Assembly (NCBI GenBank): GCA_022340305.1 | Contig: JAJDOF010000043.1 | Coordinates: 1 to 59,828 of the forward strand | DNA length: 59,828 nucleotides | From: Gammaproteobacteria bacterium | GTDB lineage: Bacteria; Pseudomonadota; Gammaproteobacteria; GCA-001735895 | Direction of reading: 5' to 3' | Part shown: in pieces, positions 1 through 59,828 of the stretch | Position numbering within the stretch: the first letter of the stretch is position 1 | How the letters are laid out: each line of letters opens with the position of its first letter | The notes under the pieces: generated by a model | Told to the model about the DNA's origin: nothing | Database searches by the model: none | What the model saw: the letters and a program-made list of their open reading frames with translations, nothing else | Translations under genes and position numbers: made by a program

Positions 1-556
1 CAACCCGCGGGTCCGTGGTATAGACACCGTCAACATCGGTAAAAATCTGGCACTCATCCGCCTTCAGCGCGGCCGCAAGCGCCACACCGGTGGTATCCGA
101 GCCACCGCGCCCCAGCGTGGTGATGTTGTCCTGGTCGTCAACGCCCTGAAATCCAGCAACCACCACAATGCGCCCATTTTTCAGATCATCGGTAATTCGC
201 AGATTGTCGATGGACTTGATGCGGGCCTTGTTGTGGGCGCTATCGGTGGTGATCTTGACCTGCCCCCCGGTATAGGACCGTGCCGGGTAACCGCGTTTTT
301 CCAACGCCATCGCGAGCAGCGCAATAGTGACCTGTTCACCCGTGGTTAGCAGTACGTCCAGTTCACGCCCTCGCGCCTGTGGGTCAACCTGTTTCGCCAG
401 TTCAAGCAAACGATTGGTCTCGCCGCTCATCGCCGACACCACCACGACCATATCATTGCCGGCTTGCTTGTAGCCGATAACCTTGTCTGCGACCGCCTCG
501 ATGCGCTCGATAGAGCCAACCGAAGTCCCGCCAAATTTCTGTACCAGTAGTGCCAT
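1..556 (-). CDS. lysC: Aspartate kinase (N-terminal part, runs off the window)
   Basis: The enzyme phosphorylates L-aspartate with ATP, the first step towards lysine, threonine and methionine. About 185 codons are present. The ATG at 556-554 begins [15 protein letters not shown], which holds the kinase KFGGTS motif. Further on come a TTGEQ segment, the GRGGSDTT stretch that binds nucleotide and aspartate, and a [12 protein letters not shown] segment typical of the amino-acid-kinase fold. The C-terminal regulatory ACT domains lie outside the window. It is downstream of alaS on the same strand, the order usual in Gammaproteobacteria, although the TSUP permease on the opposite strand separates the two here. 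Confidence 0.96.
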
Positions 557-681
557 CGTCTACGACATGAAAAAACGAGCGCGGATTATAGGAAATATAA
601 TCTTGATTGTATAACCCTATTCGTAATCGCAGGGCTTCGAGAATACAATGCAGCCTCCTGCCAGATCGAGTCTTTGCCAAA

Positions 682-1472
682 ATGATCTCATTGCTACAGT
701 TCGATGGGCCTGTTCTGATCGCGGTGGTCTGCGTAATCCTGTTTGCAGGACTGGTTCACGGCACGCTCGGCCTTGGTTTTCCAATGGTTGCAACGCCGAT
801 CCTGGCGACCATGATGGACGTACGCAGCGCCATTTTGCTGACGCTGTTACCGACCATGGCAGTCAACATCGCCAGCATCATCAACAGCAGAGCGTCGCTC
901 GCCAGCACCCGACCCTTTGTCCCGCTGGTGGGTTTCACCTTGCTCGGCTCAATCGCCGGCTCGGCGGTACTCGCCATTACCGATCCCGCGCCATTTCGTA
1001 TCCTGCTGGCCAGCCTGATACTGCTCTACCTGTGGAGTAGCTTACGCATCTCGCGACAATGGCTGGATGACCACGCAATACTTGCCATGGCAGGCTTTGG
1101 CATCGCCGCGGGGCTCGCCGCCGGCACGACCAACGTCATGGTAGCGGTGCTCATCATTTATTTCCTGTCCCTCGATACCGCACGAACGACCATGGTGCCA
1201 ACACTGAATGCCTGCTTCCTGGTCGGTAAGGCATCACAGATACTGGTATTATCGATCGCAGGCCTGGTCGGATTGGGCCTGATCATCGAGACCGCACCGC
1301 TGGCCCTTGCCGCAATCATCGCACTACTGTTCGGACAACGCTTACGGGCACGTATCGACGTCGCTACCTACCAGTCGATCCTGCGCAAACTATTGCTGGT
1401 GCTGGCGGCTATACTGATTTTTCAGTTCCTGAATGAAGCCGGGTTGATCCCCTGGACAATCGCCCGCTCAGA

Positions 1473-1476
<4 letters not shown>
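682..1476 (+). CDS. TSUP (TauE/SafE) family membrane permease
   Basis: An inner-membrane protein of about 264 residues made almost wholly of hydrophobic helices, probably eight. The early segment [19 protein letters not shown] and its weaker internal repeat [18 protein letters not shown] are the twofold repeat of the TauE/SafE family, whose members move sulfite, sulfoacetate or other small organic anions. I chose the ATG at 682, whose product starts just before the first helix. The longer frame from 607 adds a polar segment. The gene is inserted between lysC and alaS in the opposite direction, and its last four bases overlap the 3' end of alaS, so the two are convergent. The substrate cannot be told from sequence. 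A sulfur oxyanion would fit the molybdoenzyme at 7063, but that link is inference. Confidence 0.85.
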
Positions 1477-4076
<2,600 letters not shown>

Positions 4077-4131
4077 TTGCACAATCGCATGTTCATGTAA
4101 CCCTGTCGTTTACCCATGGCATTAACCGATG

Positions 4132-4153
4132 ACGCCCGGAGTCGTCCGGGCGT
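4132..4153. other. Perfect 9-bp hairpin between recX and alaS
   Basis: ACGCCCGGA, a GTCG loop and TCCGGGCGT form a perfect GC-rich stem in the recX-alaS gap. There is no T-run on either side, so a factor-independent terminator is unlikely. It may be a processing or attenuation hairpin in the recX-alaS transcript or a small palindromic repeat. Confidence 0.4.
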
Positions 4154-4207
4154 AGGAGGCGCCTGCAGAGTAACCGGATCTTACAAAATGCTAAGGTCGA
4201 CAGGCGC

Positions 4208-4654
4208 TTAGCGAAATAATCGCATGACTGACTCGGGAGAAAAACCCCTATTTTGCAAAAAACGCGCCTGCTTCATGCGCTCGGCATAATCTGCGGGTAT
4301 CGAATCACCATATTTTCGCCCGCGCTGTTCGCGCATCATATGCTCCCATTGCTCAGCCATTGGCTCCAGAATGGCATCGGATAGCGACTCGTCAATATCC
4401 TTCTGGCGAAGTTCGTAGCGGATTTTCAGCGGCCCGATTCCGGCATTAACACGGTGGTGTACGTAAGCTTCGGTAAACCGCTCATCCGACTGCAGCCCCT
4501 CATCCTTTAGCTTTTGCAGTACGGCCTCAACCTCGTCGACATCGTCAGCGCGCGCCTCCAGCTTTTGCCGCAACTCCTGTTCCGAATGCTCCCGGCGCGC
4601 CAAAAAATCCAGCGCAATCCTGCGCAAACTCCTTCCCTTCTTCCCCTCACTCAT
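4208..4654 (-). CDS. recX: RecA regulatory protein RecX
   Basis: RecX binds RecA filaments and blocks their growth. The product is about 148 residues, a normal RecX length, and rich in charged helices. The repeated three-helix pattern shows as ALDFLARREHSEQELRQKL near the N-terminus, and QKLKDEGLQSDERFTEAYV and LRQKDIDESLSDAIL follow. It ends with the family-like GFSPESVMRLF. I took the ATG at 4654; a GTG at 4660 is in frame and cannot be excluded. The gene follows recA on the same strand, but a strong terminator lies between them, so its expression may depend on read-through. Confidence 0.95.
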   Translation of the reverse strand: MSEGKKGRSLRRIALDFLARREHSEQELRQKLEARADDVDEVEAVLQKLKDEGLQSDERFTEAYVHHRVNAGIGPLKIRYELRQKDIDESLSDAILEPMAEQWEHMMREQRGRKYGDSIPADYAERMKQARFLQNRGFSPESVMRLFR

Positions 4655-4875
4655 CTCCACACCTCACCAAACCCAACGCCCAAACTCAGTGAACAAACGT
4701 CATAGTTCGAGCAGTTCAACTGTAAAGATTTGATGTATATTTTCGCTAGCGCAAGCGATGCGGCGACCCGACGGATTCGCGCGGAGAACCTGAGCGTATA
4801 TACAATCGCGATGGTTCGACCGGGCCGGCGCACCGGCACGAATCCAACGCGGCGATTGCGGAAATAGACATCAAA

Positions 4876-4911
4876 TAAAAAAGCCCCTGGAGGGGGTAAG
4901 GCTCCAGGGGC
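4876..4911 (-). terminator. Rho-independent terminator of recA
   Basis: The 10-bp arms GCCCCTGGAG (4883-4892) and CTCCAGGGGC (4902-4911) pair around a 9-base loop. On the minus strand the stem is followed by a T-run (A-run at 4876-4882 on the plus strand). It sits 36 bp past the recA stop and upstream of recX, as in many gammaproteobacteria, where it limits recX read-through. Confidence 0.93.
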
Positions 4912-4946
4912 ATCAGCTAACAACATTGGTGGAGGAGGTAGGTAAG

Positions 4947-6023
4947 CTAGGGAGTTTCCACCAGTTCGGGTTCGACTTCAGGGTTGGAGTCAGTTGCTTC
5001 GCTGTCACTCGTTGCGCCGGCTTTCGCTTTCGGCTTGGGTAATAACGCATCGCGTAAACGCCGGTCAAGATCATCGGCCATTTCAGGATGTTCTTTCAAA
5101 AAGGTACGCACATTGTCTTTACCCTGGCCAATGCGCTCATCGTTGTAGCTATACCAGGCACCGGCTTTTTCGACCATGCCGTTCTTGACGCCAAGGTCGA
5201 TAAGCTCGCCTTCACGCGATGAACCTTCACCGTAGAGGATTTCAAATTCACATTGCTTGAAGGGCGGCGCCACCTTGTTCTTGACGACCTTGACGCGGGT
5301 TTCGTTACCGATGACTTCATCGCCTCGCTTAATCGCCCCAATGCGCCGAATGTCGAGGCGCACGGAGGCATAGAACTTTAGCGCGTTACCACCGGTCGTT
5401 GTCTCCGGATTACCGAACATCACGCCGATCTTCATGCGGATCTGGTTGATAAAAATCACCATGGTGTTGGAGCGCTTGATGTTGGCGGTAAGCTTGCGCA
5501 GCGCCTGCGACATCAGGCGTGCCTGCAGACCCATGTGCGAATCGCCCATGTCACCCTCGATTTCCGCCTTCGGTGTCAAGGCCGCGACCGAGTCGACCAC
5601 TACTACGTCGACTGCACCCGAGCGCACCAGCATGTCGGTAATTTCCAGCGCCTGTTCACCGGTGTCGGGTTGCGACACCAGTAAATCGTCTAAATTGACG
5701 CCAAGTTTTTCGGCATAGGTCGGGTCGAGCGCATGTTCGGCGTCGACAAACGCAGCCGCACCGCCAGTTTTCTGACACTCCGCGATAACCTGCAGGGCCA
5801 GCGTGGTCTTGCCCGATGACTCAGGACCGTACACCTCGACGACACGCCCACGTGGCAGGCCGCCGATTCCAAGCGCGATATCCAGCGATAGCGATCCAGT
5901 CGAAATGGTACCGATAGTATTATCGACCCCGGCATCGCCAAGCCGCATGACCGAACCCTTGCCGAACTGCTTTTCGATCTGCCCCAGGGCTGCTGCCAAC
6001 GCTTTTTGCTTGTTTTCGTCCAT
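4947..6023 (-). CDS. recA: Recombinase RecA
   Basis: The strand-exchange ATPase and LexA coprotease. It has 358 residues, the normal length. Walker A is GPESSGKTT; a Walker B-like [10 protein letters not shown], the L1 region [15 protein letters not shown] and the L2 region [22 protein letters not shown] are all intact. The C-terminal tail is acidic and variable, as expected. The 190-bp upstream gap shows no clear CTGT-N8-ACAG LexA box on reading, although recA is normally SOS-regulated, so the LexA motif may differ here or the site may be weak. Normally pncC/cinA lies directly upstream, but here two opposite-strand genes separate them. Confidence 0.99.
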
Positions 6024-6276
6024 TTGCTACCTACCTATACATTTGAGTTGTCGGATTATCACATAGCCGAACGAGAACATAAAGAGAACTTTTCTATTTG
6101 TTTAGAATTTCCTCCCGACTCGGCTATCAGTCTGGCGCTCATTATGCATCGTCAATGGCTCATAGCGTGAGCCATCAAAAAAAAATAAAAAATCATTTCG
6201 CTTCGACAAGCGGTTGAACCCGGGCGCAGGCAGGGATAGTCTTGACCGAAATCGACGCAACCAATCCGAAATCAAA

Positions 6277-7059
6277 GTGAGTTATCGCAACCGCCCCGAT
6301 CTTTCCGAGCGCAATATCCTGGTATTGTTGTTCAGCGTTATCGCCATCGCCGCACTGGCCCTGAGCTGGCCGCGACTGCCAGCACCCGGCTCGCCACTCG
6401 GCCAATTCTGCGCGGCGCTTGGCGCCGTGTTGTTGCTGGCACCGCTGGCCTTCGTGGTGATGAAGCGCTCGGGGCGCAGTGAAAACCCGCCCGCCTGGTT
6501 TATCGCCCACGTACTCGCCACCTCGCTCGGCAGCTGCCTGATCTTCATTCACGTCGCCAACGGTCACTGGCTTTCCCCCCCCGGCATAGTGCTGACCCTG
6601 ATGGCATTTCTGATCCTGCAAGGCAGCCTGCTGCGCGTCGTGCTGTCACGTGGCTTCAGCCTGCTGTTTGCCCGCAGCAGCGCATCGACCGGATTCAATG
6701 CCCCCGCAGGTCTCGACAAGACGGCATTACAAGGTGTTATCGACGACAAGATCGCGCTACTGCGACAATTGCATCCAGGCGCAGACGAAGCCCTGTTTTC
6801 CCCCGCGCTAGAACACTGGCTGCACCAACCGCTGAACAGTTGCCGCTACCAGTGGCTGGCGGAGCGCGAGGCACGCATGGTCGGTGCACGCGCCGCGGTC
6901 GGCATCGGGCTGCGCTGGTCGCGTCGCATACACATGCTGGCCGCGCTCGGCTTTTACCTCGGCCTGATCGCACACGTCATCGTGATGCTGTTTTTCGCTG
7001 GCTATGCTGCCGCTGGCAGTGAAATAGACTGGTGGTATATCACCGCCTGGGGAAGCTGA
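6277..7059 (+). CDS. Membrane protein, probable anchor subunit of the adjacent molybdoenzyme
   Basis: A protein of about 260 residues with two helices near the N-terminus, two more in the middle (AWFIAHVLATSLGSCLIFIHVANGHW and the following segment) and a last pair-like region with histidines (RIHMLAALGFYLGLIAHVIVML). Between them is a cytoplasmic-looking domain of about 80 residues. I recognise no named family. The position, 3 bp before the fused ferredoxin-molybdopterin gene, and the membrane histidines suggest a quinone-linked, perhaps haem-binding anchor in the place of a DmsC/NrfD/SoeC subunit, though it lacks the 8-10 helices of those families. The start is uncertain: GTG 6277 is used, and a TTG at 6214 would add 21 residues. 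Confidence 0.6.
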   Translation: MSYRNRPDLSERNILVLLFSVIAIAALALSWPRLPAPGSPLGQFCAALGAVLLLAPLAFVVMKRSGRSENPPAWFIAHVLATSLGSCLIFIHVANGHWLSPPGIVLTLMAFLILQGSLLRVVLSRGFSLLFARSSASTGFNAPAGLDKTALQGVIDDKIALLRQLHPGADEALFSPALEHWLHQPLNSCRYQWLAEREARMVGARAAVGIGLRWSRRIHMLAALGFYLGLIAHVIVMLFFAGYAAAGSEIDWWYITAWGS

Positions 7060-7062
7060 CAC

Positions 7063-10017
7063 ATGACAGATCCCACGACCCAGCTGGCGTTGATGATCGA
7101 CCTCGAACGCTGTACCGGCTGCAAGAGCTGTGAGGCCGCCTGCAAGCAAAGCAATGCGCTCGGGCCGAACAGTTATCGCAATCGTGTCATGTGGTTTGAC
7201 GAACAACAGGACGCAGACGAGCAGTCCAGTCTGCCGGCGCGCCTCGATTTCCTCACCGTCACCTGCCAGCAATGCGAGCGCCCTGCCTGCCTGCGCGCCT
7301 GCCCGGTCTATCCCAAGGCTATCTCCAAGGATCCGATCACCGGCGTGGTGGCGGTCAACGAGGGCCGCTGCACCGGTTGCGGTGAATGCGCGCTGGCCTG
7401 CCCCTATGGCGCGATCGGCTACAACACCGAACAGCACCATGCGGTGAAATGCGATCTCTGCGCCGAGCGCCGCAGCCGTGACCTCGGACCGGCCTGTGCG
7501 GCGGTATGCCCGACCCGCGCCATCAGCTTCGATAATCGCGCCGCCTTGCTGCGCAAAGCGGCGCAACACAACCGCAGCTTGCTCGATACCGATCACTTCC
7601 TGCAACAACCAGCAACGATTTACCTGCAACGACCGCGCGACGACCGCGCTACAACGGCGCCACCAGCGATACGCAGTACGCCGGCGTTGATGGCCGACCA
7701 TCAAATCCGGCGCAGCCTGGCGAGCTCAAGTGCTCGCGGCTCTTACCGGCGCGCAGACAAAAATGCCGTCGCCACCACGCTCGAGCGCATCGTGCCCGGC
7801 GGCTGCAACATTTGCTTCAATGGCTGCCCGGTCAAATATCACCTGCGCGGTAACGAGGTGGTCAATATTTACGGCAACGACGAGGATCCGGTGTTCCAGG
7901 GCCGGGTCTGCCCCAAGTCGCAGATGTCGCTGCAGATGTACAACAACCCGCATCGTCTGCTGACACCGATGAAGCGCGTCGGCAAGCGCGGCAGCGATTC
8001 ATTCGTCGCGATCAGTTGGGAACAGGCGCTGAGCGAGATCGCACAGAAGCTGTCGGCGGTACGCACAAGCTACGGCAGTGATGCGCTCGCCATCCAGTCT
8101 GGCTCGCGTACCGGCGTACTCAACATCATCGGCGCGATTCCATTGTTTGCCGGCCTCTGGGGCACTACCAACGTCGCCGCCACCGAACCCTATTGCGACC
8201 TTGGCAAGGGTGTTGCGCTCAATTTGACCCAGGGCACCGGATTGATGGCCAACGTCTATACCGAGGAGGATATCGGCAGTGCCGGGGCCTATGTATACAT
8301 CGGCGACAACCAGGCGGAAACGCGCCCGGTCAATTTCGGCATGCTCAACGACTGGCGCATCCAGCATCGCGCGCGCATGATCGTGGTCGATCCGCGACTG
8401 ACTCCGACTGCAAGTAAAGCCGACGCCTGGTTGCCAATTCGTTCGGGTACCGACATGGCGCTTGGGCTGGGTATCATTCACTACCTGTTCCAGCACGAAC
8501 TGCACGACAACGAATTCTGCGAGCGCTGGATCGAGGGTTGGCAGCAGTGGCGCGAATTCGTTTTCGCCAAAGGTTATGACCTCGACTGGTGTGCCCGCGT
8601 GACCGACCTCGCCAGCGAACAGATTGAAGATCTCGCGCGCACCATTGCCGGCGCCGACGGCTGCATGATTTTCCTGAGCCGCGGCATCAACCAGCACACC
8701 AACTCGGCGCAAACCAATCGCGTGTTCATGTTCGTCGCGGCAATGACCGCCAACTGGGGGCGACGTGGCGGTGGTTATTTCAACGTGTCATCGGAAATGA
8801 ACTGGAAGCCGCCGTTGATTCCGAGCGGGCGCAGGGCCGAGACACGCGCCTCGATCAGCAAGAATCCGTCGGCCTGGATCGACGCGATGCTGCACGGCAA
8901 GCCCTACCCGATCAAGGCGTTGATCACCAGCAACAATCCCCTGGCGCAATGGCCCGACCAGAACCGGGCACGGGCCGCGGTCGAAGCGCTCGACCTGGTG
9001 GTGCATCTGGAATTGTTCAAGAATGCCACCTCTCGCTATGCCGACTATCTGCTGCCGATGGCGAGCGGCATCGAGAAAGGCGGCACATCGCGCTTCGCAG
9101 AGGACCGCCGCATCGTCTGGAACGACAAGTTCATCGAACCGCCCGGCGAGGCGCGTTCCGATCACTGGTTCTGGATCGAGCTCGGCAAGAAGTTCGGTTT
9201 CGACGATGTGTTAAAAGAAGATTACAAAGACCCACGCAGGCTCTGGGACGAGGTACTGCTCAAGGCCACGCCGGAACTGTCGGCTGCCTCCAGCGACTAC
9301 CTCACCAGTCAGCCCAATCGCAGCGTGCGCCTGCCGCTGTTCGACGGGGGGCCGGGTGAGATCGATCCGGTTTACGTCACCGAGCGCATGCGTGTGGACC
9401 CCGAAGCTAAACTCGACTATCCGACGGCAAGTGGCAAACTGGAATTCTGCACGGAGGCGCAGGAGGACAAGTTCCGCGCAATGGGTTTATCCGCACTACC
9501 CGAGTTCTACAGTGAAGCCGAACAACTGGTCGACCTGCCGCACATCGTCTACGACACCACACCGCGCCTGTCCACTTTTCTTGGCGACAATACGCTGGTG
9601 CACGGAGGGCACATCGTCGATACCCCGATCGAGCGCGATCCAGCCTACGATACCGAGCTGGTGACCGGCCGCCCAAATGCCCCGCATTTTCACTCCTGGA
9701 CACATTACTATTGGCAGGCACAGGAAATGTGGCCCGAGGTTTACTGCCAGATCCATCCGCAAAAGGCTGCTGCCATCGGCATCGAGGATGGTGACCAGGT
9801 GTTTGTACAGACAGCACAGGGGCGCATCACCGTGCGCGCCTGGATACATCGCGGGATTCGACCCAACTGCATTTTCATCCCGATCGGCTGGGATGAACAG
9901 CAACCCTATCATCCCGGCAGCAGTGTGAATCACCTGACCGCCGTGCGCCTCGACCCGATCTCGCAGCAGGCGAATCTGAAAACACATCTGTGCCGGGTCA
10001 CCAGGGCCGACTGCTAG
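7063..10017 (+). CDS. Fused four-cluster ferredoxin / molybdopterin oxidoreductase (DMSO reductase family)
   Basis: A 984-residue fusion of two subunits that are normally separate. Residues 1-150 are a DmsB/NrfC-like electron-transfer domain with four cysteine groups (CTGCKSCEAAC from residue 17, CQQCERPACLRACP, CTGCGECALACP, and CDLC through CAAVCP). After a linker rich in Arg, Ala and Ser comes a complete catalytic subunit. Its own 4Fe-4S motif is C248-x2-C251-x3-C255-x27-C283. Cys378 in EPYCDLGKG is the likely Mo ligand. A C-terminal molybdopterin dinucleotide-binding domain follows. There is no Tat signal, so a cytoplasmic site is expected, as for SoeABC-type sulfite dehydrogenases. The substrate is unknown; sulfite, thiosulfate/polysulfide or another oxyanion are possible. 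Transcribed with the membrane gene just upstream. Confidence 0.9.
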   Translation: MTDPTTQLALMIDLERCTGCKSCEAACKQSNALGPNSYRNRVMWFDEQQDADEQSSLPARLDFLTVTCQQCERPACLRACPVYPKAISKDPITGVVAVNEGRCTGCGECALACPYGAIGYNTEQHHAVKCDLCAERRSRDLGPACAAVCPTRAISFDNRAALLRKAAQHNRSLLDTDHFLQQPATIYLQRPRDDRATTAPPAIRSTPALMADHQIRRSLASSSARGSYRRADKNAVATTLERIVPGGCNICFNGCPVKYHLRGNEVVNIYGNDEDPVFQGRVCPKSQMSLQMYNNPHRLLTPMKRVGKRGSDSFVAISWEQALSEIAQKLSAVRTSYGSDALAIQSGSRTGVLNIIGAIPLFAGLWGTTNVAATEPYCDLGKGVALNLTQGTGLMANVYTEEDIGSAGAYVYIGDNQAETRPVNFGMLNDWRIQHRARMIVVDPRLTPTASKADAWLPIRSGTDMALGLGIIHYLFQHELHDNEFCERWIEGWQQWREFVFAKGYDLDWCARVTDLASEQIEDLARTIAGADGCMIFLSRGINQHTNSAQTNRVFMFVAAMTANWGRRGGGYFNVSSEMNWKPPLIPSGRRAETRASISKNPSAWIDAMLHGKPYPIKALITSNNPLAQWPDQNRARAAVEALDLVVHLELFKNATSRYADYLLPMASGIEKGGTSRFAEDRRIVWNDKFIEPPGEARSDHWFWIELGKKFGFDDVLKEDYKDPRRLWDEVLLKATPELSAASSDYLTSQPNRSVRLPLFDGGPGEIDPVYVTERMRVDPEAKLDYPTASGKLEFCTEAQEDKFRAMGLSALPEFYSEAEQLVDLPHIVYDTTPRLSTFLGDNTLVHGGHIVDTPIERDPAYDTELVTGRPNAPHFHSWTHYYWQAQEMWPEVYCQIHPQKAAAIGIEDGDQVFVQTAQGRITVRAWIHRGIRPNCIFIPIGWDEQQPYHPGSSVNHLTAVRLDPISQQANLKTHLCRVTRADC

Positions 10018-10071
10018 TCACCGGGCCGACGAAAGCCAGTCAGCACACAAATCCGGGGATATCGATCCGCC

Positions 10072-10560
10072 TCAAGCGCCAGGCAGCAGATCGAGCAAGG
10101 CCTCGATCGCGCTGACCAGGGTCGCTTCACGCACGGCGCTACGATCACCCGCGAACAGATGGCGGCGTGCAGCAAGTTGATCGACCGAGGCGACCGCAAT
10201 CCACACCGTACCTACCGGCTTCTCCTCACTGCCACCGCCGGGACCGGCAACGCCGGTGACCGCGACCGCATAATCGGCCTCGCTATGGCGCAGCGCACCG
10301 CTTGCCATCGCGTTTGCCACCGCTTCACTGACGGCGCCATAGTCCTCGATCAGCGAAGCCGGCACACCCAGCATCTCGCTCTTGGCGGCGTTGCTGTAAG
10401 TCACAAATCCACGATCAAACCAGTCCGAACTGCCCGCCAGATCGGTAAAGGACTTGGCAATCAGGCCGCCGGTGCAAGACTCTGCAGTGCACACGCGCTG
10501 CTTGCGCTGCAGCAATTCCGTGGCTAATTGCTGTACCAGAATATGGCTATCGCTACTCAT
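10072..10560 (-). CDS. pncC: Nicotinamide-nucleotide amidohydrolase (CinA C-terminal domain type)
   Basis: Hydrolyses NMN to nicotinate mononucleotide and ammonia in pyridine nucleotide recycling. It has 162 residues, the length of the stand-alone CinA C-terminal domain. Family features are [22 protein letters not shown] near residues 25-45, [14 protein letters not shown] and [20 protein letters not shown]. The ATG at 10560 matches the family start; a longer frame to 10614 is not needed. The gene usually sits next to recA. Here it keeps its strand but is 4 kb away because of the molybdoenzyme pair. Confidence 0.95.
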
Positions 10561-10614
10561 CCCGGTAGTATAACCCAGTCCGAGGTACTTAGAGCTGCAG
10601 CACCCGAGGCACAC

Positions 10615-10643
10615 ATGGCATATCGGTCGAGCAATGTTATAAT
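10615..10643 (+). promoter_or_regulatory. Sigma70-type promoter of ppk2
   Basis: A perfect -10 box TATAAT at 10638-10643 and an ATGGCA -35-like hexamer (4 of 6) at 10615-10620 are separated by 17 bp. Transcription would start near 10650. This puts the ATG at 10642 inside the promoter and argues for translation from the ATG at 10675. Confidence 0.6.
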
Positions 10644-10674
10644 GACCAGCCTTTCCAAAACCAACCTCACAGAC

Positions 10675-11634
10675 ATGACCGAAGCCTTGAATCCGGATAC
10701 ACCCGAAGCGGCAGCCGAAGTCGCATCACCAGCCGACTTGCGCTCACCTGAAGATAACGGTATCGCGCAGGGTGAACTCGACCGCATGGACGTCATCCGC
10801 CGTTTTGAAAACGGCATGTACCCCTATGAAGACCGCATCGGCAAGTCCGAATACGAGAAAACCAAAGCGTCGTTGCAAGTCGAACTGCTCAAGGTTCAGC
10901 GCTGGGTCAGAGAATCGGGCAAGAAGATCGTCATCATCTTTGAAGGCCGCGACGCGGCCGGCAAAGGAGGCACGATCAAGCGCTTCATGGAACACCTGAA
11001 TCCGCGCGGCGCGCGCGTGGTGGCACTGGAAAAGCCTACGATAGCCGAGCAAACGCAATGGTATTTTCAGCGTTACATCAAATACCTGCCGTCGGCCGGC
11101 GAGATGGTGATGTTCGACCGCTCCTGGTATAACCGCGCCGGTGTCGAGCGCGTAATGGGGTTTTGCGAACCCGGCGCTTACCTCGAATTCATGCGCCAGT
11201 GTCCGGAGATCGAGCGCATGTTGACGCGCTCCGGCGTACTGCTGTTCAAGTACTGGTTTTCGGTGACCCAGGAAGAACAACGGCGGCGCTTCGAAGCGCG
11301 CAAGAGCGACCCGCTGAAGCAGTGGAAGCTGTCACCCATCGACCAGGCCTCGATCGACAAATGGGGCGATTACACCGAAGCCAAGGAAGCGATGTTTTTC
11401 TATACCGACACCGCCGACGCGCCCTGGACCATCATCAAGTCAGACGACAAGAAGCGCGCACGCCTCAATTGCATGCGCCATTTCCTGTCGTCGCTCAACT
11501 ACGACGGCAAGGATTATACAACCGTGGGCGAACCCGACCCGTTTATCGTCACCTCGAGCGATCACGCGGTGCGCAACAGCGAGCATATTCTCGGCAAAAG
11601 CCTGCACCCGGAGCAACGCCGCTCCGGCAAGTAA
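10675..11634 (+). CDS. ppk2: Polyphosphate kinase 2
   Basis: PPK2 enzymes transfer phosphate between polyphosphate and nucleoside di- or monophosphates. The product is 319 residues with a single kinase domain. Walker A is [15 protein letters not shown]. The lid region contains [11 protein letters not shown], and Walker B is [19 protein letters not shown]. The C-terminal motif has [15 protein letters not shown] and [20 protein letters not shown]. It is a one-domain enzyme by length. The start at 10675 follows from the promoter position. The stop TAA is followed in the same frame by 28 open codons that end on the start of the next gene (separate entry). Confidence 0.95.
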
Positions 11635-11721
11635 GTGTCAGCCTCGCCCGGATTCGGCCGCAAACCCGAGATCAAGCTGATGCAGAACCGCGCGCGGGCG
11701 TTTCAGCACAAGCGCAGCTAA
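11635..11721 (+). other. In-frame 28-codon extension after the ppk2 stop / possible mini-ORF
   Basis: Directly after the ppk2 TAA the same frame stays open as GTG TCA GCC ..., giving a basic peptide (VSASPGFGRKPEIKLMQ followed by NRARAFQHKRS). It closes with a TAA that overlaps the next gene's ATG as TAATG. It could be an eroded C-terminal tail of PPK2, a short coupling ORF, or chance. Confidence 0.3.
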
Positions 11722-12785
11722 TGAGATTTTATCTCGCCATACTGCTGACCCTGATCGTATTCTCGACCAGCCAGGCCGACGATCACGCGGTAGCGCTGAT
11801 CTATCACCACGTCAGCGAAGACACGCCCGCACTGACCAGTGTGACACCTGCCGCTTTCGAGCAGCACCTGAACTACCTGGCCGAGCACCAATTTAACATC
11901 TGGCCATTGAGCCGTATTCTCGATGCCCTGGACAAACATCGGAAACTTCCCGCCAACACGGTCGCCATCACCTTCGACGACGCCTATCGCTCGATTTACA
12001 CCGAGGCTTTCCCGCGCCTGAGAAAACGCAACTGGCCGTTCACCATATTTGTCAGCAGCGAAGGTATCGATAATGGCTATGCTGATTATCTCAATTGGGA
12101 TCAGCTACGCGAGATGGCCAAAGCCGGCAATGAAATCGCTAACCACAGCCACAGCCATGCGCATCTGGTGCGTCGACTCAAGGGTGAATCCAATACTCGC
12201 TGGCAAAACCGAGTCAGGGCGGATATCAAGATGGCGGCCGATCGCATCAAGCACGAAATCGGCTCCAGCCCATCGTTGTTTGCCTATCCCTATGGCGAGT
12301 ATTCAAAAGCGCTTAAAGCAATCGTGGGCTCAATGGGCTATCGTGGCATCGCCCAGCAATCCGGCGCGCTCGGCGCTCACTCGGACTTCCTTGCGCTCCC
12401 GCGCTTTCCGATGGCAACGAATTACGCCGACCTCGAGCGTTTTGCGATCGCCGTCAACTCACGTCCATTGCCGGTCACTGCAGTATCGGTGCGCGGCGCT
12501 GACGAAAAATCCTGGCGACCCATCAGGAGCCTGCGGCTAACGCTCGCTGCCGGAAACTATTCCGCCCATCAACTGGGCTGCTACCGCGCCTCTGGAACTC
12601 CGCTGGAGATGACCATCATCACCGAGCAACCGCTGGTGGTGTCGGTAGTCGTCAGCGGCGAACAAACCGCCGGGCGCCATAAAATCAACTGCGCCGCACC
12701 TGCCAACGACGCGACCGGTGACTTTTACTGGTATTCACATCAGTGGATGGTCAAACAAGCGGACGGCAACTGGTACCGGGAATAA
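11721..12785 (+). CDS. Secreted polysaccharide deacetylase family protein
   Basis: A 354-residue protein with a signal peptide (MRFYLAILLTLIVFSTSQA, cut before DDH) and a NodB-type deacetylase domain. ALIYHHVS is motif-like, TFDDAYRSI supplies the catalytic Asp and metal Asp, and NHSHSHAHL supplies the metal histidines. FAYPYGEYS is the Tyr/Pro motif of the family. The last 100 residues form a separate beta-rich region. It would act in the periplasm on N- or O-acetylated glycans. The ATG at 11721 overlaps the TAA of the in-frame extension behind ppk2, so the two genes are probably co-transcribed. The substrate is not known. Confidence 0.9.
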   Translation: MRFYLAILLTLIVFSTSQADDHAVALIYHHVSEDTPALTSVTPAAFEQHLNYLAEHQFNIWPLSRILDALDKHRKLPANTVAITFDDAYRSIYTEAFPRLRKRNWPFTIFVSSEGIDNGYADYLNWDQLREMAKAGNEIANHSHSHAHLVRRLKGESNTRWQNRVRADIKMAADRIKHEIGSSPSLFAYPYGEYSKALKAIVGSMGYRGIAQQSGALGAHSDFLALPRFPMATNYADLERFAIAVNSRPLPVTAVSVRGADEKSWRPIRSLRLTLAAGNYSAHQLGCYRASGTPLEMTIITEQPLVVSVVVSGEQTAGRHKINCAAPANDATGDFYWYSHQWMVKQADGNWYRE

Positions 12786-12829
12786 CAGGACTGCCCGATT
12801 CGCCGAGAATCGGGAGAATCGGGAGAATC

Positions 12830-13621
12830 GGGGACAGACCACGATTATCCCTTCTTAGACGGCCTACCCGCGCTGGCAGGCGTAACTCGCCTGTTTAGCC
12901 TGGCTGATATTTCCTGCTTGAAGCGCTCATTTCCAAGGGCAAAGTTGCCGTTGGTAGAAGCTCTAATATCACTAACAACATCAGCAGTCAGATGCACATT
13001 GAACAAGTCGCGATATGCCGACTGGCGTGATTGAGTGCACCTCCCAAGCGCCAGGTACTCCTCATGCGGTGTGATGAGCTCGGAGTACATCCCCCTGGCA
13101 TTCGCTCGGTAACTCGACCACGGATAATGACGTGGATGCGTCACCATGCTGGCACGTACCGGGTTTAACTCAATGTATCGATAACAGGCCAGCACATACT
13201 TAGCGCTCTGAGCAAGACAGGAACGAAACCGACCCTCCCATAATGTGCCGCTGCGCTTATAGGTACGGTTAATATACTGCACGTAGCGCTGACCCAGATG
13301 CTTCATTAACAGCGTTGCACTGTCTTTTCGTTCTGGCGTGAGCAAAAGATGGACGTGATTTGTCATCAACACATAGGCGTGAACCCTGCACCCGTGCCTT
13401 TCAGCCTCTTCTCTCAGGGTAGCCAAATAACGGTGATAATCCTGGTCTGTATAAAAACAGGCCGAACGATTATTACCGCGTTGAATAATGTGCCAGGGGA
13501 TCCCGGCTATCGATAAGCGTGCGCGTCTGGGCATAATGAACCTCCCTGTTCAATACGCTACAAATACTACCAGAGACAGCAGCAAGACCTCAATCATTCT
13601 GGTTAATCGTGGCCTGTCCCC
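12830..13621. mobile_element. RAYT transposon with family A ends
   Basis: A unit of about 790 bp that holds one Y1 transposase gene. It is bounded by inverted ends GGGGACAGACCACGATTA (12830-12847) and TAATCGTGGCCTGTCCCC (13604-13621), which match over 17 of 18 bases. These are the same ends as the 56-bp family A repeats elsewhere in the window. The transposase stop codon lies in the 12830 end. No other gene is inside, so this is the likely autonomous member of family A. Confidence 0.75.
12845..13534 (-). CDS. REP-associated tyrosine transposase (Y1/HUH family), family A
   Basis: A 229-residue single-strand transposase related to IS200/IS605 TnpA. The N-terminus MPRRARLSIAGIPWHIIQRG is the usual RAYT start. 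The HUH motif is in MTNHVHLLL, and a tyrosine in YRYIELNPVRA lies where the nucleophile is expected. WEGRFRSC is another family mark. RAYTs cut and join single-stranded DNA at palindromic repeats. The TAA stop is the first three bases of the TAATCGTGG end, so coding sequence runs into the transposon end. It differs clearly in sequence from the second RAYT at 45903, so the two are not a recent duplication. Confidence 0.95.
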   Translation of the reverse strand: MPRRARLSIAGIPWHIIQRGNNRSACFYTDQDYHRYLATLREEAERHGCRVHAYVLMTNHVHLLLTPERKDSATLLMKHLGQRYVQYINRTYKRSGTLWEGRFRSCLAQSAKYVLACYRYIELNPVRASMVTHPRHYPWSSYRANARGMYSELITPHEEYLALGRCTQSRQSAYRDLFNVHLTADVVSDIRASTNGNFALGNERFKQEISARLNRRVTPASAGRPSKKG

Positions 13622-13680
13622 TATTTACCTATTTACTCATAGGTTAGGCGCGGCAGCGATCCAGGCAGGAGTCCGAGATA

Positions 13681-14685
13681 TCAGGTTCGGGACAGGTTTC
13701 GTCGTATCTGCCTGAGTGCCAGTTGCAACTTAAAATAACGGCCTATGCAACGCAGGTCGAGGCGGTCGATGACGATAAGATCAAATAGTCGTATGTTCCA
13801 TTGCTGGCACCTTTGTTCGATTGCCTCCAGTACCGGTGCCGCGCTAGCCGGTGAAATTTTTCGGCATTCACGTGCGATCTGGGCCATGGTGCGCACCAGC
13901 AAATTCTTGTGCGCTCTTTTTTGATTGGCGTCAGAGGCAAACTGGCCTGATTTTTCCACCGCCGCAAGCCAGTCGATGTATGAACCGGATTCGAACTTGC
14001 TCCCGGAGGAACCGCTGCCCCGTTGGCGATAACGGTATACGTTCCGATCGAGCAACATCAGGGAAGAGGCCTGAGAAAATAATTCGCTGCAATAAAACAA
14101 GTCCTCGCCCATGCGTACGCCTACAGGAAAGCGGTAGCCACCAAGCTGAGCTCGACGAAACAACTTGCCCCAGGGATGGCCGCGTACCTTTTCGTGTTCG
14201 TAGAATGTGGTCAGGATCTGCGCGCCTTTTATTAAACTGCGTTGCCCTACATTGTAAGCTGCTGCGCTTTCGCCAGATTGACCGAAAATGCTGTTGTTAC
14301 CCTTGACGATTTCGACATCGTACTTTTCGGCAGCGTCGTACAGAGTAGACAGTGCATTCGATGGTAACAGGTCGTCAGAATCAACAAACATGAAATAGCG
14401 GCCTGTTGCCTCATCCAGTCCACGATTACGAGTTGCGCTGACACCCTGATTTTTCAGATTTTCAAGGATAGTAAAGTGAGTAGCATGGTTTTTTTCTATA
14501 AATTGGCGACAAATTTCAAGGCTGGCATCGGTTGAGCAATCGTCGACCAGAATTACCTCGTAGGGGAAGCTGAAATCCTGGCTGGCAATACTCTCCAGGC
14601 TTTCCTTGACATATAGCGCCACGTTAAATACCGGGACGACGATGGATATCATCACCTCGTTTTTTGATTCGGTAGCGAAGCTCAT
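13681..14685 (-). CDS. Glycosyltransferase family 2
   Basis: A 334-residue cytoplasmic GT-A enzyme that probably adds a sugar to a surface polysaccharide. The domain starts ISIVVPVFNVALYVKESLES, followed by EVILVDDCSTDAS, GVSATRNRGLDEATGRY and the metal-binding FVDSDD at about residues 95-101. The C-terminal third is basic with RQRGSGSSGS and no membrane segment. The start ATG at 14685 has no clear ribosome site; an ATG at 14652 directly before ISIVV is possible. It diverges from the O-antigen ligase gene at 14938 over about 250 bp, which supports a role in cell-surface glycan assembly. Confidence 0.92.
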   Translation of the reverse strand: MSFATESKNEVMISIVVPVFNVALYVKESLESIASQDFSFPYEVILVDDCSTDASLEICRQFIEKNHATHFTILENLKNQGVSATRNRGLDEATGRYFMFVDSDDLLPSNALSTLYDAAEKYDVEIVKGNNSIFGQSGESAAAYNVGQRSLIKGAQILTTFYEHEKVRGHPWGKLFRRAQLGGYRFPVGVRMGEDLFYCSELFSQASSLMLLDRNVYRYRQRGSGSSGSKFESGSYIDWLAAVEKSGQFASDANQKRAHKNLLVRTMAQIARECRKISPASAAPVLEAIEQRCQQWNIRLFDLIVIDRLDLRCIGRYFKLQLALRQIRRNLSRT

Positions 14686-14937
14686 GGACTAGTAATCGTG
14701 GGCAGATGGCTGTTTCAAATTTCTCGAAATCGCATACCTGGAAACGAAACAGGCGCAGCTCGGAAAATAATGGTGCTAGCAGGTCGCCTAGTCAAGTGAG
14801 TTCGAGCCGCGTTTGCCAATGAATTCTGGCAGATGATATGCCTGGTATGTAGAATGCGTGGCTTCGTTTATTAGCGTTAAACACAGGTCTTTTGGACCCG
14901 GTCGCTATTGTATAGCGACTCAAGAGGAAAATCTGTT

Positions 14938-16230
14938 TTGATACCCGGCACCACTGAACAAATCACTCCAGCGGGCACTATTTCCCGGTTCGAACCCCTG
15001 TTGAACGGAATCTCGGTTTTCATTCTAGCCACAATCTTTCTCTATTGGGATGCCAGTCGGGCAGCCTACGTGCTGCTATCACTCGCCGCTCTCGTTTACA
15101 TTGTAAAGTACAGGCCGCGCCTGCCTCGAGATCATCGCTTTTATTCATGGCCCATAATCGTATATTTTGCTGCGACATTTATATCCGTGGCATACGACGA
15201 CTTTTCTGATAGTGGCATGACCAGGCTGACTTCAAGATTTCTATTGCTGTTGATCGGGATTCCCCTGGTGAGCCTGTTTTATGCCTGTTTCGATTCCAGG
15301 CGCAATCTGTGGACCAAGTTCATCCTGGGAAGCGTAACCATGGGAGCGATATCCCTGGTGGATATACTCTATCGGCATGCGGACAGGGCCGGCGGTGGGC
15401 ATAATGAGGTTGTCTTCGGGTTTGTCGCGTTAGTGATGACCTGTATCGTTATGGCGTCCTACCACCGGCTGAAAAAAGTCAGATTCGGCAAGTTCTACTA
15501 TTTTTCAGGGCTTCTGATGGGCTTTTGCGCGATGTTTTTATCCGGGACCCGAGGCGCCTGGATTGTGGCAATAGCTGTCGTCATGATTTCGATCATTTTC
15601 TACCTGGACCGATATTCACTATCGAAGCGAATCATCATAGCGACAGCCTTGATTTTAGGTATCTCGGCGGGTGGCCTGTCGATCCCTTTAGTGCAGGAGC
15701 GAGTCGATAATATGGTTGAAGTGTTTACACCTTATGTCATGGGTGAGGAGCAAACCGAATTTAACAGCCTGCGCTATCGGGTTGAACTCTGGAAGGCAGG
15801 TTGGCAAATCGGCATGAAAGACAGGATTTTCGGTGTTGGTCCTGGAAATATCAAAAAATCACTGAGGGCTTTTGCAGCCGAGAACCCGGAATTGGCCCCG
15901 CTCGGAACCATGAACCACCTGCACAATCAGTTTATGCAGACATTTGCAACGAGCGGTTTTGTCGGACTGGTTTCGTTAATAGGGCTCATCACCTGTCATC
16001 TCTGGATATTTACCAAGTACCTGGGGAAGACATATAGCGTTGAGGTACGTAGCCTGGCGCTAGCTGGATTCTTGCTGGTGGTTGCGTATGTAATCTTCTC
16101 AATTCCGGAGGTGCCTTTTAGAGGCAAGCAATTCCTGATGATATACGCCTTCTCCAGCGCGTCAATCTGGGGCTGCCTGCTGGCGGCACTGCAGCAGTCC
16201 GGGGCGACGGACGAAAATCGCCAGAGCTAA
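14938..16230 (+). CDS. O-antigen ligase / polymerase family membrane protein
   Basis: A polytopic inner-membrane protein of 430 residues with about ten or more hydrophobic helices. The Wzy_C signature is present: FLSGTRGAWIVAIAVVMISI, then a large periplasmic loop with the motif FGVGPGNIKKSL and NHLHNQFMQTFATSGFVG, where the conserved His lies. Members either ligate O-antigen to lipid A-core (WaaL) or polymerise it (Wzy). I chose the TTG at 14938 because AGAGGA (14923-14928) sits nine bases upstream; an upstream TTG at 14908 lacks such a site. It is probably linked in function to the divergent glycosyltransferase. Confidence 0.85.
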   Translation: MIPGTTEQITPAGTISRFEPLLNGISVFILATIFLYWDASRAAYVLLSLAALVYIVKYRPRLPRDHRFYSWPIIVYFAATFISVAYDDFSDSGMTRLTSRFLLLLIGIPLVSLFYACFDSRRNLWTKFILGSVTMGAISLVDILYRHADRAGGGHNEVVFGFVALVMTCIVMASYHRLKKVRFGKFYYFSGLLMGFCAMFLSGTRGAWIVAIAVVMISIIFYLDRYSLSKRIIIATALILGISAGGLSIPLVQERVDNMVEVFTPYVMGEEQTEFNSLRYRVELWKAGWQIGMKDRIFGVGPGNIKKSLRAFAAENPELAPLGTMNHLHNQFMQTFATSGFVGLVSLIGLITCHLWIFTKYLGKTYSVEVRSLALAGFLLVVAYVIFSIPEVPFRGKQFLMIYAFSSASIWGCLLAALQQSGATDENRQS

Positions 16231-16570
16231 AGTCTTCTCTGCTCCCGCCTGACCGATGGATACCCCCCTTGAAACAGGCTCAAAACGCACCGCCCCTGGC
16301 GCTTTGCACTCTATTTCTATCTCAAATGGTGGAACACCCTGGCGCCAGCTTCCGCGATTTCCTGCAGGGCGGAAATCTGCGCTCCGTGGACGTAGCCTGA
16401 GACAATGCCGGCAATCAATCTCATACGGTAAAATTAAACCGTCATTTGGTAAAAAAAGCCCACCGTGGTCCCGGATCGGGGGATTGCTGCGCTCGAAATT
16501 AAGGTGACAGTTTACTTACCACGACGCGAAATTGATTTAAGTGACCTGCCACCCTATTTTCCCCTCGACG
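16231..16570. other. Intergenic stretch without a convincing gene
   Basis: 340 bp between the convergent O-antigen ligase-like gene and the 361-residue unknown. Short frames here have no family features. At about 16503-16519 there is GGTGACAGTTTACTTA, a degraded relative of the family B repeat end, with a CCCTATTTTCCCC tail at 16551-16563. No terminator was clear. Confidence 0.4.
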
Positions 16571-17656
16571 CTAGAGCTTATTGCTTTCCACAAGGGTCTG
16601 TAGCGGCCCGGCATAATCGTCGGGGCATTTTCGAAAAATATCGAGCATCTGCTCGGCCAGCTCAGTCCAGTGCGTTTTACTCGTCGGCACCAATTCCTCG
16701 ATTACACCACGCTTACCTCGCATTACCCAGGATTCATAGGCCTGAGTGAGTGCGGGGAAAAGATTTTTGTGCATGTGCGGGAGATTCGCGAAATAAAAAT
16801 GCAGGGCCGCGTCTTGCCCTTTGGCCAGCAGACCGGGAAGGGTTGTCAGCGAGTCGGCCAGGTGATCACGCACTGCACGGACCATGATTTCAGTTTTCGA
16901 CCGCGGCAGGCCTGCGAGCATTTGCTCCCATGCCGGGCCCAATCTTTTTCCCGCAAGCACCTCTCCCTTTTCGTGCAACAGTACCGAGTCGAATACCGCG
17001 TCGCTGATATTATCGAGTGCGGCCTCGATGTTATCTTCGACAATAAAGCCCTGGATGGCGCGGCCCATCGCGTTTTCCAGCTTGCTCCACTGCCATTCCT
17101 CGATCTTTTCCCAGATCATCCGCCGCAGTGACTCGCGCCGAATATAGATCGTGTCACCCAGTGCCATTGCCGGGGGAGCGGTTAAATCCCGGGCATACTC
17201 GTTTCCCGAAACGAGAACCGTAAAATCCGCTTGCCTTTCCTGATGCCCCAGCTCGGCCAGAAAAAAATGTGGCGTGCATTGGTTGCCGAGTCCGCCACTG
17301 TAAACCAGCCCGTAGGATTTCAACGCCGCGTTCACCGCCTCGTTGTCGAAGGGGTCGTAGTATTCACCGTCAACCGGCAGATTGGTAAAAGGCTCATCTT
17401 CGATGGTTTGCCAGAATTTTTCCCGCTGCGTGAGCCAGTCGCCAACATCAACTTCGGGCAAGTTGTCGTTAAAGGCATAGCGCTTCTCCCAGCGAAAATA
17501 CTCACGCATCTTCAGCAGGTAGATGCACAGGGTATAGTCTCCGGCGTGGCGCGCATCGGAGATATGACAGTTGCGCTGGACAGCTGTCAGAAGTGGCTGC
17601 AGTTCGTCTTGCATGGAAGGCTGAATCACTATTTGGTAAATATCCGGTAAAATCAC
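16571..17656 (-). CDS. Conserved-looking protein of unknown function, 361 residues
   Basis: A soluble protein without signal peptide or membrane segments. I do not recognise the family. Features: an N-terminal helical region with LKMREYFRWEKRYAF, a Gly-rich stretch LVYSGGLGNQCTPHFFLAEL near residue 130 that resembles a nucleotide- or ligand-binding turn, and a long helical C-terminal half rich in Asp, Glu and Trp. The frame is clean, with codon use like its neighbours, so it is probably a true gene. The start is GTG 17656 or ATG 17614, and neither has a strong ribosome site. It stands alone between the convergent O-antigen ligase-like gene and the divergent SOUL lipoprotein gene. Confidence 0.7.
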   Translation of the reverse strand: MILPDIYQIVIQPSMQDELQPLLTAVQRNCHISDARHAGDYTLCIYLLKMREYFRWEKRYAFNDNLPEVDVGDWLTQREKFWQTIEDEPFTNLPVDGEYYDPFDNEAVNAALKSYGLVYSGGLGNQCTPHFFLAELGHQERQADFTVLVSGNEYARDLTAPPAMALGDTIYIRRESLRRMIWEKIEEWQWSKLENAMGRAIQGFIVEDNIEAALDNISDAVFDSVLLHEKGEVLAGKRLGPAWEQMLAGLPRSKTEIMVRAVRDHLADSLTTLPGLLAKGQDAALHFYFANLPHMHKNLFPALTQAYESWVMRGKRGVIEELVPTSKTHWTELAEQMLDIFRKCPDDYAGPLQTLVESNKL

Positions 17657-17877
17657 TTTGCTAATCCGATCCTAGCACGTTGAACCGTAACCGCTCCAGC
17701 TAGCCCGCATATCTCACCGAATTGCTGCTGACTCAAGATGCTGGAAAAGAATCGTCATACTCGCGCCAGCGGATTGGGTTAATCTGTGGGTCTGCTCCGA
17801 TTGATCCATGCAGCCGTCGGTAGCGTATTCTATGTATACGGCCGCTAACCGAGTGCCGTTCTCAATCGTGGTATCCG

Positions 17878-18549
17878 ATGAATTCAACAAAACAATCCGT
17901 TCTCAGTAAGCTGCCCGCTCGCCTGCCCTTGCTGGCACTCGTCGTCGTGCTGCAGTCTGGGTGCAGCGTGTTCGGCATTCGCAGTACCGAAGAGGCGGCT
18001 TACTCGGTGCTACGGGAGCAGGAGCACTACCAGCTCCGCCAGTACGAGCCGCTATTAGTCGCCACCACGGTTGTCGACAGCGATTTCGACGAGGCCGGCA
18101 AACAGGCCTTCAGACGCCTGTTCAATTACATTTCAGGAGACAATATAACCGGCCAGGAAATCGCCATGACTGCCCCGGTTATCGCCAGCGAAAGCCGGAT
18201 TGCCGGCGGCGAAGAAATTTCGATGACGGCGCCAGTTACCGGCGAAAAGCTGGATCAGGGGTGGCGATTCAGCTTTGTACTACCGGCCGGCTATACTCTT
18301 TCAAGTGCGCCCCTGCCGACCGATGAGCGTGTCAGCCTGGCGCAGATTCCGGCGCGCAAGGTTGCCTCTTTGCAATATTCGGGAAGCTGGCAACAGGCAA
18401 AATTTGATGCCAATGCAGCCCTCTTGCTGCAATGGGTACAGGCACAACAGTTGCAGCCAGAAGGACTGCCCCGTGTTGCTGGATACGACCCTCCCTGGAC
18501 ATTGCCGTTCCTGCGCCGCAATGAAGTCCTGATCGATATCAAACCCTGA
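17878..18549 (+). CDS. SOUL haem-binding family lipoprotein
   Basis: A 223-residue protein with a lipoprotein signal: a basic start, the hydrophobic PLLALVVVLQSG, and a lipobox ending in Cys at residue 30 (LQSGC). The rest is a SOUL/HBP fold: YELRQYEP-like YQLRQYEPLLVATT, FRRLFNYISGDN, and the doubled IAMTAPVIA / ISMTAPVTG motif that is diagnostic of the family. Eukaryotic members bind haem or porphyrin; bacterial lipoprotein members are periplasmic and of uncertain role. It is upstream of oxyR on the same strand, 127 bp from the OxyR start, so a link to redox or haem stress is possible but not shown. Confidence 0.93.
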   Translation: MNSTKQSVLSKLPARLPLLALVVVLQSGCSVFGIRSTEEAAYSVLREQEHYQLRQYEPLLVATTVVDSDFDEAGKQAFRRLFNYISGDNITGQEIAMTAPVIASESRIAGGEEISMTAPVTGEKLDQGWRFSFVLPAGYTLSSAPLPTDERVSLAQIPARKVASLQYSGSWQQAKFDANAALLLQWVQAQQLQPEGLPRVAGYDPPWTLPFLRRNEVLIDIKP

Positions 18550-18676
18550 GTCCTGGAAACTTCCGCAAAACGCGTTCAAGACATGCAGCAATGAAACTCG
18601 TTGCAGCGACTGGTAATTGATATTTGAAACCATTTGTTTATATTTGAATGATCGATTAAACCGATTGTTGAATGAC

Positions 18677-19621
18677 ATGAATTTGCGTGACCTCAAATAC
18701 ATCATCGCCGTTGCCGATACGCGACACTTCGGCAAGGCGGCACAACGCTGCTTCGTCAGCCAGCCGACTCTGAGCGGTCAGATCAGGAAACTGGAAGACG
18801 AGCTCGGCGTGGCTATCTTTGAACGCACCAATCGCAGCGTCAGGGTCACCGCCGTCGGTGAAGAAATCCTGCGGCACGCACGCCAGATGATCGAACAGGC
18901 CGACGCCATTCGCAGTGTTTCCGCCGCACAGCGCGACCCGCTCGCCGGCCCACTGCGCATCGGCGCGATTCCGACGATCAGCCCTTACCTGATGCCCTTG
19001 ATCCTGGTGCCGTTAAAACAGCAACATCCCCAGCTCAGGCTGGTGTTATCTGAAGAAACCACCGAGCGCCTGCTGCAACGCCTGCACAATCATGAAATCG
19101 ATGCCGCCCTGCTCGCCACCGCGGTCGAAGATCGCGACCTCGAGGTCACCGCTCTGTTCGATGAGCCATTCTGGATCGCACATCCGCGTGATCACCCCTT
19201 TTACATCAAGGAACAGATCACCCGCAAGGACCTCGACAATACTGAATTATTGTTGCTTGCTGAAGGACACTGCCTGGCACAGCAGGTACGCGATCTGTGC
19301 CACCTGCAGGATCGCGATCAGGGTGGAGACATGGCCGATCTGCGCGCCTCCAGCCTGGAAACCCTGCTGCAGCTGGTCGGCGCCGGGTTCGGCTCGACAC
19401 TGGTACCGGCACTGGCGATGCGCGGTTCCTGGACCACCGACAGCGGCGTGGTGGCCCGCAAGCTCGAGTTTCGCGGGGCCGAACGGCGCGTCAGCCTGGT
19501 GTCGCGCAACAGCTATCCGCGCAAACAGGCGCTAACTGCGCTGGCGGAGGTAATCATGCAGCAACTGCCCAACACGGTAAAACCGTTATACGGGAAAAAA
19601 GACGTCAATAAGTCAGCCTGA
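18677..19621 (+). CDS. oxyR: Peroxide-sensing LysR-type regulator OxyR
   Basis: A LysR-type activator turned on when a disulfide forms after peroxide oxidation. The product has 314 residues. The N-terminal winged helix (MNLRDLKYIIAVADTRHFGKAA, then CFVSQPTLSGQIRKLEDELG) is typical of OxyR. The sensing cysteines fall at exactly residues 199 (EGHCLAQQ) and 208 (RDLCHLQ), the E. coli numbering. The ATG at 18677 is chosen for this reason; an upstream frame to 18617 is not needed. It lies 165 bp before a peroxiredoxin gene with a candidate OxyR site in the gap, so it probably controls that gene. Confidence 0.96.
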   Translation: MNLRDLKYIIAVADTRHFGKAAQRCFVSQPTLSGQIRKLEDELGVAIFERTNRSVRVTAVGEEILRHARQMIEQADAIRSVSAAQRDPLAGPLRIGAIPTISPYLMPLILVPLKQQHPQLRLVLSEETTERLLQRLHNHEIDAALLATAVEDRDLEVTALFDEPFWIAHPRDHPFYIKEQITRKDLDNTELLLLAEGHCLAQQVRDLCHLQDRDQGGDMADLRASSLETLLQLVGAGFGSTLVPALAMRGSWTTDSGVVARKLEFRGAERRVSLVSRNSYPRKQALTALAEVIMQQLPNTVKPLYGKKDVNKSA

Positions 19622-19670
19622 TGATTCTTGGATTAACGCCAGTTAAGCACCGCAGCAGCAAATCCTAATC

Positions 19671-19707
19671 ATCGTCAAAACCTATCATTTATATCGTAAT
19701 AAACGAT
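19671..19707 (+). promoter_or_regulatory. Candidate OxyR-binding site
   Basis: Four tetramers follow the OxyR spacing (ATAG-N7-CTAT-N7-ATAG-N7-CTAT) with an exact 11-bp period: ATCG at 19671, CTAT at 19682, ATCG at 19693 and CGAT at 19704, 13 of 16 core positions matching. The consensus A before the second and fourth tetramers is also present. The site is 80-116 bp upstream of the peroxiredoxin start and downstream of oxyR. Confidence 0.55.
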
Positions 19708-19786
19708 TTTATCTATTTATTTAGCTGCCTCATACTCCCCTCCGTGCTCAACCAATCGTTTTTTTAACTGCATCAGGAGAACCAGA

Positions 19787-20530
19787 ATGTCACAAGATCA
19801 CAGCGGCCAGCCCGTACCCCAAATCACTTTTCGCACCCGTCGCGATCACGAATGGGTCAATCTTTCCAGCGATGACGTTTTCAAGGGAAAGACCGTCGTC
19901 GTGTTTTCACTGCCCGGCGCCTTCACCCCGACCTGCTCTTCGACGCATGTGCCGCGCTACAACCAGCTGGCACCCGAATTCAAAAAGCACGGCGTTGATG
20001 AGATCGTCTGCATCTCCGTCAACGACGCCTTCGTAATGAACGAGTGGCAGCGCGAACAGCACGCCGAAAACCTGACCTTCCTGCCGGACGGCAATGGCGA
20101 TTTCAGCGACGGCATGGGTATGCTCGTCGACAAGCAGGACCTCGGTTTTGGCAAGCGCTCGTGGCGCTACTCGATGCTGGTCAAGGACGGCATCGTCGAC
20201 AAGATGTTCATCGAGCCCGACCTGCCCGGCGACCCTTTCCAGGTTTCTGATGCCGACACCATGCTCGATTACATCGCACCGAACGCCGCCAAGCCGAAGG
20301 ACGTCACTATCTTTACGCGTAACGGATGCGAATACTGCGCACGTGCCAAGGGACTGTTGCGCGATGCCGGATTCCAGTTCGAAGAACTGGTACTGAATCG
20401 CGACTACAGCGAAGCGACTCTGCGAGCGGTCAGCGGCCGTTCCACCGTGCCCGAGATATTCATCAACGGCGCTTTCATCGGTGGTGCAGAAGAACTTGAA
20501 ACTTACCTGCACCGGGCAGAAGCCGCCTGA
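19787..20530 (+). CDS. Peroxiredoxin-glutaredoxin hybrid (Prx5 type)
   Basis: A 247-residue fusion that reduces hydrogen peroxide and alkyl peroxides with glutathione. Residues 1-165 are a Prx5 domain with the peroxidatic Cys50 in [16 protein letters not shown] and the later [14 protein letters not shown]. Residues 170-247 are a glutaredoxin with the active site C181-E-Y-C184, [14 protein letters not shown] (cis-Pro) and a Gly-Gly turn. This is the Haemophilus hyPrx5 layout. AGGAGA lies a few bases before the ATG. It follows oxyR and a candidate OxyR site and is closed by a strong terminator, so it is a single-gene regulon unit. Confidence 0.97.
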
Positions 20531-20541
20531 TAACAGGTCTC

Positions 20542-20578
20542 GTGGGCGACCCGATCGCCGGGTCGCCCACATTTTTTT
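20542..20578 (+). terminator. Rho-independent terminator of the peroxiredoxin gene
   Basis: A perfect 12-bp stem (GTGGGCGACCCG at 20542-20553 with CGGGTCGCCCAC at 20559-20570) with a 5-base loop, followed by seven T at 20572-20578. It starts 11 bp after the stop codon. Confidence 0.96.
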
Positions 20579-20843
20579 AACACCGCCCGCAAATACAACC
20601 CCACCACCTGAGCAACCTTTGCTGGGTCGTTTGGTGCTCCTTTTGACAATTTTCGAATAACAAATAAACCTCGCGGTTTCTCCCGCCTCCCGGAATTGTG
20701 TCCCCGGAATTGAGATTTATCTCCGCGTCTCGCTATGATTTAATGCACCGGGACTCATTGCCAGATTTAAAATAGCAAATAACCTTTATCTCGACCCGTT
20801 GCAGGTGGGGATTTAATTTTCTGATCAACCAGGGGGAGGGCTT

Positions 20844-22637
20844 ATGGCCAGCACAGCAAACGACACGATCAATGAATGGCTTGCAAAACTGAATGCCGCG
20901 TTGGCGAACAACGACAGCCAGCAGGCGGCGGAGTTATTCGCGCCGGAGAGTTACTGGCGGGACTTTGTCAGTTTTACCTGGAACTTGAAAACCATGGAAG
21001 GCCGCATGGAGATTGCCGAGATGCTCGACGCAACGCTCGAATCGGTGCAACCCGCTAACTGGACCCTGGACGGTGACGCATCCGAGGCCGACGGCATCAC
21101 CGAGGGCTGGATCAAGTTCGAAACTGCCACCAGCCGCGGCGAGGGTCATCTGCGCCTCAATGCCGACGGCCAGGCCTGGACCTTGCTCACCACGGCTTAC
21201 GAGCTTAAAGGCCACGAGGAAGCCAAAGGGCCGACCCGACCCAGAGGCGTCGAACACGACTCGCATCGAGGCCGCAAGACCTGGCTCGAACAAAAGCAGC
21301 AGGAAGAGGCCGAACTCGGTTACAAACACCAGCCTTACTGCGTGATTATCGGTGGCGGACAGGGCGGCATCGGACTCGGTGCGCGCCTGAAACAGCTTGG
21401 CGTGCCCACGATCATCGTTGAGAAAAATCCACGCCCCGGCGATAGCTGGCGCAATCGCTATAAATCCTTATGCCTGCACGACCCGGTCTGGTACGACCAT
21501 ATGCCTTACCTGCCCTACCCCGATCATTGGCCGGTATTTGCGCCCAAGGACAAAATCGGTGACTGGCTGGAAATGTATACCAAAGTGATGGAGCTAAATT
21601 ACTGGAGCTCCACCGTCTGCAAAAAGGCCGAGTACGATGAAGCCAGCGGCGAGTGGACGGTCGAGGTCGAGCGGGATGGCAAAACCGTAGTACTTAAACC
21701 GAAACAGCTGGTGCTGGCTACCGGCATGTCCGCCGTGCCCAACATTCCCGACATTCCCGGCATGGATAGTTTCAAGGGTGATATTCACCATTCGTCGAAA
21801 CATCCGGGCGGTGATAAATACGCAGGCAAGAAAGCGGTAGTCATCGGTTCCAACAATTCCGCGCACGATATCTGCGCCGACCTGTGGGAACACGGTGCCG
21901 ATGTCACCATGGTGCAGCGCTCTTCCACGCATATTGCCCGCTCGGAAACCCTGATGGAGCTGGCGCTTGGCGGCCTGTATTCCGAGCAGGCCGTCGCCAA
22001 TGGCGTTACCACGCACAAGGCCGACATGATTTTTGCCTCCCTGCCCTATCGCATTCTGCCCGGCCTGCAGGTTCCGGTTTATGCCGCAATGAAAGAACGC
22101 GACAAGGATCTTTACGATCGGCTCGAAAAAGCCGGGTTCATGCTCGACTTCGGCGAAGACGGCAGCGGCCTGTTCTGCAAGTATCTGCGCCGTGGCTCGG
22201 GATATTACATCGACGTCGGCGCCTCAGAGCTGATCGCCAATGGCGACATCAAGCTTAAAACCGGTCAAACCGAGTGCATCACTGAAACCGGCGTGATGCT
22301 GGCCGACGGCACCGAGATCGCCGCGGATGTGATCGTACTCGCGACCGGCTACAGCTCGATGAACGGCTGGGCGGCTCAGCTGATCAGCCCGGCGGTGGCC
22401 GACAAGGTCGGCAAGGTCTGGGGCATGGGTTCGGACACCACCAAGGATCCCGGCCCCTGGGAGGGCGAACTGCGCAACATGTGGAAGCCGACCCAGCAAC
22501 CAGGGCTCTGGTTTCACGGCGGCAACCTGCACCAGTCGCGCCACTATTCAAGCTACCTGTCGCTGCAGCTCAAGGCGCGCATGGAAAATATACCTACGCC
22601 CGTCTACGGTTTGCAGGAGGTCTACCACACCAGTTAG
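20844..22637 (+). CDS. NTF2-like / flavin-containing monooxygenase fusion
   Basis: A 597-residue soluble flavoprotein. Residues 1-125 look like an NTF2/SnoaL-type domain (EWLAKLNAALANNDSQQAAELF, then YWRDFVSFTWNLKT). The rest is an FAD- and NADPH-binding monooxygenase with IIGGGQGGIGLGARLKQLG (FAD), the Trp-Arg step PGDSWRNRY, VIGSNNSAHDICADL (NADPH) and ATGYSSMNGW near the end. Such enzymes oxidise N, S or Se centres or act as Baeyer-Villiger enzymes; the substrate is unknown. It lies directly before the selenoneine-type genes, from which a 208-bp gap with a palindromic repeat separates it, so a role in selenium chemistry is only a possibility. Confidence 0.88.
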   Translation: MASTANDTINEWLAKLNAALANNDSQQAAELFAPESYWRDFVSFTWNLKTMEGRMEIAEMLDATLESVQPANWTLDGDASEADGITEGWIKFETATSRGEGHLRLNADGQAWTLLTTAYELKGHEEAKGPTRPRGVEHDSHRGRKTWLEQKQQEEAELGYKHQPYCVIIGGGQGGIGLGARLKQLGVPTIIVEKNPRPGDSWRNRYKSLCLHDPVWYDHMPYLPYPDHWPVFAPKDKIGDWLEMYTKVMELNYWSSTVCKKAEYDEASGEWTVEVERDGKTVVLKPKQLVLATGMSAVPNIPDIPGMDSFKGDIHHSSKHPGGDKYAGKKAVVIGSNNSAHDICADLWEHGADVTMVQRSSTHIARSETLMELALGGLYSEQAVANGVTTHKADMIFASLPYRILPGLQVPVYAAMKERDKDLYDRLEKAGFMLDFGEDGSGLFCKYLRRGSGYYIDVGASELIANGDIKLKTGQTECITETGVMLADGTEIAADVIVLATGYSSMNGWAAQLISPAVADKVGKVWGMGSDTTKDPGPWEGELRNMWKPTQQPGLWFHGGNLHQSRHYSSYLSLQLKARMENIPTPVYGLQEVYHTS

Positions 22638-22663
22638 CGGAACCTGGTTTGCAGCCAGAGATA

Positions 22664-22704
22664 AAAGGGGACGGGGGTTAAAGTTTAATACCTCCGTCCC
22701 CTTT
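22664..22704. repeat. Palindromic repeat, family D (GGGGACGG)
   Basis: AAAGGGGACGG (22664-22674) and CCGTCCCCTTT (22694-22704) are inverted around a TTAAA/TTTAA core. The layout (GGGGAC outer end, AT-rich centre) resembles families A and B, but the sequence differs. It may also act as the end of the monooxygenase transcript. Only one copy was seen. Confidence 0.6.
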
Positions 22705-22845
22705 CAATTCGACTCGACCGGGTGATGTTGTTGGTTGTTATCACCGCTATACTGACCATCGGCGTGGATAGCCTGTCACGCTATATTCATTTGCAGCGAC
22801 CCTTAAGCAGTCCTGTCGAACAAACCTACAAACCTGAACAGAGCC

Positions 22846-25113
22846 ATGAAATCCAGCCAGGACAGCATCGTAAAAGACCTCGTATTGATCGGGGGCGGCC
22901 ACAGCCATGTTGCCGTGCTCAAAAAATTCGGCATGAAACCGATACCCGGCGTACGCCTGACTTTAATCGCCAGGGATGTAGAAACGCCGTATTCCGGTAT
23001 GTTACCGGGGTACGTGGCAGGACATTACAGTTTCGATGAAGCGCATATCGACCTGAGGCCTTTGTGTCAGTTTGCCTCCGCCCGGCTGTATCATGACACC
23101 GCTATTCGCGTTGATACCGTCAACAAAAAGGTCATCTGTGAAGGGCGACCTCCAGTCAGTTACGATCTTTTATCGATCAACATTGGTTCACGACCCGAGA
23201 TCAATACGGTTCCCGGTGCCGCTGAATTTACGACGCCGGTCAAACCGATCAATCGCTTCGTCGATAAATGGCATCAATTGCGTGATCGTGTATTACAACA
23301 ATCGGGGCCCCATCGCATAGCGGTGGTGGGCTCGGGCGCGGCCGGAGTGGAAATACTGCTGGCTGTTCAATTCCGCCTGCAAGCCCTGCTGGTGCAAAAT
23401 CAGCGGCAAAACGAACAACTCGAGTTCCACCTGATCAGTAAAAGTGCGCAGATCATGCCAGCTTTCCCCGTCGGCGTTGCACGCCGAATGGAGCGTATTC
23501 TCGAGCAACGGGGAGTCCATGTTCATCGCGACGCCGAGGCGATCAAGGTGTTCGATCTGGGCCTTGAATTAGTTGACGGGGACAAGCTGGAGCTGGACGA
23601 GATACTCTGGGTTACCGGAGCAAGCGCACCCGCCTGGCTGCGCGAGTCGGGTCTTGCTGTCGATGCCGAAGGCTTCATCCAGGCCAGCGACTGTTTACAG
23701 TCGACCTCACACAGGGACATTTTTGCGGCCGGGGATATTGTTAATGTCATCGATCATCCACGTCCAAAAGCCGGTGTATTTGCCGTCCGGCAAGGTCAAC
23801 CACTGGCGCAGAACTTGCGCAGGGCATTGCTAAACCGACCGCTGAAACCGTTCAAACCGCAAAAAACCCTGTTGGCCTTAATCAGCAGTGGCGACCAGTA
23901 TGCAATCGCAACCAAAGCCAACTGGCACTTCGAAGCAGCCCTGCTGTGGAAATGGAAAGACTGGATCGATCGCCGCTGGATGCAGCAGTACACGGAACTG
24001 CCATCGATGTCAGACGAGATGGCCTCCAGTCTTGATCGAAGACTTGCCGATCAGGATACCTTGAAGGAAATCTCTGCCATCGCGATGCGCTGTGGTGGTT
24101 GCGGCGCCAAGGTCGGCGCCAATGTGCTCAGTCGTGCCATTGCCGATCTTAAACCCGCAGCACGTGACGATATCCTGATTGGGCTGCACGAACCCGACGA
24201 TGCCGCGGTCGTCGAGGTACCACCCGGAAAAGTCATGGTACATACGGTTGACTACTTTCGGTCTTTTATCGACGACCCCTTTATCTTTGGACAGATTGCC
24301 GCCAATCATGCCCTGAGTGACGTTTTCGCGATGGGCGCCGAAGCCCAGTCGGCACTGGCGATTGCTACAGTACCCTTTGCCATCGAGAGCAAGGTGGAGG
24401 ACACACTCAGAGAACTCATGGCAGGGGCCATGGTGGTTCTAAATGATGCCAACGCCGCGCTGGTTGGTGGACATACCAGTGAGGGCGCCGAACTGGCCCT
24501 GGGTTTCGCGGTGAATGGCGTCGCAAACCGGGAGCAGATTCTGCGTAAGGGCGGAATGCGCGAAGGCGATCTGCTGGTGCTGACCAAGCCACTGGGTACC
24601 GGCACCCTGTTTGCCGCTGACATGCAGCACAAAGCCAGGGGTCGCTGGATAGAGGATGCAGTTAAATCGATGATCCAGTCCAATCGACAGGCCGCTGAAG
24701 CCTTGTATGCGCACGGTGCGACTGCCTGTACCGATGTCACTGGTTTCGGGCTGCTCGGACATCTGGTGGAAATGATCAAACCCTCCGCTGTTGATGTTGA
24801 GATAGATTTAGCCGCGTTACCACTCATCGACGGAGCGCTTGAAACCGTTGCCATGGGAATTTTGAGCTCGCTGCAACCAGCTAACCTGCGCCTGCGTCGA
24901 GCCATTGCCAATAGGGAAGAGGCAATCACCAGTCCTTTATATCCGCTGGTTTTCGATCCACAAACATCAGGCGGTTTGCTGGCCAGCCTGCCAGCGAATA
25001 ACACCGATGCCTGTTTGCATGAATTGATCAAACGCGGCTATGGTCAGGCCGCTATTGTTGGCCGGGTAAAGGCGCAGGGCGCAAACCTTGAACCGGTCAG
25101 ACTGATCAGGTAA
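22846..25113 (+). CDS. selD: Fused FAD oxidoreductase / selenophosphate synthase (SelD; SenC role)
   Basis: A 755-residue fusion. Residues 1-380 are an NDH-2-like FAD/NAD(P) oxidoreductase (LVLIGGGHSHVAVLKKF, a second nucleotide site VVGSGAAGVEILLAV, and FAAGDIVNV). Residues 410-755 are a full selenide, water dikinase that makes selenophosphate from selenide and ATP. Its catalytic pair is C419-G-A-K422 in GGCGAKVG, with metal/ATP segments DDAAVVEV, HTVDYFRSF, GGHTSEGAELALGF and TDVTGFGLLGH. The fusion type is known in selenium-using bacteria. Its 3' end overlaps that of the opposite-strand senB by 8 bp and senA follows, so it probably supplies selenophosphate for selenoneine (SenC role). It could also serve selenouridine or selenocysteine synthesis elsewhere in the genome. 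Confidence 0.93.
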   Translation: MKSSQDSIVKDLVLIGGGHSHVAVLKKFGMKPIPGVRLTLIARDVETPYSGMLPGYVAGHYSFDEAHIDLRPLCQFASARLYHDTAIRVDTVNKKVICEGRPPVSYDLLSINIGSRPEINTVPGAAEFTTPVKPINRFVDKWHQLRDRVLQQSGPHRIAVVGSGAAGVEILLAVQFRLQALLVQNQRQNEQLEFHLISKSAQIMPAFPVGVARRMERILEQRGVHVHRDAEAIKVFDLGLELVDGDKLELDEILWVTGASAPAWLRESGLAVDAEGFIQASDCLQSTSHRDIFAAGDIVNVIDHPRPKAGVFAVRQGQPLAQNLRRALLNRPLKPFKPQKTLLALISSGDQYAIATKANWHFEAALLWKWKDWIDRRWMQQYTELPSMSDEMASSLDRRLADQDTLKEISAIAMRCGGCGAKVGANVLSRAIADLKPAARDDILIGLHEPDDAAVVEVPPGKVMVHTVDYFRSFIDDPFIFGQIAANHALSDVFAMGAEAQSALAIATVPFAIESKVEDTLRELMAGAMVVLNDANAALVGGHTSEGAELALGFAVNGVANREQILRKGGMREGDLLVLTKPLGTGTLFAADMQHKARGRWIEDAVKSMIQSNRQAAEALYAHGATACTDVTGFGLLGHLVEMIKPSAVDVEIDLAALPLIDGALETVAMGILSSLQPANLRLRRAIANREEAITSPLYPLVFDPQTSGGLLASLPANNTDACLHELIKRGYGQAAIVGRVKAQGANLEPVRLIR

Positions 25114-26059
25114 CGGCAGCCAGAACCTTTTGCCAGGCCGCCGATTCCTGATCTGGCGTAAACAGCGGCGCAAGCGCTCTGCCCTGTTGTTCGAGTGATG
25201 TCAGGAAACTTTCGTCGACTTCAGCCTGGCGTATGCGTGCGGCCAGGGAAATCTCGTCGCCGACCCGGAAGTAACCGGCAAAGTCGCGGCCCAGCAATCC
25301 AATATTGCCATTGATGTCGGAGGCAATAATGGGCACACCCGCAACCAGTGCTTCTGAAACCACGTTGGCACCTCCTTCCTGAAGCGAACTGATCACCATC
25401 AGATTCGCCCGCATATAAGCCTGGCGAACCTGTCCGGCAGATACCTCTCCCTGCCATCGATATCGCGGGTTGGCGCGCATTTCTACCTCTGCCTGCGCGG
25501 CCCATTGCAGACTGTGCGCCTTGCCATAGTGCAACACTCGAATTTTCGATTCCGGTGGTAACAGGCGAGCAGCTAGAGCAGTTCGAAAGGGATCTTTCTC
25601 TTCGCGTAGATGGCCGATAACGCAGATATCAAAAGAACGTTTTGACGGATTTCGCGGTCGCGGCAATGGCAGCGCTGACTGGCGAATCACGGATAACTTT
25701 TGCCGAAACTCGAGCGGTAGTTCTTCTGCGATCAGATCATGCAGACAAACCAGGGCATCTGCCATTTGCATCGAGGCCAGGGTCGTTAGCGGATCCGTTT
25801 TCAGAAAGGTATTGACGTCGGTACCACCCAGGGCTACGACCAGCGGGCCAGCGGGCCTCGCTTCACGATAACGCCGAATCGCAGCTGCACTACGCCAGGC
25901 GTGCAAGGCAATTAACAGGTCAGTGGGTTCTCCATTATAATCGGTGTCAATATTAACCCGGTGACCTGTTTTCCGTAGCAGGCCCGCCCAGCGCGTTGCC
26001 GAAGTACGGTTACCATTCCTGGAATTTTCTTTGGCAGGTGTAACCAGATGAATTTTCAT
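25106..26059 (-). CDS. senB: TIGR04348-type glycosyltransferase, selenosugar synthase SenB
   Basis: A 317-residue GT-B glycosyltransferase. The start MKIHLVTPAKENSRNGNRTSA with TRWAGLLRKTGH is the mark of the TIGR04348 group. LLIALHAWRSAAAI, ALGGTDVN and the donor-binding EGGANVVSEALVAGVPIIAS follow. Members next to senA and selD join selenium from selenophosphate to a UDP-sugar to form a 1-selenosugar, the selenium carrier for selenoneine. Here the gene is on the minus strand between the two partners: tail to tail with selD (8-bp overlap) and head to head with senA (23-bp gap). The known clusters I recall are co-directional, so this layout is odd. Confidence 0.88.
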   Translation of the reverse strand: MKIHLVTPAKENSRNGNRTSATRWAGLLRKTGHRVNIDTDYNGEPTDLLIALHAWRSAAAIRRYREARPAGPLVVALGGTDVNTFLKTDPLTTLASMQMADALVCLHDLIAEELPLEFRQKLSVIRQSALPLPRPRNPSKRSFDICVIGHLREEKDPFRTALAARLLPPESKIRVLHYGKAHSLQWAAQAEVEMRANPRYRWQGEVSAGQVRQAYMRANLMVISSLQEGGANVVSEALVAGVPIIASDINGNIGLLGRDFAGYFRVGDEISLAARIRQAEVDESFLTSLEQQGRALAPLFTPDQESAAWQKVLAAVT

Positions 26060-26082
26060 GAAAGCAGAGCTTACGACACGAT

Positions 26083-27402
26083 ATGACCGCCCTTATTAGT
26101 AACACAAATCTGATTGGCATGCTGGAAAACGCCAGGCACCGGACCTATGAACTGGTTGCCGACCTGGATGAGGATCAATTGCTGGGGCCGAAATATGGCA
26201 CGATCAATCCGCTGCGCTGGGAAATCGGTCATGTCGCGTATTTTTACGAATACTTTATTCTGCGCCAGTTATACGGTCGTGAAAGCGTTCTGGGTAATCA
26301 GCAGGCGGATAGCCTGTATGATTCGATCACGGTCGCGCACGACACCCGGTGGGAATTGCCGCTGCCTGATCTTCGACAAACCAAAGCTTATATGCAATCG
26401 GTGATGGACAATCTCTGCGAACGCTTGCCGGGAACAATAGCAAACGAACAGGACAGTTTCATCTACCAGTTCGGCGTCTTCCATGAGGATATGCACTGCG
26501 AGGCTTTTCTCTGGGGTCGACAGACACTGGCTTATCCAACACCGAATTTCAGTGCGGCAATCGATGCGTCCAGCCTTCGAAGTGCAGCTGGGCTTCCCGG
26601 ATACGTTGACGTGCCCGGTGGTAATTTCCGCTTCGGCGCAGAGAAAGATGCCGCGTTCATGTTTGATAACGAAAAGTATGCACACGGGGTCGACGTCGCT
26701 CCATTTTCCATTGCCCGCGCAGCGGTCACCAATGCCGAGTATGCAGAGTTCGTCGCGGCCGGAGGTTACCAGCAAGAGGCTTACTGGCACCCCGACGGCT
26801 GGGACTGGATACAGAGTAACCAGCTATCGCATCCCGGCTACTGGACGCCACAGGGTGGCGGGCAGTGGACGATGCGCCGTTTCGATAAAACACTACCCTT
26901 GCCCGATAATGAACCCGTAATTCACGTCAGCTGGTATGAAGCTGATGCCTATTGCCGCTGGGCAGGCTTAAGATTGCCCACCGAGCTTGAATGGGAAGTT
27001 GCCGCCCTGGGCGCAGTGGATAACCAGGGCAATCTGTCAGCCAACAAACGACGCTACCCCTGGGGCGATGATGCGCCCACCGCCAGCCTTGCCAATCTGG
27101 ACGGGCTCGCGCTTGGCTGTGTCGATGTGGCCGCTTATGCCGCCGGCGACAGCGCTTTTGGTTGTCGACAAATGTTAGGTAATGTCTGGGAATGGACCAA
27201 TGACACCTTTGCACCCTTCCCCGGATTTTCGGCCGATGCCTACACGGAGTATTCGACGACCTTGTTTGGCAACACAAAAGTATTGCGTGGCGGCGCCTGG
27301 ACCACGCGCGGGCGCATGATGCATGGGGGTTACCGCAACTTTTTTGGGGCCGATCGCTGGAATATCTTCAGCGGATTCCGCACCTGCAAACCAGCCTGGT
27401 AG
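26083..27402 (+). CDS. senA: Selenoneine synthase SenA (EgtB-like, DinB + FGE-sulfatase domains)
   Basis: A 439-residue mononuclear-iron enzyme of the EgtB fold. The N-terminal DinB_2 domain gives the iron ligands H50 (EIGHVAYFYEYF) and H134-x3-H138-x-E140 (FHEDMHCEA). The C-terminal formylglycine-generating-enzyme-like domain runs from VPGGNFRFG at about 180 to LRGGAWTTRGRMMHGGYRNF and FSGFRTCK at the end, with WYEADAYCRWAGLRLPTE and GNVWEWTND. EgtB makes the C-S bond of ergothioneine; SenA makes the C-Se bond between hercynine and a selenosugar. The call as SenA rather than EgtB rests on the neighbours SenB and SelD. No EgtD (hercynine synthase) is in the window, so hercynine must come from elsewhere or be imported. 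Confidence 0.87.
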   Translation: MTALISNTNLIGMLENARHRTYELVADLDEDQLLGPKYGTINPLRWEIGHVAYFYEYFILRQLYGRESVLGNQQADSLYDSITVAHDTRWELPLPDLRQTKAYMQSVMDNLCERLPGTIANEQDSFIYQFGVFHEDMHCEAFLWGRQTLAYPTPNFSAAIDASSLRSAAGLPGYVDVPGGNFRFGAEKDAAFMFDNEKYAHGVDVAPFSIARAAVTNAEYAEFVAAGGYQQEAYWHPDGWDWIQSNQLSHPGYWTPQGGGQWTMRRFDKTLPLPDNEPVIHVSWYEADAYCRWAGLRLPTELEWEVAALGAVDNQGNLSANKRRYPWGDDAPTASLANLDGLALGCVDVAAYAAGDSAFGCRQMLGNVWEWTNDTFAPFPGFSADAYTEYSTTLFGNTKVLRGGAWTTRGRMMHGGYRNFFGADRWNIFSGFRTCKPAW

Positions 27403-27456
27403 CAAAAATATTTCCTGAATTCCGGCGACAGCCGTTAAGCGGTCCCGTAATTACCT

Positions 27457-29349
27457 TCACCTTGCCACGACACCAATGCGCTGTGCCAGGAAATCCCGAA
27501 AATGCATCGCCACGTCTTCGCCATCGATATCTTCGGCGAGCGTTACCTTACCGCCTCGCGTATCCATCGCATGAATTTTAAAATGCTCGATCTTGTCGAT
27601 ACCCTGACCCGTACTTCCCGAGCGTTTGATACTCAGGTGGGAAATATCGGCTCTGTGCAATCGCCGACGATAGACAGGAATGACCAATAAGCGCCGCAAC
27701 ACTGAAACCTCGCCGGGCTGGATACTGACACTCAGGTTGTTGAAGGGCAGGTAAATGGTTGCGCAGGCCGCCACCAGTGCAACCAGAAAGAATGGAATAG
27801 CGAAAATAGTAATGAGTACAGCAAACAGACCACCACCGCTCATCATCCCGACCATCGAATAACTGGCAAAACCAAAACCACCGGCGAATATCGCGGCAAA
27901 CAACGTTAACAACCGGTTGCGGAACATCGGGAATTTCAGCTGGATGCGATTGCCTTCCCGACGCAAACGCAGCGCGCGTGACAACCCTTGGATATCAAAC
28001 CGTCCGCTGGCGATTGCCAACCCGGCGGCATCGGCTTCCCGTTTGCGAGCAGCCGCTGCCTGGGCGCTGATATCGTGACCGATCCTGCCGGAAGTCTCAC
28101 CCGTTGCAAAAACCGGGATGTTATAACTGCGATTCAGATCGATACCCGGAACCTCGGCACTAACACTCAGGCGCCAGAAATGGTAGGCGCCGCTTTGTTC
28201 GACATCGGCCTGCGGCAAGTGCTCCGGTACGTCGAAACGAAACGCCAGGTTAACGCCCTCGATCGTATTGTTGATTTTGGGTTGTCCGCGTTCGGCCCAT
28301 TTGATCGACTCGCGGCGCGAGCGGTTTTCACCGGTGCCGGAGATGTAGCTGTAAACGCATTCCAATGTCACCGACAGATTGCGCGCCTCTCTGGCACGCT
28401 GGTAGTCCAGGTTTTTGACCTGGATAGTGCCACCGACATGCCCACCGATCGCCCCGGGAAAAGGATCCATGGTGAACAAAACTCGGCCGAAATGGCGATA
28501 TTCCAGGGTGCGTTGAATTGCCTGGTAGATGAGGAATACACCAACCGCCGGGAACAATAGTACCAACAGAGCGGCATAGTTTTGCTGATCCAGTTCCCGC
28601 GGCAGTACAAATAAAACCGGGATACTGATTGCATTCCAGATGCCTGCGAAAATCCAGAAAAACAAGGCCCCCCTGGTGGCATCGGATTTAATTCGGGCCG
28701 CTTCCCAACCCTTGCGGTTTTGCCAATCGACCGGCGTAGTATTGTCCAGCCCAGGCTCCTCGGATTCGGCGTAATGTTGCTGACAAAATTCCAGAAATCC
28801 GAGGTTTGATGAACCGTCGGCCTGAGCCCGTTGCCAGCACTTGCGCATGCCCCATAAAGACGGTCGGCGACGCGCCGGAAATTTGTTCGAGCTGTGAATA
28901 CTGGCGTAGATCACCCCGAGGCCGATCAAGATGAATATCGAGCAAAAACCGCTGGCCATTGCGAACAGGCCCCAGCGCATATCGCGGTCGATGACCGCTT
29001 GCGCGGGATTCATCGGATCCACCCAAATCTGCAGTATGTCGCCGCTGCGTACTATGTGGCCGAGATAGGCCTGCATGTCCCGATGCCAGGAGCCAATATT
29101 GTCCTTGAACTCACTGACCCCAACACCGTGACCGCGATAACTGACACCACCGTATTGGTAACGGTAGTGCACGCGGGTTTCGTTTTCCGCAGCGGAGAAC
29201 GACAGCAGACGAGCTTCATTGGGCAGCCAGTCCTGCATGCGTTGCCAGTTTTGCCACAGCGGTAACGCGGTTTCCGATAGCATGAAAAAGCCGCCACCGG
29301 CAAAAAACAATCCGAATAACAGGCCAGGAATAACGAGAAGTCTTCGCAT
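27457..29349 (-). CDS. DUF3592-type membrane protein
   Basis: A 630-residue protein with an N-terminal membrane helix (LLVIPGLLFGLFFAGGGFFML), a periplasmic domain of about 90 residues of DUF3592 type (ARLLSFSAAENETRVHYRYQY then GDILQIWVDPMNP), and helices near residues 125, 225 and 260. Further regions are a long beta-rich soluble stretch and another helix pair near residues 485-545. The function is unknown. The ATG at 29349 directly precedes the signal-like helix; the longer frame to 29493 only reads through a family A repeat end. It is convergent with senA at a distance of 54 bp. Confidence 0.8.
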   Translation of the reverse strand: MRRLLVIPGLLFGLFFAGGGFFMLSETALPLWQNWQRMQDWLPNEARLLSFSAAENETRVHYRYQYGGVSYRGHGVGVSEFKDNIGSWHRDMQAYLGHIVRSGDILQIWVDPMNPAQAVIDRDMRWGLFAMASGFCSIFILIGLGVIYASIHSSNKFPARRRPSLWGMRKCWQRAQADGSSNLGFLEFCQQHYAESEEPGLDNTTPVDWQNRKGWEAARIKSDATRGALFFWIFAGIWNAISIPVLFVLPRELDQQNYAALLVLLFPAVGVFLIYQAIQRTLEYRHFGRVLFTMDPFPGAIGGHVGGTIQVKNLDYQRAREARNLSVTLECVYSYISGTGENRSRRESIKWAERGQPKINNTIEGVNLAFRFDVPEHLPQADVEQSGAYHFWRLSVSAEVPGIDLNRSYNIPVFATGETSGRIGHDISAQAAAARKREADAAGLAIASGRFDIQGLSRALRLRREGNRIQLKFPMFRNRLLTLFAAIFAGGFGFASYSMVGMMSGGGLFAVLITIFAIPFFLVALVAACATIYLPFNNLSVSIQPGEVSVLRRLLVIPVYRRRLHRADISHLSIKRSGSTGQGIDKIEHFKIHAMDTRGGKVTLAEDIDGEDVAMHFRDFLAQRIGVVAR

Positions 29350-29480
29350 GGCCTGTTTAATAGCCGAAATATCGCGTCCTGGCGAATTACACGCATGCTG
29401 GAAAAGCGGGATAGATCGGGTTATGAAGCCAATATCAGCAGCGAATTGGCGCCGCGCGCTAATATTTATTCGGGTTATTC

Positions 29481-29543
29481 GGGGACAGACCACGATTAAT
29501 TTTCAAACCGGGACTCGGCCAATTTAGCGCGAGTTAATCGTGG
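29481..29543. repeat. Family A repeat, degraded right end
   Basis: GGGGACAGACCACGATTAAT at 29481 has its partner TTAATCGTGGTATGCC at about 29533-29548, where the CTGTCCCC tip is lost. The core is close to that of the RAYT transposon at 12830, with the ACGATTA form of the end. Confidence 0.65.
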
Positions 29544-29640
29544 TATGCCATCGAATGCACGCTCCCGATTACGCACTTTATTGTGGATCGCAAGGATGGC
29601 CGCGTGCCGGCTTCGGGATTCGGGGGAATTCGGGGGACAG

Positions 29641-29704
29641 GGGAATTCGGGAATTCGGGAATTCGGGAATTCGGGAATTCGGGAATTCGGGAATTCGGGA
29701 ATTC
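29641..29704. repeat. Eight perfect tandem copies of GGGAATTC
   Basis: An 8-bp unit with an EcoRI-type palindrome is repeated eight times without a change. It is flanked on both sides by GGGGGACAG family B tips (29633 and 29705). GGAATTCGGGGGACAG is the usual outer flank of family B, so the array probably arose by slippage at such a flank. Frames read through it give repeated Asn-Ser-Gly-Ile-Arg-Glu-Phe-Gly peptides, which are artefacts. Confidence 0.95.
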
Positions 29705-29714
29705 GGGGGACAGT

Positions 29715-29830
29715 ATACTGAACTGGGCGCAATTCGATACTGAACTGGGCGCAATTCGGGGGACAGTGCACTTAACTACCGCAAGCGGGAATTCGGGTGA
29801 CAGTGCACTTAACTGCCGCAACATCGTTTG
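29715..29830. repeat. Nested tandem duplications of family B fragments
   Basis: A 22-bp unit (ATACTGAACTGGGCGCAATT then CG) is present twice in direct contact at 29715-29736 and 29737-29758. It is followed by two GACAGTGCACTTAACT copies spaced 37 bp apart (29762 and 29799). All are variants of the family B end. Confidence 0.85.
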
Positions 29831-29979
29831 GTGTCGATCAAGACAGTATCGTCGCACCGTCCAGATGGGTTACTGTCACAGTTAACTTGAATTGGAGATA
29901 TGTAAACTGTCACCCTAATTCGATTAGCGCAACACGCCGATTCCCGTTATTATCTCTGCCTCCCAATACAAGCTTTCGC

Positions 29980-30669
29980 ATGCACCAGACGATGAATCAG
30001 TTACTCGACAACATCACCTGGTTCACCCTCACCGGTCCGCACGCCGTGTACGCCTCCGGCACGCAGGATGCGCGACGATACGCCGCTGGCTTTTCCCCCA
30101 TCATCGGCTTTGCCGATCCTGCGCGTCCCGACTTCGACGCGCTGGCAGCCTGTTGTAAACCCGATGAGCAACTTTACTGTCCGCAATGGAACGGCGCAGC
30201 GCCCGCGGACTGGCGCATTCATGTCGAAAAAGTCATGTTCAGGATGATCTGGGGGGCAGCGATACCCGAAGCCGATGAGTTTCCCGAGGCGACCAGCCTT
30301 GGCCCACAGCATGCGGCCCAGGCGCTTGAACTGGCACAGCTGACCAATCCCGGGCCTTTTGGACCGAGAACCATCGAGCTGGGCGAATACTTTGGCTGGT
30401 TCGAAGACGGCCGGCTGGCGGCGATGGCCGGTGAGCGCATGCACGCGGGCACGTTGCGCGAGGTCAGCGGTATTTGCACTCACCCTGATTTCCGCGGTCG
30501 CGGACTGGCGCGCCGCTTGACCCTGAAACTGATTCGCCGCGCGATGCAGCGCGGCGAAACCCCCTTCCTTCACGTCATGGGCGACAATCCGGCAGCGCGT
30601 CAGCTCTACCGAAATATGGGTTTCCGCGACTACTGCGAAACGACGGCACGCATTATTTCCCTGCGTTGA
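29980..30669 (+). CDS. GNAT family N-acetyltransferase
   Basis: A 229-residue protein with the FR47-like acetyltransferase fold in its second half: LREVSGICTHPDFRGRGLARRL is the acetyl-CoA binding motif (V-C-THP-x4-GRG-A) at about residues 157-178. HVMGDNPAARQLYRNMGF is the C-terminal motif. The first 110 residues are a family-typical N-terminal domain of unknown ligand. I used the ATG at 29980; an ATG at 29992 is possible. The longer frame to 29797 reads through the repeat cluster and is rejected. The acceptor is not known. Confidence 0.88.
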   Translation: MHQTMNQLLDNITWFTLTGPHAVYASGTQDARRYAAGFSPIIGFADPARPDFDALAACCKPDEQLYCPQWNGAAPADWRIHVEKVMFRMIWGAAIPEADEFPEATSLGPQHAAQALELAQLTNPGPFGPRTIELGEYFGWFEDGRLAAMAGERMHAGTLREVSGICTHPDFRGRGLARRLTLKLIRRAMQRGETPFLHVMGDNPAARQLYRNMGFRDYCETTARIISLR

Positions 30670-30843
30670 ATTTTGGCGGCAGTATACCGGCAGCGAGGTT
30701 GGTGATTCACCTCTTCTCCAGCCGCTATACTTTCCCAGACCCCAGGATCTGATCACCCTACTCGAGCTCGCAAACCGCCGGGCGGCAATTCATTTATTTA
30801 TCAACCGGTATAAAATCCTCGCAATGGCTTTTCCTATTCCCGT

Positions 30844-31422
30844 CTATTTCGACTCATTTTTGTCAATCACCTCGAAACAGGCCCGTAACAGCTGTTTTAG
30901 CCTGGCGATCCCCAGGCGTTTCATCCGCGCCATGTTTCGCAGGGGGATCCGGTCCGTATCCGGATAATTGGCAATGCTTCGTTCGAGGCTCTGCTCGCGC
31001 AGCAGGTGCAGCATCGGATAGGGTGAGCGATTGGTGTAGTTCTCGACGTCATCGGCAGCGGTTTCCGCGAACTGGTACTGCGGATGAAAGCTGGCAAGCT
31101 GGTAAATGCCCTCCACGCCTGTCGCGCGCAGCAGATCGTCGGCAGCTTCGAGAAACTGGTTATAGTCGGCAAAATCCTGCAGTACCCGCGGGTGAATGAG
31201 CAGGGTGGTTTCAATAGCCGGATTCGTATCCAGCAACTCCAGCTCGGCCTGCAAACTCGCCAACAGTTCTGCCTCGGTTGCCGCCGGGGTGACGACAAAG
31301 CGGATGCGCTCCTGCAGCAGTTCCCGGCCCGCAAATGGACAAAGATTCAGGCCGACGACGACAGTCTCCACCCAGTAGCGCACAGATGCCGTAATCGCGT
31401 CAGGATCGGTTAGGTCAGTCAT
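30844..31422 (-). CDS. DUF1415 family protein
   Basis: A 192-residue soluble protein that matches the DUF1415 family over its length. Marks are VRYWVETVVVGLNLCPFAGREL at residues 14-35, LLIHPRVLQDFADYNQFL, YQLASFHPQYQFAET and the strongly conserved SPYPMLHLLREQSLERSI near residue 135. The function is not established. It stands alone between a GNAT gene and a repeat-rich gap. Confidence 0.92.
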   Translation of the reverse strand: MTDLTDPDAITASVRYWVETVVVGLNLCPFAGRELLQERIRFVVTPAATEAELLASLQAELELLDTNPAIETTLLIHPRVLQDFADYNQFLEAADDLLRATGVEGIYQLASFHPQYQFAETAADDVENYTNRSPYPMLHLLREQSLERSIANYPDTDRIPLRNMARMKRLGIARLKQLLRACFEVIDKNESK

Positions 31423-31500
31423 TGATGAGGATCGAAGCCCCGGTATGTGTGTTCATCAGGTGGCCCGTGCTGGGTGGCCGCTTTAGCTGCGGGGAATTAC

Positions 31501-31810
31501 CGGGACAGTATACAACGACACTTACCTGATAAAAAATATGGTCATTCCCGCGTAAGCGGAAATCTTGAATCAGCTGCTATCCGGTAGTATCAAGACACCA
31601 ATCCGGCGGACCGCCGCTTGCGCGGGTCTGACACCCTTGAGTAAGTACCATCGGGGACAGTATAGAATGGCACTTACTCAGGCTCTAAACTGCTGTCATC
31701 CCGCCCTTGAGCCGGGATCTCATATGGGTGCAACGATCATAAGACCCCGGCTCGCAGGCCGGGATGATTCGTTTATTTTCTTAAGTAAGTGCCATTAGGG
31801 GCAGTATGCT
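31501..31810. repeat. Composite family B ends around a long imperfect palindrome
   Basis: Family B tips occur at 31501 (CGGGACAGTATAC) and 31653 (GGGGACAGTATAG), and an inverted tip at 31798-31810 (GGGGCAGTATGCT region). Between the last two, AATGGCACTTACT (31666-31678) and AGTAAGTGCCATT (31784-31796) are exact inverted repeats. Inside these lie TCATCCCG and CGGGATGA arms. A third AGTAAGTGCCAT copy is at about 35704. Another palindromic stretch, GTCATTCCCGCG, is at 31541. Confidence 0.7.
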
Positions 31811-32135
31811 AATTGCCGAAGCATCGCCCTGTGCCGAGCAGGCCGGGGGGCCGTCTCACCACCAATCGATAACCCGGCACAATCGCACTGGACGCCCGCT
31901 CGGCAGTGACCGGATTCCTGCGCTGGCCGTGTCCGCCAGCGCGGCGAAACTTTTTTTCCTCCGCCGCTATCCGTCGCGCCGATTCGATGCTACCTTTCCG
32001 CTTTGCCAGTGATCGCCGCCGCACGAGAGCGACAATAAAAGTGACGTGTTTCAACGCGTTGCGTGTTCGAGGTTCAGGCGTCTCAGCATTTCGACCGTAA
32101 GCGTGCAGCGCCTCCATAATTGAGAGTTCAAACCG
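31811..32135. other. Gene-free stretch upstream of the EamA transporter
   Basis: About 325 bp without a convincing gene. It opens with AATTGCCGAAGCATCGC, a sequence also found at 56267 behind a family B end, so it may be the remainder of a longer repeat element. A minus-strand frame (102 residues, Arg-rich) has no family features. No clear promoter was seen. Confidence 0.4.
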
Positions 32136-33077
32136 ATGCAGGAAAACCGGCAGGGCGTCATCCTGGTTATTGTCGCGATGACGATATTTTCGGTGCAGGA
32201 TGTGATCATCAAGTTCCTGTCCGACGACATATCGTTATTCCAGGTGCTGTTCTGCCGCTCCAGCATCGGCGCGGTGTTGATCGCCGCTTACCTCAAGTTC
32301 AGCGGTCAACGACTGCAATTCGGCTCCGCCTACCCGCTGCTGAGCATTTTTCGCGGCCTGCTGTTTTTCCTCGGTTACTCGGCGTTTTACTTCGGGCAGT
32401 CCAAGGTGCCGATCGCCAACGCGACGGTGTTGTTTCTCATCAGCCCCTTCTTTATCACGATCCTGTCCATCTTCGCCTTTGGCAGCCTGGTGGGATATAG
32501 CCGCTGGATCACGATGATCATCGGTTTCTCCGGCGTGATCCTGATTGCCCGGCCTGAGCTTGGCGCGTTCAATCCGTTTTACCTGTTCCCGATCGCGAGC
32601 GCCGTCATGTACAGCGTTTCGATGATCATCGCCAAGATTACCTCTGAAAAGGATACCGTCTTTCAGCAGATCCTGTTCATGTACATGGTGACCGCGCTGT
32701 TGAGTGGCGCGATGGGCCTGGCCATCGGGGACGGCGGCTTCGATACCGCGGAATTCGAATCGATCCAGTTCATGACCCGGGCCTGGAATTTCGATGGCCT
32801 GTTCATTAATACAGGCATCGTCGCAATTTCCATGATCGGCACGCTGGCCTACCTGTTGCTGACCACGGCCTATCGCATTTCCGATCCGGCGAAGATTACC
32901 CCGTTCGAATACAGCGGCCTGCTGGCATCGATCGTCTGCGGTTACCTTTTCTGGAGCGACGTGCCGTCGACGAGTGAAGCCATCGGCATGTCGCTGATCG
33001 TGGGTTCCGGCATGTTCCTGTATTACCGCGAGCACCTGCGAGGCCAGGCCGTCGCGGCAGAGACCCCACTGAGATAG
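32136..33077 (+). CDS. EamA/DMT-superfamily transporter
   Basis: A 313-residue inner-membrane protein with ten hydrophobic helices in two EamA repeats. The first starts ILVIVAMTIFSVQDVIIKFLS and contains SLFQVLFCRSSIGAVLIAA and FYFGQSKVPIANATVLFLISPFF. The second contains SAVMYSVSMIIAKITSE and ITPFEYSGLLASIVCGYLFWSD. This family exports metabolites such as amino acids, purines or sugars; the cargo is unknown. No partner gene is evident, and a degraded composite repeat follows. Confidence 0.9.
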   Translation: MQENRQGVILVIVAMTIFSVQDVIIKFLSDDISLFQVLFCRSSIGAVLIAAYLKFSGQRLQFGSAYPLLSIFRGLLFFLGYSAFYFGQSKVPIANATVLFLISPFFITILSIFAFGSLVGYSRWITMIIGFSGVILIARPELGAFNPFYLFPIASAVMYSVSMIIAKITSEKDTVFQQILFMYMVTALLSGAMGLAIGDGGFDTAEFESIQFMTRAWNFDGLFINTGIVAISMIGTLAYLLLTTAYRISDPAKITPFEYSGLLASIVCGYLFWSDVPSTSEAIGMSLIVGSGMFLYYREHLRGQAVAAETPLR

Positions 33078-33093
33078 CGCAATAAATGGGGAT

Positions 33094-33170
33094 GGGCCCC
33101 AGACCATCCTCGACAGGTTAAGTATCCTGTCCCTGGAATTGTTCCCATCCAAATTAACTTTGGTCTGTCA
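33094..33170. repeat. Degraded composite repeat: family B end inside family A
   Basis: A GGGCCCCAGACCA left arm and a right arm AACTTTGGTCTGTCA (33156-33170) are family A-like. Between them TTAAGTATCCTGTCCCTGG (33118-33136) is a family B right end with one or two changes. It is an old nested insertion or a recombinant. Confidence 0.45.
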
Positions 33171-33265
33171 TTTATATTGACGGAGAAACGTAAGCCATCC
33201 CGCAGTTGCGTCGGTCGCGCTCAGCAGCGAAACTAGCACCTATTATTTCCCACGGCCTGTTATCG

Positions 33266-34087
33266 ATGGAACTCATTGTTTTTGACCTCGACGGAACGCT
33301 GCTCAATCGGCGGTCGGCGATATCGGATTACACCAGCGAAACGCTGAAGCTGTTGTCGAGGCGCGAGATTGCCTACACGGTGGCGACGGGCCGCACGCTT
33401 CACGGTGCGCGGGCAATACTGGAAGGCCATTGCTTCCCTCTGCCGCAGGCTTACAAGAACGGCGTGATGATCTGGCATCCACAACAGCAAATGTTTTCGA
33501 GCAGCACGACGCTCACCGCGGCCGAACTCGAAAACGTTGTCCAGGCCTGTATCCACCAGGGGGTGACGCCGTTCGTCTTCACCCTGGACGAAGACGAGGA
33601 AAGCACGGTTTACCACCCGGTATTGCAAACGGAGGCCGACCTCGAGCTGGTTCGGGGCTTCGGTATCGAGGGAAATGTCCGGGTGCGCGCGCTCGACGAA
33701 TTGCCGGCAGATGCCGCCGTCACCCATGTCAACTCGATCGGGGCGGCCAATGCCATCAAGGCCGTCGTGCACAGCGTCGAAGATGAAGCGCACCTGGTGG
33801 CGTATTCCGGCCTCGCCCGGGAGGGTGCCGAGTGGCACTGGCTGGATGTCCATCACAGTGACGCCAGCAAAGGTGGTGCCATCAAAACGCTGAAGGAGTT
33901 ACTGGGCCTGGAACGCGTCATCTGTTTTGGCGACAGCGATAACGACCTCAGCATGTTCGAAGCCGCCGACGAGGCTTACGCCCCGGCCAATGCCAACGAC
34001 GCCATCAAAGCCGCGGCAACGGCGGTCATCGGACATCACGACGAGGAAGGCATCGCCCGTTTCCTGCGCGAACGGTTTGCACTGTGA
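33266..34087 (+). CDS. HAD-superfamily phosphatase, Cof type
   Basis: A 273-residue cytoplasmic phosphatase of the IIB (Cof) subfamily. Motif I is VFDLDGTLLN (nucleophile Asp and acid Asp), motif II lies at TVATGRTL, Lys of motif III at SKGGAIKTL, and motif IV is FGDSDNDLSMFEAA. The cap domain is in the middle, between about residues 85 and 190. Substrates of such enzymes are sugar phosphates, nucleotides or FMN/PLP-type compounds; the one here is unknown. The ATG at 33266 is preferred over a frame start at 33206, since the protein then begins MELIVFDLDGT. Confidence 0.92.
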   Translation: MELIVFDLDGTLLNRRSAISDYTSETLKLLSRREIAYTVATGRTLHGARAILEGHCFPLPQAYKNGVMIWHPQQQMFSSSTTLTAAELENVVQACIHQGVTPFVFTLDEDEESTVYHPVLQTEADLELVRGFGIEGNVRVRALDELPADAAVTHVNSIGAANAIKAVVHSVEDEAHLVAYSGLAREGAEWHWLDVHHSDASKGGAIKTLKELLGLERVICFGDSDNDLSMFEAADEAYAPANANDAIKAAATAVIGHHDEEGIARFLRERFAL

Positions 34088-34096
34088 AAAAATCAG

Positions 34097-34152
34097 TGGG
34101 CAGACCAGCTTTATTCCCTGTCAACTCACCAAATTGAACGTGGTCTGTCCCC
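34097..34152. repeat. Family A repeat, 56 bp, diverged left end
   Basis: The left end TGGGCAGACCAGCTTTATT is diverged and the right end AACGTGGTCTGTCCCC is intact. The span is 56 bp, the length of the other family A copies. It lies 27 bp upstream of the SDR gene start. Confidence 0.75.
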
Positions 34153-34179
34153 TATTTTGCTATTTTGCCTATATGAGCC

Positions 34180-35028
34180 GTGACGCAGATTAACGATACA
34201 GCAAAGCGAAGTGTCCTCATCACCGGCTGTTCGAGCGGTATCGGCGAGTGTGTTGCTAAGGCGTTACACGAGCACGGATATCGCGTCTTCGCCAGCGTTC
34301 GCAATCCCGACGACTGCGCGCCTTTCGAACAGGCCGGCATCGAGTGCCTGGTGCTCGATTACGCGGATTCGGCAAGTATCAAATCAGCTGTCGAGCAGGT
34401 ATTGGAGCAGACAGGTGGGCGTTTATATGCCCTGTTCAACAACGGTGCCTATGGCCAGCCCGGCGCCTGTGAAGATCTCAGCCGTGAGGCGATGCGCCAA
34501 CAATTCGAAACCAATGTATTTGGCTGGATGGAGCTTACCAATCTCATCATTCCGGCCATGCGCGCACAGGGCTGTGGCCGTATCATTCAAAACAGCTCAA
34601 TACTCGGATTTGCCGCGATGCCGATGCGCGGTGCGTATAACGCCAGCAAATTCGCCATCGAAGGCTTCAGCGATACCCTGCGCCTGGAGCTTGCCGGGAC
34701 GGATATTCACGTCAGCCTGATCGAACCCGGACCGGTAGCAAGCCGGTTTCGAGCCAATGCTTATCGCGCTTTCCAGCAACACATCGAGGTAGAAAGCAGT
34801 GTGCATCGCGAACGCTACCAGAAAATGATTCAACGCTTTGAAACGAGCGGCAACGTACAGCCTTTTACCTTGCCACCGGAGGCCGTGTTAAAACGTGTGG
34901 TGCACGCACTGGAGAGCAGACGACCCAGGATCCGCTACCCGGTCACCTTCCCAACCTACCTGTTCACCTGGTTAAAGCGCGTGCTGAGCGATCGAATGCT
35001 GGATCGAATACTGCGGCGCGTTGGCTAA
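34180..35028 (+). CDS. Short-chain dehydrogenase/reductase
   Basis: A 282-residue classical SDR. The NAD(P)-binding motif is LITGCSSGIGECVAKAL, the NNAG motif is present as NNGAYG, the catalytic Ser is in QNSSILGF, and the YxxxK pair is in YNASKFAIEGFSDTL. The C-terminal part carries a hydrophobic PVTFPTYLFTWLKRVL that may touch the membrane. The substrate is unknown. The start is GTG 34180; the nearby ATG at 34173 is out of frame and opens a six-codon peptide. A family A repeat ends 27 bp upstream and so falls within the leader or promoter. Confidence 0.93.
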   Translation: MTQINDTAKRSVLITGCSSGIGECVAKALHEHGYRVFASVRNPDDCAPFEQAGIECLVLDYADSASIKSAVEQVLEQTGGRLYALFNNGAYGQPGACEDLSREAMRQQFETNVFGWMELTNLIIPAMRAQGCGRIIQNSSILGFAAMPMRGAYNASKFAIEGFSDTLRLELAGTDIHVSLIEPGPVASRFRANAYRAFQQHIEVESSVHRERYQKMIQRFETSGNVQPFTLPPEAVLKRVVHALESRRPRIRYPVTFPTYLFTWLKRVLSDRMLDRILRRVG

Positions 35029-35064
35029 CGGTAATTGGGAAATAGGTGAAATAGGGGGAAAATA

Positions 35065-35120
35065 GGGGACAGACCACGTTTAATTTGACTGGTTGCAAGG
35101 AATAATTTTGGTCTGTCCCC
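35065..35120. repeat. Family A repeat, complete 56-bp copy
   Basis: GGGGACAGACCACGTTTAAT opens the element and TTTTGGTCTGTCCCC closes it. The core GGTTGCAAGGAATAA is shared with the copy at 35570. AATAG or TATTT flanks it on both sides. Confidence 0.95.
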
Positions 35121-35302
35121 TATTTCCTCTATTTCCCCCGCACATCACCAGGCCCTTGCAGCGCCCTGCAGCGCTATCGGCAGCCCCCGCTGGCACCCAT
35201 GGCCCTGATATCCGCTTATTTTGAGCCCCGTTGATTTGGATCATACCGAAGACCGGCACCGTCTGGATACAATCTGAATATGGCATATAAGGAGTTTCGA
35301 AC

Positions 35303-35506
35303 ATGACTATTAATGAAGGCTTACGACTGATTGCCGGGTTCTTCGTTTTCGCCAGCGTGGTGCTCGGTTACCTGGTATCACCCTGGTTTTTGGCGTTTAC
35401 AGTATTTGTTGCGCTCAACCTGATGCAGTCTGCGTTTACGCGCTGGTGCCCCATGATCTGGTTTCTCGGCCAGATCGGTTTCAAGCGAGAAGCCAGAATC
35501 GACTGA
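35303..35506 (+). CDS. YgaP-like small membrane protein (DUF2892)
   Basis: A 67-residue protein with two membrane helices (LIAGFFVFASVVLGYLVSPW and FLAFTVFVALNLMQSAF) followed by the family-typical RWCPMIWFLGQIG and a short basic tail. DUF2892 domains occur alone or fused to rhodanese; their role is unknown, but the Cys in RWCP is conserved. AAGGAG lies eight bases before the ATG, a strong ribosome site. The gene is bounded on both sides by near-identical family A repeats (35065 and 35570). Confidence 0.9.
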   Translation: MTINEGLRLIAGFFVFASVVLGYLVSPWFLAFTVFVALNLMQSAFTRWCPMIWFLGQIGFKREARID

Positions 35507-35569
35507 AGTTCGTCAACGGACGCGGGCAGCCTTCCCATTTCCGCAAAGTAGAAATCGGTAGGGGAAATA

Positions 35570-35625
35570 GGGGACAGACCACGTTTAATTTGGCTGGTTG
35601 CAAGGAATAATAGTGGTCTGTCCCC
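35570..35625. repeat. Family A repeat, complete 56-bp copy
   Basis: The same length, ends and core as the copy at 35065 with only a few changes, so the two are recent relatives 505 bp apart in the same orientation. Together they bracket the DUF2892 gene. Confidence 0.95.
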
Positions 35626-35773
35626 TATTTTTTCAAGATGCCCACGTTCGTGGGAATGACTCAACAGAAATCGGGAATGACTCGAAATTGATTTGAGCCC
35701 CTGAAGTAAGTGCCATCCAGTCCTGTTTCCTATTTCGCCGCTCGAGCTCTGTCGCTCAAGGCGTCCGTGCCTG

Positions 35774-36559
35774 TCAGTTTTCGTCGAAGCGAATAGCCAT
35801 CAAATCCGAGTGCAGGAATTCATAACCGAGAACGAGTTTCAGCTTGCGATTGTCGATGATCTTGAAAGTGCGATCGGCGCTATCCTCGAAATGCGGTAAC
35901 GGCACGCCCGCCATTTTTGCCGCCTGTGAATAAAATTCCCGCTTGCTCGGGTGTGTATCGGCACAGGCGTTGAAGGTTTCACCCCAGATATCGTTGGCGA
36001 CGATGCGCTCGAGTATGTTGATGCAGTCGTCGCGATGGATCAGATTGACATTGGCATTAGGGTTTTTGACGGTCTTTCCACCCCGAAAAAACCGGCCCGG
36101 GTGGCGACTGCCGCCGATCAGCCCGGCAAAGCGAACGACAGTCGTGCGAAATTGCGCGCTTTGCCGGAACAGGGTTTCGATGATGATCAGCGGATGATCC
36201 GGCGACTCCTCACCCGCCGCTTCAGAAACGGCTTTGCAGCTATCCGGATACACCGAAGTCGAACTCACGAACAGCACCGACTCGATCCCGGATGCTTCGA
36301 TTTTCCGCACCAGGCGCTCGAATCCATCGATGTCCTTGGAGGTGATGTTGACGATCAGCGTGTCCGCCTGCAGAAACGCATCGATATCGTCCAGGGGTTT
36401 ACTGATATCGACGATGCAGGCTTCGCCTGGCAATGCGGCGAGCGCCGGCAGGCGTTCGGCGGACGTAGTCGATATTCTAAGCCGATAACCCTGCGCAACG
36501 AAACGCTCGGCCAACGGCAGCCCGAGCCAGCCGCTGCCCAGAATACTGATGGTATTGAT
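35774..36559 (-). CDS. NAD-dependent epimerase/dehydratase-like protein with an ATC start
   Basis: A 261-residue extended SDR-like protein. The Rossmann start is ISILGSGWLGLPLAERF, and VLFVSSTSVYPD and the YFGG-like RFAGLIGGSRHPGRF follow. The first in-frame ATG, GTG or TTG is a TTG at 36514, which would cut off the GSGWLG nucleotide motif. An in-frame stop lies a short way upstream. The only start that keeps the whole fold is ATC at 36559, which has a perfect GGAGG seven bases before it. Codons after it read I-N-T-I-S-I-L-G, as expected for a family start M-N-T-I. Either a rare AUC initiator is used or ATG has mutated to ATC. The substrate is unknown. Confidence 0.85.
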   Translation of the reverse strand: MNTISILGSGWLGLPLAERFVAQGYRLRISTTSAERLPALAALPGEACIVDISKPLDDIDAFLQADTLIVNITSKDIDGFERLVRKIEASGIESVLFVSSTSVYPDSCKAVSEAAGEESPDHPLIIIETLFRQSAQFRTTVVRFAGLIGGSRHPGRFFRGGKTVKNPNANVNLIHRDDCINILERIVANDIWGETFNACADTHPSKREFYSQAAKMAGVPLPHFEDSADRTFKIIDNRKLKLVLGYEFLHSDLMAIRFDEN

Positions 36560-36566
36560 GGCGCTA

Positions 36567-36571
36567 CCTCC
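36567..36571 (-). promoter_or_regulatory. Strong ribosome-binding site that fixes the ATC start
   Basis: GGAGG on the minus strand, seven bases before the ATC at 36559. It is too far (about 50 bases) from the TTG at 36514 to serve it. Confidence 0.75.
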
Positions 36572-36684
36572 AAAAAATCATAAAGAGAAAAAGAGAGGGA
36601 TTATTTTCACATTCCTCCGTCCTGAAAAAGTTGAGTATACTGCCCCGGGATGGTAATCGACCTATTCAACAGACGGAATCGGGA

Positions 36685-37578
36685 ATGACAGCACCGGGTC
36701 CCTTCATGCGCGGACTTGCCGCTGGCGCCATACTCGCATGGTCTGGTGCGGCAATCACGGCACAACCCTTCGCCGATGTGCATGTGCATTTCAACTGGGA
36801 CCAGCGGGAACTGATCGACGCCGGGCGCATTGTCGAGAAGCTGGCGGCAGCAGGGGTCGAATTCGCGGTCGCCGCGGGAACGCCGTCCGAACTCGCGCTC
36901 GAACTCGCCCGCGCTGCCGGCGGCCGCGTCGTCCCGCTGTTTTCGCCCTATATCCACGAACTGGGGCGCCGCGACTGGCACCTGGACCCGCGCGTCGTCG
37001 CCAGGGCGGAGGCGGGGCTAAGAGCCGGCGACTACCACGGAATCGGCGAGATTCACTTCATGGCCGGGTTTCCGCCACGCGCCGATAACCCCGTGTTTGT
37101 GCAGTTGATGACACTCGCGGGCGAGTACCGGGTGCCGGTGCTGATACACATCGACTCGGGCAATGAAGCGGCATTCCTGGCAATTTGCCGCCGTTACCCG
37201 TCGCTGGACATCCTGTTCGCACACGCCGGCGGTAATCTGCAGGCGATACATATCCGCCGCATCATCAAGGGTTGCCCGAACGCCTGGATGGAATTTTCCG
37301 CGCGCGATCCGTGGCGCTACGACGGACTGGCCGGCGAAGACGGCCGCCTGCGGCCCGAATGGCGCGCCTTGGTGCTCGACTACCCGGACCGTTTCGTCAC
37401 CGGCACCGATCCCGTCTGGCGGGTCACGCGCACACAATCCTGGGATCTCGCCGACGACGGCTGGGATCATTTCGAGCAGCTGATCGCCTGGCATCGCACC
37501 TGGCTCGCAGACCTGCCCGCAGACGTGCGACGCAAGATCAGCGTGGAAAACGCGCGCCGGCTCTTCGGGCGGGAGTAA
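36685..37578 (+). CDS. Exported amidohydrolase-like TIM-barrel protein
   Basis: A 297-residue protein with a probable signal peptide (MTAPGPFMRGLAAGAILAW, cut after ITA or AQP). The fold resembles amidohydrolase_2/TatD: metal motif FADVHVHFNW, a YHGIGEIHFM strand, VPVLIHIDSG, ILFAHAGG and VTGTDPVW near the end supply the expected His, His, His and Asp ligands. This would be a periplasmic metal-dependent hydrolase or decarboxylase of unknown substrate. I used the ATG at 36685; the frame from 36631 adds a polar leader. The gene diverges from the epimerase gene over about 125 bp. Confidence 0.82.
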   Translation: MTAPGPFMRGLAAGAILAWSGAAITAQPFADVHVHFNWDQRELIDAGRIVEKLAAAGVEFAVAAGTPSELALELARAAGGRVVPLFSPYIHELGRRDWHLDPRVVARAEAGLRAGDYHGIGEIHFMAGFPPRADNPVFVQLMTLAGEYRVPVLIHIDSGNEAAFLAICRRYPSLDILFAHAGGNLQAIHIRRIIKGCPNAWMEFSARDPWRYDGLAGEDGRLRPEWRALVLDYPDRFVTGTDPVWRVTRTQSWDLADDGWDHFEQLIAWHRTWLADLPADVRRKISVENARRLFGRE

Positions 37579-37784
37579 CCGTCATGGAGTTATGGTGACC
37601 GTTTACTCTACCCGGAATTTTTGAAATACGATTACCATAAATTAGATGCGCTGGCACTCTATCTGCCGCAGTCACTTTCACGGAGGAGCAAACAGGCTTG
37701 CAGCTGATTTCGGGACGGAGTAATTCGGCAGCATAAAAATCACCCTGCATCTCATTTAATTTCGACACTGGCCCTTTTTATTCT

Positions 37785-38540
37785 TCAGGCTATAAGGATG
37801 ATCGGGCACCGCAGGGCTTTAACCAGCAGCGCCTTGTCCTCGTCCCGGTCGTACCCGGCAAGTATCGCGAAATCGAAATCTGCGCGGCGCTGGCCGAGGC
37901 GCGTCAGCAGTTCTTGCAAGGGTAATCCGACCAACGTGATGCGATGGCCATACTGCCGCCTCCAGCGCCCTTCACCAGACTTTTTGCCATCGCCAGGCTC
38001 GTTCGCAACCAGGGTCAGCTCGATGTTTTCGTGCCCGTAGCGCTCGATCAACATTTTCAACGCCAGCTCCAGTGCCTTCGATGTATCGCCCAGCAACAAT
38101 ATTTTTCGTGCTAGTTGCGGCCGCGTGGATCGCAGCCGCTGCGCCGACGGATTTGCCAGGATGGTGTAAGTCACGTCACTCGCCGGCTGCAGCCCGACGT
38201 CCTGAACCCGGCCGCGCAAGGTGTCGAAACGCCAGGATACCTGAAAGGCTTGCGCCTGCTGCTGCAACGTCTGCCGGAACTGATGTGCCACCAGGCGCAG
38301 CGAACGCTGCATTTGCTCGCTACTGGTGCTGCGTTCGGTTGCCGTGGTCAAGGTGATTTCCCGCGAGCAGGGCAGCCCGGTAATCTGTAGCAGATCCTCG
38401 TCTTCGACGAACAGCCCCTGTAACAGGCTGCCGGCAGACGCCGCCATCGCGACCGCGAGGTTTACGCTGGTGACGGAATAGCTGCCGGCGTCGGCCGCTA
38501 ATACCACCCTGCCCCGATGTTTGCGTGACTGCTTCGCCAT
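37785..38540 (-). CDS. USP-like protein coupled to the Lon-like protease
   Basis: A 251-residue soluble protein. The N-terminus (RGRVVLAADAGSYSVTSVNLA) and the central ARKILLLGDTSKALELALKML resemble the first strand and helix of universal stress protein domains, so a two-domain USP arrangement is likely. It ends ILAGYDRDEDKALLVKALRCPIILIA, also USP-like. An ATP-binding G-x2-G-x9-G(S/T) loop is not evident. Its ATG overlaps the TGA of the Lon-like gene as TGATG, so the two are translationally coupled. A role as a regulator or adaptor of the protease is inference. Confidence 0.72.
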   Translation of the reverse strand: MAKQSRKHRGRVVLAADAGSYSVTSVNLAVAMAASAGSLLQGLFVEDEDLLQITGLPCSREITLTTATERSTSSEQMQRSLRLVAHQFRQTLQQQAQAFQVSWRFDTLRGRVQDVGLQPASDVTYTILANPSAQRLRSTRPQLARKILLLGDTSKALELALKMLIERYGHENIELTLVANEPGDGKKSGEGRWRRQYGHRITLVGLPLQELLTRLGQRRADFDFAILAGYDRDEDKALLVKALRCPIILIA

Positions 38541-40945
38541 CAGGTCTCCGCAGGGGCAGACGGGCTGGCGAAATCTTTCTGCATATCCTGCAGCTTTTTG
38601 ATACGCCGCTGAATTCGATAGTTGAAGCTGTCGGTGGGGTAGTTACCGTCGTCATCGAGCTCGCCGGGCGCCATCCCTGAAAGTAATTGCAGCACCTGCT
38701 CGACGCGCGCTACCGGGAAGATTTTAAATGCGCCCTTGTCGACCGCGCTGCGCACGTCCTGCCGCAGCATCAGGTGCACACAATTCGCCGCCGGGATGAT
38801 CACCGCATGCGTTTCACCGGAGCCGCGCGCCGCGCAGATATCGAAGAATCCCTCGATCTTCTCGTTTACCCCACCGATCGCCTGGATCTCGCCCAACTGA
38901 TTGATCGACCCGGTAACGGCAATGGATTGCTGCAATGGAATCTTACCGATAGCGGATAACAGCACGCACAGTTCGGCAGCCGATGCGCTGTCACCGTCCA
39001 CCATGCCATATGACTGCTCGAACGCCAGGCTCGCCGCCAGCGGTAATGGCTGATTTGCGGCGTAGTGGTCGGCCAGGTAAGACGACAGGATCATAACGCC
39101 CTTGGAATGAATCTCGCCGCCGAGCTTGGCCTCGCGTTCGATATCAACCACGCCGCTGCGACCAAGCCGGGCCGTGGCGGTAATGCGCGACACCTGGCCA
39201 AAGGCGTAACCACCGACCTGCACCACCGACAACGCATTGACCTGGGCAACCCTGGTGCCCTCGGTATCGATCAGCCTGATGCCACGCAACACCTGCTCCA
39301 GCAACAGCTCACGATACTGATCCTGCCGGTAACGCTGCTGGTCCAGCGCACGCTCGACATCGACCCGCTTGATGAACTTATGCTTTTCTTTTGCGGCCCA
39401 GTAGCCAGCCTCGCTCAGCAGGTCGCGCATATCGTGTAGCTGCAGTGACAGTTTTTCCTTATCGCCAGCCGTACGCGACGCCTCCTCGATGATCCTGGCA
39501 ACGCTGTCGCGGTCCAGCGGCAGGATGCCACAGTCGCGCTGTAGCGCAGCCAGCATGCGCGCGTAATCATGCACATTGGCCTCATCCCGAGGCGTGCTGC
39601 GAGCGAAATCCGCAGCGACCTTGAACAGTTCGTCAAACTCGTGGTCGTAGGCCCTCAGCAGGTAGTAAAGCCTGGTTTCGCCCATCAGGATAACCTTGAC
39701 GTTGAATGGAATCGATTCCGGTTCCAGCGACACCGTGTTCGCCAGGCTCAGCATCTGTTCGAGTGACTGAATTTTAATCTCACCGGACTTGAGCACCCGC
39801 TTCAATCCCTCCCAGGCAAATCCATGGGTGAGTAACTTGTGCGCGTCCAGGATCAGGTAGCCGCCATTGGCCAGATGCAACGCACCAGGCTTGATCAGGG
39901 TAAAATCGGTAATCAGCGTCCCCATCTGCGAGACATACTCGACCCGGCCGATCAGGTTTTGATAGGTCGGATTATCCTCGAAGACGACCGGCACACCCTC
40001 GGTATCGGCGTTATCGACGATGACATTGACGCTGTAAGCATGGAACTCGGCGACGCGACTGGTAATGTTGTCAGCATCGCCAGTCTGCTCCGAGGGCAGA
40101 AAGGCAGCGACGTTCTTGATCGCATTTTGCTTGACCTCGCCGATGTATTCGATGATTTCGGGGCGATCGTGATAGCTTTTTTCCATCCAGGCGATCAGCT
40201 GTTCCACGGTATGCCGGGTGATGTCCTCGCTCAGCGCCTTGATGCGCTGGTGATGTTCACGCTGGACCAGCGGAATGTCGCGAATAATAGCCTGCAACTC
40301 CTTTTGCAACTCCACGATCTCCCGCTCGATACGCTGTTTTTCGTCGTCGTCAAGTTTCGCGTACTCCTCCTGATCGAGCGGCTTGCCGTCAACGGCCGGA
40401 CCCATCGTGTAGCCACCCGGGGTGCGCACGATTACAATGCCTTTTTTCGCAGCCTTGCGGTCGAGTTCGCCAAACGTGTGCTCCTGCCGATCCTGAATCT
40501 CCTGTTCAATTTCCTGCAGGCGGTTGCGGTATTCGTCGCTTTGAAACGAAGACGGCAACGACGTCAGCAAATCCTCCACCAGCGACTCCATGTCCCGGCG
40601 CAGCTTCTGACCGAGCCCCGGCGGCAGTTTTAAAACGCGTGGTTTTTGCGGATTGGCGAAGTTATTGACATAACACCAGTCCGCGCGGGAATCGTCGATT
40701 TTGTCACGCTTCGACAGCACTTCCTGGACCAGTTCCTGTTTTCCCACGCCTGTGGGGCCGACCAGGAACAGGTTGAACCCTGGCTGCTCGATATCAATGC
40801 CGAATTCGATCGCCTCGAGGGCACGCTGCTGGCCGAGCGGGTACGCCAGTGGCTCGAGATCCGCGGTAGTTTTGAATTTAAGCTTTCCCAGGTCGCAGAT
40901 CTGGTAAAGCGCAGCGCTCGGGAGTGATGATATCTTGTCGGCCAT
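38540..40945 (-). CDS. Lon-like ATP-dependent protease (YcbZ/LonB-related)
   Basis: An 801-residue protein. It starts MADKISSLPSAALYQICDLG, then ADLEPLAYPLGQQRALEAIEFGI and Walker A FLVGPTGVGKQEL at about residues 55-70. A long coiled coil follows (residues 125-240, rich in Glu, Gln and Arg), then Walker B-like GGYLILDAHKLL, and the AAA lid. The C-terminal Lon protease domain carries the catalytic Ser in DGDSASAAEL and the Lys in GGVNEKIEGFFDIC. No N-terminal Lon substrate domain is present, which places it with the Lon-related YcbZ type. The downstream USP-like gene is coupled to it. Confidence 0.93.
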   Translation of the reverse strand: MADKISSLPSAALYQICDLGKLKFKTTADLEPLAYPLGQQRALEAIEFGIDIEQPGFNLFLVGPTGVGKQELVQEVLSKRDKIDDSRADWCYVNNFANPQKPRVLKLPPGLGQKLRRDMESLVEDLLTSLPSSFQSDEYRNRLQEIEQEIQDRQEHTFGELDRKAAKKGIVIVRTPGGYTMGPAVDGKPLDQEEYAKLDDDEKQRIEREIVELQKELQAIIRDIPLVQREHHQRIKALSEDITRHTVEQLIAWMEKSYHDRPEIIEYIGEVKQNAIKNVAAFLPSEQTGDADNITSRVAEFHAYSVNVIVDNADTEGVPVVFEDNPTYQNLIGRVEYVSQMGTLITDFTLIKPGALHLANGGYLILDAHKLLTHGFAWEGLKRVLKSGEIKIQSLEQMLSLANTVSLEPESIPFNVKVILMGETRLYYLLRAYDHEFDELFKVAADFARSTPRDEANVHDYARMLAALQRDCGILPLDRDSVARIIEEASRTAGDKEKLSLQLHDMRDLLSEAGYWAAKEKHKFIKRVDVERALDQQRYRQDQYRELLLEQVLRGIRLIDTEGTRVAQVNALSVVQVGGYAFGQVSRITATARLGRSGVVDIEREAKLGGEIHSKGVMILSSYLADHYAANQPLPLAASLAFEQSYGMVDGDSASAAELCVLLSAIGKIPLQQSIAVTGSINQLGEIQAIGGVNEKIEGFFDICAARGSGETHAVIIPAANCVHLMLRQDVRSAVDKGAFKIFPVARVEQVLQLLSGMAPGELDDDGNYPTDSFNYRIQRRIKKLQDMQKDFASPSAPAET

Positions 40946-41017
40946 ACAGATATTGTTACCCAAACGGATGATTGAAAATCCGATCTGGATCAATTGCACT
41001 CGGGAAAGAGGAATTCG

Positions 41018-41133
41018 GGGGACAGTATACTTAATTAAAAGCGAGCCACTGATTGCCAGCCATCTTGCACTGAAAACCTGGTCGCAGTTGAGCGAATCGT
41101 CGATGACAAAACTGAATTAGGTATACTGTCCCC
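41018..41133. repeat. Family B element, complete 116-bp copy
   Basis: GGGGACAGTATACTTAATT opens and AATTAGGTATACTGTCCCC closes it. The core holds GCCAGCCATCTTGCACTG and AAAACCTGG, shared with the copies at 43909 and 52471. The flanks are GAATTC-G and CGGAATT. It lies between the Lon-like gene start and the GST gene end. Confidence 0.95.
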
Positions 41134-41158
41134 GGAATTGGGCGGAATTGCGGCCGGA

Positions 41159-41941
41159 TTACCGGGCAGCCGCCAACCCCTGCTGTACCGCCTCCCGCTC
41201 GAGGATCGCCCGGGCCCAACGCAGCACATGCGTGTACGCAGCCGTATCCAGAAACTCCTCCGCGTCGTAAACGTCGCCCATCGCCAGGCGCCCGTACCAG
41301 GACCAGATCGCGATATCGGCGATCGAATAGCCACTGGCGCACATGTATTCACGCTCAGCCAGGTGGCGATCCAGCACGTCCAGTTGGCGCTTGGTTTCCA
41401 TGGTATAGCGGTTGATCGGGTATTCCATCGGGTAAGGTGCATAGCGGTAGAAATGGCCGAAGCCACCACCAAGGAAGGACGCGCTGCTCTCCTGCCAGAA
41501 CAGCCAGGAAAGGCATTCCGTGCGGTTGACCACGTCTTCGGGCTGCAGGGCGCTGAACTTTTCCGCCAGGTAGATCAGGATCGCGCAGGATTCGAACACG
41601 GATTGTGGAGATGATTTGGACTGGTCGAGCAGTACCGGAATTTTCGAGTTCGGGTTGAGCTTGACGAAATCGGAACCGAATTGCTCGCCTTTGCCGATCC
41701 TGATTTTGTGCAGGTCGTAGGCGGCATCCGTCTTGCCTAACGCCCGCAATTCTTCCAGCATAACCGTGATCTTGATGCCATTGGGCGTGCCCAGCGAGTA
41801 GAGTTGCAGGGGCGCATCGCCCACCGGCAGCACTTTCTCATGGGTGGGTCCGGCGATCGGGCGGTTGATGCCGGCCCATTCGCCGCCGTTTTCTTTGTCC
41901 CAGGTCCAGACTTTGGGTGGGGTGTATTCGTTGTCGTTCAT
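41159..41941 (-). CDS. yghU: Glutathione S-transferase, YghU type
   Basis: A 260-residue GST with the N-terminal extension of YghU-type disulfide-bond oxidoreductases (PPKVWTWDKENGGEWAGINRP, with the KENGG stretch). The thioredoxin-fold part has LYSLGTPNGIKITVMLEEL and NPNSKIPVLLDQ with the cis-Pro, then SVFESCAILIYLAEKF, where Glu and Ser bind the glutathione gamma-glutamyl group. The helical domain has WLFWQESSASFLGGGFGHFYRYAP. Members bind two glutathiones and reduce disulfides; lignin-ether or peroxide substrates are also known in the family. Confidence 0.93.
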   Translation of the reverse strand: MNDNEYTPPKVWTWDKENGGEWAGINRPIAGPTHEKVLPVGDAPLQLYSLGTPNGIKITVMLEELRALGKTDAAYDLHKIRIGKGEQFGSDFVKLNPNSKIPVLLDQSKSSPQSVFESCAILIYLAEKFSALQPEDVVNRTECLSWLFWQESSASFLGGGFGHFYRYAPYPMEYPINRYTMETKRQLDVLDRHLAEREYMCASGYSIADIAIWSWYGRLAMGDVYDAEEFLDTAAYTHVLRWARAILEREAVQQGLAAAR

Positions 41942-42287
41942 TTGTTAGCTCTCGGGTACGTAAGGGTTTCACGGGTTAGTCATACGGTCTGCCCCGGTGG
42001 GTAGATCGCTGCGGAGCGCGCACCGGTCAGCGCACTGCTGCTGTTGAACTGGTTAGTCGAGGTAGCCGCTCGATAATTCGGGGGTACAGTATACCAGTTT
42101 AGTGACGGTCGACTGCTTGCCTGCTTTGCTGCTTTGCTGCACTGGAGACCGGTGCGTGGCCTGGCAAATCGCCACCCTATACCTTCGAGGATACATATTT
42201 TTGGCCGCGGATTAGGCAGGATAGCAGTCAGCTGACCCGGCAATCCGGGCGTGGAAGCAATAACCTTTGACAGGAGGGAAGGGCAAG
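41942..42287. other. Intergenic stretch with a diverged family B element
   Basis: 346 bp. From 42080 GGGGGTACAGTATACC is a family B end with one inserted base. The core that follows (CTTGCCTGC, TTGCTGCACTGGAGACC) is recognisably that of family B with a TTTGCTGC duplication. No right end can be made out. The end of the stretch is the leader of the 42288 gene with AGGAGGG. Confidence 0.5.
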
Positions 42288-42566
42288 ATGTCCGAGCAAG
42301 ACGATAATTCCGGTGAACTGACCCTCGAGCACCGCATACTGATTCAGGTGCGCCAGGTACTGGCCAGTGTGGTGCGCGACGTCACGCCACTACCCGGCAT
42401 GCAAAGCCCGTTGTCACCCGGGACCATCGAGGATATCCGCGGCTGTTTCGCCCTGATCTCGGCGCGTGAACGCGAACTGAGCGGCAAGAAAGATCCCGAT
42501 TTACCGGTATTCAGCGACGACGGGGCAACCACCCGCATCGTCGATTTTAACAAGCCCGAGGATTAA
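42288..42566 (+). CDS. Small acidic protein of unknown function
   Basis: A 92-residue soluble protein with no signal or membrane segment and an acidic N-terminus (MSEQDDNSGELTLEHRIL). The pattern ILIQVRQVLASVVRDVTPLPG followed by SPGTIEDIRGCFALISARERE recalls a conserved hypothetical family in other Gammaproteobacteria, but I cannot name it. AGGAGGG ends nine bases before the ATG at 42288, a strong ribosome site that selects this start over the TTG at 42267. The spacing of 213 bp to the next gene leaves operon membership open. Confidence 0.75.
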   Translation: MSEQDDNSGELTLEHRILIQVRQVLASVVRDVTPLPGMQSPLSPGTIEDIRGCFALISARERELSGKKDPDLPVFSDDGATTRIVDFNKPED

Positions 42567-42779
42567 TCGATCACAGGCTAGCGCATCGAATCGCCTGCCG
42601 CGCGCGTGTCACCAACCCCGCACCGCGATACCTGCTCGAACGGCGTCCCGTCACCGCACGTGGTTCACGTAAATTGTCTCCCAATGCGTGGTCTAATCCG
42701 CGCAGAAAGTTTCCCGGCCTGTGCGATAATGTCTGGCCTGTCGGGCATGTCGCCCGGCGATTGGACGGCGAGGATACGC

Positions 42780-43877
42780 GTGAAAAAAACCGATCAAGCC
42801 GGTAACTGGATGACATGGGCGCGCCTCGCGCTCAGCGCGGCACTGGTGGCTAGCACTGCCGCGCAGGCGGGAGCAAAGCTGTCCGCAACGCAGGGTTCGA
42901 CGTCCGCTGACGCGGTGTCGCTGACGCGCGGCACTCAGGTCTACAGCAAGTACTGCGCAATGTGCCACGGCGAGCACGGCGAAGGTTACGCCGCGGATAA
43001 CGCCAGTGCGCTGGCCAACCAGGATTTCCTGGTCTCCGTCAGCGACGGGTTTCTGCGTAAAAGTATCGCCAAGGGGCGCCCGGGAACGGCCATGGCGGCG
43101 CACGCCAGCCTGTACGGCGGACCGCTCGACGATGCAGATATCGATTCCCTGGTGCTGCTCATTCGCAGCTGGCAACGTGAACCGGTGGCTCAGCTCGACA
43201 CCAACCCCGTACTCGGCGATCCCGTGACGGGGCGCGGGACCTACGACCAGTTCTGCACGGCCTGCCATGGCGAGCACGGCCAGGGCGTCACCGCCATCAG
43301 CCTCAACAACCCTGAATTTCTCGCCATCGTTACCGACCAGCAAATTCGCCGGACCATAGCGCATGGCCGTCGCGGCACTCCGATGGCGGCCTTCGGCGAG
43401 CATCTGAGCGCTGATGCGATCGACAACCTGGTGGCCCTGATCCGCAGCTGGAAGCGGGAACCCCCGCAACGGCTGGAGCTGCCCGTGCCTATCGAATTCC
43501 CGGAGGTGGTGCTGAATCCGGATGGGCCGCCGCCGCAGTTTTCGTTGCGTGAAGGCCGCTACGTATCGGCGCAGCAACTGGATGCCGCGATGCGCGACGG
43601 GGCCAGGCTGATCCTGCTCGACGCGCGACCGCCGTCGGACTGGTACCTGGCGCACATACCGGGTGCCGTATCGGCGCCCGCCTACGATCCGGATTCGATC
43701 ATGCTGCTGCTACCGGAAGACGACACCTGGATCGTTTCCTATTGCGCCTGCCCGCACAAATACTCGGATCAACTGACCGACGCACTGAAAAGCGCCGGCT
43801 TTGAGAATGCGGTCGTTCTCGACGAGGGCGTCCGCTGGTGGCAGCAAAACGGATACCCGATTGAGTATGGGCCCTGA
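42780..43877 (+). CDS. Dihaem cytochrome c - rhodanese fusion
   Basis: A 365-residue periplasmic protein. A signal peptide (WMTWARLALSAALVASTA, cut near AQA-GA) is followed by two cytochrome c domains of the same type: C59-A-M-C62-H63 and C159-T-A-C162-H163, each followed by GEHGEG or GEHGQG and a distal Met candidate (TAMAAHA, TPMAAFG). Residues 265-365 are a rhodanese with DARPPSDWYLAHIPGAVSAP and active-site Cys322 in SYCACPHKYS. It would bind sulfur on the rhodanese Cys and pass electrons to the haems, so a part in periplasmic sulfur oxidation is suggested. The start is GTG 42780 with AGGA just upstream; the longer frame to 42606 lacks features. Confidence 0.92.
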   Translation: MKKTDQAGNWMTWARLALSAALVASTAAQAGAKLSATQGSTSADAVSLTRGTQVYSKYCAMCHGEHGEGYAADNASALANQDFLVSVSDGFLRKSIAKGRPGTAMAAHASLYGGPLDDADIDSLVLLIRSWQREPVAQLDTNPVLGDPVTGRGTYDQFCTACHGEHGQGVTAISLNNPEFLAIVTDQQIRRTIAHGRRGTPMAAFGEHLSADAIDNLVALIRSWKREPPQRLELPVPIEFPEVVLNPDGPPPQFSLREGRYVSAQQLDAAMRDGARLILLDARPPSDWYLAHIPGAVSAPAYDPDSIMLLLPEDDTWIVSYCACPHKYSDQLTDALKSAGFENAVVLDEGVRWWQQNGYPIEYGP

Positions 43878-43908
43878 TCACGGCTTCCCGAGAAGTCGGG
43901 GGAATTCG

Positions 43909-44024
43909 GGGGACAGTATACTTAATTGATTACGGGCAAGTGGTTGCCTGCCATCCTGCACTGGAAACCTGGTTACAGTCTAGCTAATCAACGACGAGAA
44001 AATTGAATAAGGTAAACTGTCCCC
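43909..44024. repeat. Family B element, complete 116-bp copy
   Basis: Exactly the length of the 41018 copy. GGGGACAGTATACTTAATT opens; GGTAAACTGTCCCC closes with one change in the tip. The core carries GTTGCCTGCCATCCTGCACT and GGAAACCTGG. Confidence 0.95.
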
Positions 44025-44045
44025 AAATTTCCGAACGGGAAACGA

Positions 44046-44184
44046 AATAATCGTGGTCTGTCCCCTATTGACTAACATTGGCCTTCAAGAATTTGCGGCG
44101 TTTTTGCGCGGTCACTGCTTGCAGAAAACCGCTGAGGCGATTACAGGAACAGTATGCTTAAATCCATTTAGGTATACTGTCCCC
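44046..44184. repeat. Single ends of families A and B, and a 38-bp mini family B copy
   Basis: TAATCGTGGTCTGTCCCC (44048-44065 region) is a lone family A right end. At 44147-44184 GGAACAGTATGC and GGTATACTGTCCCC face each other with only a short TTAAATCCATTTA centre, a family B copy that has lost its core. Confidence 0.75.
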
Positions 44185-44208
44185 GGATCTCGCGAATCTC
44201 GACTCTAG

Positions 44209-45621
44209 CTAGCCGCTGATTTCTTTAGCAGTTACTTCCAGATCGACCCGACGATTGATTGCCCGCCCTTCGACCGTCTCGTTGGAAGCAATAGGTCTGG
44301 TCTCCCCATAGCCTATATATCGGAGTTTGTAACCACCACCAAGCGAGGACAGGTAACGAGCCACCGAAATTGCCCGGTTGGTCGAAAGACTCATGTTCAG
44401 ACTATCAGAACCGACCGAATCGGTGTGCCCTTGCACCTCAACGGTTTCGGCACCGAGGGATTTGATGATGTTATTGATCTTCGACAGCAGCGGCTTCGAA
44501 GTTACGGGAAGAGACGAAGTCCCGGTTGCAAAATTGATCCGCTTGAGCCTGAAGATGAGCTTGTTTCCCTGCTGGTACACCTCTGCTTCATCGCCGGAAA
44601 ACTGTTTTATCGCCTCGTCCATGGCATTCTGGAAACGGATCTGGATCGAGCTTGATTCCAGAGCCTGGTTTTTCTTCATCAAGGCACTCTCGGATTCAAC
44701 CAAATTCGACCGCGTCGCCTTCAATTCCTGGTCCTGGGCCATTAGCGAACTCTCGGACATTTCTAAACTGGACTCAGTTTCCTTCAGGTCTTGCTCCAAA
44801 TTACCGAGGTTTTGGGACAGCTTTGCCAGCTCTCTGTTTTGCTGAACTATTTTCAACGCAACATTTTCCGGTGTTCCCGGAGCGTTCAGGATAACGGCCA
44901 TAACATCGGTCAGCAAAACCGAACTGGCCATGGAGTCGTCAACGCTTTTCTCATGCACCGAGCGATCCCGGGGGCTCTGCGCAATCAGATTCTCGGCCTC
45001 GCTGACATCCAGCAATGCCTGCCTGAGCAACTTCGGCGCGAGATCATCGGCATCCGCACGGACAGCCTGTTGAATGGAATTTTCAATCGCGTTCAGCTCC
45101 GCGAACTGGACTGCCTTGATTTCCAGCGCGAGGTATTTCTTCTGAAACGACGAAAATACCTTGGGTTCGAGGGCCTTCGAAAAGTTGTCCGTATCGTCTC
45201 TCAGGTCGTCGTCGACATCAGCCAAACCCGCTACCAGTGCGTCGCTGTTTCTCAGGCCGGCGTTCAGCGCAGACCGGCGGGCCTCAAGTATACGCGTGGC
45301 GTTTGGCGTTCTGTCCAGGGCTTGTTTGATCGCCTGCTTGAAATTGACGGTGGCCAGTTGCGCCTTGTCCAGTATGTATATAGTTTCGTAACCGCCAGAC
45401 AAACCTTTCTGGGCCTTGTTCAAGTTCTGCGTTGCCGTGGTATATTCTTTGAAAGATAACAGGTCGGCCTGGTACTTCTCAGCCTGAATCATCAAATCTG
45501 CCGCCTCGGCAACCGCCGGTTCGGGGTCAATTCCTGCGCTCAGTTCGGATTTATTGCCGCTCGCGCAGCCAAACAGCATAAGCGCGAGGCTACAGCTAAT
45601 GAGTACTCTCGATACTTTCAT
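44209..45621 (-). CDS. OmpA-domain lipoprotein with a long coiled coil
   Basis: A 470-residue outer-membrane lipoprotein. The signal peptide MKVSRVLISCSLALMLFG ends at lipobox Cys19 (LFGC). A helical region with many Ala, Asp and Gln spans residues 35-230. A clear coiled coil at residues 265-325 repeats Ser-Glu-Ser and Leu heptads (NLEQDLKETESSLEMSESSL). The OmpA C-terminal peptidoglycan-binding domain is at residues 345-465 with EVQGHTDSVGSDSLNMSLST and NRAISVARYLSSLG, IGYGETRPIASN and NRRVDL. It would link outer membrane and cell wall. It stands alone on the minus strand between the cytochrome and RAYT genes. Confidence 0.92.
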   Translation of the reverse strand: MKVSRVLISCSLALMLFGCASGNKSELSAGIDPEPAVAEAADLMIQAEKYQADLLSFKEYTTATQNLNKAQKGLSGGYETIYILDKAQLATVNFKQAIKQALDRTPNATRILEARRSALNAGLRNSDALVAGLADVDDDLRDDTDNFSKALEPKVFSSFQKKYLALEIKAVQFAELNAIENSIQQAVRADADDLAPKLLRQALLDVSEAENLIAQSPRDRSVHEKSVDDSMASSVLLTDVMAVILNAPGTPENVALKIVQQNRELAKLSQNLGNLEQDLKETESSLEMSESSLMAQDQELKATRSNLVESESALMKKNQALESSSIQIRFQNAMDEAIKQFSGDEAEVYQQGNKLIFRLKRINFATGTSSLPVTSKPLLSKINNIIKSLGAETVEVQGHTDSVGSDSLNMSLSTNRAISVARYLSSLGGGYKLRYIGYGETRPIASNETVEGRAINRRVDLEVTAKEISG

Positions 45622-45902
45622 GTTCTGGTATTCCTTTAATTGGCGAAATAATTATTAAGGCATCTATCGAACTAGCGGCGTCCACATTAGTCGCAGCTAG
45701 TTTGATGTGAAACGACAGCGACAAACCGGGTCTATTTCACCGTTCGACCAGGGACCGAATTAATCGTGGTCTGTCCTCTACAATCTGTCCGGGGGACAGT
45801 ATACCTAATTAAATTCGGGGGACAGTATACCTAATTGCAATGGCTCGGCCGGCATCTCGTGATAACATCATCGCGATTGAACGACTTACAGGGAGGTAAG
45901 TT

Positions 45903-46568
45903 ATGGCCAGAATGCCACGTCTCGTCGTACCCGGTTTTCCCCATCACGTCACCCAGCGCGGCAATCGCCGCCAGCGAACTTTTTTCAGCAAAGCCGATTA
46001 TCGCCATTACATGGCCTTGTTATCCGAATTCGCACAGAAAGCCGAAACCGAAATCTGGGCCTATTGCCTGATGCCCAACCACGTGCACCTGGTAATGGTG
46101 CCGAGCACCGACGACGGCCTGAGAGCGCCCCTTGGGGAAACACATCGACACTACACCCGTCATATCAATTTGCGCAAGGGTTGGCGAGGGCATCTGTGGC
46201 AGGAACGATTTCATTCCTTTTTGATGGAGGACGACTACCTGCTGGCCACCGTGCGCTATGTCGAGCGTAACCCGGTTACCGCGAGATTATGTCGACGCCC
46301 CGGAGACTGGCCCTGGTCCAGCGTTCGCGCACATCTGCAAGGCACTGGCGACAGCCTGGTCACCGTCAAACCCATGCTCGACCGGGTTCCCGACTGGAGC
46401 GCCTACCTGTCGAGCGTCAACCTGAACGACACGATCGAGTCGATCCGCCAGCACAACCGAACCGGCCGTCCGTTCGGCAGTATCGAGTTCATCCAGGCCC
46501 TCGAGCAACAAACCGGTAAACCCCTGGTACCCAAACGGCCCGGCCCCAAACCAAATGCAATGAATTAA
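45903..46568 (+). CDS. REP-associated tyrosine transposase (Y1/HUH family), family B
   Basis: A 221-residue Y1 transposase with MARMPRLVVPGFPHHVTQRGN at the start, the HUH motif in MPNHVHLVMVPS, WQERFHSFLMEDDYLLATV and the tyrosine segment VRYVERNPVTARL. It belongs to another RAYT lineage than the 12845 gene: the spacing of motifs is kept, but most residues differ. The start ATG at 45903 has GGGAGG nearby. The TAA stop (46566-46568) is part of the AATTAAGTATACTGTCC end, so coding sequence runs into the transposon end, as in the other RAYT. The gene looks intact; its right terminal repeat is split by the IS. Confidence 0.95.
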   Translation: MARMPRLVVPGFPHHVTQRGNRRQRTFFSKADYRHYMALLSEFAQKAETEIWAYCLMPNHVHLVMVPSTDDGLRAPLGETHRHYTRHINLRKGWRGHLWQERFHSFLMEDDYLLATVRYVERNPVTARLCRRPGDWPWSSVRAHLQGTGDSLVTVKPMLDRVPDWSAYLSSVNLNDTIESIRQHNRTGRPFGSIEFIQALEQQTGKPLVPKRPGPKPNAMN

Positions 46569-46579
46569 GTATACTGTCC

Positions 46580-47853
46580 CACTGCTGTCCCGTTAACTGG
46601 AAATGAGGCGGCCTGATTCCTAGCCTATTTGATACAATGAGTTTGCTTATAACTTGTTGAATCAAAAAGGAGAATCAGGCCGTGGCACATTGTAATACGA
46701 TCCTTGCACAAATCCTAAAGTTAGTTCCGAGACATGAATTCGAGGCCCTCGCAAATCGACATCATTCGGGCCGATCGTTTCGAAAAGCATCCCGCTGGTC
46801 GCAATTTACCTGTCTGGTTGTTGCACAATTGACCGGGCGTTGCAGCCTGCGGGATATCGTCGAATGTGTTGCCAGCCAGGTACACCGTCTATATCACCTG
46901 GGATGTTCGAAACTCTCGCGCTCCAACTTCGCACGGCTCAATGAGAACAAGCCCCATTCTTTGTACGAAGCATTATTTGGGAAACTGTTACAGCGTTGCC
47001 AAACGATGGCGCCGGGACATGACTTCAGATTTAGGAACCCGTTGTATTCGCTGGATGGGACGGTGATCGATTTATGTCTGAGCGTTTTTCCCTGGGCGGA
47101 TTTTCATCACAGCAAAGGCGCGGTGAAATTACATGTCGGGTTAAATCACGCGGGGTACCTGCCGGAATTTGTGACGGTGACCGAAGGCAACATCTATGAA
47201 ATTGGCGTTGGAAAGATGATGGAGTTCCCCAAGGGGAGCATCATTGCCATCGATCGGGGATACAACGATTACGCGTGGTATAAGGAACTGACTGATAAAG
47301 GTATTTTCTTTGTAACACGACTCAAGAAAGCTGCAGATTATCGCGTTGTCGAGCGTCGACCGGTCAGCAAAAAACAAGGGCTAACCAGCGATCAGACGAT
47401 TGCCTTCCGTGGGAAGCTGACATCCAAAAAATGTCCAATCCCTATGCGGCGGGTGGGTTACCGGGACCCGGAAACCGGGCAGCAATATTATTACCTAACG
47501 AACAATTTCAATTTGGCCGCAAAGACCATCGCGGATATTTACAAATCCAGATGGCAGGTGGAATTGTTCTTCAAGTGGATCAAGCAGAACCTGAAGATCA
47601 AATCCTTTGTCGGTACTAGTAAGAACGCAGTGCTCACCCAGATCTGGATTGCGCTGTGCGTCTATTTGATTCTGGCCTTCATCAAATTCCAATCGGGGCT
47701 GAAGAAAAGCATGCAAACCATACTGAGGTTATTGCAGGTCAATCTGTTCGAAAAAAGGGATCTACCAGCTCTTCTACAAGGCGCACCGCCCAAGCAGAGG
47801 CCTCCCGGCTTTAATCAAATGGCGTTAATTTGAAAGTTAACGGGACAGCAGTG
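46580..47853 (+). mobile_element. IS4-type insertion sequence, 1274 bp
   Basis: Perfect 19-bp inverted ends CACTGCTGTCCCGTTAACT (46580-46598) and its complement (47835-47853). The target duplication ATACTGTCC is on both sides (46571-46579 and 47854-47862), 9 bp as usual for IS4-type elements. The transposase gene fills it. The target is the right end of the family B RAYT transposon. The IS is apparently young, as the duplication and gene are intact. Confidence 0.93.
46682..47833 (+). CDS. IS4-type DDE transposase
   Basis: A 383-residue cut-and-paste transposase. An N-terminal DUF4372-like DNA-binding region (ILAQILKLVPRHEFEALANR, then FTCLVVAQLTGRCSLRDI) is followed by the RNase H-like core. 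The first Asp is in LYSLDGTVIDL, the second in IAIDRGYNDY, and the Glu in IYKSRWQVELFFKWIKQNL, which is the Y-2-R-3-E-6-K signature of IS4. The frame is complete, with a start about 100 bp inside the left end and a stop 2 bp before the right inverted repeat. It is probably active. Confidence 0.97.
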   Translation: MAHCNTILAQILKLVPRHEFEALANRHHSGRSFRKASRWSQFTCLVVAQLTGRCSLRDIVECVASQVHRLYHLGCSKLSRSNFARLNENKPHSLYEALFGKLLQRCQTMAPGHDFRFRNPLYSLDGTVIDLCLSVFPWADFHHSKGAVKLHVGLNHAGYLPEFVTVTEGNIYEIGVGKMMEFPKGSIIAIDRGYNDYAWYKELTDKGIFFVTRLKKAADYRVVERRPVSKKQGLTSDQTIAFRGKLTSKKCPIPMRRVGYRDPETGQQYYYLTNNFNLAAKTIADIYKSRWQVELFFKWIKQNLKIKSFVGTSKNAVLTQIWIALCVYLILAFIKFQSGLKKSMQTILRLLQVNLFEKRDLPALLQGAPPKQRPPGFNQMALI

Positions 47854-47866
47854 ATACTGTCCCCTG

Positions 47867-47921
47867 AATTACAGACCACGTTTATTCCCCCAACTAACCA
47901 AATTAATCGTGGTCTGTCCCC
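47867..47921. repeat. Family A repeat, about 55 bp
   Basis: ACAGACCACGTTTATT starts at 47871 with the GGGG tip replaced; the right end TTAATCGTGGTCTGTCCCC is intact. It abuts the right end of the family B transposon, so the two families meet here. Confidence 0.8.
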
Positions 47922-47972
47922 TATATAAGAAAACAAATCGGTATACTGCATTCAACTCACGAGACCACCGCC

Positions 47973-49076
47973 ATGCCCCGAACCATGCCTCAACACAGCA
48001 GAGCCCGCGATCTCGGGATTCCGTTTAGCGGGCAACCCGGCGCAGCGAATGCAATCACCGACGTGCCCGGCGTTCGCGTGGGGTATAAAACCCTGTTCGA
48101 CGACCTGGCGGCCGACGCCACAGGACCGGTCGCGGTGCGCACCGGGGTTACCGCGATTCTACCCTGCGCGCACGAACACCTGTTTGCACCGACCTGGGCC
48201 GGGATATCATCATTCAACGGCAATGGCGAGATGACAGGCGCGCACTGGATCAACGAGTCCGGTACCTTTACCGGCCCGATCCTGCTCACCAATACGCACA
48301 GCGTCGGCATGGTCCATCATGCCTGCCTGCAATGGCTGACGCGCCGACCGGAGTACGAAGCAGCCCAGGACCCGTGGCTGCTGCCTGTGGTAGCCGAAAC
48401 CTGCGACGATGTGATGAACGACATCAACGGTTTCCACATCAACGCCACGCACGTGTGCGAGGCGCTCGACAATGCCGCGGGCGGCGCGCTCGCCGAGGGT
48501 AATGTCGGCGGCGGTACCGGCATGCGCTGTTATGCCTACAAGGGCGGCACGGGCACCGCGTCACGGCTGCTGTCGATCGGTAATCGAAACTACACCCTCG
48601 GCGCATTGGTGCAGGCCAATTTCGGACGGCGCGACGAGCTCACCATTCGCGGCGTCCCGGTCGGGGAGCTTGCCGGACCCGCGCCAAACCCGGGTGACGA
48701 TTCCGGCTCGTTGATTGTCGTGATTGCGACCGACGCGCCCTTGCTACCGCTACAGTTGCAACGAATCGCGCGGCGCTGCGCGCTCGGCATGGGGCGCACC
48801 GGCACCCCGGGCAATAACAGTTCGGGGGATTTGTTCATTGCTTTCAGCACGGCCCGCAGCACACCAGCCGGCGGCGACGATCCCACCGAAACGATGTCGC
48901 TGCTGCCGGCGGAAGCGATCGACCCGCTGTTCAGGGCCACCGTGGAAAGCACCGAAGAGGCAATCGTCAATGCCATGGTCGCCGCGCAAACCATGGTCGG
49001 GCATCGGGGGCGCAGGCTCGAGGCTATCGACCGGCAATGGCTCTCGTCGCTGTTTGGCGAATCCCGGCTGCCATAG
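47973..49076 (+). CDS. P1-family peptidase (DmpA / beta-aminopeptidase type)
   Basis: A 367-residue Ntn-type hydrolase that cuts itself. The family start ARDLGIPFSGQPGAANAITD is followed by VPGVRVGY, TGVTAILPC, and LTNTHSVGMVHHA. GNVGGGTGMRCYAYKGGTGT is the glycine-rich oxyanion part. The autocleavage site is Gly245-Ser246 in DDSGSLIVVIATDAPL, with Ser246 the nucleophile. ALGMGRTGTPGNNSSGDLFI is the second family mark. No signal peptide is seen. Such enzymes remove N-terminal D-amino acids, Gly or beta-amino acids; which one is preferred here cannot be told. Confidence 0.95.
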   Translation: MPRTMPQHSRARDLGIPFSGQPGAANAITDVPGVRVGYKTLFDDLAADATGPVAVRTGVTAILPCAHEHLFAPTWAGISSFNGNGEMTGAHWINESGTFTGPILLTNTHSVGMVHHACLQWLTRRPEYEAAQDPWLLPVVAETCDDVMNDINGFHINATHVCEALDNAAGGALAEGNVGGGTGMRCYAYKGGTGTASRLLSIGNRNYTLGALVQANFGRRDELTIRGVPVGELAGPAPNPGDDSGSLIVVIATDAPLLPLQLQRIARRCALGMGRTGTPGNNSSGDLFIAFSTARSTPAGGDDPTETMSLLPAEAIDPLFRATVESTEEAIVNAMVAAQTMVGHRGRRLEAIDRQWLSSLFGESRLP

Positions 49077-49130
49077 CCGCGGTTCGCCCATGTAATTCGT
49101 AATTCGGGGACATAATTCGGGACATAATTC

Positions 49131-49201
49131 GGGGACAGACCACGTTTTCCGAGGCAAAGTCGGCAGGCCATGGCCAAGTTCAAGAAACGTGGTCTGTCCC
49201 C
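49131..49201. repeat. Family A2 repeat, 71 bp
   Basis: Family A ends (GGGGACAGACCACGTTTTCC and AAACGTGGTCTGTCCCC) with another core, CGGCAGGCCATGG, related to those at 50201 and 56036. Two decayed AATTCGGGACATAATTCGG-like tips precede it. Confidence 0.9.
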
Positions 49202-49250
49202 TTTACCTGCCCTCTATCTGTCAACGTGAAACCGCCCGGGGAGGATCCGA

Positions 49251-50018
49251 TCAGTGCAGACGCGGTAGTGGGTCCTGCCGGTAATAGTGCTTCATCTGTT
49301 CGAAGACCGCTCCATAGTGGCGCTGCAACAAGTCTGGCCGTTCAAAGAAAATTTCACTCAACACCGCGAAGAATTCGGCCGGTGACGATGCCGCATAGTG
49401 ATCGATGCCAATATCCTCGCCGCGCGCGCAACGGCGCTGGAAATCATCGAAACCTGCGCTGAAAGCGCGGGTCCATGCGGCTCGATCCATGTCCGGGTGC
49501 AGCGGCGGGAATCCGTTCGCGACGCCGTTTTGCATATCGAGTTTGTGCGCAAATTCGTGGATCACGAGATTGCATCCATCGACGTAACCGGCATATTCAG
49601 TTTTGTCCCAGGCCAATATTACCGGCCCGCGCTGCCAGGCTTCGCCCGACAAATGGTCCCGGGTGTGATGCTCGACACCGTCCTCGTCACGCACCACGCG
49701 CTGTGGTGCGAACCCGCTCGGATAGACGATGATCGTCGACCAGCCGGAGTAGGAATCCAGGCCCAGCGCCAGCACCGGCAGGCAGGCCTGCAGCGCAACA
49801 ATCAAGGCCATCGGCTGTGTTATGAGCAGGCCCTGGGCGCCTTCGATCGACTTGCGTCGTAAAAACAGGATGGCCAGTTCCTGCAGCGTCCTTTTCTCTT
49901 GCCCGCTCAGGCCGTCGAGTAGCGGCAGCGCGGCAAACGCCACATCCCACTCCACCGGCGTGATCGAAGCCTGTGCGATCGCGCGGCGATCGAACCAATT
50001 GCGAATAAAGCGAAACAT
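49251..50018 (-). CDS. mtfA: Zinc-dependent peptidase MtfA
   Basis: A 255-residue cytoplasmic metallopeptidase. In E. coli MtfA binds the Mlc repressor and so affects glucose uptake by ptsG. The zinc motif HEFAH lies in NLVIHEFAHKLDMQNG near residue 155, and the third ligand is expected in the following SPAEFFAVLSEIFFERP helix. The N-terminal region (FRFIRNWFDRRAIAQASI, then LPLLDGLSGQEKRTLQELAILFL) and IIVYPSGF are also typical. Length is usual. It has no close partner gene. Confidence 0.95.
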   Translation of the reverse strand: MFRFIRNWFDRRAIAQASITPVEWDVAFAALPLLDGLSGQEKRTLQELAILFLRRKSIEGAQGLLITQPMALIVALQACLPVLALGLDSYSGWSTIIVYPSGFAPQRVVRDEDGVEHHTRDHLSGEAWQRGPVILAWDKTEYAGYVDGCNLVIHEFAHKLDMQNGVANGFPPLHPDMDRAAWTRAFSAGFDDFQRRCARGEDIGIDHYAASSPAEFFAVLSEIFFERPDLLQRHYGAVFEQMKHYYRQDPLPRLH

Positions 50019-50170
50019 CGGGTTGCTGTCTTAATAGAGCCTGTCGTGAAAATCCGGGGGTAGTATACCCGTTTACTGGAGGCCGCCTTCTAGCTAGCGC
50101 TCTTATATGCGAGTGCTTCAATGGCAACGATCCGAAGCGACAATGGCAAATGGAGTAATTCGAGTAATTA

Positions 50171-50273
50171 GGGGACAGACCACGTTTTCCAGCAGATATA
50201 GGGGACAGGCCACGTTTTTTAGGGACCTGGTGGCGGCCTGCCGGGGTTGCCCTGGAAAACGTGGTCTGTCCCC
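50171..50273. repeat. Nested family A/A2 repeats
   Basis: Two left ends in tandem (50171 and 50201, 30 bp apart) share one right end at 50258-50273 (AACGTGGTCTGTCCCC). The inner span 50201-50273 is 73 bp, and its core, read on the other strand, has GGGCAACCCCGGCAGGCCG like the copy at 56036. Confidence 0.9.
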
Positions 50274-50309
50274 TAATTACCCCGAATTACCGAATTACGT
50301 GTCCACGAA

Positions 50310-51938
50310 TTACGAATTAGGTTCCCTAGATAATCCCACCATCCTCTTTTCGCGTCCCCTTTTTCGATCCTGGGGATCCACGTGAATCCCTGCCTTATGC
50401 AGGCCGTCTAAAAAATGTTCCAGATCATGCGCATGTTTGAACGTCCATACGAAAAGCCAGTCCCTGGTCTGGAACATATTCCCGCCCAATTGAATGGCAT
50501 TCCTGGCGGCAAGCTGTGCCTCGTTTTGGCGTCCCGATTGAGCAAGACATGCTGCTCGCCAGGCCTCTGAATTTGCATCCGGCTTGCGAATGCGGGCAAA
50601 CAGTTCGAGTGCCGTTTCATACTTTTTATCCGTGTAATACGCCACGATCATCGATTGCAGGCATGAATCGGGCGCCAATGGATTTAGGCTTAGCGCGGTA
50701 GTGCCACAAACCCCGACTTCAGAGGCACGGCCAGAAAAAGCAAGTACCCAGCTTTTGGCGCAAAAGGCGCCATAGGAGTTGGGATTGCATTCAATTGCGC
50801 GGTCGAGATGAGCTTCAGCCAGGTCAAATTTCTTTTGCGCCAGGTAGGCGACACCCATTGCCGCATGCGATTGAGAATCAAACTCGTCCAATGCGACGGC
50901 CATTCGCGCATGGGCAACTGCCTGCTCGATAGCCTCCTGTCGCGACTTACACCAATCTGATTCGGCCTCGACAGAATAGGAACCCGCAAGATATGCATAG
51001 GCCGGGGCGTACTGCGGGTCGAGTTCGACAGCCTGCTCGAGCAGGCTTCGAGCCGATGTATTCTGTTCGCGATCGTAACTTTTGGCATTTCGCCTTGCGC
51101 GCATAACACAATCGAATGCAGTCATGTTTTCGGGGCGTTTACGCATAGCGCGCTCGCTGCTCTCTTCCTCGATATGGCTGACCAGGCTCACCGCAATCCG
51201 CGCTGCGACTTGATCCTCGAGCGTGAACAGGTCGTCGATTTTTCGATCGACACGTTCCGACCATATCGCTTTACCTGTTTTGGCCTCGATAAGCTGGAGC
51301 GAAACTCTAACACGGCCTCCCGATCGACGAATATTTCCCTTGGTGAAGTATTCGACCCCTAGCTCATTTGCAATGAGCACGGCATCCAGACTGGCATCAC
51401 GGTAGCTAAAGGTAGAGTGATGATCGATGACAAAAAGCTCCCGGTAGCGACACAGGTTGGCGATGATATCTTCTGCAATGCCATCGCAAAAATAGTCTTG
51501 CCCTGGATCATTGGACAAGTTATGAAATGGCAATATTGCAACAGAGGGTTTGTCAGCCAGTGTCGGCGAATTATGGGCGACCTCCGGCTTGTCTCCGGGA
51601 GCTATCGAACCTCCGCTGGATTCCGCCACATCCGCAATAAACTGGTAACCGCGCCCGTGGATGGTTTTGATAATCGATTGCTTTTCACCAGTATCGCCGA
51701 CAGCCTTGCGCGCATCCTTGAGACAGACACCCAGCGCGGCATCGGTAACGACTTTTCCTTTCCAAAGCTTTTCCAGCAGCTCGTCGCGGGAAACAACCCG
51801 CTCCCGGTTTTCGATCAGGTAGCTCAGTAAGTCGAACACCTGGGGTTCGACAGAAACTGGTTTTCCCGCGAGACACAGGCGATATTGAGCGGTGTCGAGG
51901 GTAATTTGATCGAACTGGAAAACCAATTTTTGAATCAC
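50310..51938 (-). CDS. CadC-like winged-helix regulator with TolB-like and TPR regions
   Basis: A 542-residue protein. Residues 1-105 are an OmpR-type winged helix (VFDLLSYLIENRERVVSRDEL, then LWKGKVV, KDARKAVGD, and TIHGRGYQFIADV). Residues 130-250 are the TolB-N-like region of adenylate-cyclase-type regulators (KPSVAILPFHNLSNDPGQDY and FCDGIAEDI, then KGNIRRSGGRVRVSLQLI). TPR-like helical repeats fill residues 290-500. No membrane helix is visible between the DNA-binding and sensor parts, unlike CadC, so it is probably cytoplasmic. Signal and targets are unknown. The divergent small gene at 52111 may be one. Confidence 0.88.
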   Translation of the reverse strand: MIQKLVFQFDQITLDTAQYRLCLAGKPVSVEPQVFDLLSYLIENRERVVSRDELLEKLWKGKVVTDAALGVCLKDARKAVGDTGEKQSIIKTIHGRGYQFIADVAESSGGSIAPGDKPEVAHNSPTLADKPSVAILPFHNLSNDPGQDYFCDGIAEDIIANLCRYRELFVIDHHSTFSYRDASLDAVLIANELGVEYFTKGNIRRSGGRVRVSLQLIEAKTGKAIWSERVDRKIDDLFTLEDQVAARIAVSLVSHIEEESSERAMRKRPENMTAFDCVMRARRNAKSYDREQNTSARSLLEQAVELDPQYAPAYAYLAGSYSVEAESDWCKSRQEAIEQAVAHARMAVALDEFDSQSHAAMGVAYLAQKKFDLAEAHLDRAIECNPNSYGAFCAKSWVLAFSGRASEVGVCGTTALSLNPLAPDSCLQSMIVAYYTDKKYETALELFARIRKPDANSEAWRAACLAQSGRQNEAQLAARNAIQLGGNMFQTRDWLFVWTFKHAHDLEHFLDGLHKAGIHVDPQDRKRGREKRMVGLSREPNS

Positions 51939-52110
51939 CTCTACAGTTACACGAATTGAATATTACAGCAAATTTTGCCTGTTTTTAGAGCTTCGATGGC
52001 TAAATTTTATGAAATCTTTACAACATACTCAGGCCATCCCCATGTTTCGGGTTTGCTGCAGATGCAAACTTTACCCAAACTAAACAACACCACATAGCGG
52101 GTAAAAAAAC

Positions 52111-52362
52111 ATGAACGATAAAAATAGCGGGTTCGCCATTAGCGGTTACTCGAAACAGACAGCAGTAGTATCCGGATTTACTTCCCTGGTGACTGGAATC
52201 ATTAAAAATTTAAAGCACTTCCCTACCCGCATGCAGGATGAGCAGGCAAAAGCCAGGCTTCAATCGAACAGGAAGCGCAGCATGCTACACCAGGTTCATC
52301 AGCAATCCATCGAACGGATGCCCCTGGAAAAATTAATTAGAATGGGCTTTTATCACTTTTAG
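52111..52362 (+). CDS. Small basic protein of unknown function
   Basis: An 83-residue protein with a basic second half (QSNRKRSMLHQVHQQSIERM) that ends KLIRMGFYHF. The end faintly recalls DUF1127 small proteins, which close with an M-L-x-D-I-G-L helix, but the match is weak. The start ATG at 52111 follows a run of A without a clear ribosome site. It diverges from the CadC-like regulator over 172 AT-rich bases, which may hold the binding site of that regulator. Confidence 0.5.
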   Translation: MNDKNSGFAISGYSKQTAVVSGFTSLVTGIIKNLKHFPTRMQDEQAKARLQSNRKRSMLHQVHQQSIERMPLEKLIRMGFYHF

Positions 52363-52470
52363 ATCCCTGCAGCGGTCCCCGCCTGTTCATGGCCGATTGC
52401 AGCTGCAGGTATTTCCCTGTGAATCCACCGCTGCAAGCGGTGTGAACTTTCGAAGCCCCGACAGAATTCG

Positions 52471-52550
52471 GGGGACAGTATACTTAATTAATTATGGGCA
52501 AGTGGTTGCCTGCCATCCTGCACTGGCAACCTGGGCCCGGGTTATGTTCC
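52471..52550. repeat. Family B element, left half
   Basis: GGGGACAGTATACTTAATTA and the core with GGTTGCCTGCCATCCTGCAC are nearly identical to the copy at 43909 for about 75 bp. After CCTGGGCCCGGGTTATG the sequence diverges and no right end follows. It is a truncated copy. Confidence 0.85.
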
Positions 52551-52826
52551 AGGTACTGAGACTGGGTAGGTGCTGGCGAACTGGAGCCGGTCGCGTATAT
52601 CATCGGCGATTCTTCGCCAGCGCTTTGCGACATGTCACGAATCGGCGCACAGATCGAATATCGCGCCCGTGAAACGATCTCGATGGCCTTTTGCTCCGTA
52701 TATCTGTATACAAACCCAGTAAAGCAGCCACCTGCCACAAAGCGAGCGACCACAGCAGGTGAATGACCCTGACCCGTCGCCGCTGCACTGTACCTCTCAA
52801 TAACCTGGTTTCTACACGGAGCACGC
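52551..52826. other. Gene-free leader of the ABC exporter
   Basis: About 275 bp that hold no convincing coding frame on either strand; tesA, which often diverges from ybbA, is absent. Minus-strand frames here end in the repeat and look like chance. Confidence 0.4.
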
Positions 52827-53510
52827 ATGATAGAACTGCAAGATATCGCCATGTCCTACAGCCTCGAGCAGTCGCAATTACGGGTGCTGGATGGCGCCTG
52901 TCTGAGCGTCGCGCGGGGCGATACGGTGGCGATCGTGGGTCCGTCCGGATCGGGTAAGACGACCATGCTGGTGTTGCTCGCCGGTCTCGAGCAACCGCAA
53001 AGCGGCGAGATTCTGATCGATGGCATAGCACTCGGTGGCCTCGATGCCGACGCCCTGGCAGACCTGCGGCGTGACAGCCTGGGCATCATTTTCCAGTCCT
53101 TTCACCTGGTGCAAAGCCTGACCGCACTCGGCAACGTTGCGCTGCCGCTGCAAATCGCCGGCAAGGAAAACGTGCACGAACGCGCCCTCGAGATGCTCGA
53201 CATGGTCGGGCTGTCCGAGCGTCACAATCACTACCCGGCGCAATTATCCGGTGGCGAACAGCAACGCGTCGCGATCGCCAGGGCGCTGGTTCATAAACCC
53301 GGGCTGGTGCTCGCCGACGAGCCGACGGGAAACCTCGATCTTGCCACCGGCGCAAAGATCATCGAGCTGTTGTTCGACCTGAATGCAGACATCGGTTCCA
53401 CACTCGTGCTGGTAACCCATGACGATCAGGTCGCACGCCGCTGCCAGCGCATCGTGCATCTGCTGCAGGGAAAACTGGTTGAGGATCGGGATCATGCGCT
53501 TTCTGCTTGA
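52827..53510 (+). CDS. ABC transporter ATP-binding protein (YbbA/LolD type)
   Basis: A 227-residue ATPase of the MacB/LolD-type family. Walker A is IVGPSGSGKTTML, the Q-loop is IIFQSFHLVQSLTA, the signature is QLSGGEQQRVAIARALV, Walker B is LVLADEPTGNLD, and the H-loop is LVLVTHDD. It pairs with the permease whose ATG (53494) lies 17 bp inside its 3' end, so the two are co-translated. E. coli YbbA/YbbP is the nearest layout. The cargo is unknown. Confidence 0.95.
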   Translation: MIELQDIAMSYSLEQSQLRVLDGACLSVARGDTVAIVGPSGSGKTTMLVLLAGLEQPQSGEILIDGIALGGLDADALADLRRDSLGIIFQSFHLVQSLTALGNVALPLQIAGKENVHERALEMLDMVGLSERHNHYPAQLSGGEQQRVAIARALVHKPGLVLADEPTGNLDLATGAKIIELLFDLNADIGSTLVLVTHDDQVARRCQRIVHLLQGKLVEDRDHALSA

Positions 53511-56013
53511 TCTCGCGTGGCGCGATCTGCGCGCCAGTGGCCGCTCGCTGTGGATATTTTGCGCCTGCCTGGTGCTGGGGGTAACGCTGGTTTCGGCGTC
53601 CGCAGGATTGTATCGGCTGATCAATCTCAGCCTGCTGGCCGACACCCGCGTGTTGATGGGTGGCGACGTCGAAGTCGACTCCAGGCAACCGCTGCCGGAC
53701 GAGGCGCTAGCCTGGCTAAGCGCGCACGGCGACGTCTCGTTGGTTACCGAGGTCGACACCATGCTGGGTAGCGCAAGCGGGCGCTTTTCGCGAGTCGAGT
53801 TGCAGACCGTCGATGACCGCTATCCGCTCTATGGCGAGCTGTTGCTCGAACCCGCACGACCCATTACCGAGCTTATCGACTTTGACGATGGCCATTGGGG
53901 GGTCGCCATCGACCCGGTGCTGGCCGAGCGGCTCAGTCTCGGTATCGGTGACGAAGTGTTCATCGGTGCACTGCAAATGAAGATCAGGGCGCTGGTGTTG
54001 CAACAACCCGATCGCAATCTGAACGCCAACTGGCGCGGAACACCGGTGTTGCTCAGCGCCGAGGCATTGCGCGCTGCGGACCTGCTGCGTCCCGGCAGCC
54101 TGGTCGACTACGAGTATCACGTGCGCAGCGATGTGCCCGCCGAGACCTGGCGCGAACGCTTTTACGACGCCTTTCCACAGCAGACCTGGGAAGTCAAAAC
54201 CTTCACCGATCGTAGCGAGCGCATTGCCGAACGGCTGGGTCAAATCGCCTCGGGGCTGTTGATCATTGCTTTCAGCACCCTGTTTATCGGCGGTCTGGGC
54301 GTATTCAACAGTATCCAGGCTTACCTGCAGGGCAAGCTCAAAACCATCGCCACATTACGTGCACTGGGCCTGCGCAACCGCCGCCTGGCCCTGGTGTACC
54401 TGGCCCAGATCGCCATCCTCGGCGGCGGCGCCGGTCTGCTCGGTGTATTCTGCGGCAGCCTGCTGGCGCTCGGCGGCGGTAAGCTGGTAGCGACGCAGGT
54501 GCCGGTGAGCGCCAGTCTCGGCGACCTGGTTGGCCCCGGGCTGATTGCCATGTGCTTCGGCCTGTTGACGGCCTATACCTTCGCCCTGCCCGCGCTCGGA
54601 CGCGCACTCGCGACCGATCCGGCATCGCTATTTCGCGGGCAGCAGCACCAGGCCGCACGGCTGCCACGGCGCTGGAAGCTGGCGACCTTTGCCTGCGCCG
54701 CCGCAATCATCGTGCTGGTGCTGCAGGTGCTTCCGGATACTCCGTTTGCCATCGGCTTTGTACTGGTGATCGGGCTGTTGCTGCTGGTTCTCGACCTGAT
54801 CGTGCGTGGCATCCGCCACGCCGCACGCCGGCTCGACGAGCATCCGCGCTTCAACGGCAGGTTCACGCTGAAGCTGGCGCTGGCGAACCTGCACCGCCCG
54901 GGTTCCGCCTTGCGCAGTTCGCTGCTGTCGCTGGGTTCGGCGCTGACCTTGCTGGTTGCCTGCACCCTGATCGTGACCGCCCTGCTGCGCTCACTGCAGG
55001 AGACGATTCCCGAGGAAGCACCCGGGCTGGTGTTATACGACATCTTCAGCGACCAGGTGGATGCCGTGGTTAGTGCTATCGAAGAGTTGCCCAGCGTTAG
55101 CCGAATCGACATTGCGCCGCTGGTGCACGCGCGTATTGCCGCGCTGAACGGGCGCGACCTGGGTAAAGTAGAGGCACTCGATATCCGCCAGCAGCGCGAC
55201 AGCTCGCAGGACCGCTACAAGCTCAGCTACTCGGTCGATAACATCGATGGCGTCACCCTGGTAGACGGGGCCTGGTGGTCGGAACCGGTTGCCGGCCCAG
55301 GGAAATTGGCGATGGAGGATCGCGAGGCCAACAAGCTCGGTTTGCAGGTCGGCGATCAACTGACCTTTGCCATCGAGGGGCGCAGCCTCGACGTCGAGAT
55401 CGCCGCGATTTACAGTCAGAAAGGCATTCAAACCCGCTTCTGGTTCGAGGGCATTCTTTCAAAAGGGGCGCTGGATCCTTTTATTCATCGACATGTCGGC
55501 GCGGTTTACATCGATGACGCGGACGCGATAACGGCGCAGAACCTGCTCGGCGAAATTGCGCCCAGCGTTATTTCAGTGCGCACCGAGTCCCTGCTGCAGA
55601 CGGCCCGACAGATTCTCGGCAAGGCTGGCGCTGGCCTTGCGGTAGTGTCGGCGGTCAGCCTGCTGGCGAGCCTGCTGGTGCTGATCAGCGTGATGGCCGC
55701 CGGGCGCAGCCGGCAGATCTACGATGCCACCATTTTGCATAGCCTGGGCGTCAGGCTGGCGTTGATTCGCCAAAGCCTACAGCTGGAGTACCTGCTGCTG
55801 GCGCTGGTGGCTTCACTGTTTGCGGTGCTGCTCGGGTCCGCCATCGCCTTGCCGCTGTTGCAATGGCGGCTGAAGCTGCCGTCAGCAGACCTGGTGTGGC
55901 TGGGGGCCCTGGTCGCCATTGGCGTCAGTAGCCTGGCGCTCGGGCTCGGCGCCAGTTATCTCATGAGACGGCTACGCTTGCGGCCGGCAATCCTGTTGCG
56001 CAGCCCCAGCTGA
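53494..56013 (+). CDS. ABC transporter permease (YbbP-type, two FtsX domains)
   Basis: An 839-residue permease. It starts MRFLLDLAWRDLRASGRSLW and has a first helix IFCACLVLGVTLVSASAGLY. A large periplasmic domain (residues 45-250) is followed by an FtsX core (GLLIIAFSTLFIGGLGVFNS, with KLKTIATLRALGLRNRRLAL). A middle block has four further helices. A second periplasmic domain and a second FtsX core (LAVVSAVSLLASLLVLISVM, LGVRLALIRQSLQLEYLLLA) follow. This matches the long permease of YbbA-type exporters, thought to act on lipids or lipoprotein-like substrates at the inner membrane. Confidence 0.93.
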   Translation: MRFLLDLAWRDLRASGRSLWIFCACLVLGVTLVSASAGLYRLINLSLLADTRVLMGGDVEVDSRQPLPDEALAWLSAHGDVSLVTEVDTMLGSASGRFSRVELQTVDDRYPLYGELLLEPARPITELIDFDDGHWGVAIDPVLAERLSLGIGDEVFIGALQMKIRALVLQQPDRNLNANWRGTPVLLSAEALRAADLLRPGSLVDYEYHVRSDVPAETWRERFYDAFPQQTWEVKTFTDRSERIAERLGQIASGLLIIAFSTLFIGGLGVFNSIQAYLQGKLKTIATLRALGLRNRRLALVYLAQIAILGGGAGLLGVFCGSLLALGGGKLVATQVPVSASLGDLVGPGLIAMCFGLLTAYTFALPALGRALATDPASLFRGQQHQAARLPRRWKLATFACAAAIIVLVLQVLPDTPFAIGFVLVIGLLLLVLDLIVRGIRHAARRLDEHPRFNGRFTLKLALANLHRPGSALRSSLLSLGSALTLLVACTLIVTALLRSLQETIPEEAPGLVLYDIFSDQVDAVVSAIEELPSVSRIDIAPLVHARIAALNGRDLGKVEALDIRQQRDSSQDRYKLSYSVDNIDGVTLVDGAWWSEPVAGPGKLAMEDREANKLGLQVGDQLTFAIEGRSLDVEIAAIYSQKGIQTRFWFEGILSKGALDPFIHRHVGAVYIDDADAITAQNLLGEIAPSVISVRTESLLQTARQILGKAGAGLAVVSAVSLLASLLVLISVMAAGRSRQIYDATILHSLGVRLALIRQSLQLEYLLLALVASLFAVLLGSAIALPLLQWRLKLPSADLVWLGALVAIGVSSLALGLGASYLMRRLRLRPAILLRSPS

Positions 56014-56035
56014 CCCGCAGGCAGGAGAGTAATTA

Positions 56036-56085
56036 GGGGACAGACCACGTTTTCCGGGGCAAGCCCGGCAGGCCGAAACAAAGTT
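56036..56085. repeat. Family A2 repeat, left part
   Basis: GGGGACAGACCACGTTTTCC and the core GGCAAGCCCGGCAGGCCG match the reverse strand of the copy at 50201. The right end is lost (AAAGTTTCTAAAAC remains). Confidence 0.8.
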
Positions 56086-56249
56086 TCTAAAACATATAGA
56101 AAGATGGAAAGGGACATATATGGACGCTCCCCAAAGATCAATAAATGATTCCTGCTTCCTCAAAATTAATTGAAGAAGGTGTTTTACTTGTCCTGTTCTG
56201 TCGACACTAAAGAACCGTTCAATAAGAATAGCGGTAGTCCAGTAATTCG

Positions 56250-56482
56250 GGGGACAATATACTTAATTGCCGAAGCATCGCTGGCGGAACGAATCAGGAG
56301 ACAGGCCACCTTTATTTCTTTCGCCAAATTAAATTAAACGTGGTCTGTCCCCTATTTTTCCGCTCTCTCGACCGACCTGATTAATGGCAGTCAACTGGCT
56401 GCCTGCCTTCCGGCAATGGAGGCCTGTGCGCGGCTTAGCGAACCGTCAATGTGAATGCTGAACCAGGTTACCGCCCCCGGAA
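56250..56482. repeat. Family B element with a family A copy inside
   Basis: A family B left end GGGGACAATATACTTAATT (56250) and core-like GGCTGCCTGCCTTCC (56397) with a right end GGTTACCGCCCCCGGAATTG (56465-56484) enclose a family A copy from about 56299 (GGAGACAGGCCACC) to 56352 (AACGTGGTCTGTCCCC). The right end carries the stop codon of the YcaO gene. Confidence 0.65.
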
Positions 56483-58639
56483 TTGATGGATTTTTTTATA
56501 GCTCTCGATCAGCTTCTGGTGTCGGTCGAGCCCGTCGAGCGCAAGGTTGGTTTCGACCAGACCGTGGAATCGCACTTCACCTGCCACGCTACCGCTAACC
56601 GCATCGAAGGTTTCCTTGCCAAACATTCGGCACAGGTTTTCACTGAAGTCGCTGAGGTCCAGTTCCTCGTCAAGCGTGATTTCCAGCACGGCGTGCATGG
56701 CCTGATAGAACAGTCCGCGTTCGGCCGTGTTGTCGTTGTACTGCAGGAAATCGCCGACCAACTCGAGGGCTTCGTCAAGCTCGCCCAGCGCGAGGTAGAT
56801 GAGCAGTTTGAGTTCGAGAATGGTTAGCTGGCCCCAGACAGTGTTCTCGTCGAACTCGATGCCGATCAAGGTTTTGATGTCGGTGTAGTTGTCGAGCTGG
56901 CTTTCTTCCAGTCGTGCCACCAGGCGGCCAAGCGCCAGGTCATCGAGGCGGTGCAGGGTGAGGATATCTTCGCGGTAGTCCAGTGCCTTGTTGGTGTTGT
57001 CCCAGATCAGATCTTCCACCGGATACACCTCGGAGTAGCCGGGCACGAGAATGCGACAGGCGGTACCGATGTTGCAAAATTCGGCCACGTAGGCTTCTTT
57101 GCCCAGCGTTTGCAGGATGCCAAACAAACGCTCGCACTCTTCGGTGTTGCTGCCCGAGAAGTCCCATGCGCAGAAGGCGAAGTCGGGTCTGGCGCTGAAG
57201 AAACGCCACGAGATAATGCCGGTCGAGTCGATGAAGTGCTCGACAAAGTTTTCCGGTTCCGAGACCGCAAGGCTGTTGAAGGTGGGTTGGGGTATGTCAT
57301 TCAACCCTTCAAAGCTACGACCCTGCAGTAGCTCGGTGAGGCTGCGCTCCAGCGCCACTTCGAAGTCGGGGTGCGCACCGAAAGAGGCGAACACACCGCC
57401 GTTCCTGGGGTTCATCAATGTCACGCACATCACCGGAAACTGCCCGCCCAATGAAGCGTCCTTAACCAGCACGGGGAAGCCCTGAGCTTCCAGCGCCTCG
57501 ATACCTTCGAGGATCTGCGGGTAGCTAGCCAGAACCTCGGCTGGCACATCGGGTAGCACCACTTCCTGCTCGATGATGTGGCGTTTGACAGCGCGCTCGA
57601 AAATCTCCGACAGGCACTGCACCTTCGCTTCTTCGAGGGTATTGCCCGCGCTCATGCCATTGCTGAGGAACAGGTTCTCAACCAGGTTCGAGGGAATGTA
57701 CACCGTCTCGCCATCGGACTGGCGTCTGTAGGGAATGGTGCAGATACCCCGCTCGCTATTGCCTGAGTTGGTGTCGATCAGGTGCGAGCCGCGTAGCTCG
57801 CCGTCGGGGTCGTAGATAGCGCGGCAGTAGTCGTCGAGCATGTCGGTGGGGAGCGCGTCGCCTGGGCCTGGCTTGAACCACCGCTCATTGGGGTAATGCA
57901 CAAATTCGGCGTCGGCGATCTCCGGCCCAAAGTACTGGTCGTTGTAAAAGAAATTGAAGTTCAGGCGCTCGATAAACTCGCCCAGCGCTGAGCACAAAGC
58001 ACTCTCCTTGGTAGCGCCTTTGCCGTTGGTAAAACACATTTGCGAGGCGGCATCTCGGATATGCAAAGACCAGACATTGGGCACGATGTTGCGCCACGAT
58101 GACACCTCGATCTTCATGCCGAGATCGGCCAGGATGCCGGTCATGTTGGCCACGGTCTGCTCCAGCGGCAGGTCCTTGCCGACGATGAAGGTTGCCTCGC
58201 CCGTATCGGGTAGTGCCATCAGCATGGCCTGGCTGTCGGCACCCAGGCTATCGACGGTCTCGATCTGAAACTGAGGCCCGGCCTGCACGACTTTCTTTAC
58301 GGTGCAGCGCTCGATGGCGCGCAGGATGCCCTGGCGATGCTTGTCAGAAAGCGTCTGCGGCAGCTCGACCTGGATCTTGAAGATCTGCTTATAGCGGTTT
58401 TCGGGGTCGACGATGTTGTTGTGTGCCACGCGAATATCCTCCGTGGGGATATCACGCGCCACGCAATACACCTTGACGAAATAGGCCGCGCACAGTGCCG
58501 AAGAAGCGAGGAAATAGTCGAAGGGTCCGGGCGCGGAGCCGTCGCCCTTGTAACGGATGGGTTGATCCGCGATAACCGAAAAGTCATCAAAGCTAGCCTT
58601 GACCCGCAGGTTGTCGAGAAACTCAACGTTAATTTCCAT
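56468..58639 (-). CDS. ycaO: OsmC-YcaO fusion protein
   Basis: A 723-residue cytoplasmic protein. Residues 1-140 are an OsmC/Ohr-type domain with the two cysteine sites in SSALCAAYFVKVYC and IERCTVKKVVQ. Residues 175-560 are a YcaO ATP-binding domain with the paired Glu motifs in ATKESALCSALGEFIERLNF and LEEAKVQCLSEIFERAVKRH. A helical TPR-like tail follows. YcaO enzymes activate amide bonds with ATP; E. coli YcaO has been linked to methylthiolation of ribosomal protein S12 with RimO. No peptide substrate gene is adjacent, which argues for a housekeeping role. The ATG at 58639 gives MEINVEFLDNLRVKASF. The last codons and TAA come from a family B repeat end. Confidence 0.94.
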   Translation of the reverse strand: MEINVEFLDNLRVKASFDDFSVIADQPIRYKGDGSAPGPFDYFLASSALCAAYFVKVYCVARDIPTEDIRVAHNNIVDPENRYKQIFKIQVELPQTLSDKHRQGILRAIERCTVKKVVQAGPQFQIETVDSLGADSQAMLMALPDTGEATFIVGKDLPLEQTVANMTGILADLGMKIEVSSWRNIVPNVWSLHIRDAASQMCFTNGKGATKESALCSALGEFIERLNFNFFYNDQYFGPEIADAEFVHYPNERWFKPGPGDALPTDMLDDYCRAIYDPDGELRGSHLIDTNSGNSERGICTIPYRRQSDGETVYIPSNLVENLFLSNGMSAGNTLEEAKVQCLSEIFERAVKRHIIEQEVVLPDVPAEVLASYPQILEGIEALEAQGFPVLVKDASLGGQFPVMCVTLMNPRNGGVFASFGAHPDFEVALERSLTELLQGRSFEGLNDIPQPTFNSLAVSEPENFVEHFIDSTGIISWRFFSARPDFAFCAWDFSGSNTEECERLFGILQTLGKEAYVAEFCNIGTACRILVPGYSEVYPVEDLIWDNTNKALDYREDILTLHRLDDLALGRLVARLEESQLDNYTDIKTLIGIEFDENTVWGQLTILELKLLIYLALGELDEALELVGDFLQYNDNTAERGLFYQAMHAVLEITLDEELDLSDFSENLCRMFGKETFDAVSGSVAGEVRFHGLVETNLALDGLDRHQKLIESYKKIHQFRGR

Positions 58640-58932
58640 GAACTGAATCCTGTATTGGGTGGCCGTATGACCCAGCGATTTGACCCAGTCACCCACACCC
58701 GTGAAACGAAAGCGCATATTGTTTCACACCACCCGCCATTCAGGTGCAAATAGTTTGATGCTCAGTTCAATTAACCGGTTTAACAAAGCCAACTCACCGA
58801 GACACCGTCATCCCCGCGCCCCAATACTGTCATCCCCGCGAAAGTGTTAATCTCGTAAGGGCAGGTAAAGACAGGACAAATAGGTGACGCATTAAACCGG
58901 GCACATGGGAAACAAAGAACACATTAGAACAA
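58640..58932. other. Upstream region of ycaO with short GTCATCCCCGCG palindromes
   Basis: About 290 bp. TCATCCCCGCG occurs twice (58808 and 58831), fragments of the common palindrome also seen at 31542. No convincing gene or promoter was seen; frames that extend ycaO towards 58717 have no family support. Confidence 0.4.
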
Positions 58933-59009
58933 GGGGTCAGGCCTTACAATTCACACAACCTGTCCAATCCAGTAAATGTCACCGCCAGTCAAATGTAACG
59001 CCTGACCCC
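58933..59009. repeat. Palindromic repeat, family C (GGGGTCAGGC)
   Basis: GGGGTCAGGCCTTACA (58933-58948) and TGTAACGCCTGACCCC (58994-59009) form inverted ends with one mismatch, 77 bp overall. It has the design of families A and B (GGGG tip, about 16-bp ends) but not their sequence. Only one copy is in the window, so its transposase is presumably elsewhere. Confidence 0.8.
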
Positions 59010-59162
59010 ACTATTCCCTATTCCGCAAGCGGCGATATCGTGAGGATCCGACGCTTTTCAAGACCCCACCTGAACGCCAACCCATCTTGTCGGGATGACA
59101 CATAACTCGCTCGGAATAACTCGCGACACGGTAAGATGAGCATCGTAAAAATGGATTGTTTA

Positions 59163-59669
59163 ATGAAACTCAGACCAATCGACAAAGATCGCTACCGCAA
59201 ACATTACAGGATTGTGTTTGCTGCAATCGTCATTGAGCTGGCTGTAATTTCACTTATTTGTTCAACCCTGTTAATTAGCTGGCTCGGCTCCCCAGATGAA
59301 ACCCATTTCACCTTGAACCTCGCAGGCTTCGGGGTTGCGGTCTTGTCAGTTGCTTACACTGTGTATCGTTTTAGAGATCATCCATTCATGGACGAGGTGG
59401 TCTATGTGTGGAATTTAAAAAAACAACTCAATCTTATTTACCGTAAACAGCACAAGATAGAGCCGTTGATAGAAGACAATAATGTGGATGCAATGGTGAT
59501 CATGAATTACATGTACCAGGGCTCAAAACAGCTATACGAACTGGATGACAACACCATTACCATAGAGGATCTGGCGATCAAGGCCAGACACCTGAACACT
59601 AAAATCGAAGAGAAAGGGCTCACGTTGACTACGGATGATTATTATTCCGGTTTACTGGGCCAGTTTTAG
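59163..59669 (+). CDS. DUF3087 family membrane protein
   Basis: A 168-residue protein with two membrane helices at the N-terminus (IVFAAIVIELAVISLICSTL; LNLAGFGVAVLSVAYTVYRF) and a soluble C-terminal half. The pattern MKLRPIDKDRYRKHYRIV, HPFMDEVVYVWNLKKQLNLIY and MNYMYQGSKQLYELDDNTIT matches the DUF3087 family, whose role is unknown. The ATG at 59163 is chosen as the usual start, MKL; an upstream start at 59136 adds nine residues. Confidence 0.87.
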   Translation: MKLRPIDKDRYRKHYRIVFAAIVIELAVISLICSTLLISWLGSPDETHFTLNLAGFGVAVLSVAYTVYRFRDHPFMDEVVYVWNLKKQLNLIYRKQHKIEPLIEDNNVDAMVIMNYMYQGSKQLYELDDNTITIEDLAIKARHLNTKIEEKGLTLTTDDYYSGLLGQF

Positions 59670-59761
59670 AAAAACAACTTCCCTGACCAACCCGGAAGCC
59701 TCCTGACCCTGCAACCGGTGCACGCCGCTCAGCCGCAAATTTATTGATGGGACGGAAATTA

Positions 59762-59817
59762 GGGGACAGACCACGTTTAATTTGGTTTATCAAAAGAAAT
59801 AATCGTGGTCTGTCCCC
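59762..59817. repeat. Family A repeat, complete 56-bp copy
   Basis: GGGGACAGACCACGTTTAAT opens and AATCGTGGTCTGTCCCC closes it; the length is exactly that of the 35065 and 35570 copies. The centre (TTGGTTTATCAAAAGAAA) differs, which shows that the ends and the length, not the core, are kept. Confidence 0.95.
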
Positions 59818-59828
59818 AATATCCCACA

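Follow-up and report, generated by a model that had tools for sequence, protein, structure and literature searches.

The question raised by this locus is whether three adjacent genes, lying on alternating strands in a window of 59,828 nucleotides (contig JAJDOF010000043.1), together make selenoneine, or whether the iron enzyme among them belongs to a related pathway. Judging from family models, active-site residues and trees, we consider it very probable (roughly 0.87) that the locus is an ordinary selenoneine biosynthesis cluster in an uncultured gammaproteobacterium. The features on which this reading is built are as follows.

22846..25113, + strand: NADH-dehydrogenase-like/SelD fusion, the predicted SenC, 755 aa (TIGR03169, TIGR00476; Pyr_redox_2 and AIRS domains)
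24091..24111, + strand: SelD active-site stretch C416-G-G-C419-G-A-K422 (CxxC and Lys), from the sequence and alignment with SelD 3u0o
25106..25113, no strand: 8 bp shared by the converging ends of the fused selD (to 25113) and senB (to 25106)
25106..26059, - strand: predicted SenB, selenosugar synthase (GT-B Se-glycosyltransferase), 317 aa (TIGR04348, PDB 8jjn/8fbx, residues)
26060..26082, no strand: 23-bp head-to-head gap between senB (start 26059) and senA (start 26083)
26083..27402, + strand: predicted SenA, nonheme-iron selenoneine synthase (DinB_2 and FGE-sulfatase domains), 439 aa (NF041186, tree, pocket)
26482..26502, + strand: HEDMHCE, the HX3HXE iron motif of SenA (H134, H138, E140; further His, H50)
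27250..27252, + strand: SenA Y390 (Tyr shared with EgtB; OvsA has Met)
27334..27342, + strand: SenA R418-N419-F420, SenA-type substrate pocket (RQA in OvsA)

None of the three open reading frames contains an inner stop, and the coordinates, strands, overlap and gap are exactly those given in an earlier note on this DNA. That note considered two things unusual, the fusion of the selenophosphate synthase to a flavin oxidoreductase and the inversion of senB, and added that the genes cannot form one transcript. Both features are present, and the statement on transcription follows from the strands, but neither point is distinctive of this locus, since most relatives share them. Among the 80 loci whose SenB is most similar to that of the window, with denominators that vary by count, senB and senA diverge in 67 of 69, SelD and senB converge in 49 of 59, and 54 of 59 have SelD in fused form. 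Divergent senB and senA with a fused, convergent SelD are thus the norm among related clusters. In Thiohalophilus thiocyanatoxydans, a cultured species that also has the divergent pair, about 0.2 kb separates the two genes. The promoters of senA and senB probably lie within the coding sequence of the neighbouring gene. A promoter scan of 22600-27700 returned 3 sites against 3.1 expected, which is not above chance. One sigma-70-like site inside senB (25912-25941, 11/12 matches) was considered as the senA promoter and rejected, because the site count is at chance level and its -35 box is not conserved in G013 and G019, the two nearest relatives of the window's genome (G000). A search of 20500-30000 against Rfam gave zero matches at the gathering score.

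All three proteins pass the cut-offs of their curated models, with scores far beyond chance, and the assignments of SenC and SenB are consistent across models and residues. In the fused protein, a NADH-dehydrogenase-like flavoprotein occupies residues 11-382 (TIGR03169/Nterm_to_SelD, 492.7 bits, cut-off 310) and SelD residues 414-718 (TIGR00476, 305.4 bits, cut-off 125), while TIGR04369, 'fusion_not_SelD', stays under its cut-off (493.5 bits, cut-off 700). As the earlier note had read from the letters, Cys419 and Lys422 of SelD are intact; they align to C17 and K20 of chain 3u0o, which we take to be E. coli SelD with these two residues as its catalytic ones. A selenophosphate synthase carrying C419 and K422 therefore adjoins senA and senB, and a search at E <= 1e-20 found it to be the single SelD of the window's draft genome. 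The glycosyltransferase is of the TIGR04348 type, as claimed, with 394.2 bits against an equivalog cut-off of 300, and its PDB matches are SenB chains 8jjn and 8fbx. Catalytic and UDP-binding residues are kept: N17, R152 and K155 correspond to N20, R155 and K158 of Variovorax paradoxus SenB, and E228-GGANV-233 with E236 corresponds to EGGAHV with E239.

The identity of the third protein required more care. It is EgtB-like and has the claimed iron motif (H134-x3-H138-x-E140), and together with H50 these positions read H, H, H and E in all 124 aligned SenA, OvsA and EgtB-type rows. Its score against NF041186/SenA, 472.8 bits, exceeds the cut-off of 420. This model, however, cannot part SenA from OvsA, since the OvsA of Vreelandella utahensis also passes it (427/420). 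A further point against the SenA reading is that the window protein just misses the EgtB-related signature TIGR04373 (64.1 bits, cut-off 71), although three other SenAs (L022, L027 and L173) exceed that cut-off. The top PDB matches of the window protein are in fact OvsA chains (8ux5, 324 bits; 8u41, 315 bits) versus 224 bits for SenA, and this match, combined with the missing EgtD discussed below, led us to weigh seriously an ovoselenol-type pathway, in which the protein would be OvsA, placing selenium onto histidine, followed by the N-methyltransferase OvsM. Such a pathway would account for the missing EgtD, and a stand-alone methyltransferase of the TIGR04345 family (211 bits) is encoded in the sister genome G013. 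The substrate pocket speaks against it. Among the 75 SenA-type rows, the 72 with a residue at position 390 all have Y, as do 30/30 EgtB rows, whereas M together with RQA occurs in all three OvsA rows and is absent from the window protein; the V. paradoxus SenA structures 8ryz and 8k5i read YRNFF at the pocket position. Of 108 columns with at least 97% invariance across 44 SenA rows, the window clade matches 107, and OvsA differs at 29. A 62-row tree, with EgtB rows as the chosen outgroup, places the window inside a 47-row SenA group and leaves OvsA (three rows, 100*) and EgtB (six rows, 100*) as separate groups; the branch parting SenA from OvsA has a support of 93, unstarred, in this quick tree made without bootstrap. 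Moreover, TIGR04345 remains below its cut-off of 170 in the draft genomes G000 (best 37 bits) and G019 (best 31), and the OvsM-type gene that lies directly downstream of ovsA in V. utahensis has no counterpart in the window cluster. We rejected OvsA because of the pocket, the invariant columns and the tree, and an ovoselenol pathway here now appears very unlikely. The earlier note passed over OvsA and ovoselenol, a serious rival to SenA, and its author had no genome from which the lack of EgtD could have been noticed.

Still less credible is an ergothioneine pathway, in which the protein would be an EgtB using gamma-glutamylcysteine or cysteine and its selD and senB neighbours would be there by chance. 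The two enzymes share a superfamily, and the protein gains 344.7 bits to the EgtB model TIGR03440, but this is under the cut-off of 360. SenB, SenA and SelD adjoin in many genomes, and a search of the window's genome for EgtD and EgtB, among the egt genes, found no EgtD and no EgtB over its cut-off. The SenA/EgtB phylogeny that the earlier note called for did not group SenA with EgtB, which supports its proposal of a senA-senB-senC set for selenoneine. The tree and the pocket residues Y390 and R418-N419-F420 place the window protein with SenA. They also offer a simple residue rule, Y with RN or RT for SenA versus M with RQA for OvsA, drawn from 72 SenA-type and three OvsA-type rows, that separates the two where the NCBIfam model fails. 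A short EgtB-like group (L156-L168) was considered as Variovorax-type SenA and left out of the SenA set, SenB not being found nearby.

Under the selenoneine reading, the flavin domain of SenC would use NAD(P)H to supply a selenium species or keep it reduced, and the SelD domain would convert selenide to selenophosphate, a reaction that uses ATP. SenB would then join selenophosphate and a UDP-sugar into a selenosugar, and the iron enzyme SenA, whose reaction uses O2, would transfer the selenium of this selenosugar onto hercynine, selenoneine then being released. The SenC, SenB and SenA steps have reportedly been demonstrated by others in V. paradoxus, and these activities are here transferred to the window genes by homology. 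The role given here to the flavin domain was proposed in PMC2432076.

Hercynine, the substrate of SenA, is made by EgtD, and the real oddity of the locus is that EgtD was not found in the window's clade, unlike in most other SenA genomes. Neither TIGR03438 nor PF10017 gave a match over cut-off in G000, G013 or G019, a small related sample of drafts that are 86.4%, 91% and 97% complete, respectively. By comparison, a threshold of E <= 0.001 finds EgtD in 58 of the 63 other SenA-bearing genomes (54 over the curated cut-off) and in none of three OvsA genomes, and it lies inside the locus in 17 of 80 SenB loci, many of which end early. Within the clade, senC, senB and senA have dN/dS values of 0.07-0.14, and senA is under purifying selection. 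The non-detection may reflect assembly gaps, hercynine uptake or an unrecognised methylase. A special case of the selenoneine reading, that hercynine comes from elsewhere, by environmental uptake or from an unrecognised histidine methylase, is favoured by the contrast between 3/3 clade drafts and 5/63 other SenA genomes without detected EgtD, by the lack of a PF10017 match over cut-off and by intact genes under purifying selection; it is weakened by the incompleteness and relatedness of the three drafts, and by an ergothioneine importer described in PMC9732360 that binds hercynine ~10,000-fold more weakly than ergothioneine. We regard this special case as possible but less likely than not. In the same tentative vein, we speculate that the clade gained a complete, selected-for cluster horizontally without EgtD and makes selenoneine with hercynine from neighbours or from an unknown histidine trimethylase. 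A true absence of EgtD would make it possible to test for selenoneine makers that rely on the hercynine of others.

The genome search called for in the earlier note, which failed to find egtD in the draft, did find selA, selB and selU, together with tRNA-Sec. Since SelD is single, the fused protein probably supplies three selenium pathways, selenoneine, selenouridine (SelU) and selenocysteine (SelA/SelB). SenA, SelD and SenB of the window group with alphaproteobacterial homologues in our trees, suggesting that the cluster was probably acquired horizontally from an alphaproteobacterial lineage; the locus is thus a further sen cluster from a gammaproteobacterium, with a probable origin among Alphaproteobacteria. 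Seven neighbours in the window were also searched for as pathway partners across 99 loci. Four gave no match, and only a Prx-Grx hybrid has a highly similar counterpart near a sen cluster (73% identity, in G023; L051 is the same genome), the remaining matches being weak (21-36% identity) or cut at the locus end (58% over 64 residues, L071 and L172).

The cluster was also compared with four known systems. The Ndh-SelD fusion of Zhang and colleagues, in the literature since 2008 (PMC2398784, PMC2432076, PMC4561486), joins an N-terminal TIGR03169 domain to a Cys-type SelD (TIGR00476) with a CxxC motif; the window SenC has the identical domain order, SelD type and motif, and zero differences were seen. 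The passages of those papers on the fusion name no specific partner pathway for it. In sen clusters akin to the window's, it is the form that SelD usually takes (54/59). Going by family models and key residues, the window is predicted to encode the three activities of the V. paradoxus sen cluster. The window SenC is the Ndh-SelD fusion, and the window SenA and SenB are distant from the V. paradoxus PDB chains (phmmer, 224 and 167 bits). The ovs cluster of V. utahensis (L085, L087), probably the source of the published OvsA given a near-identical PDB sequence, resembles the window in having SenB, a nonheme-iron synthase related to SenA and the fused SelD, and EgtD was not found in either of its two genomes; the window differs in that the V. 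utahensis OvsA has M and RQA in its pocket, is encoded on the senB strand and is followed by an OvsM-type gene. The fourth comparison is with clusters of Rhodospirillales and other Alphaproteobacteria (for example L038, L039, L040). In their genomes, unlike in the window's draft, EgtD was found, in L039 only as a fragment below the cut-off and in L040 adjoining senA. Their gene order is that of the window, with senA and senB divergent and the fused selD convergent to senB, and they are 71-78% identical to it in SelD and 63-67% in SenA and SenB.

The selenoneine cluster proposed in the earlier note comprises three genes:

22846-25113, + strand: fused NADH-dehydrogenase-like flavoprotein-SelD (SenC), 755 aa, intact
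25106-26059, - strand: SenB, the selenosugar synthase, 317 aa, intact
26083-27402, + strand: SenA, the selenoneine synthase, 439 aa, intact

These coordinates agree with the 8-bp tail-to-tail overlap of selD and senB and the 23-bp head-to-head gap between senB and senA that had been noted. Against the curated NCBIfam models, the fused SelD scores 492.7 bits with TIGR03169 (cut-off 310) and 305.4 bits with TIGR00476 (cut-off 125), SenB passes TIGR04348 (394.2 bits, cut-off 300), and SenA passes NF041186 (472.8 bits, cut-off 420) and stays under the cut-off of the EgtB model TIGR03440 (344.7 bits, cut-off 360). In an alignment with SelD chain 3u0o, C419 and K422 of the fused SelD, which the earlier note called intact, fall on C17 and K20, and C416-x-x-C419 matches the CxxC motif that PMC2398784 places at the active site of Ndh-SelD fusions. 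Likewise, N17, R152, K155, E228, E236 and EGGANV of the window SenB correspond to N20, R155, K158, E231, E239 and EGGAHV, residues named for V. paradoxus SenB in PMC10891094 and PMC10702425. The genes of the window clade (the window's own draft genome, G000, and its two nearest relatives, G013 and G019) have no inner stops and a dN/dS of 0.07-0.14, from which they look functional. Elsewhere in the window, a perfect tandem array of GGGAATTC (29641-29707, 8.4 copies) is followed by two copies of a 22-bp repeat (29715-29758).

The rival identity for the SenA protein is OvsA, the synthase of ovoselenol, a compound related to selenoneine. Its top PDB matches are in fact OvsA chains, 8ux5 (324 bits) and 8u41 (315 bits), versus 224 bits for the SenA chains 8ryz/8k5i. 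NF041186 is not decisive by itself, because the OvsA of Vreelandella utahensis (L085:11114-12457) also passes it, at 427 against 420 bits; selenoneine and ovoselenol enzymes may therefore be mixed under database labels. In an alignment of 124 proteins, all three OvsA rows carry M with RQA in the pocket, as do PDB 8u41 and the natural V. utahensis gene; 8ux5 carries Y with RNF, and we infer that it is an engineered OvsA variant. The 75 SenA-type rows, which include the two window sisters and are counted separately from the window protein, have Y with RNF (31), RNY (27) or RTY (14), three being without letters at the site. The window protein has Y390 and R418-N419-F420, the same Y and RNF as V. 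paradoxus SenA. Among 44 SenA rows, 108 columns are at least 97% invariant; of these, the window clade deviates in one (V41I) and OvsA in 29. A quick maximum-likelihood tree, without bootstrap, was built from 62 proteins with EgtB as the outgroup; in it, the window SenA lies inside a 47-row SenA group (support 93, not starred) and apart from EgtB; OvsA (3 rows) and EgtB (6 rows) form two separate groups, each 100*. The pocket, the invariant columns and the tree speak against OvsA, and we conclude that the window protein is, as predicted from its sequence, SenA.

This is a typical selenoneine cluster, and neither of the two features that the earlier note called unusual, the fusion of SelD to a flavin oxidoreductase and the opposite-strand senB, is so. 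We compared the best 80 of at least 530 SenB-encoding stretches from genome contigs, those with SenBs most similar to the window's, one of which (L037) is the relative G019 itself. Among these best 80, SenA is in view in 69 loci. It stands head to head with senB in 67, and in 45 of the 67 at most about 60 bp separate the two genes; L099, counted in the 67, has an OvsA-like protein and a 3-kb gap, and the two loci outside the 67 encode V. utahensis OvsA. Of the same 80, 59 have SelD in view; it is tail to tail with senB in 49 (at a distance of up to about 60 bp in 30 of the 49) and fused in 54, the other five being cut by a contig end (L045, L064) or unfused (L062, L077, L099). Since the sample holds the SenBs closest to the window's, this norm applies to clusters like this one rather than to sen clusters in general.

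In L062, L077 and L099, senB adjoins an unfused SelD, which has 34-35% identity to the window's, and the genomes of L077 and L099 have TIGR04345 methyltransferases of >300 bits. Four of the 11 loci without SenA in view (L084, L090, L094, L115) have SenB and a fused SelD and no SenA in the locus; they may make selenosugar for another product, or SenA may lie elsewhere. The small Methylorubrum populi plasmid pMPOP01 carries senA-senB (L189:3980-6966); where its senA ends, an IS6-like transposase gene adjoins, and the final portion of its SenA, RNF site included, does not resemble other SenAs. Thirteen further loci (L156-L168) encode shorter EgtB-like proteins with no SenB nearby, seven of them with a divergent EgtD-like gene; three genomes (G215, G216, G226) have one such protein and a SenA cluster elsewhere.

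The Ndh-SelD fusion is already known: it is described as much the most frequent fusion of SelD (PMC4561486), it makes up almost half of the Cys-type SelDs in Global Ocean Sampling data (PMC2398784), and its Ndh part is the proposed reducer of a selenium compound for SelD (PMC2432076). The fused protein is the sole SelD found in the G000 draft genome, which also has SelU (321.5 bits) and a selA-selB-tRNA-Sec locus:

L192:8190-11702 (G000 contig C130): selB, selA, tRNA-Sec

One fused SelD therefore probably supplies three selenium uses. No SelA was found in six relatives searched. In G031, of a sister genus, two SelDs exceed the cut-off: a fused one next to senA/senB and an unfused one elsewhere.

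EgtD converts histidine to hercynine. Hercynine is the substrate of SenA (PMC9814287). The proposed search for egtD found none in the window's draft genome: TIGR03438 had no match in G000, G013 or G019, and PF10017 gave only 11-14 bits there, under its cut-off of 23. All six EgtD-bearing genomes of the family sample also have SenB, and EgtD was found in none of the 31 family genomes without SenB; a fourth SenB genome without EgtD found, G034, is 79% complete, with its cluster cut by a contig end. At E <= 0.001, EgtD is present in 44 of the 49 genomes behind SenB loci, one of the five misses being G019 again. Another 15 genomes show SenA, and EgtD is present in 14 of them. Outside the window clade, 58 of 63 SenA genomes have EgtD, 54 of the 58 over the curated cut-off (the 58 include the family members G023 and G035, counted again). 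Where SenA is not in view, 6 of 11 genomes have EgtD; none of three OvsA genomes does, as expected for an enzyme that uses histidine.

Stated completeness alone (86, 91 and 97%) is unlikely to explain three misses in three clade genomes, the product of the gaps being ~0.0004 if they are independent, for a question posed after the fact. The remaining candidate explanations are a gap in assembly or binning common to the three genomes, hercynine uptake, and an unrecognised methylase. G013 has a stand-alone OvoM/OvsM-type methyltransferase (contig C33, L188:851-1621; TIGR04345, 211 bits), and no TIGR04345 match over the cut-off was found in G000 or G019.

SenB is found at E <= 1e-40 in 10 of 41 family genomes, nine over the curated cut-off. 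In quick trees without bootstrap, with taxon labels from record titles, the window clade and G023 sit in groups whose other members are all alphaproteobacterial or unplaced 'Proteobacteria' records. These groups have 18 rows for SenA (100*; 14 outside the window clade and G023), 19 for SelD (99; 15 outside) and 21 for SenB (100; 17 outside), two of the outside rows being unplaced in each. SenAs of the sister genus g2 grouped with gammaproteobacteria in the 62-protein tree. Horizontal transfer is the likeliest origin of the window-clade sen cluster. Most alphaproteobacterial loci of these groups have selD tail to tail with senB, as in the window clade.
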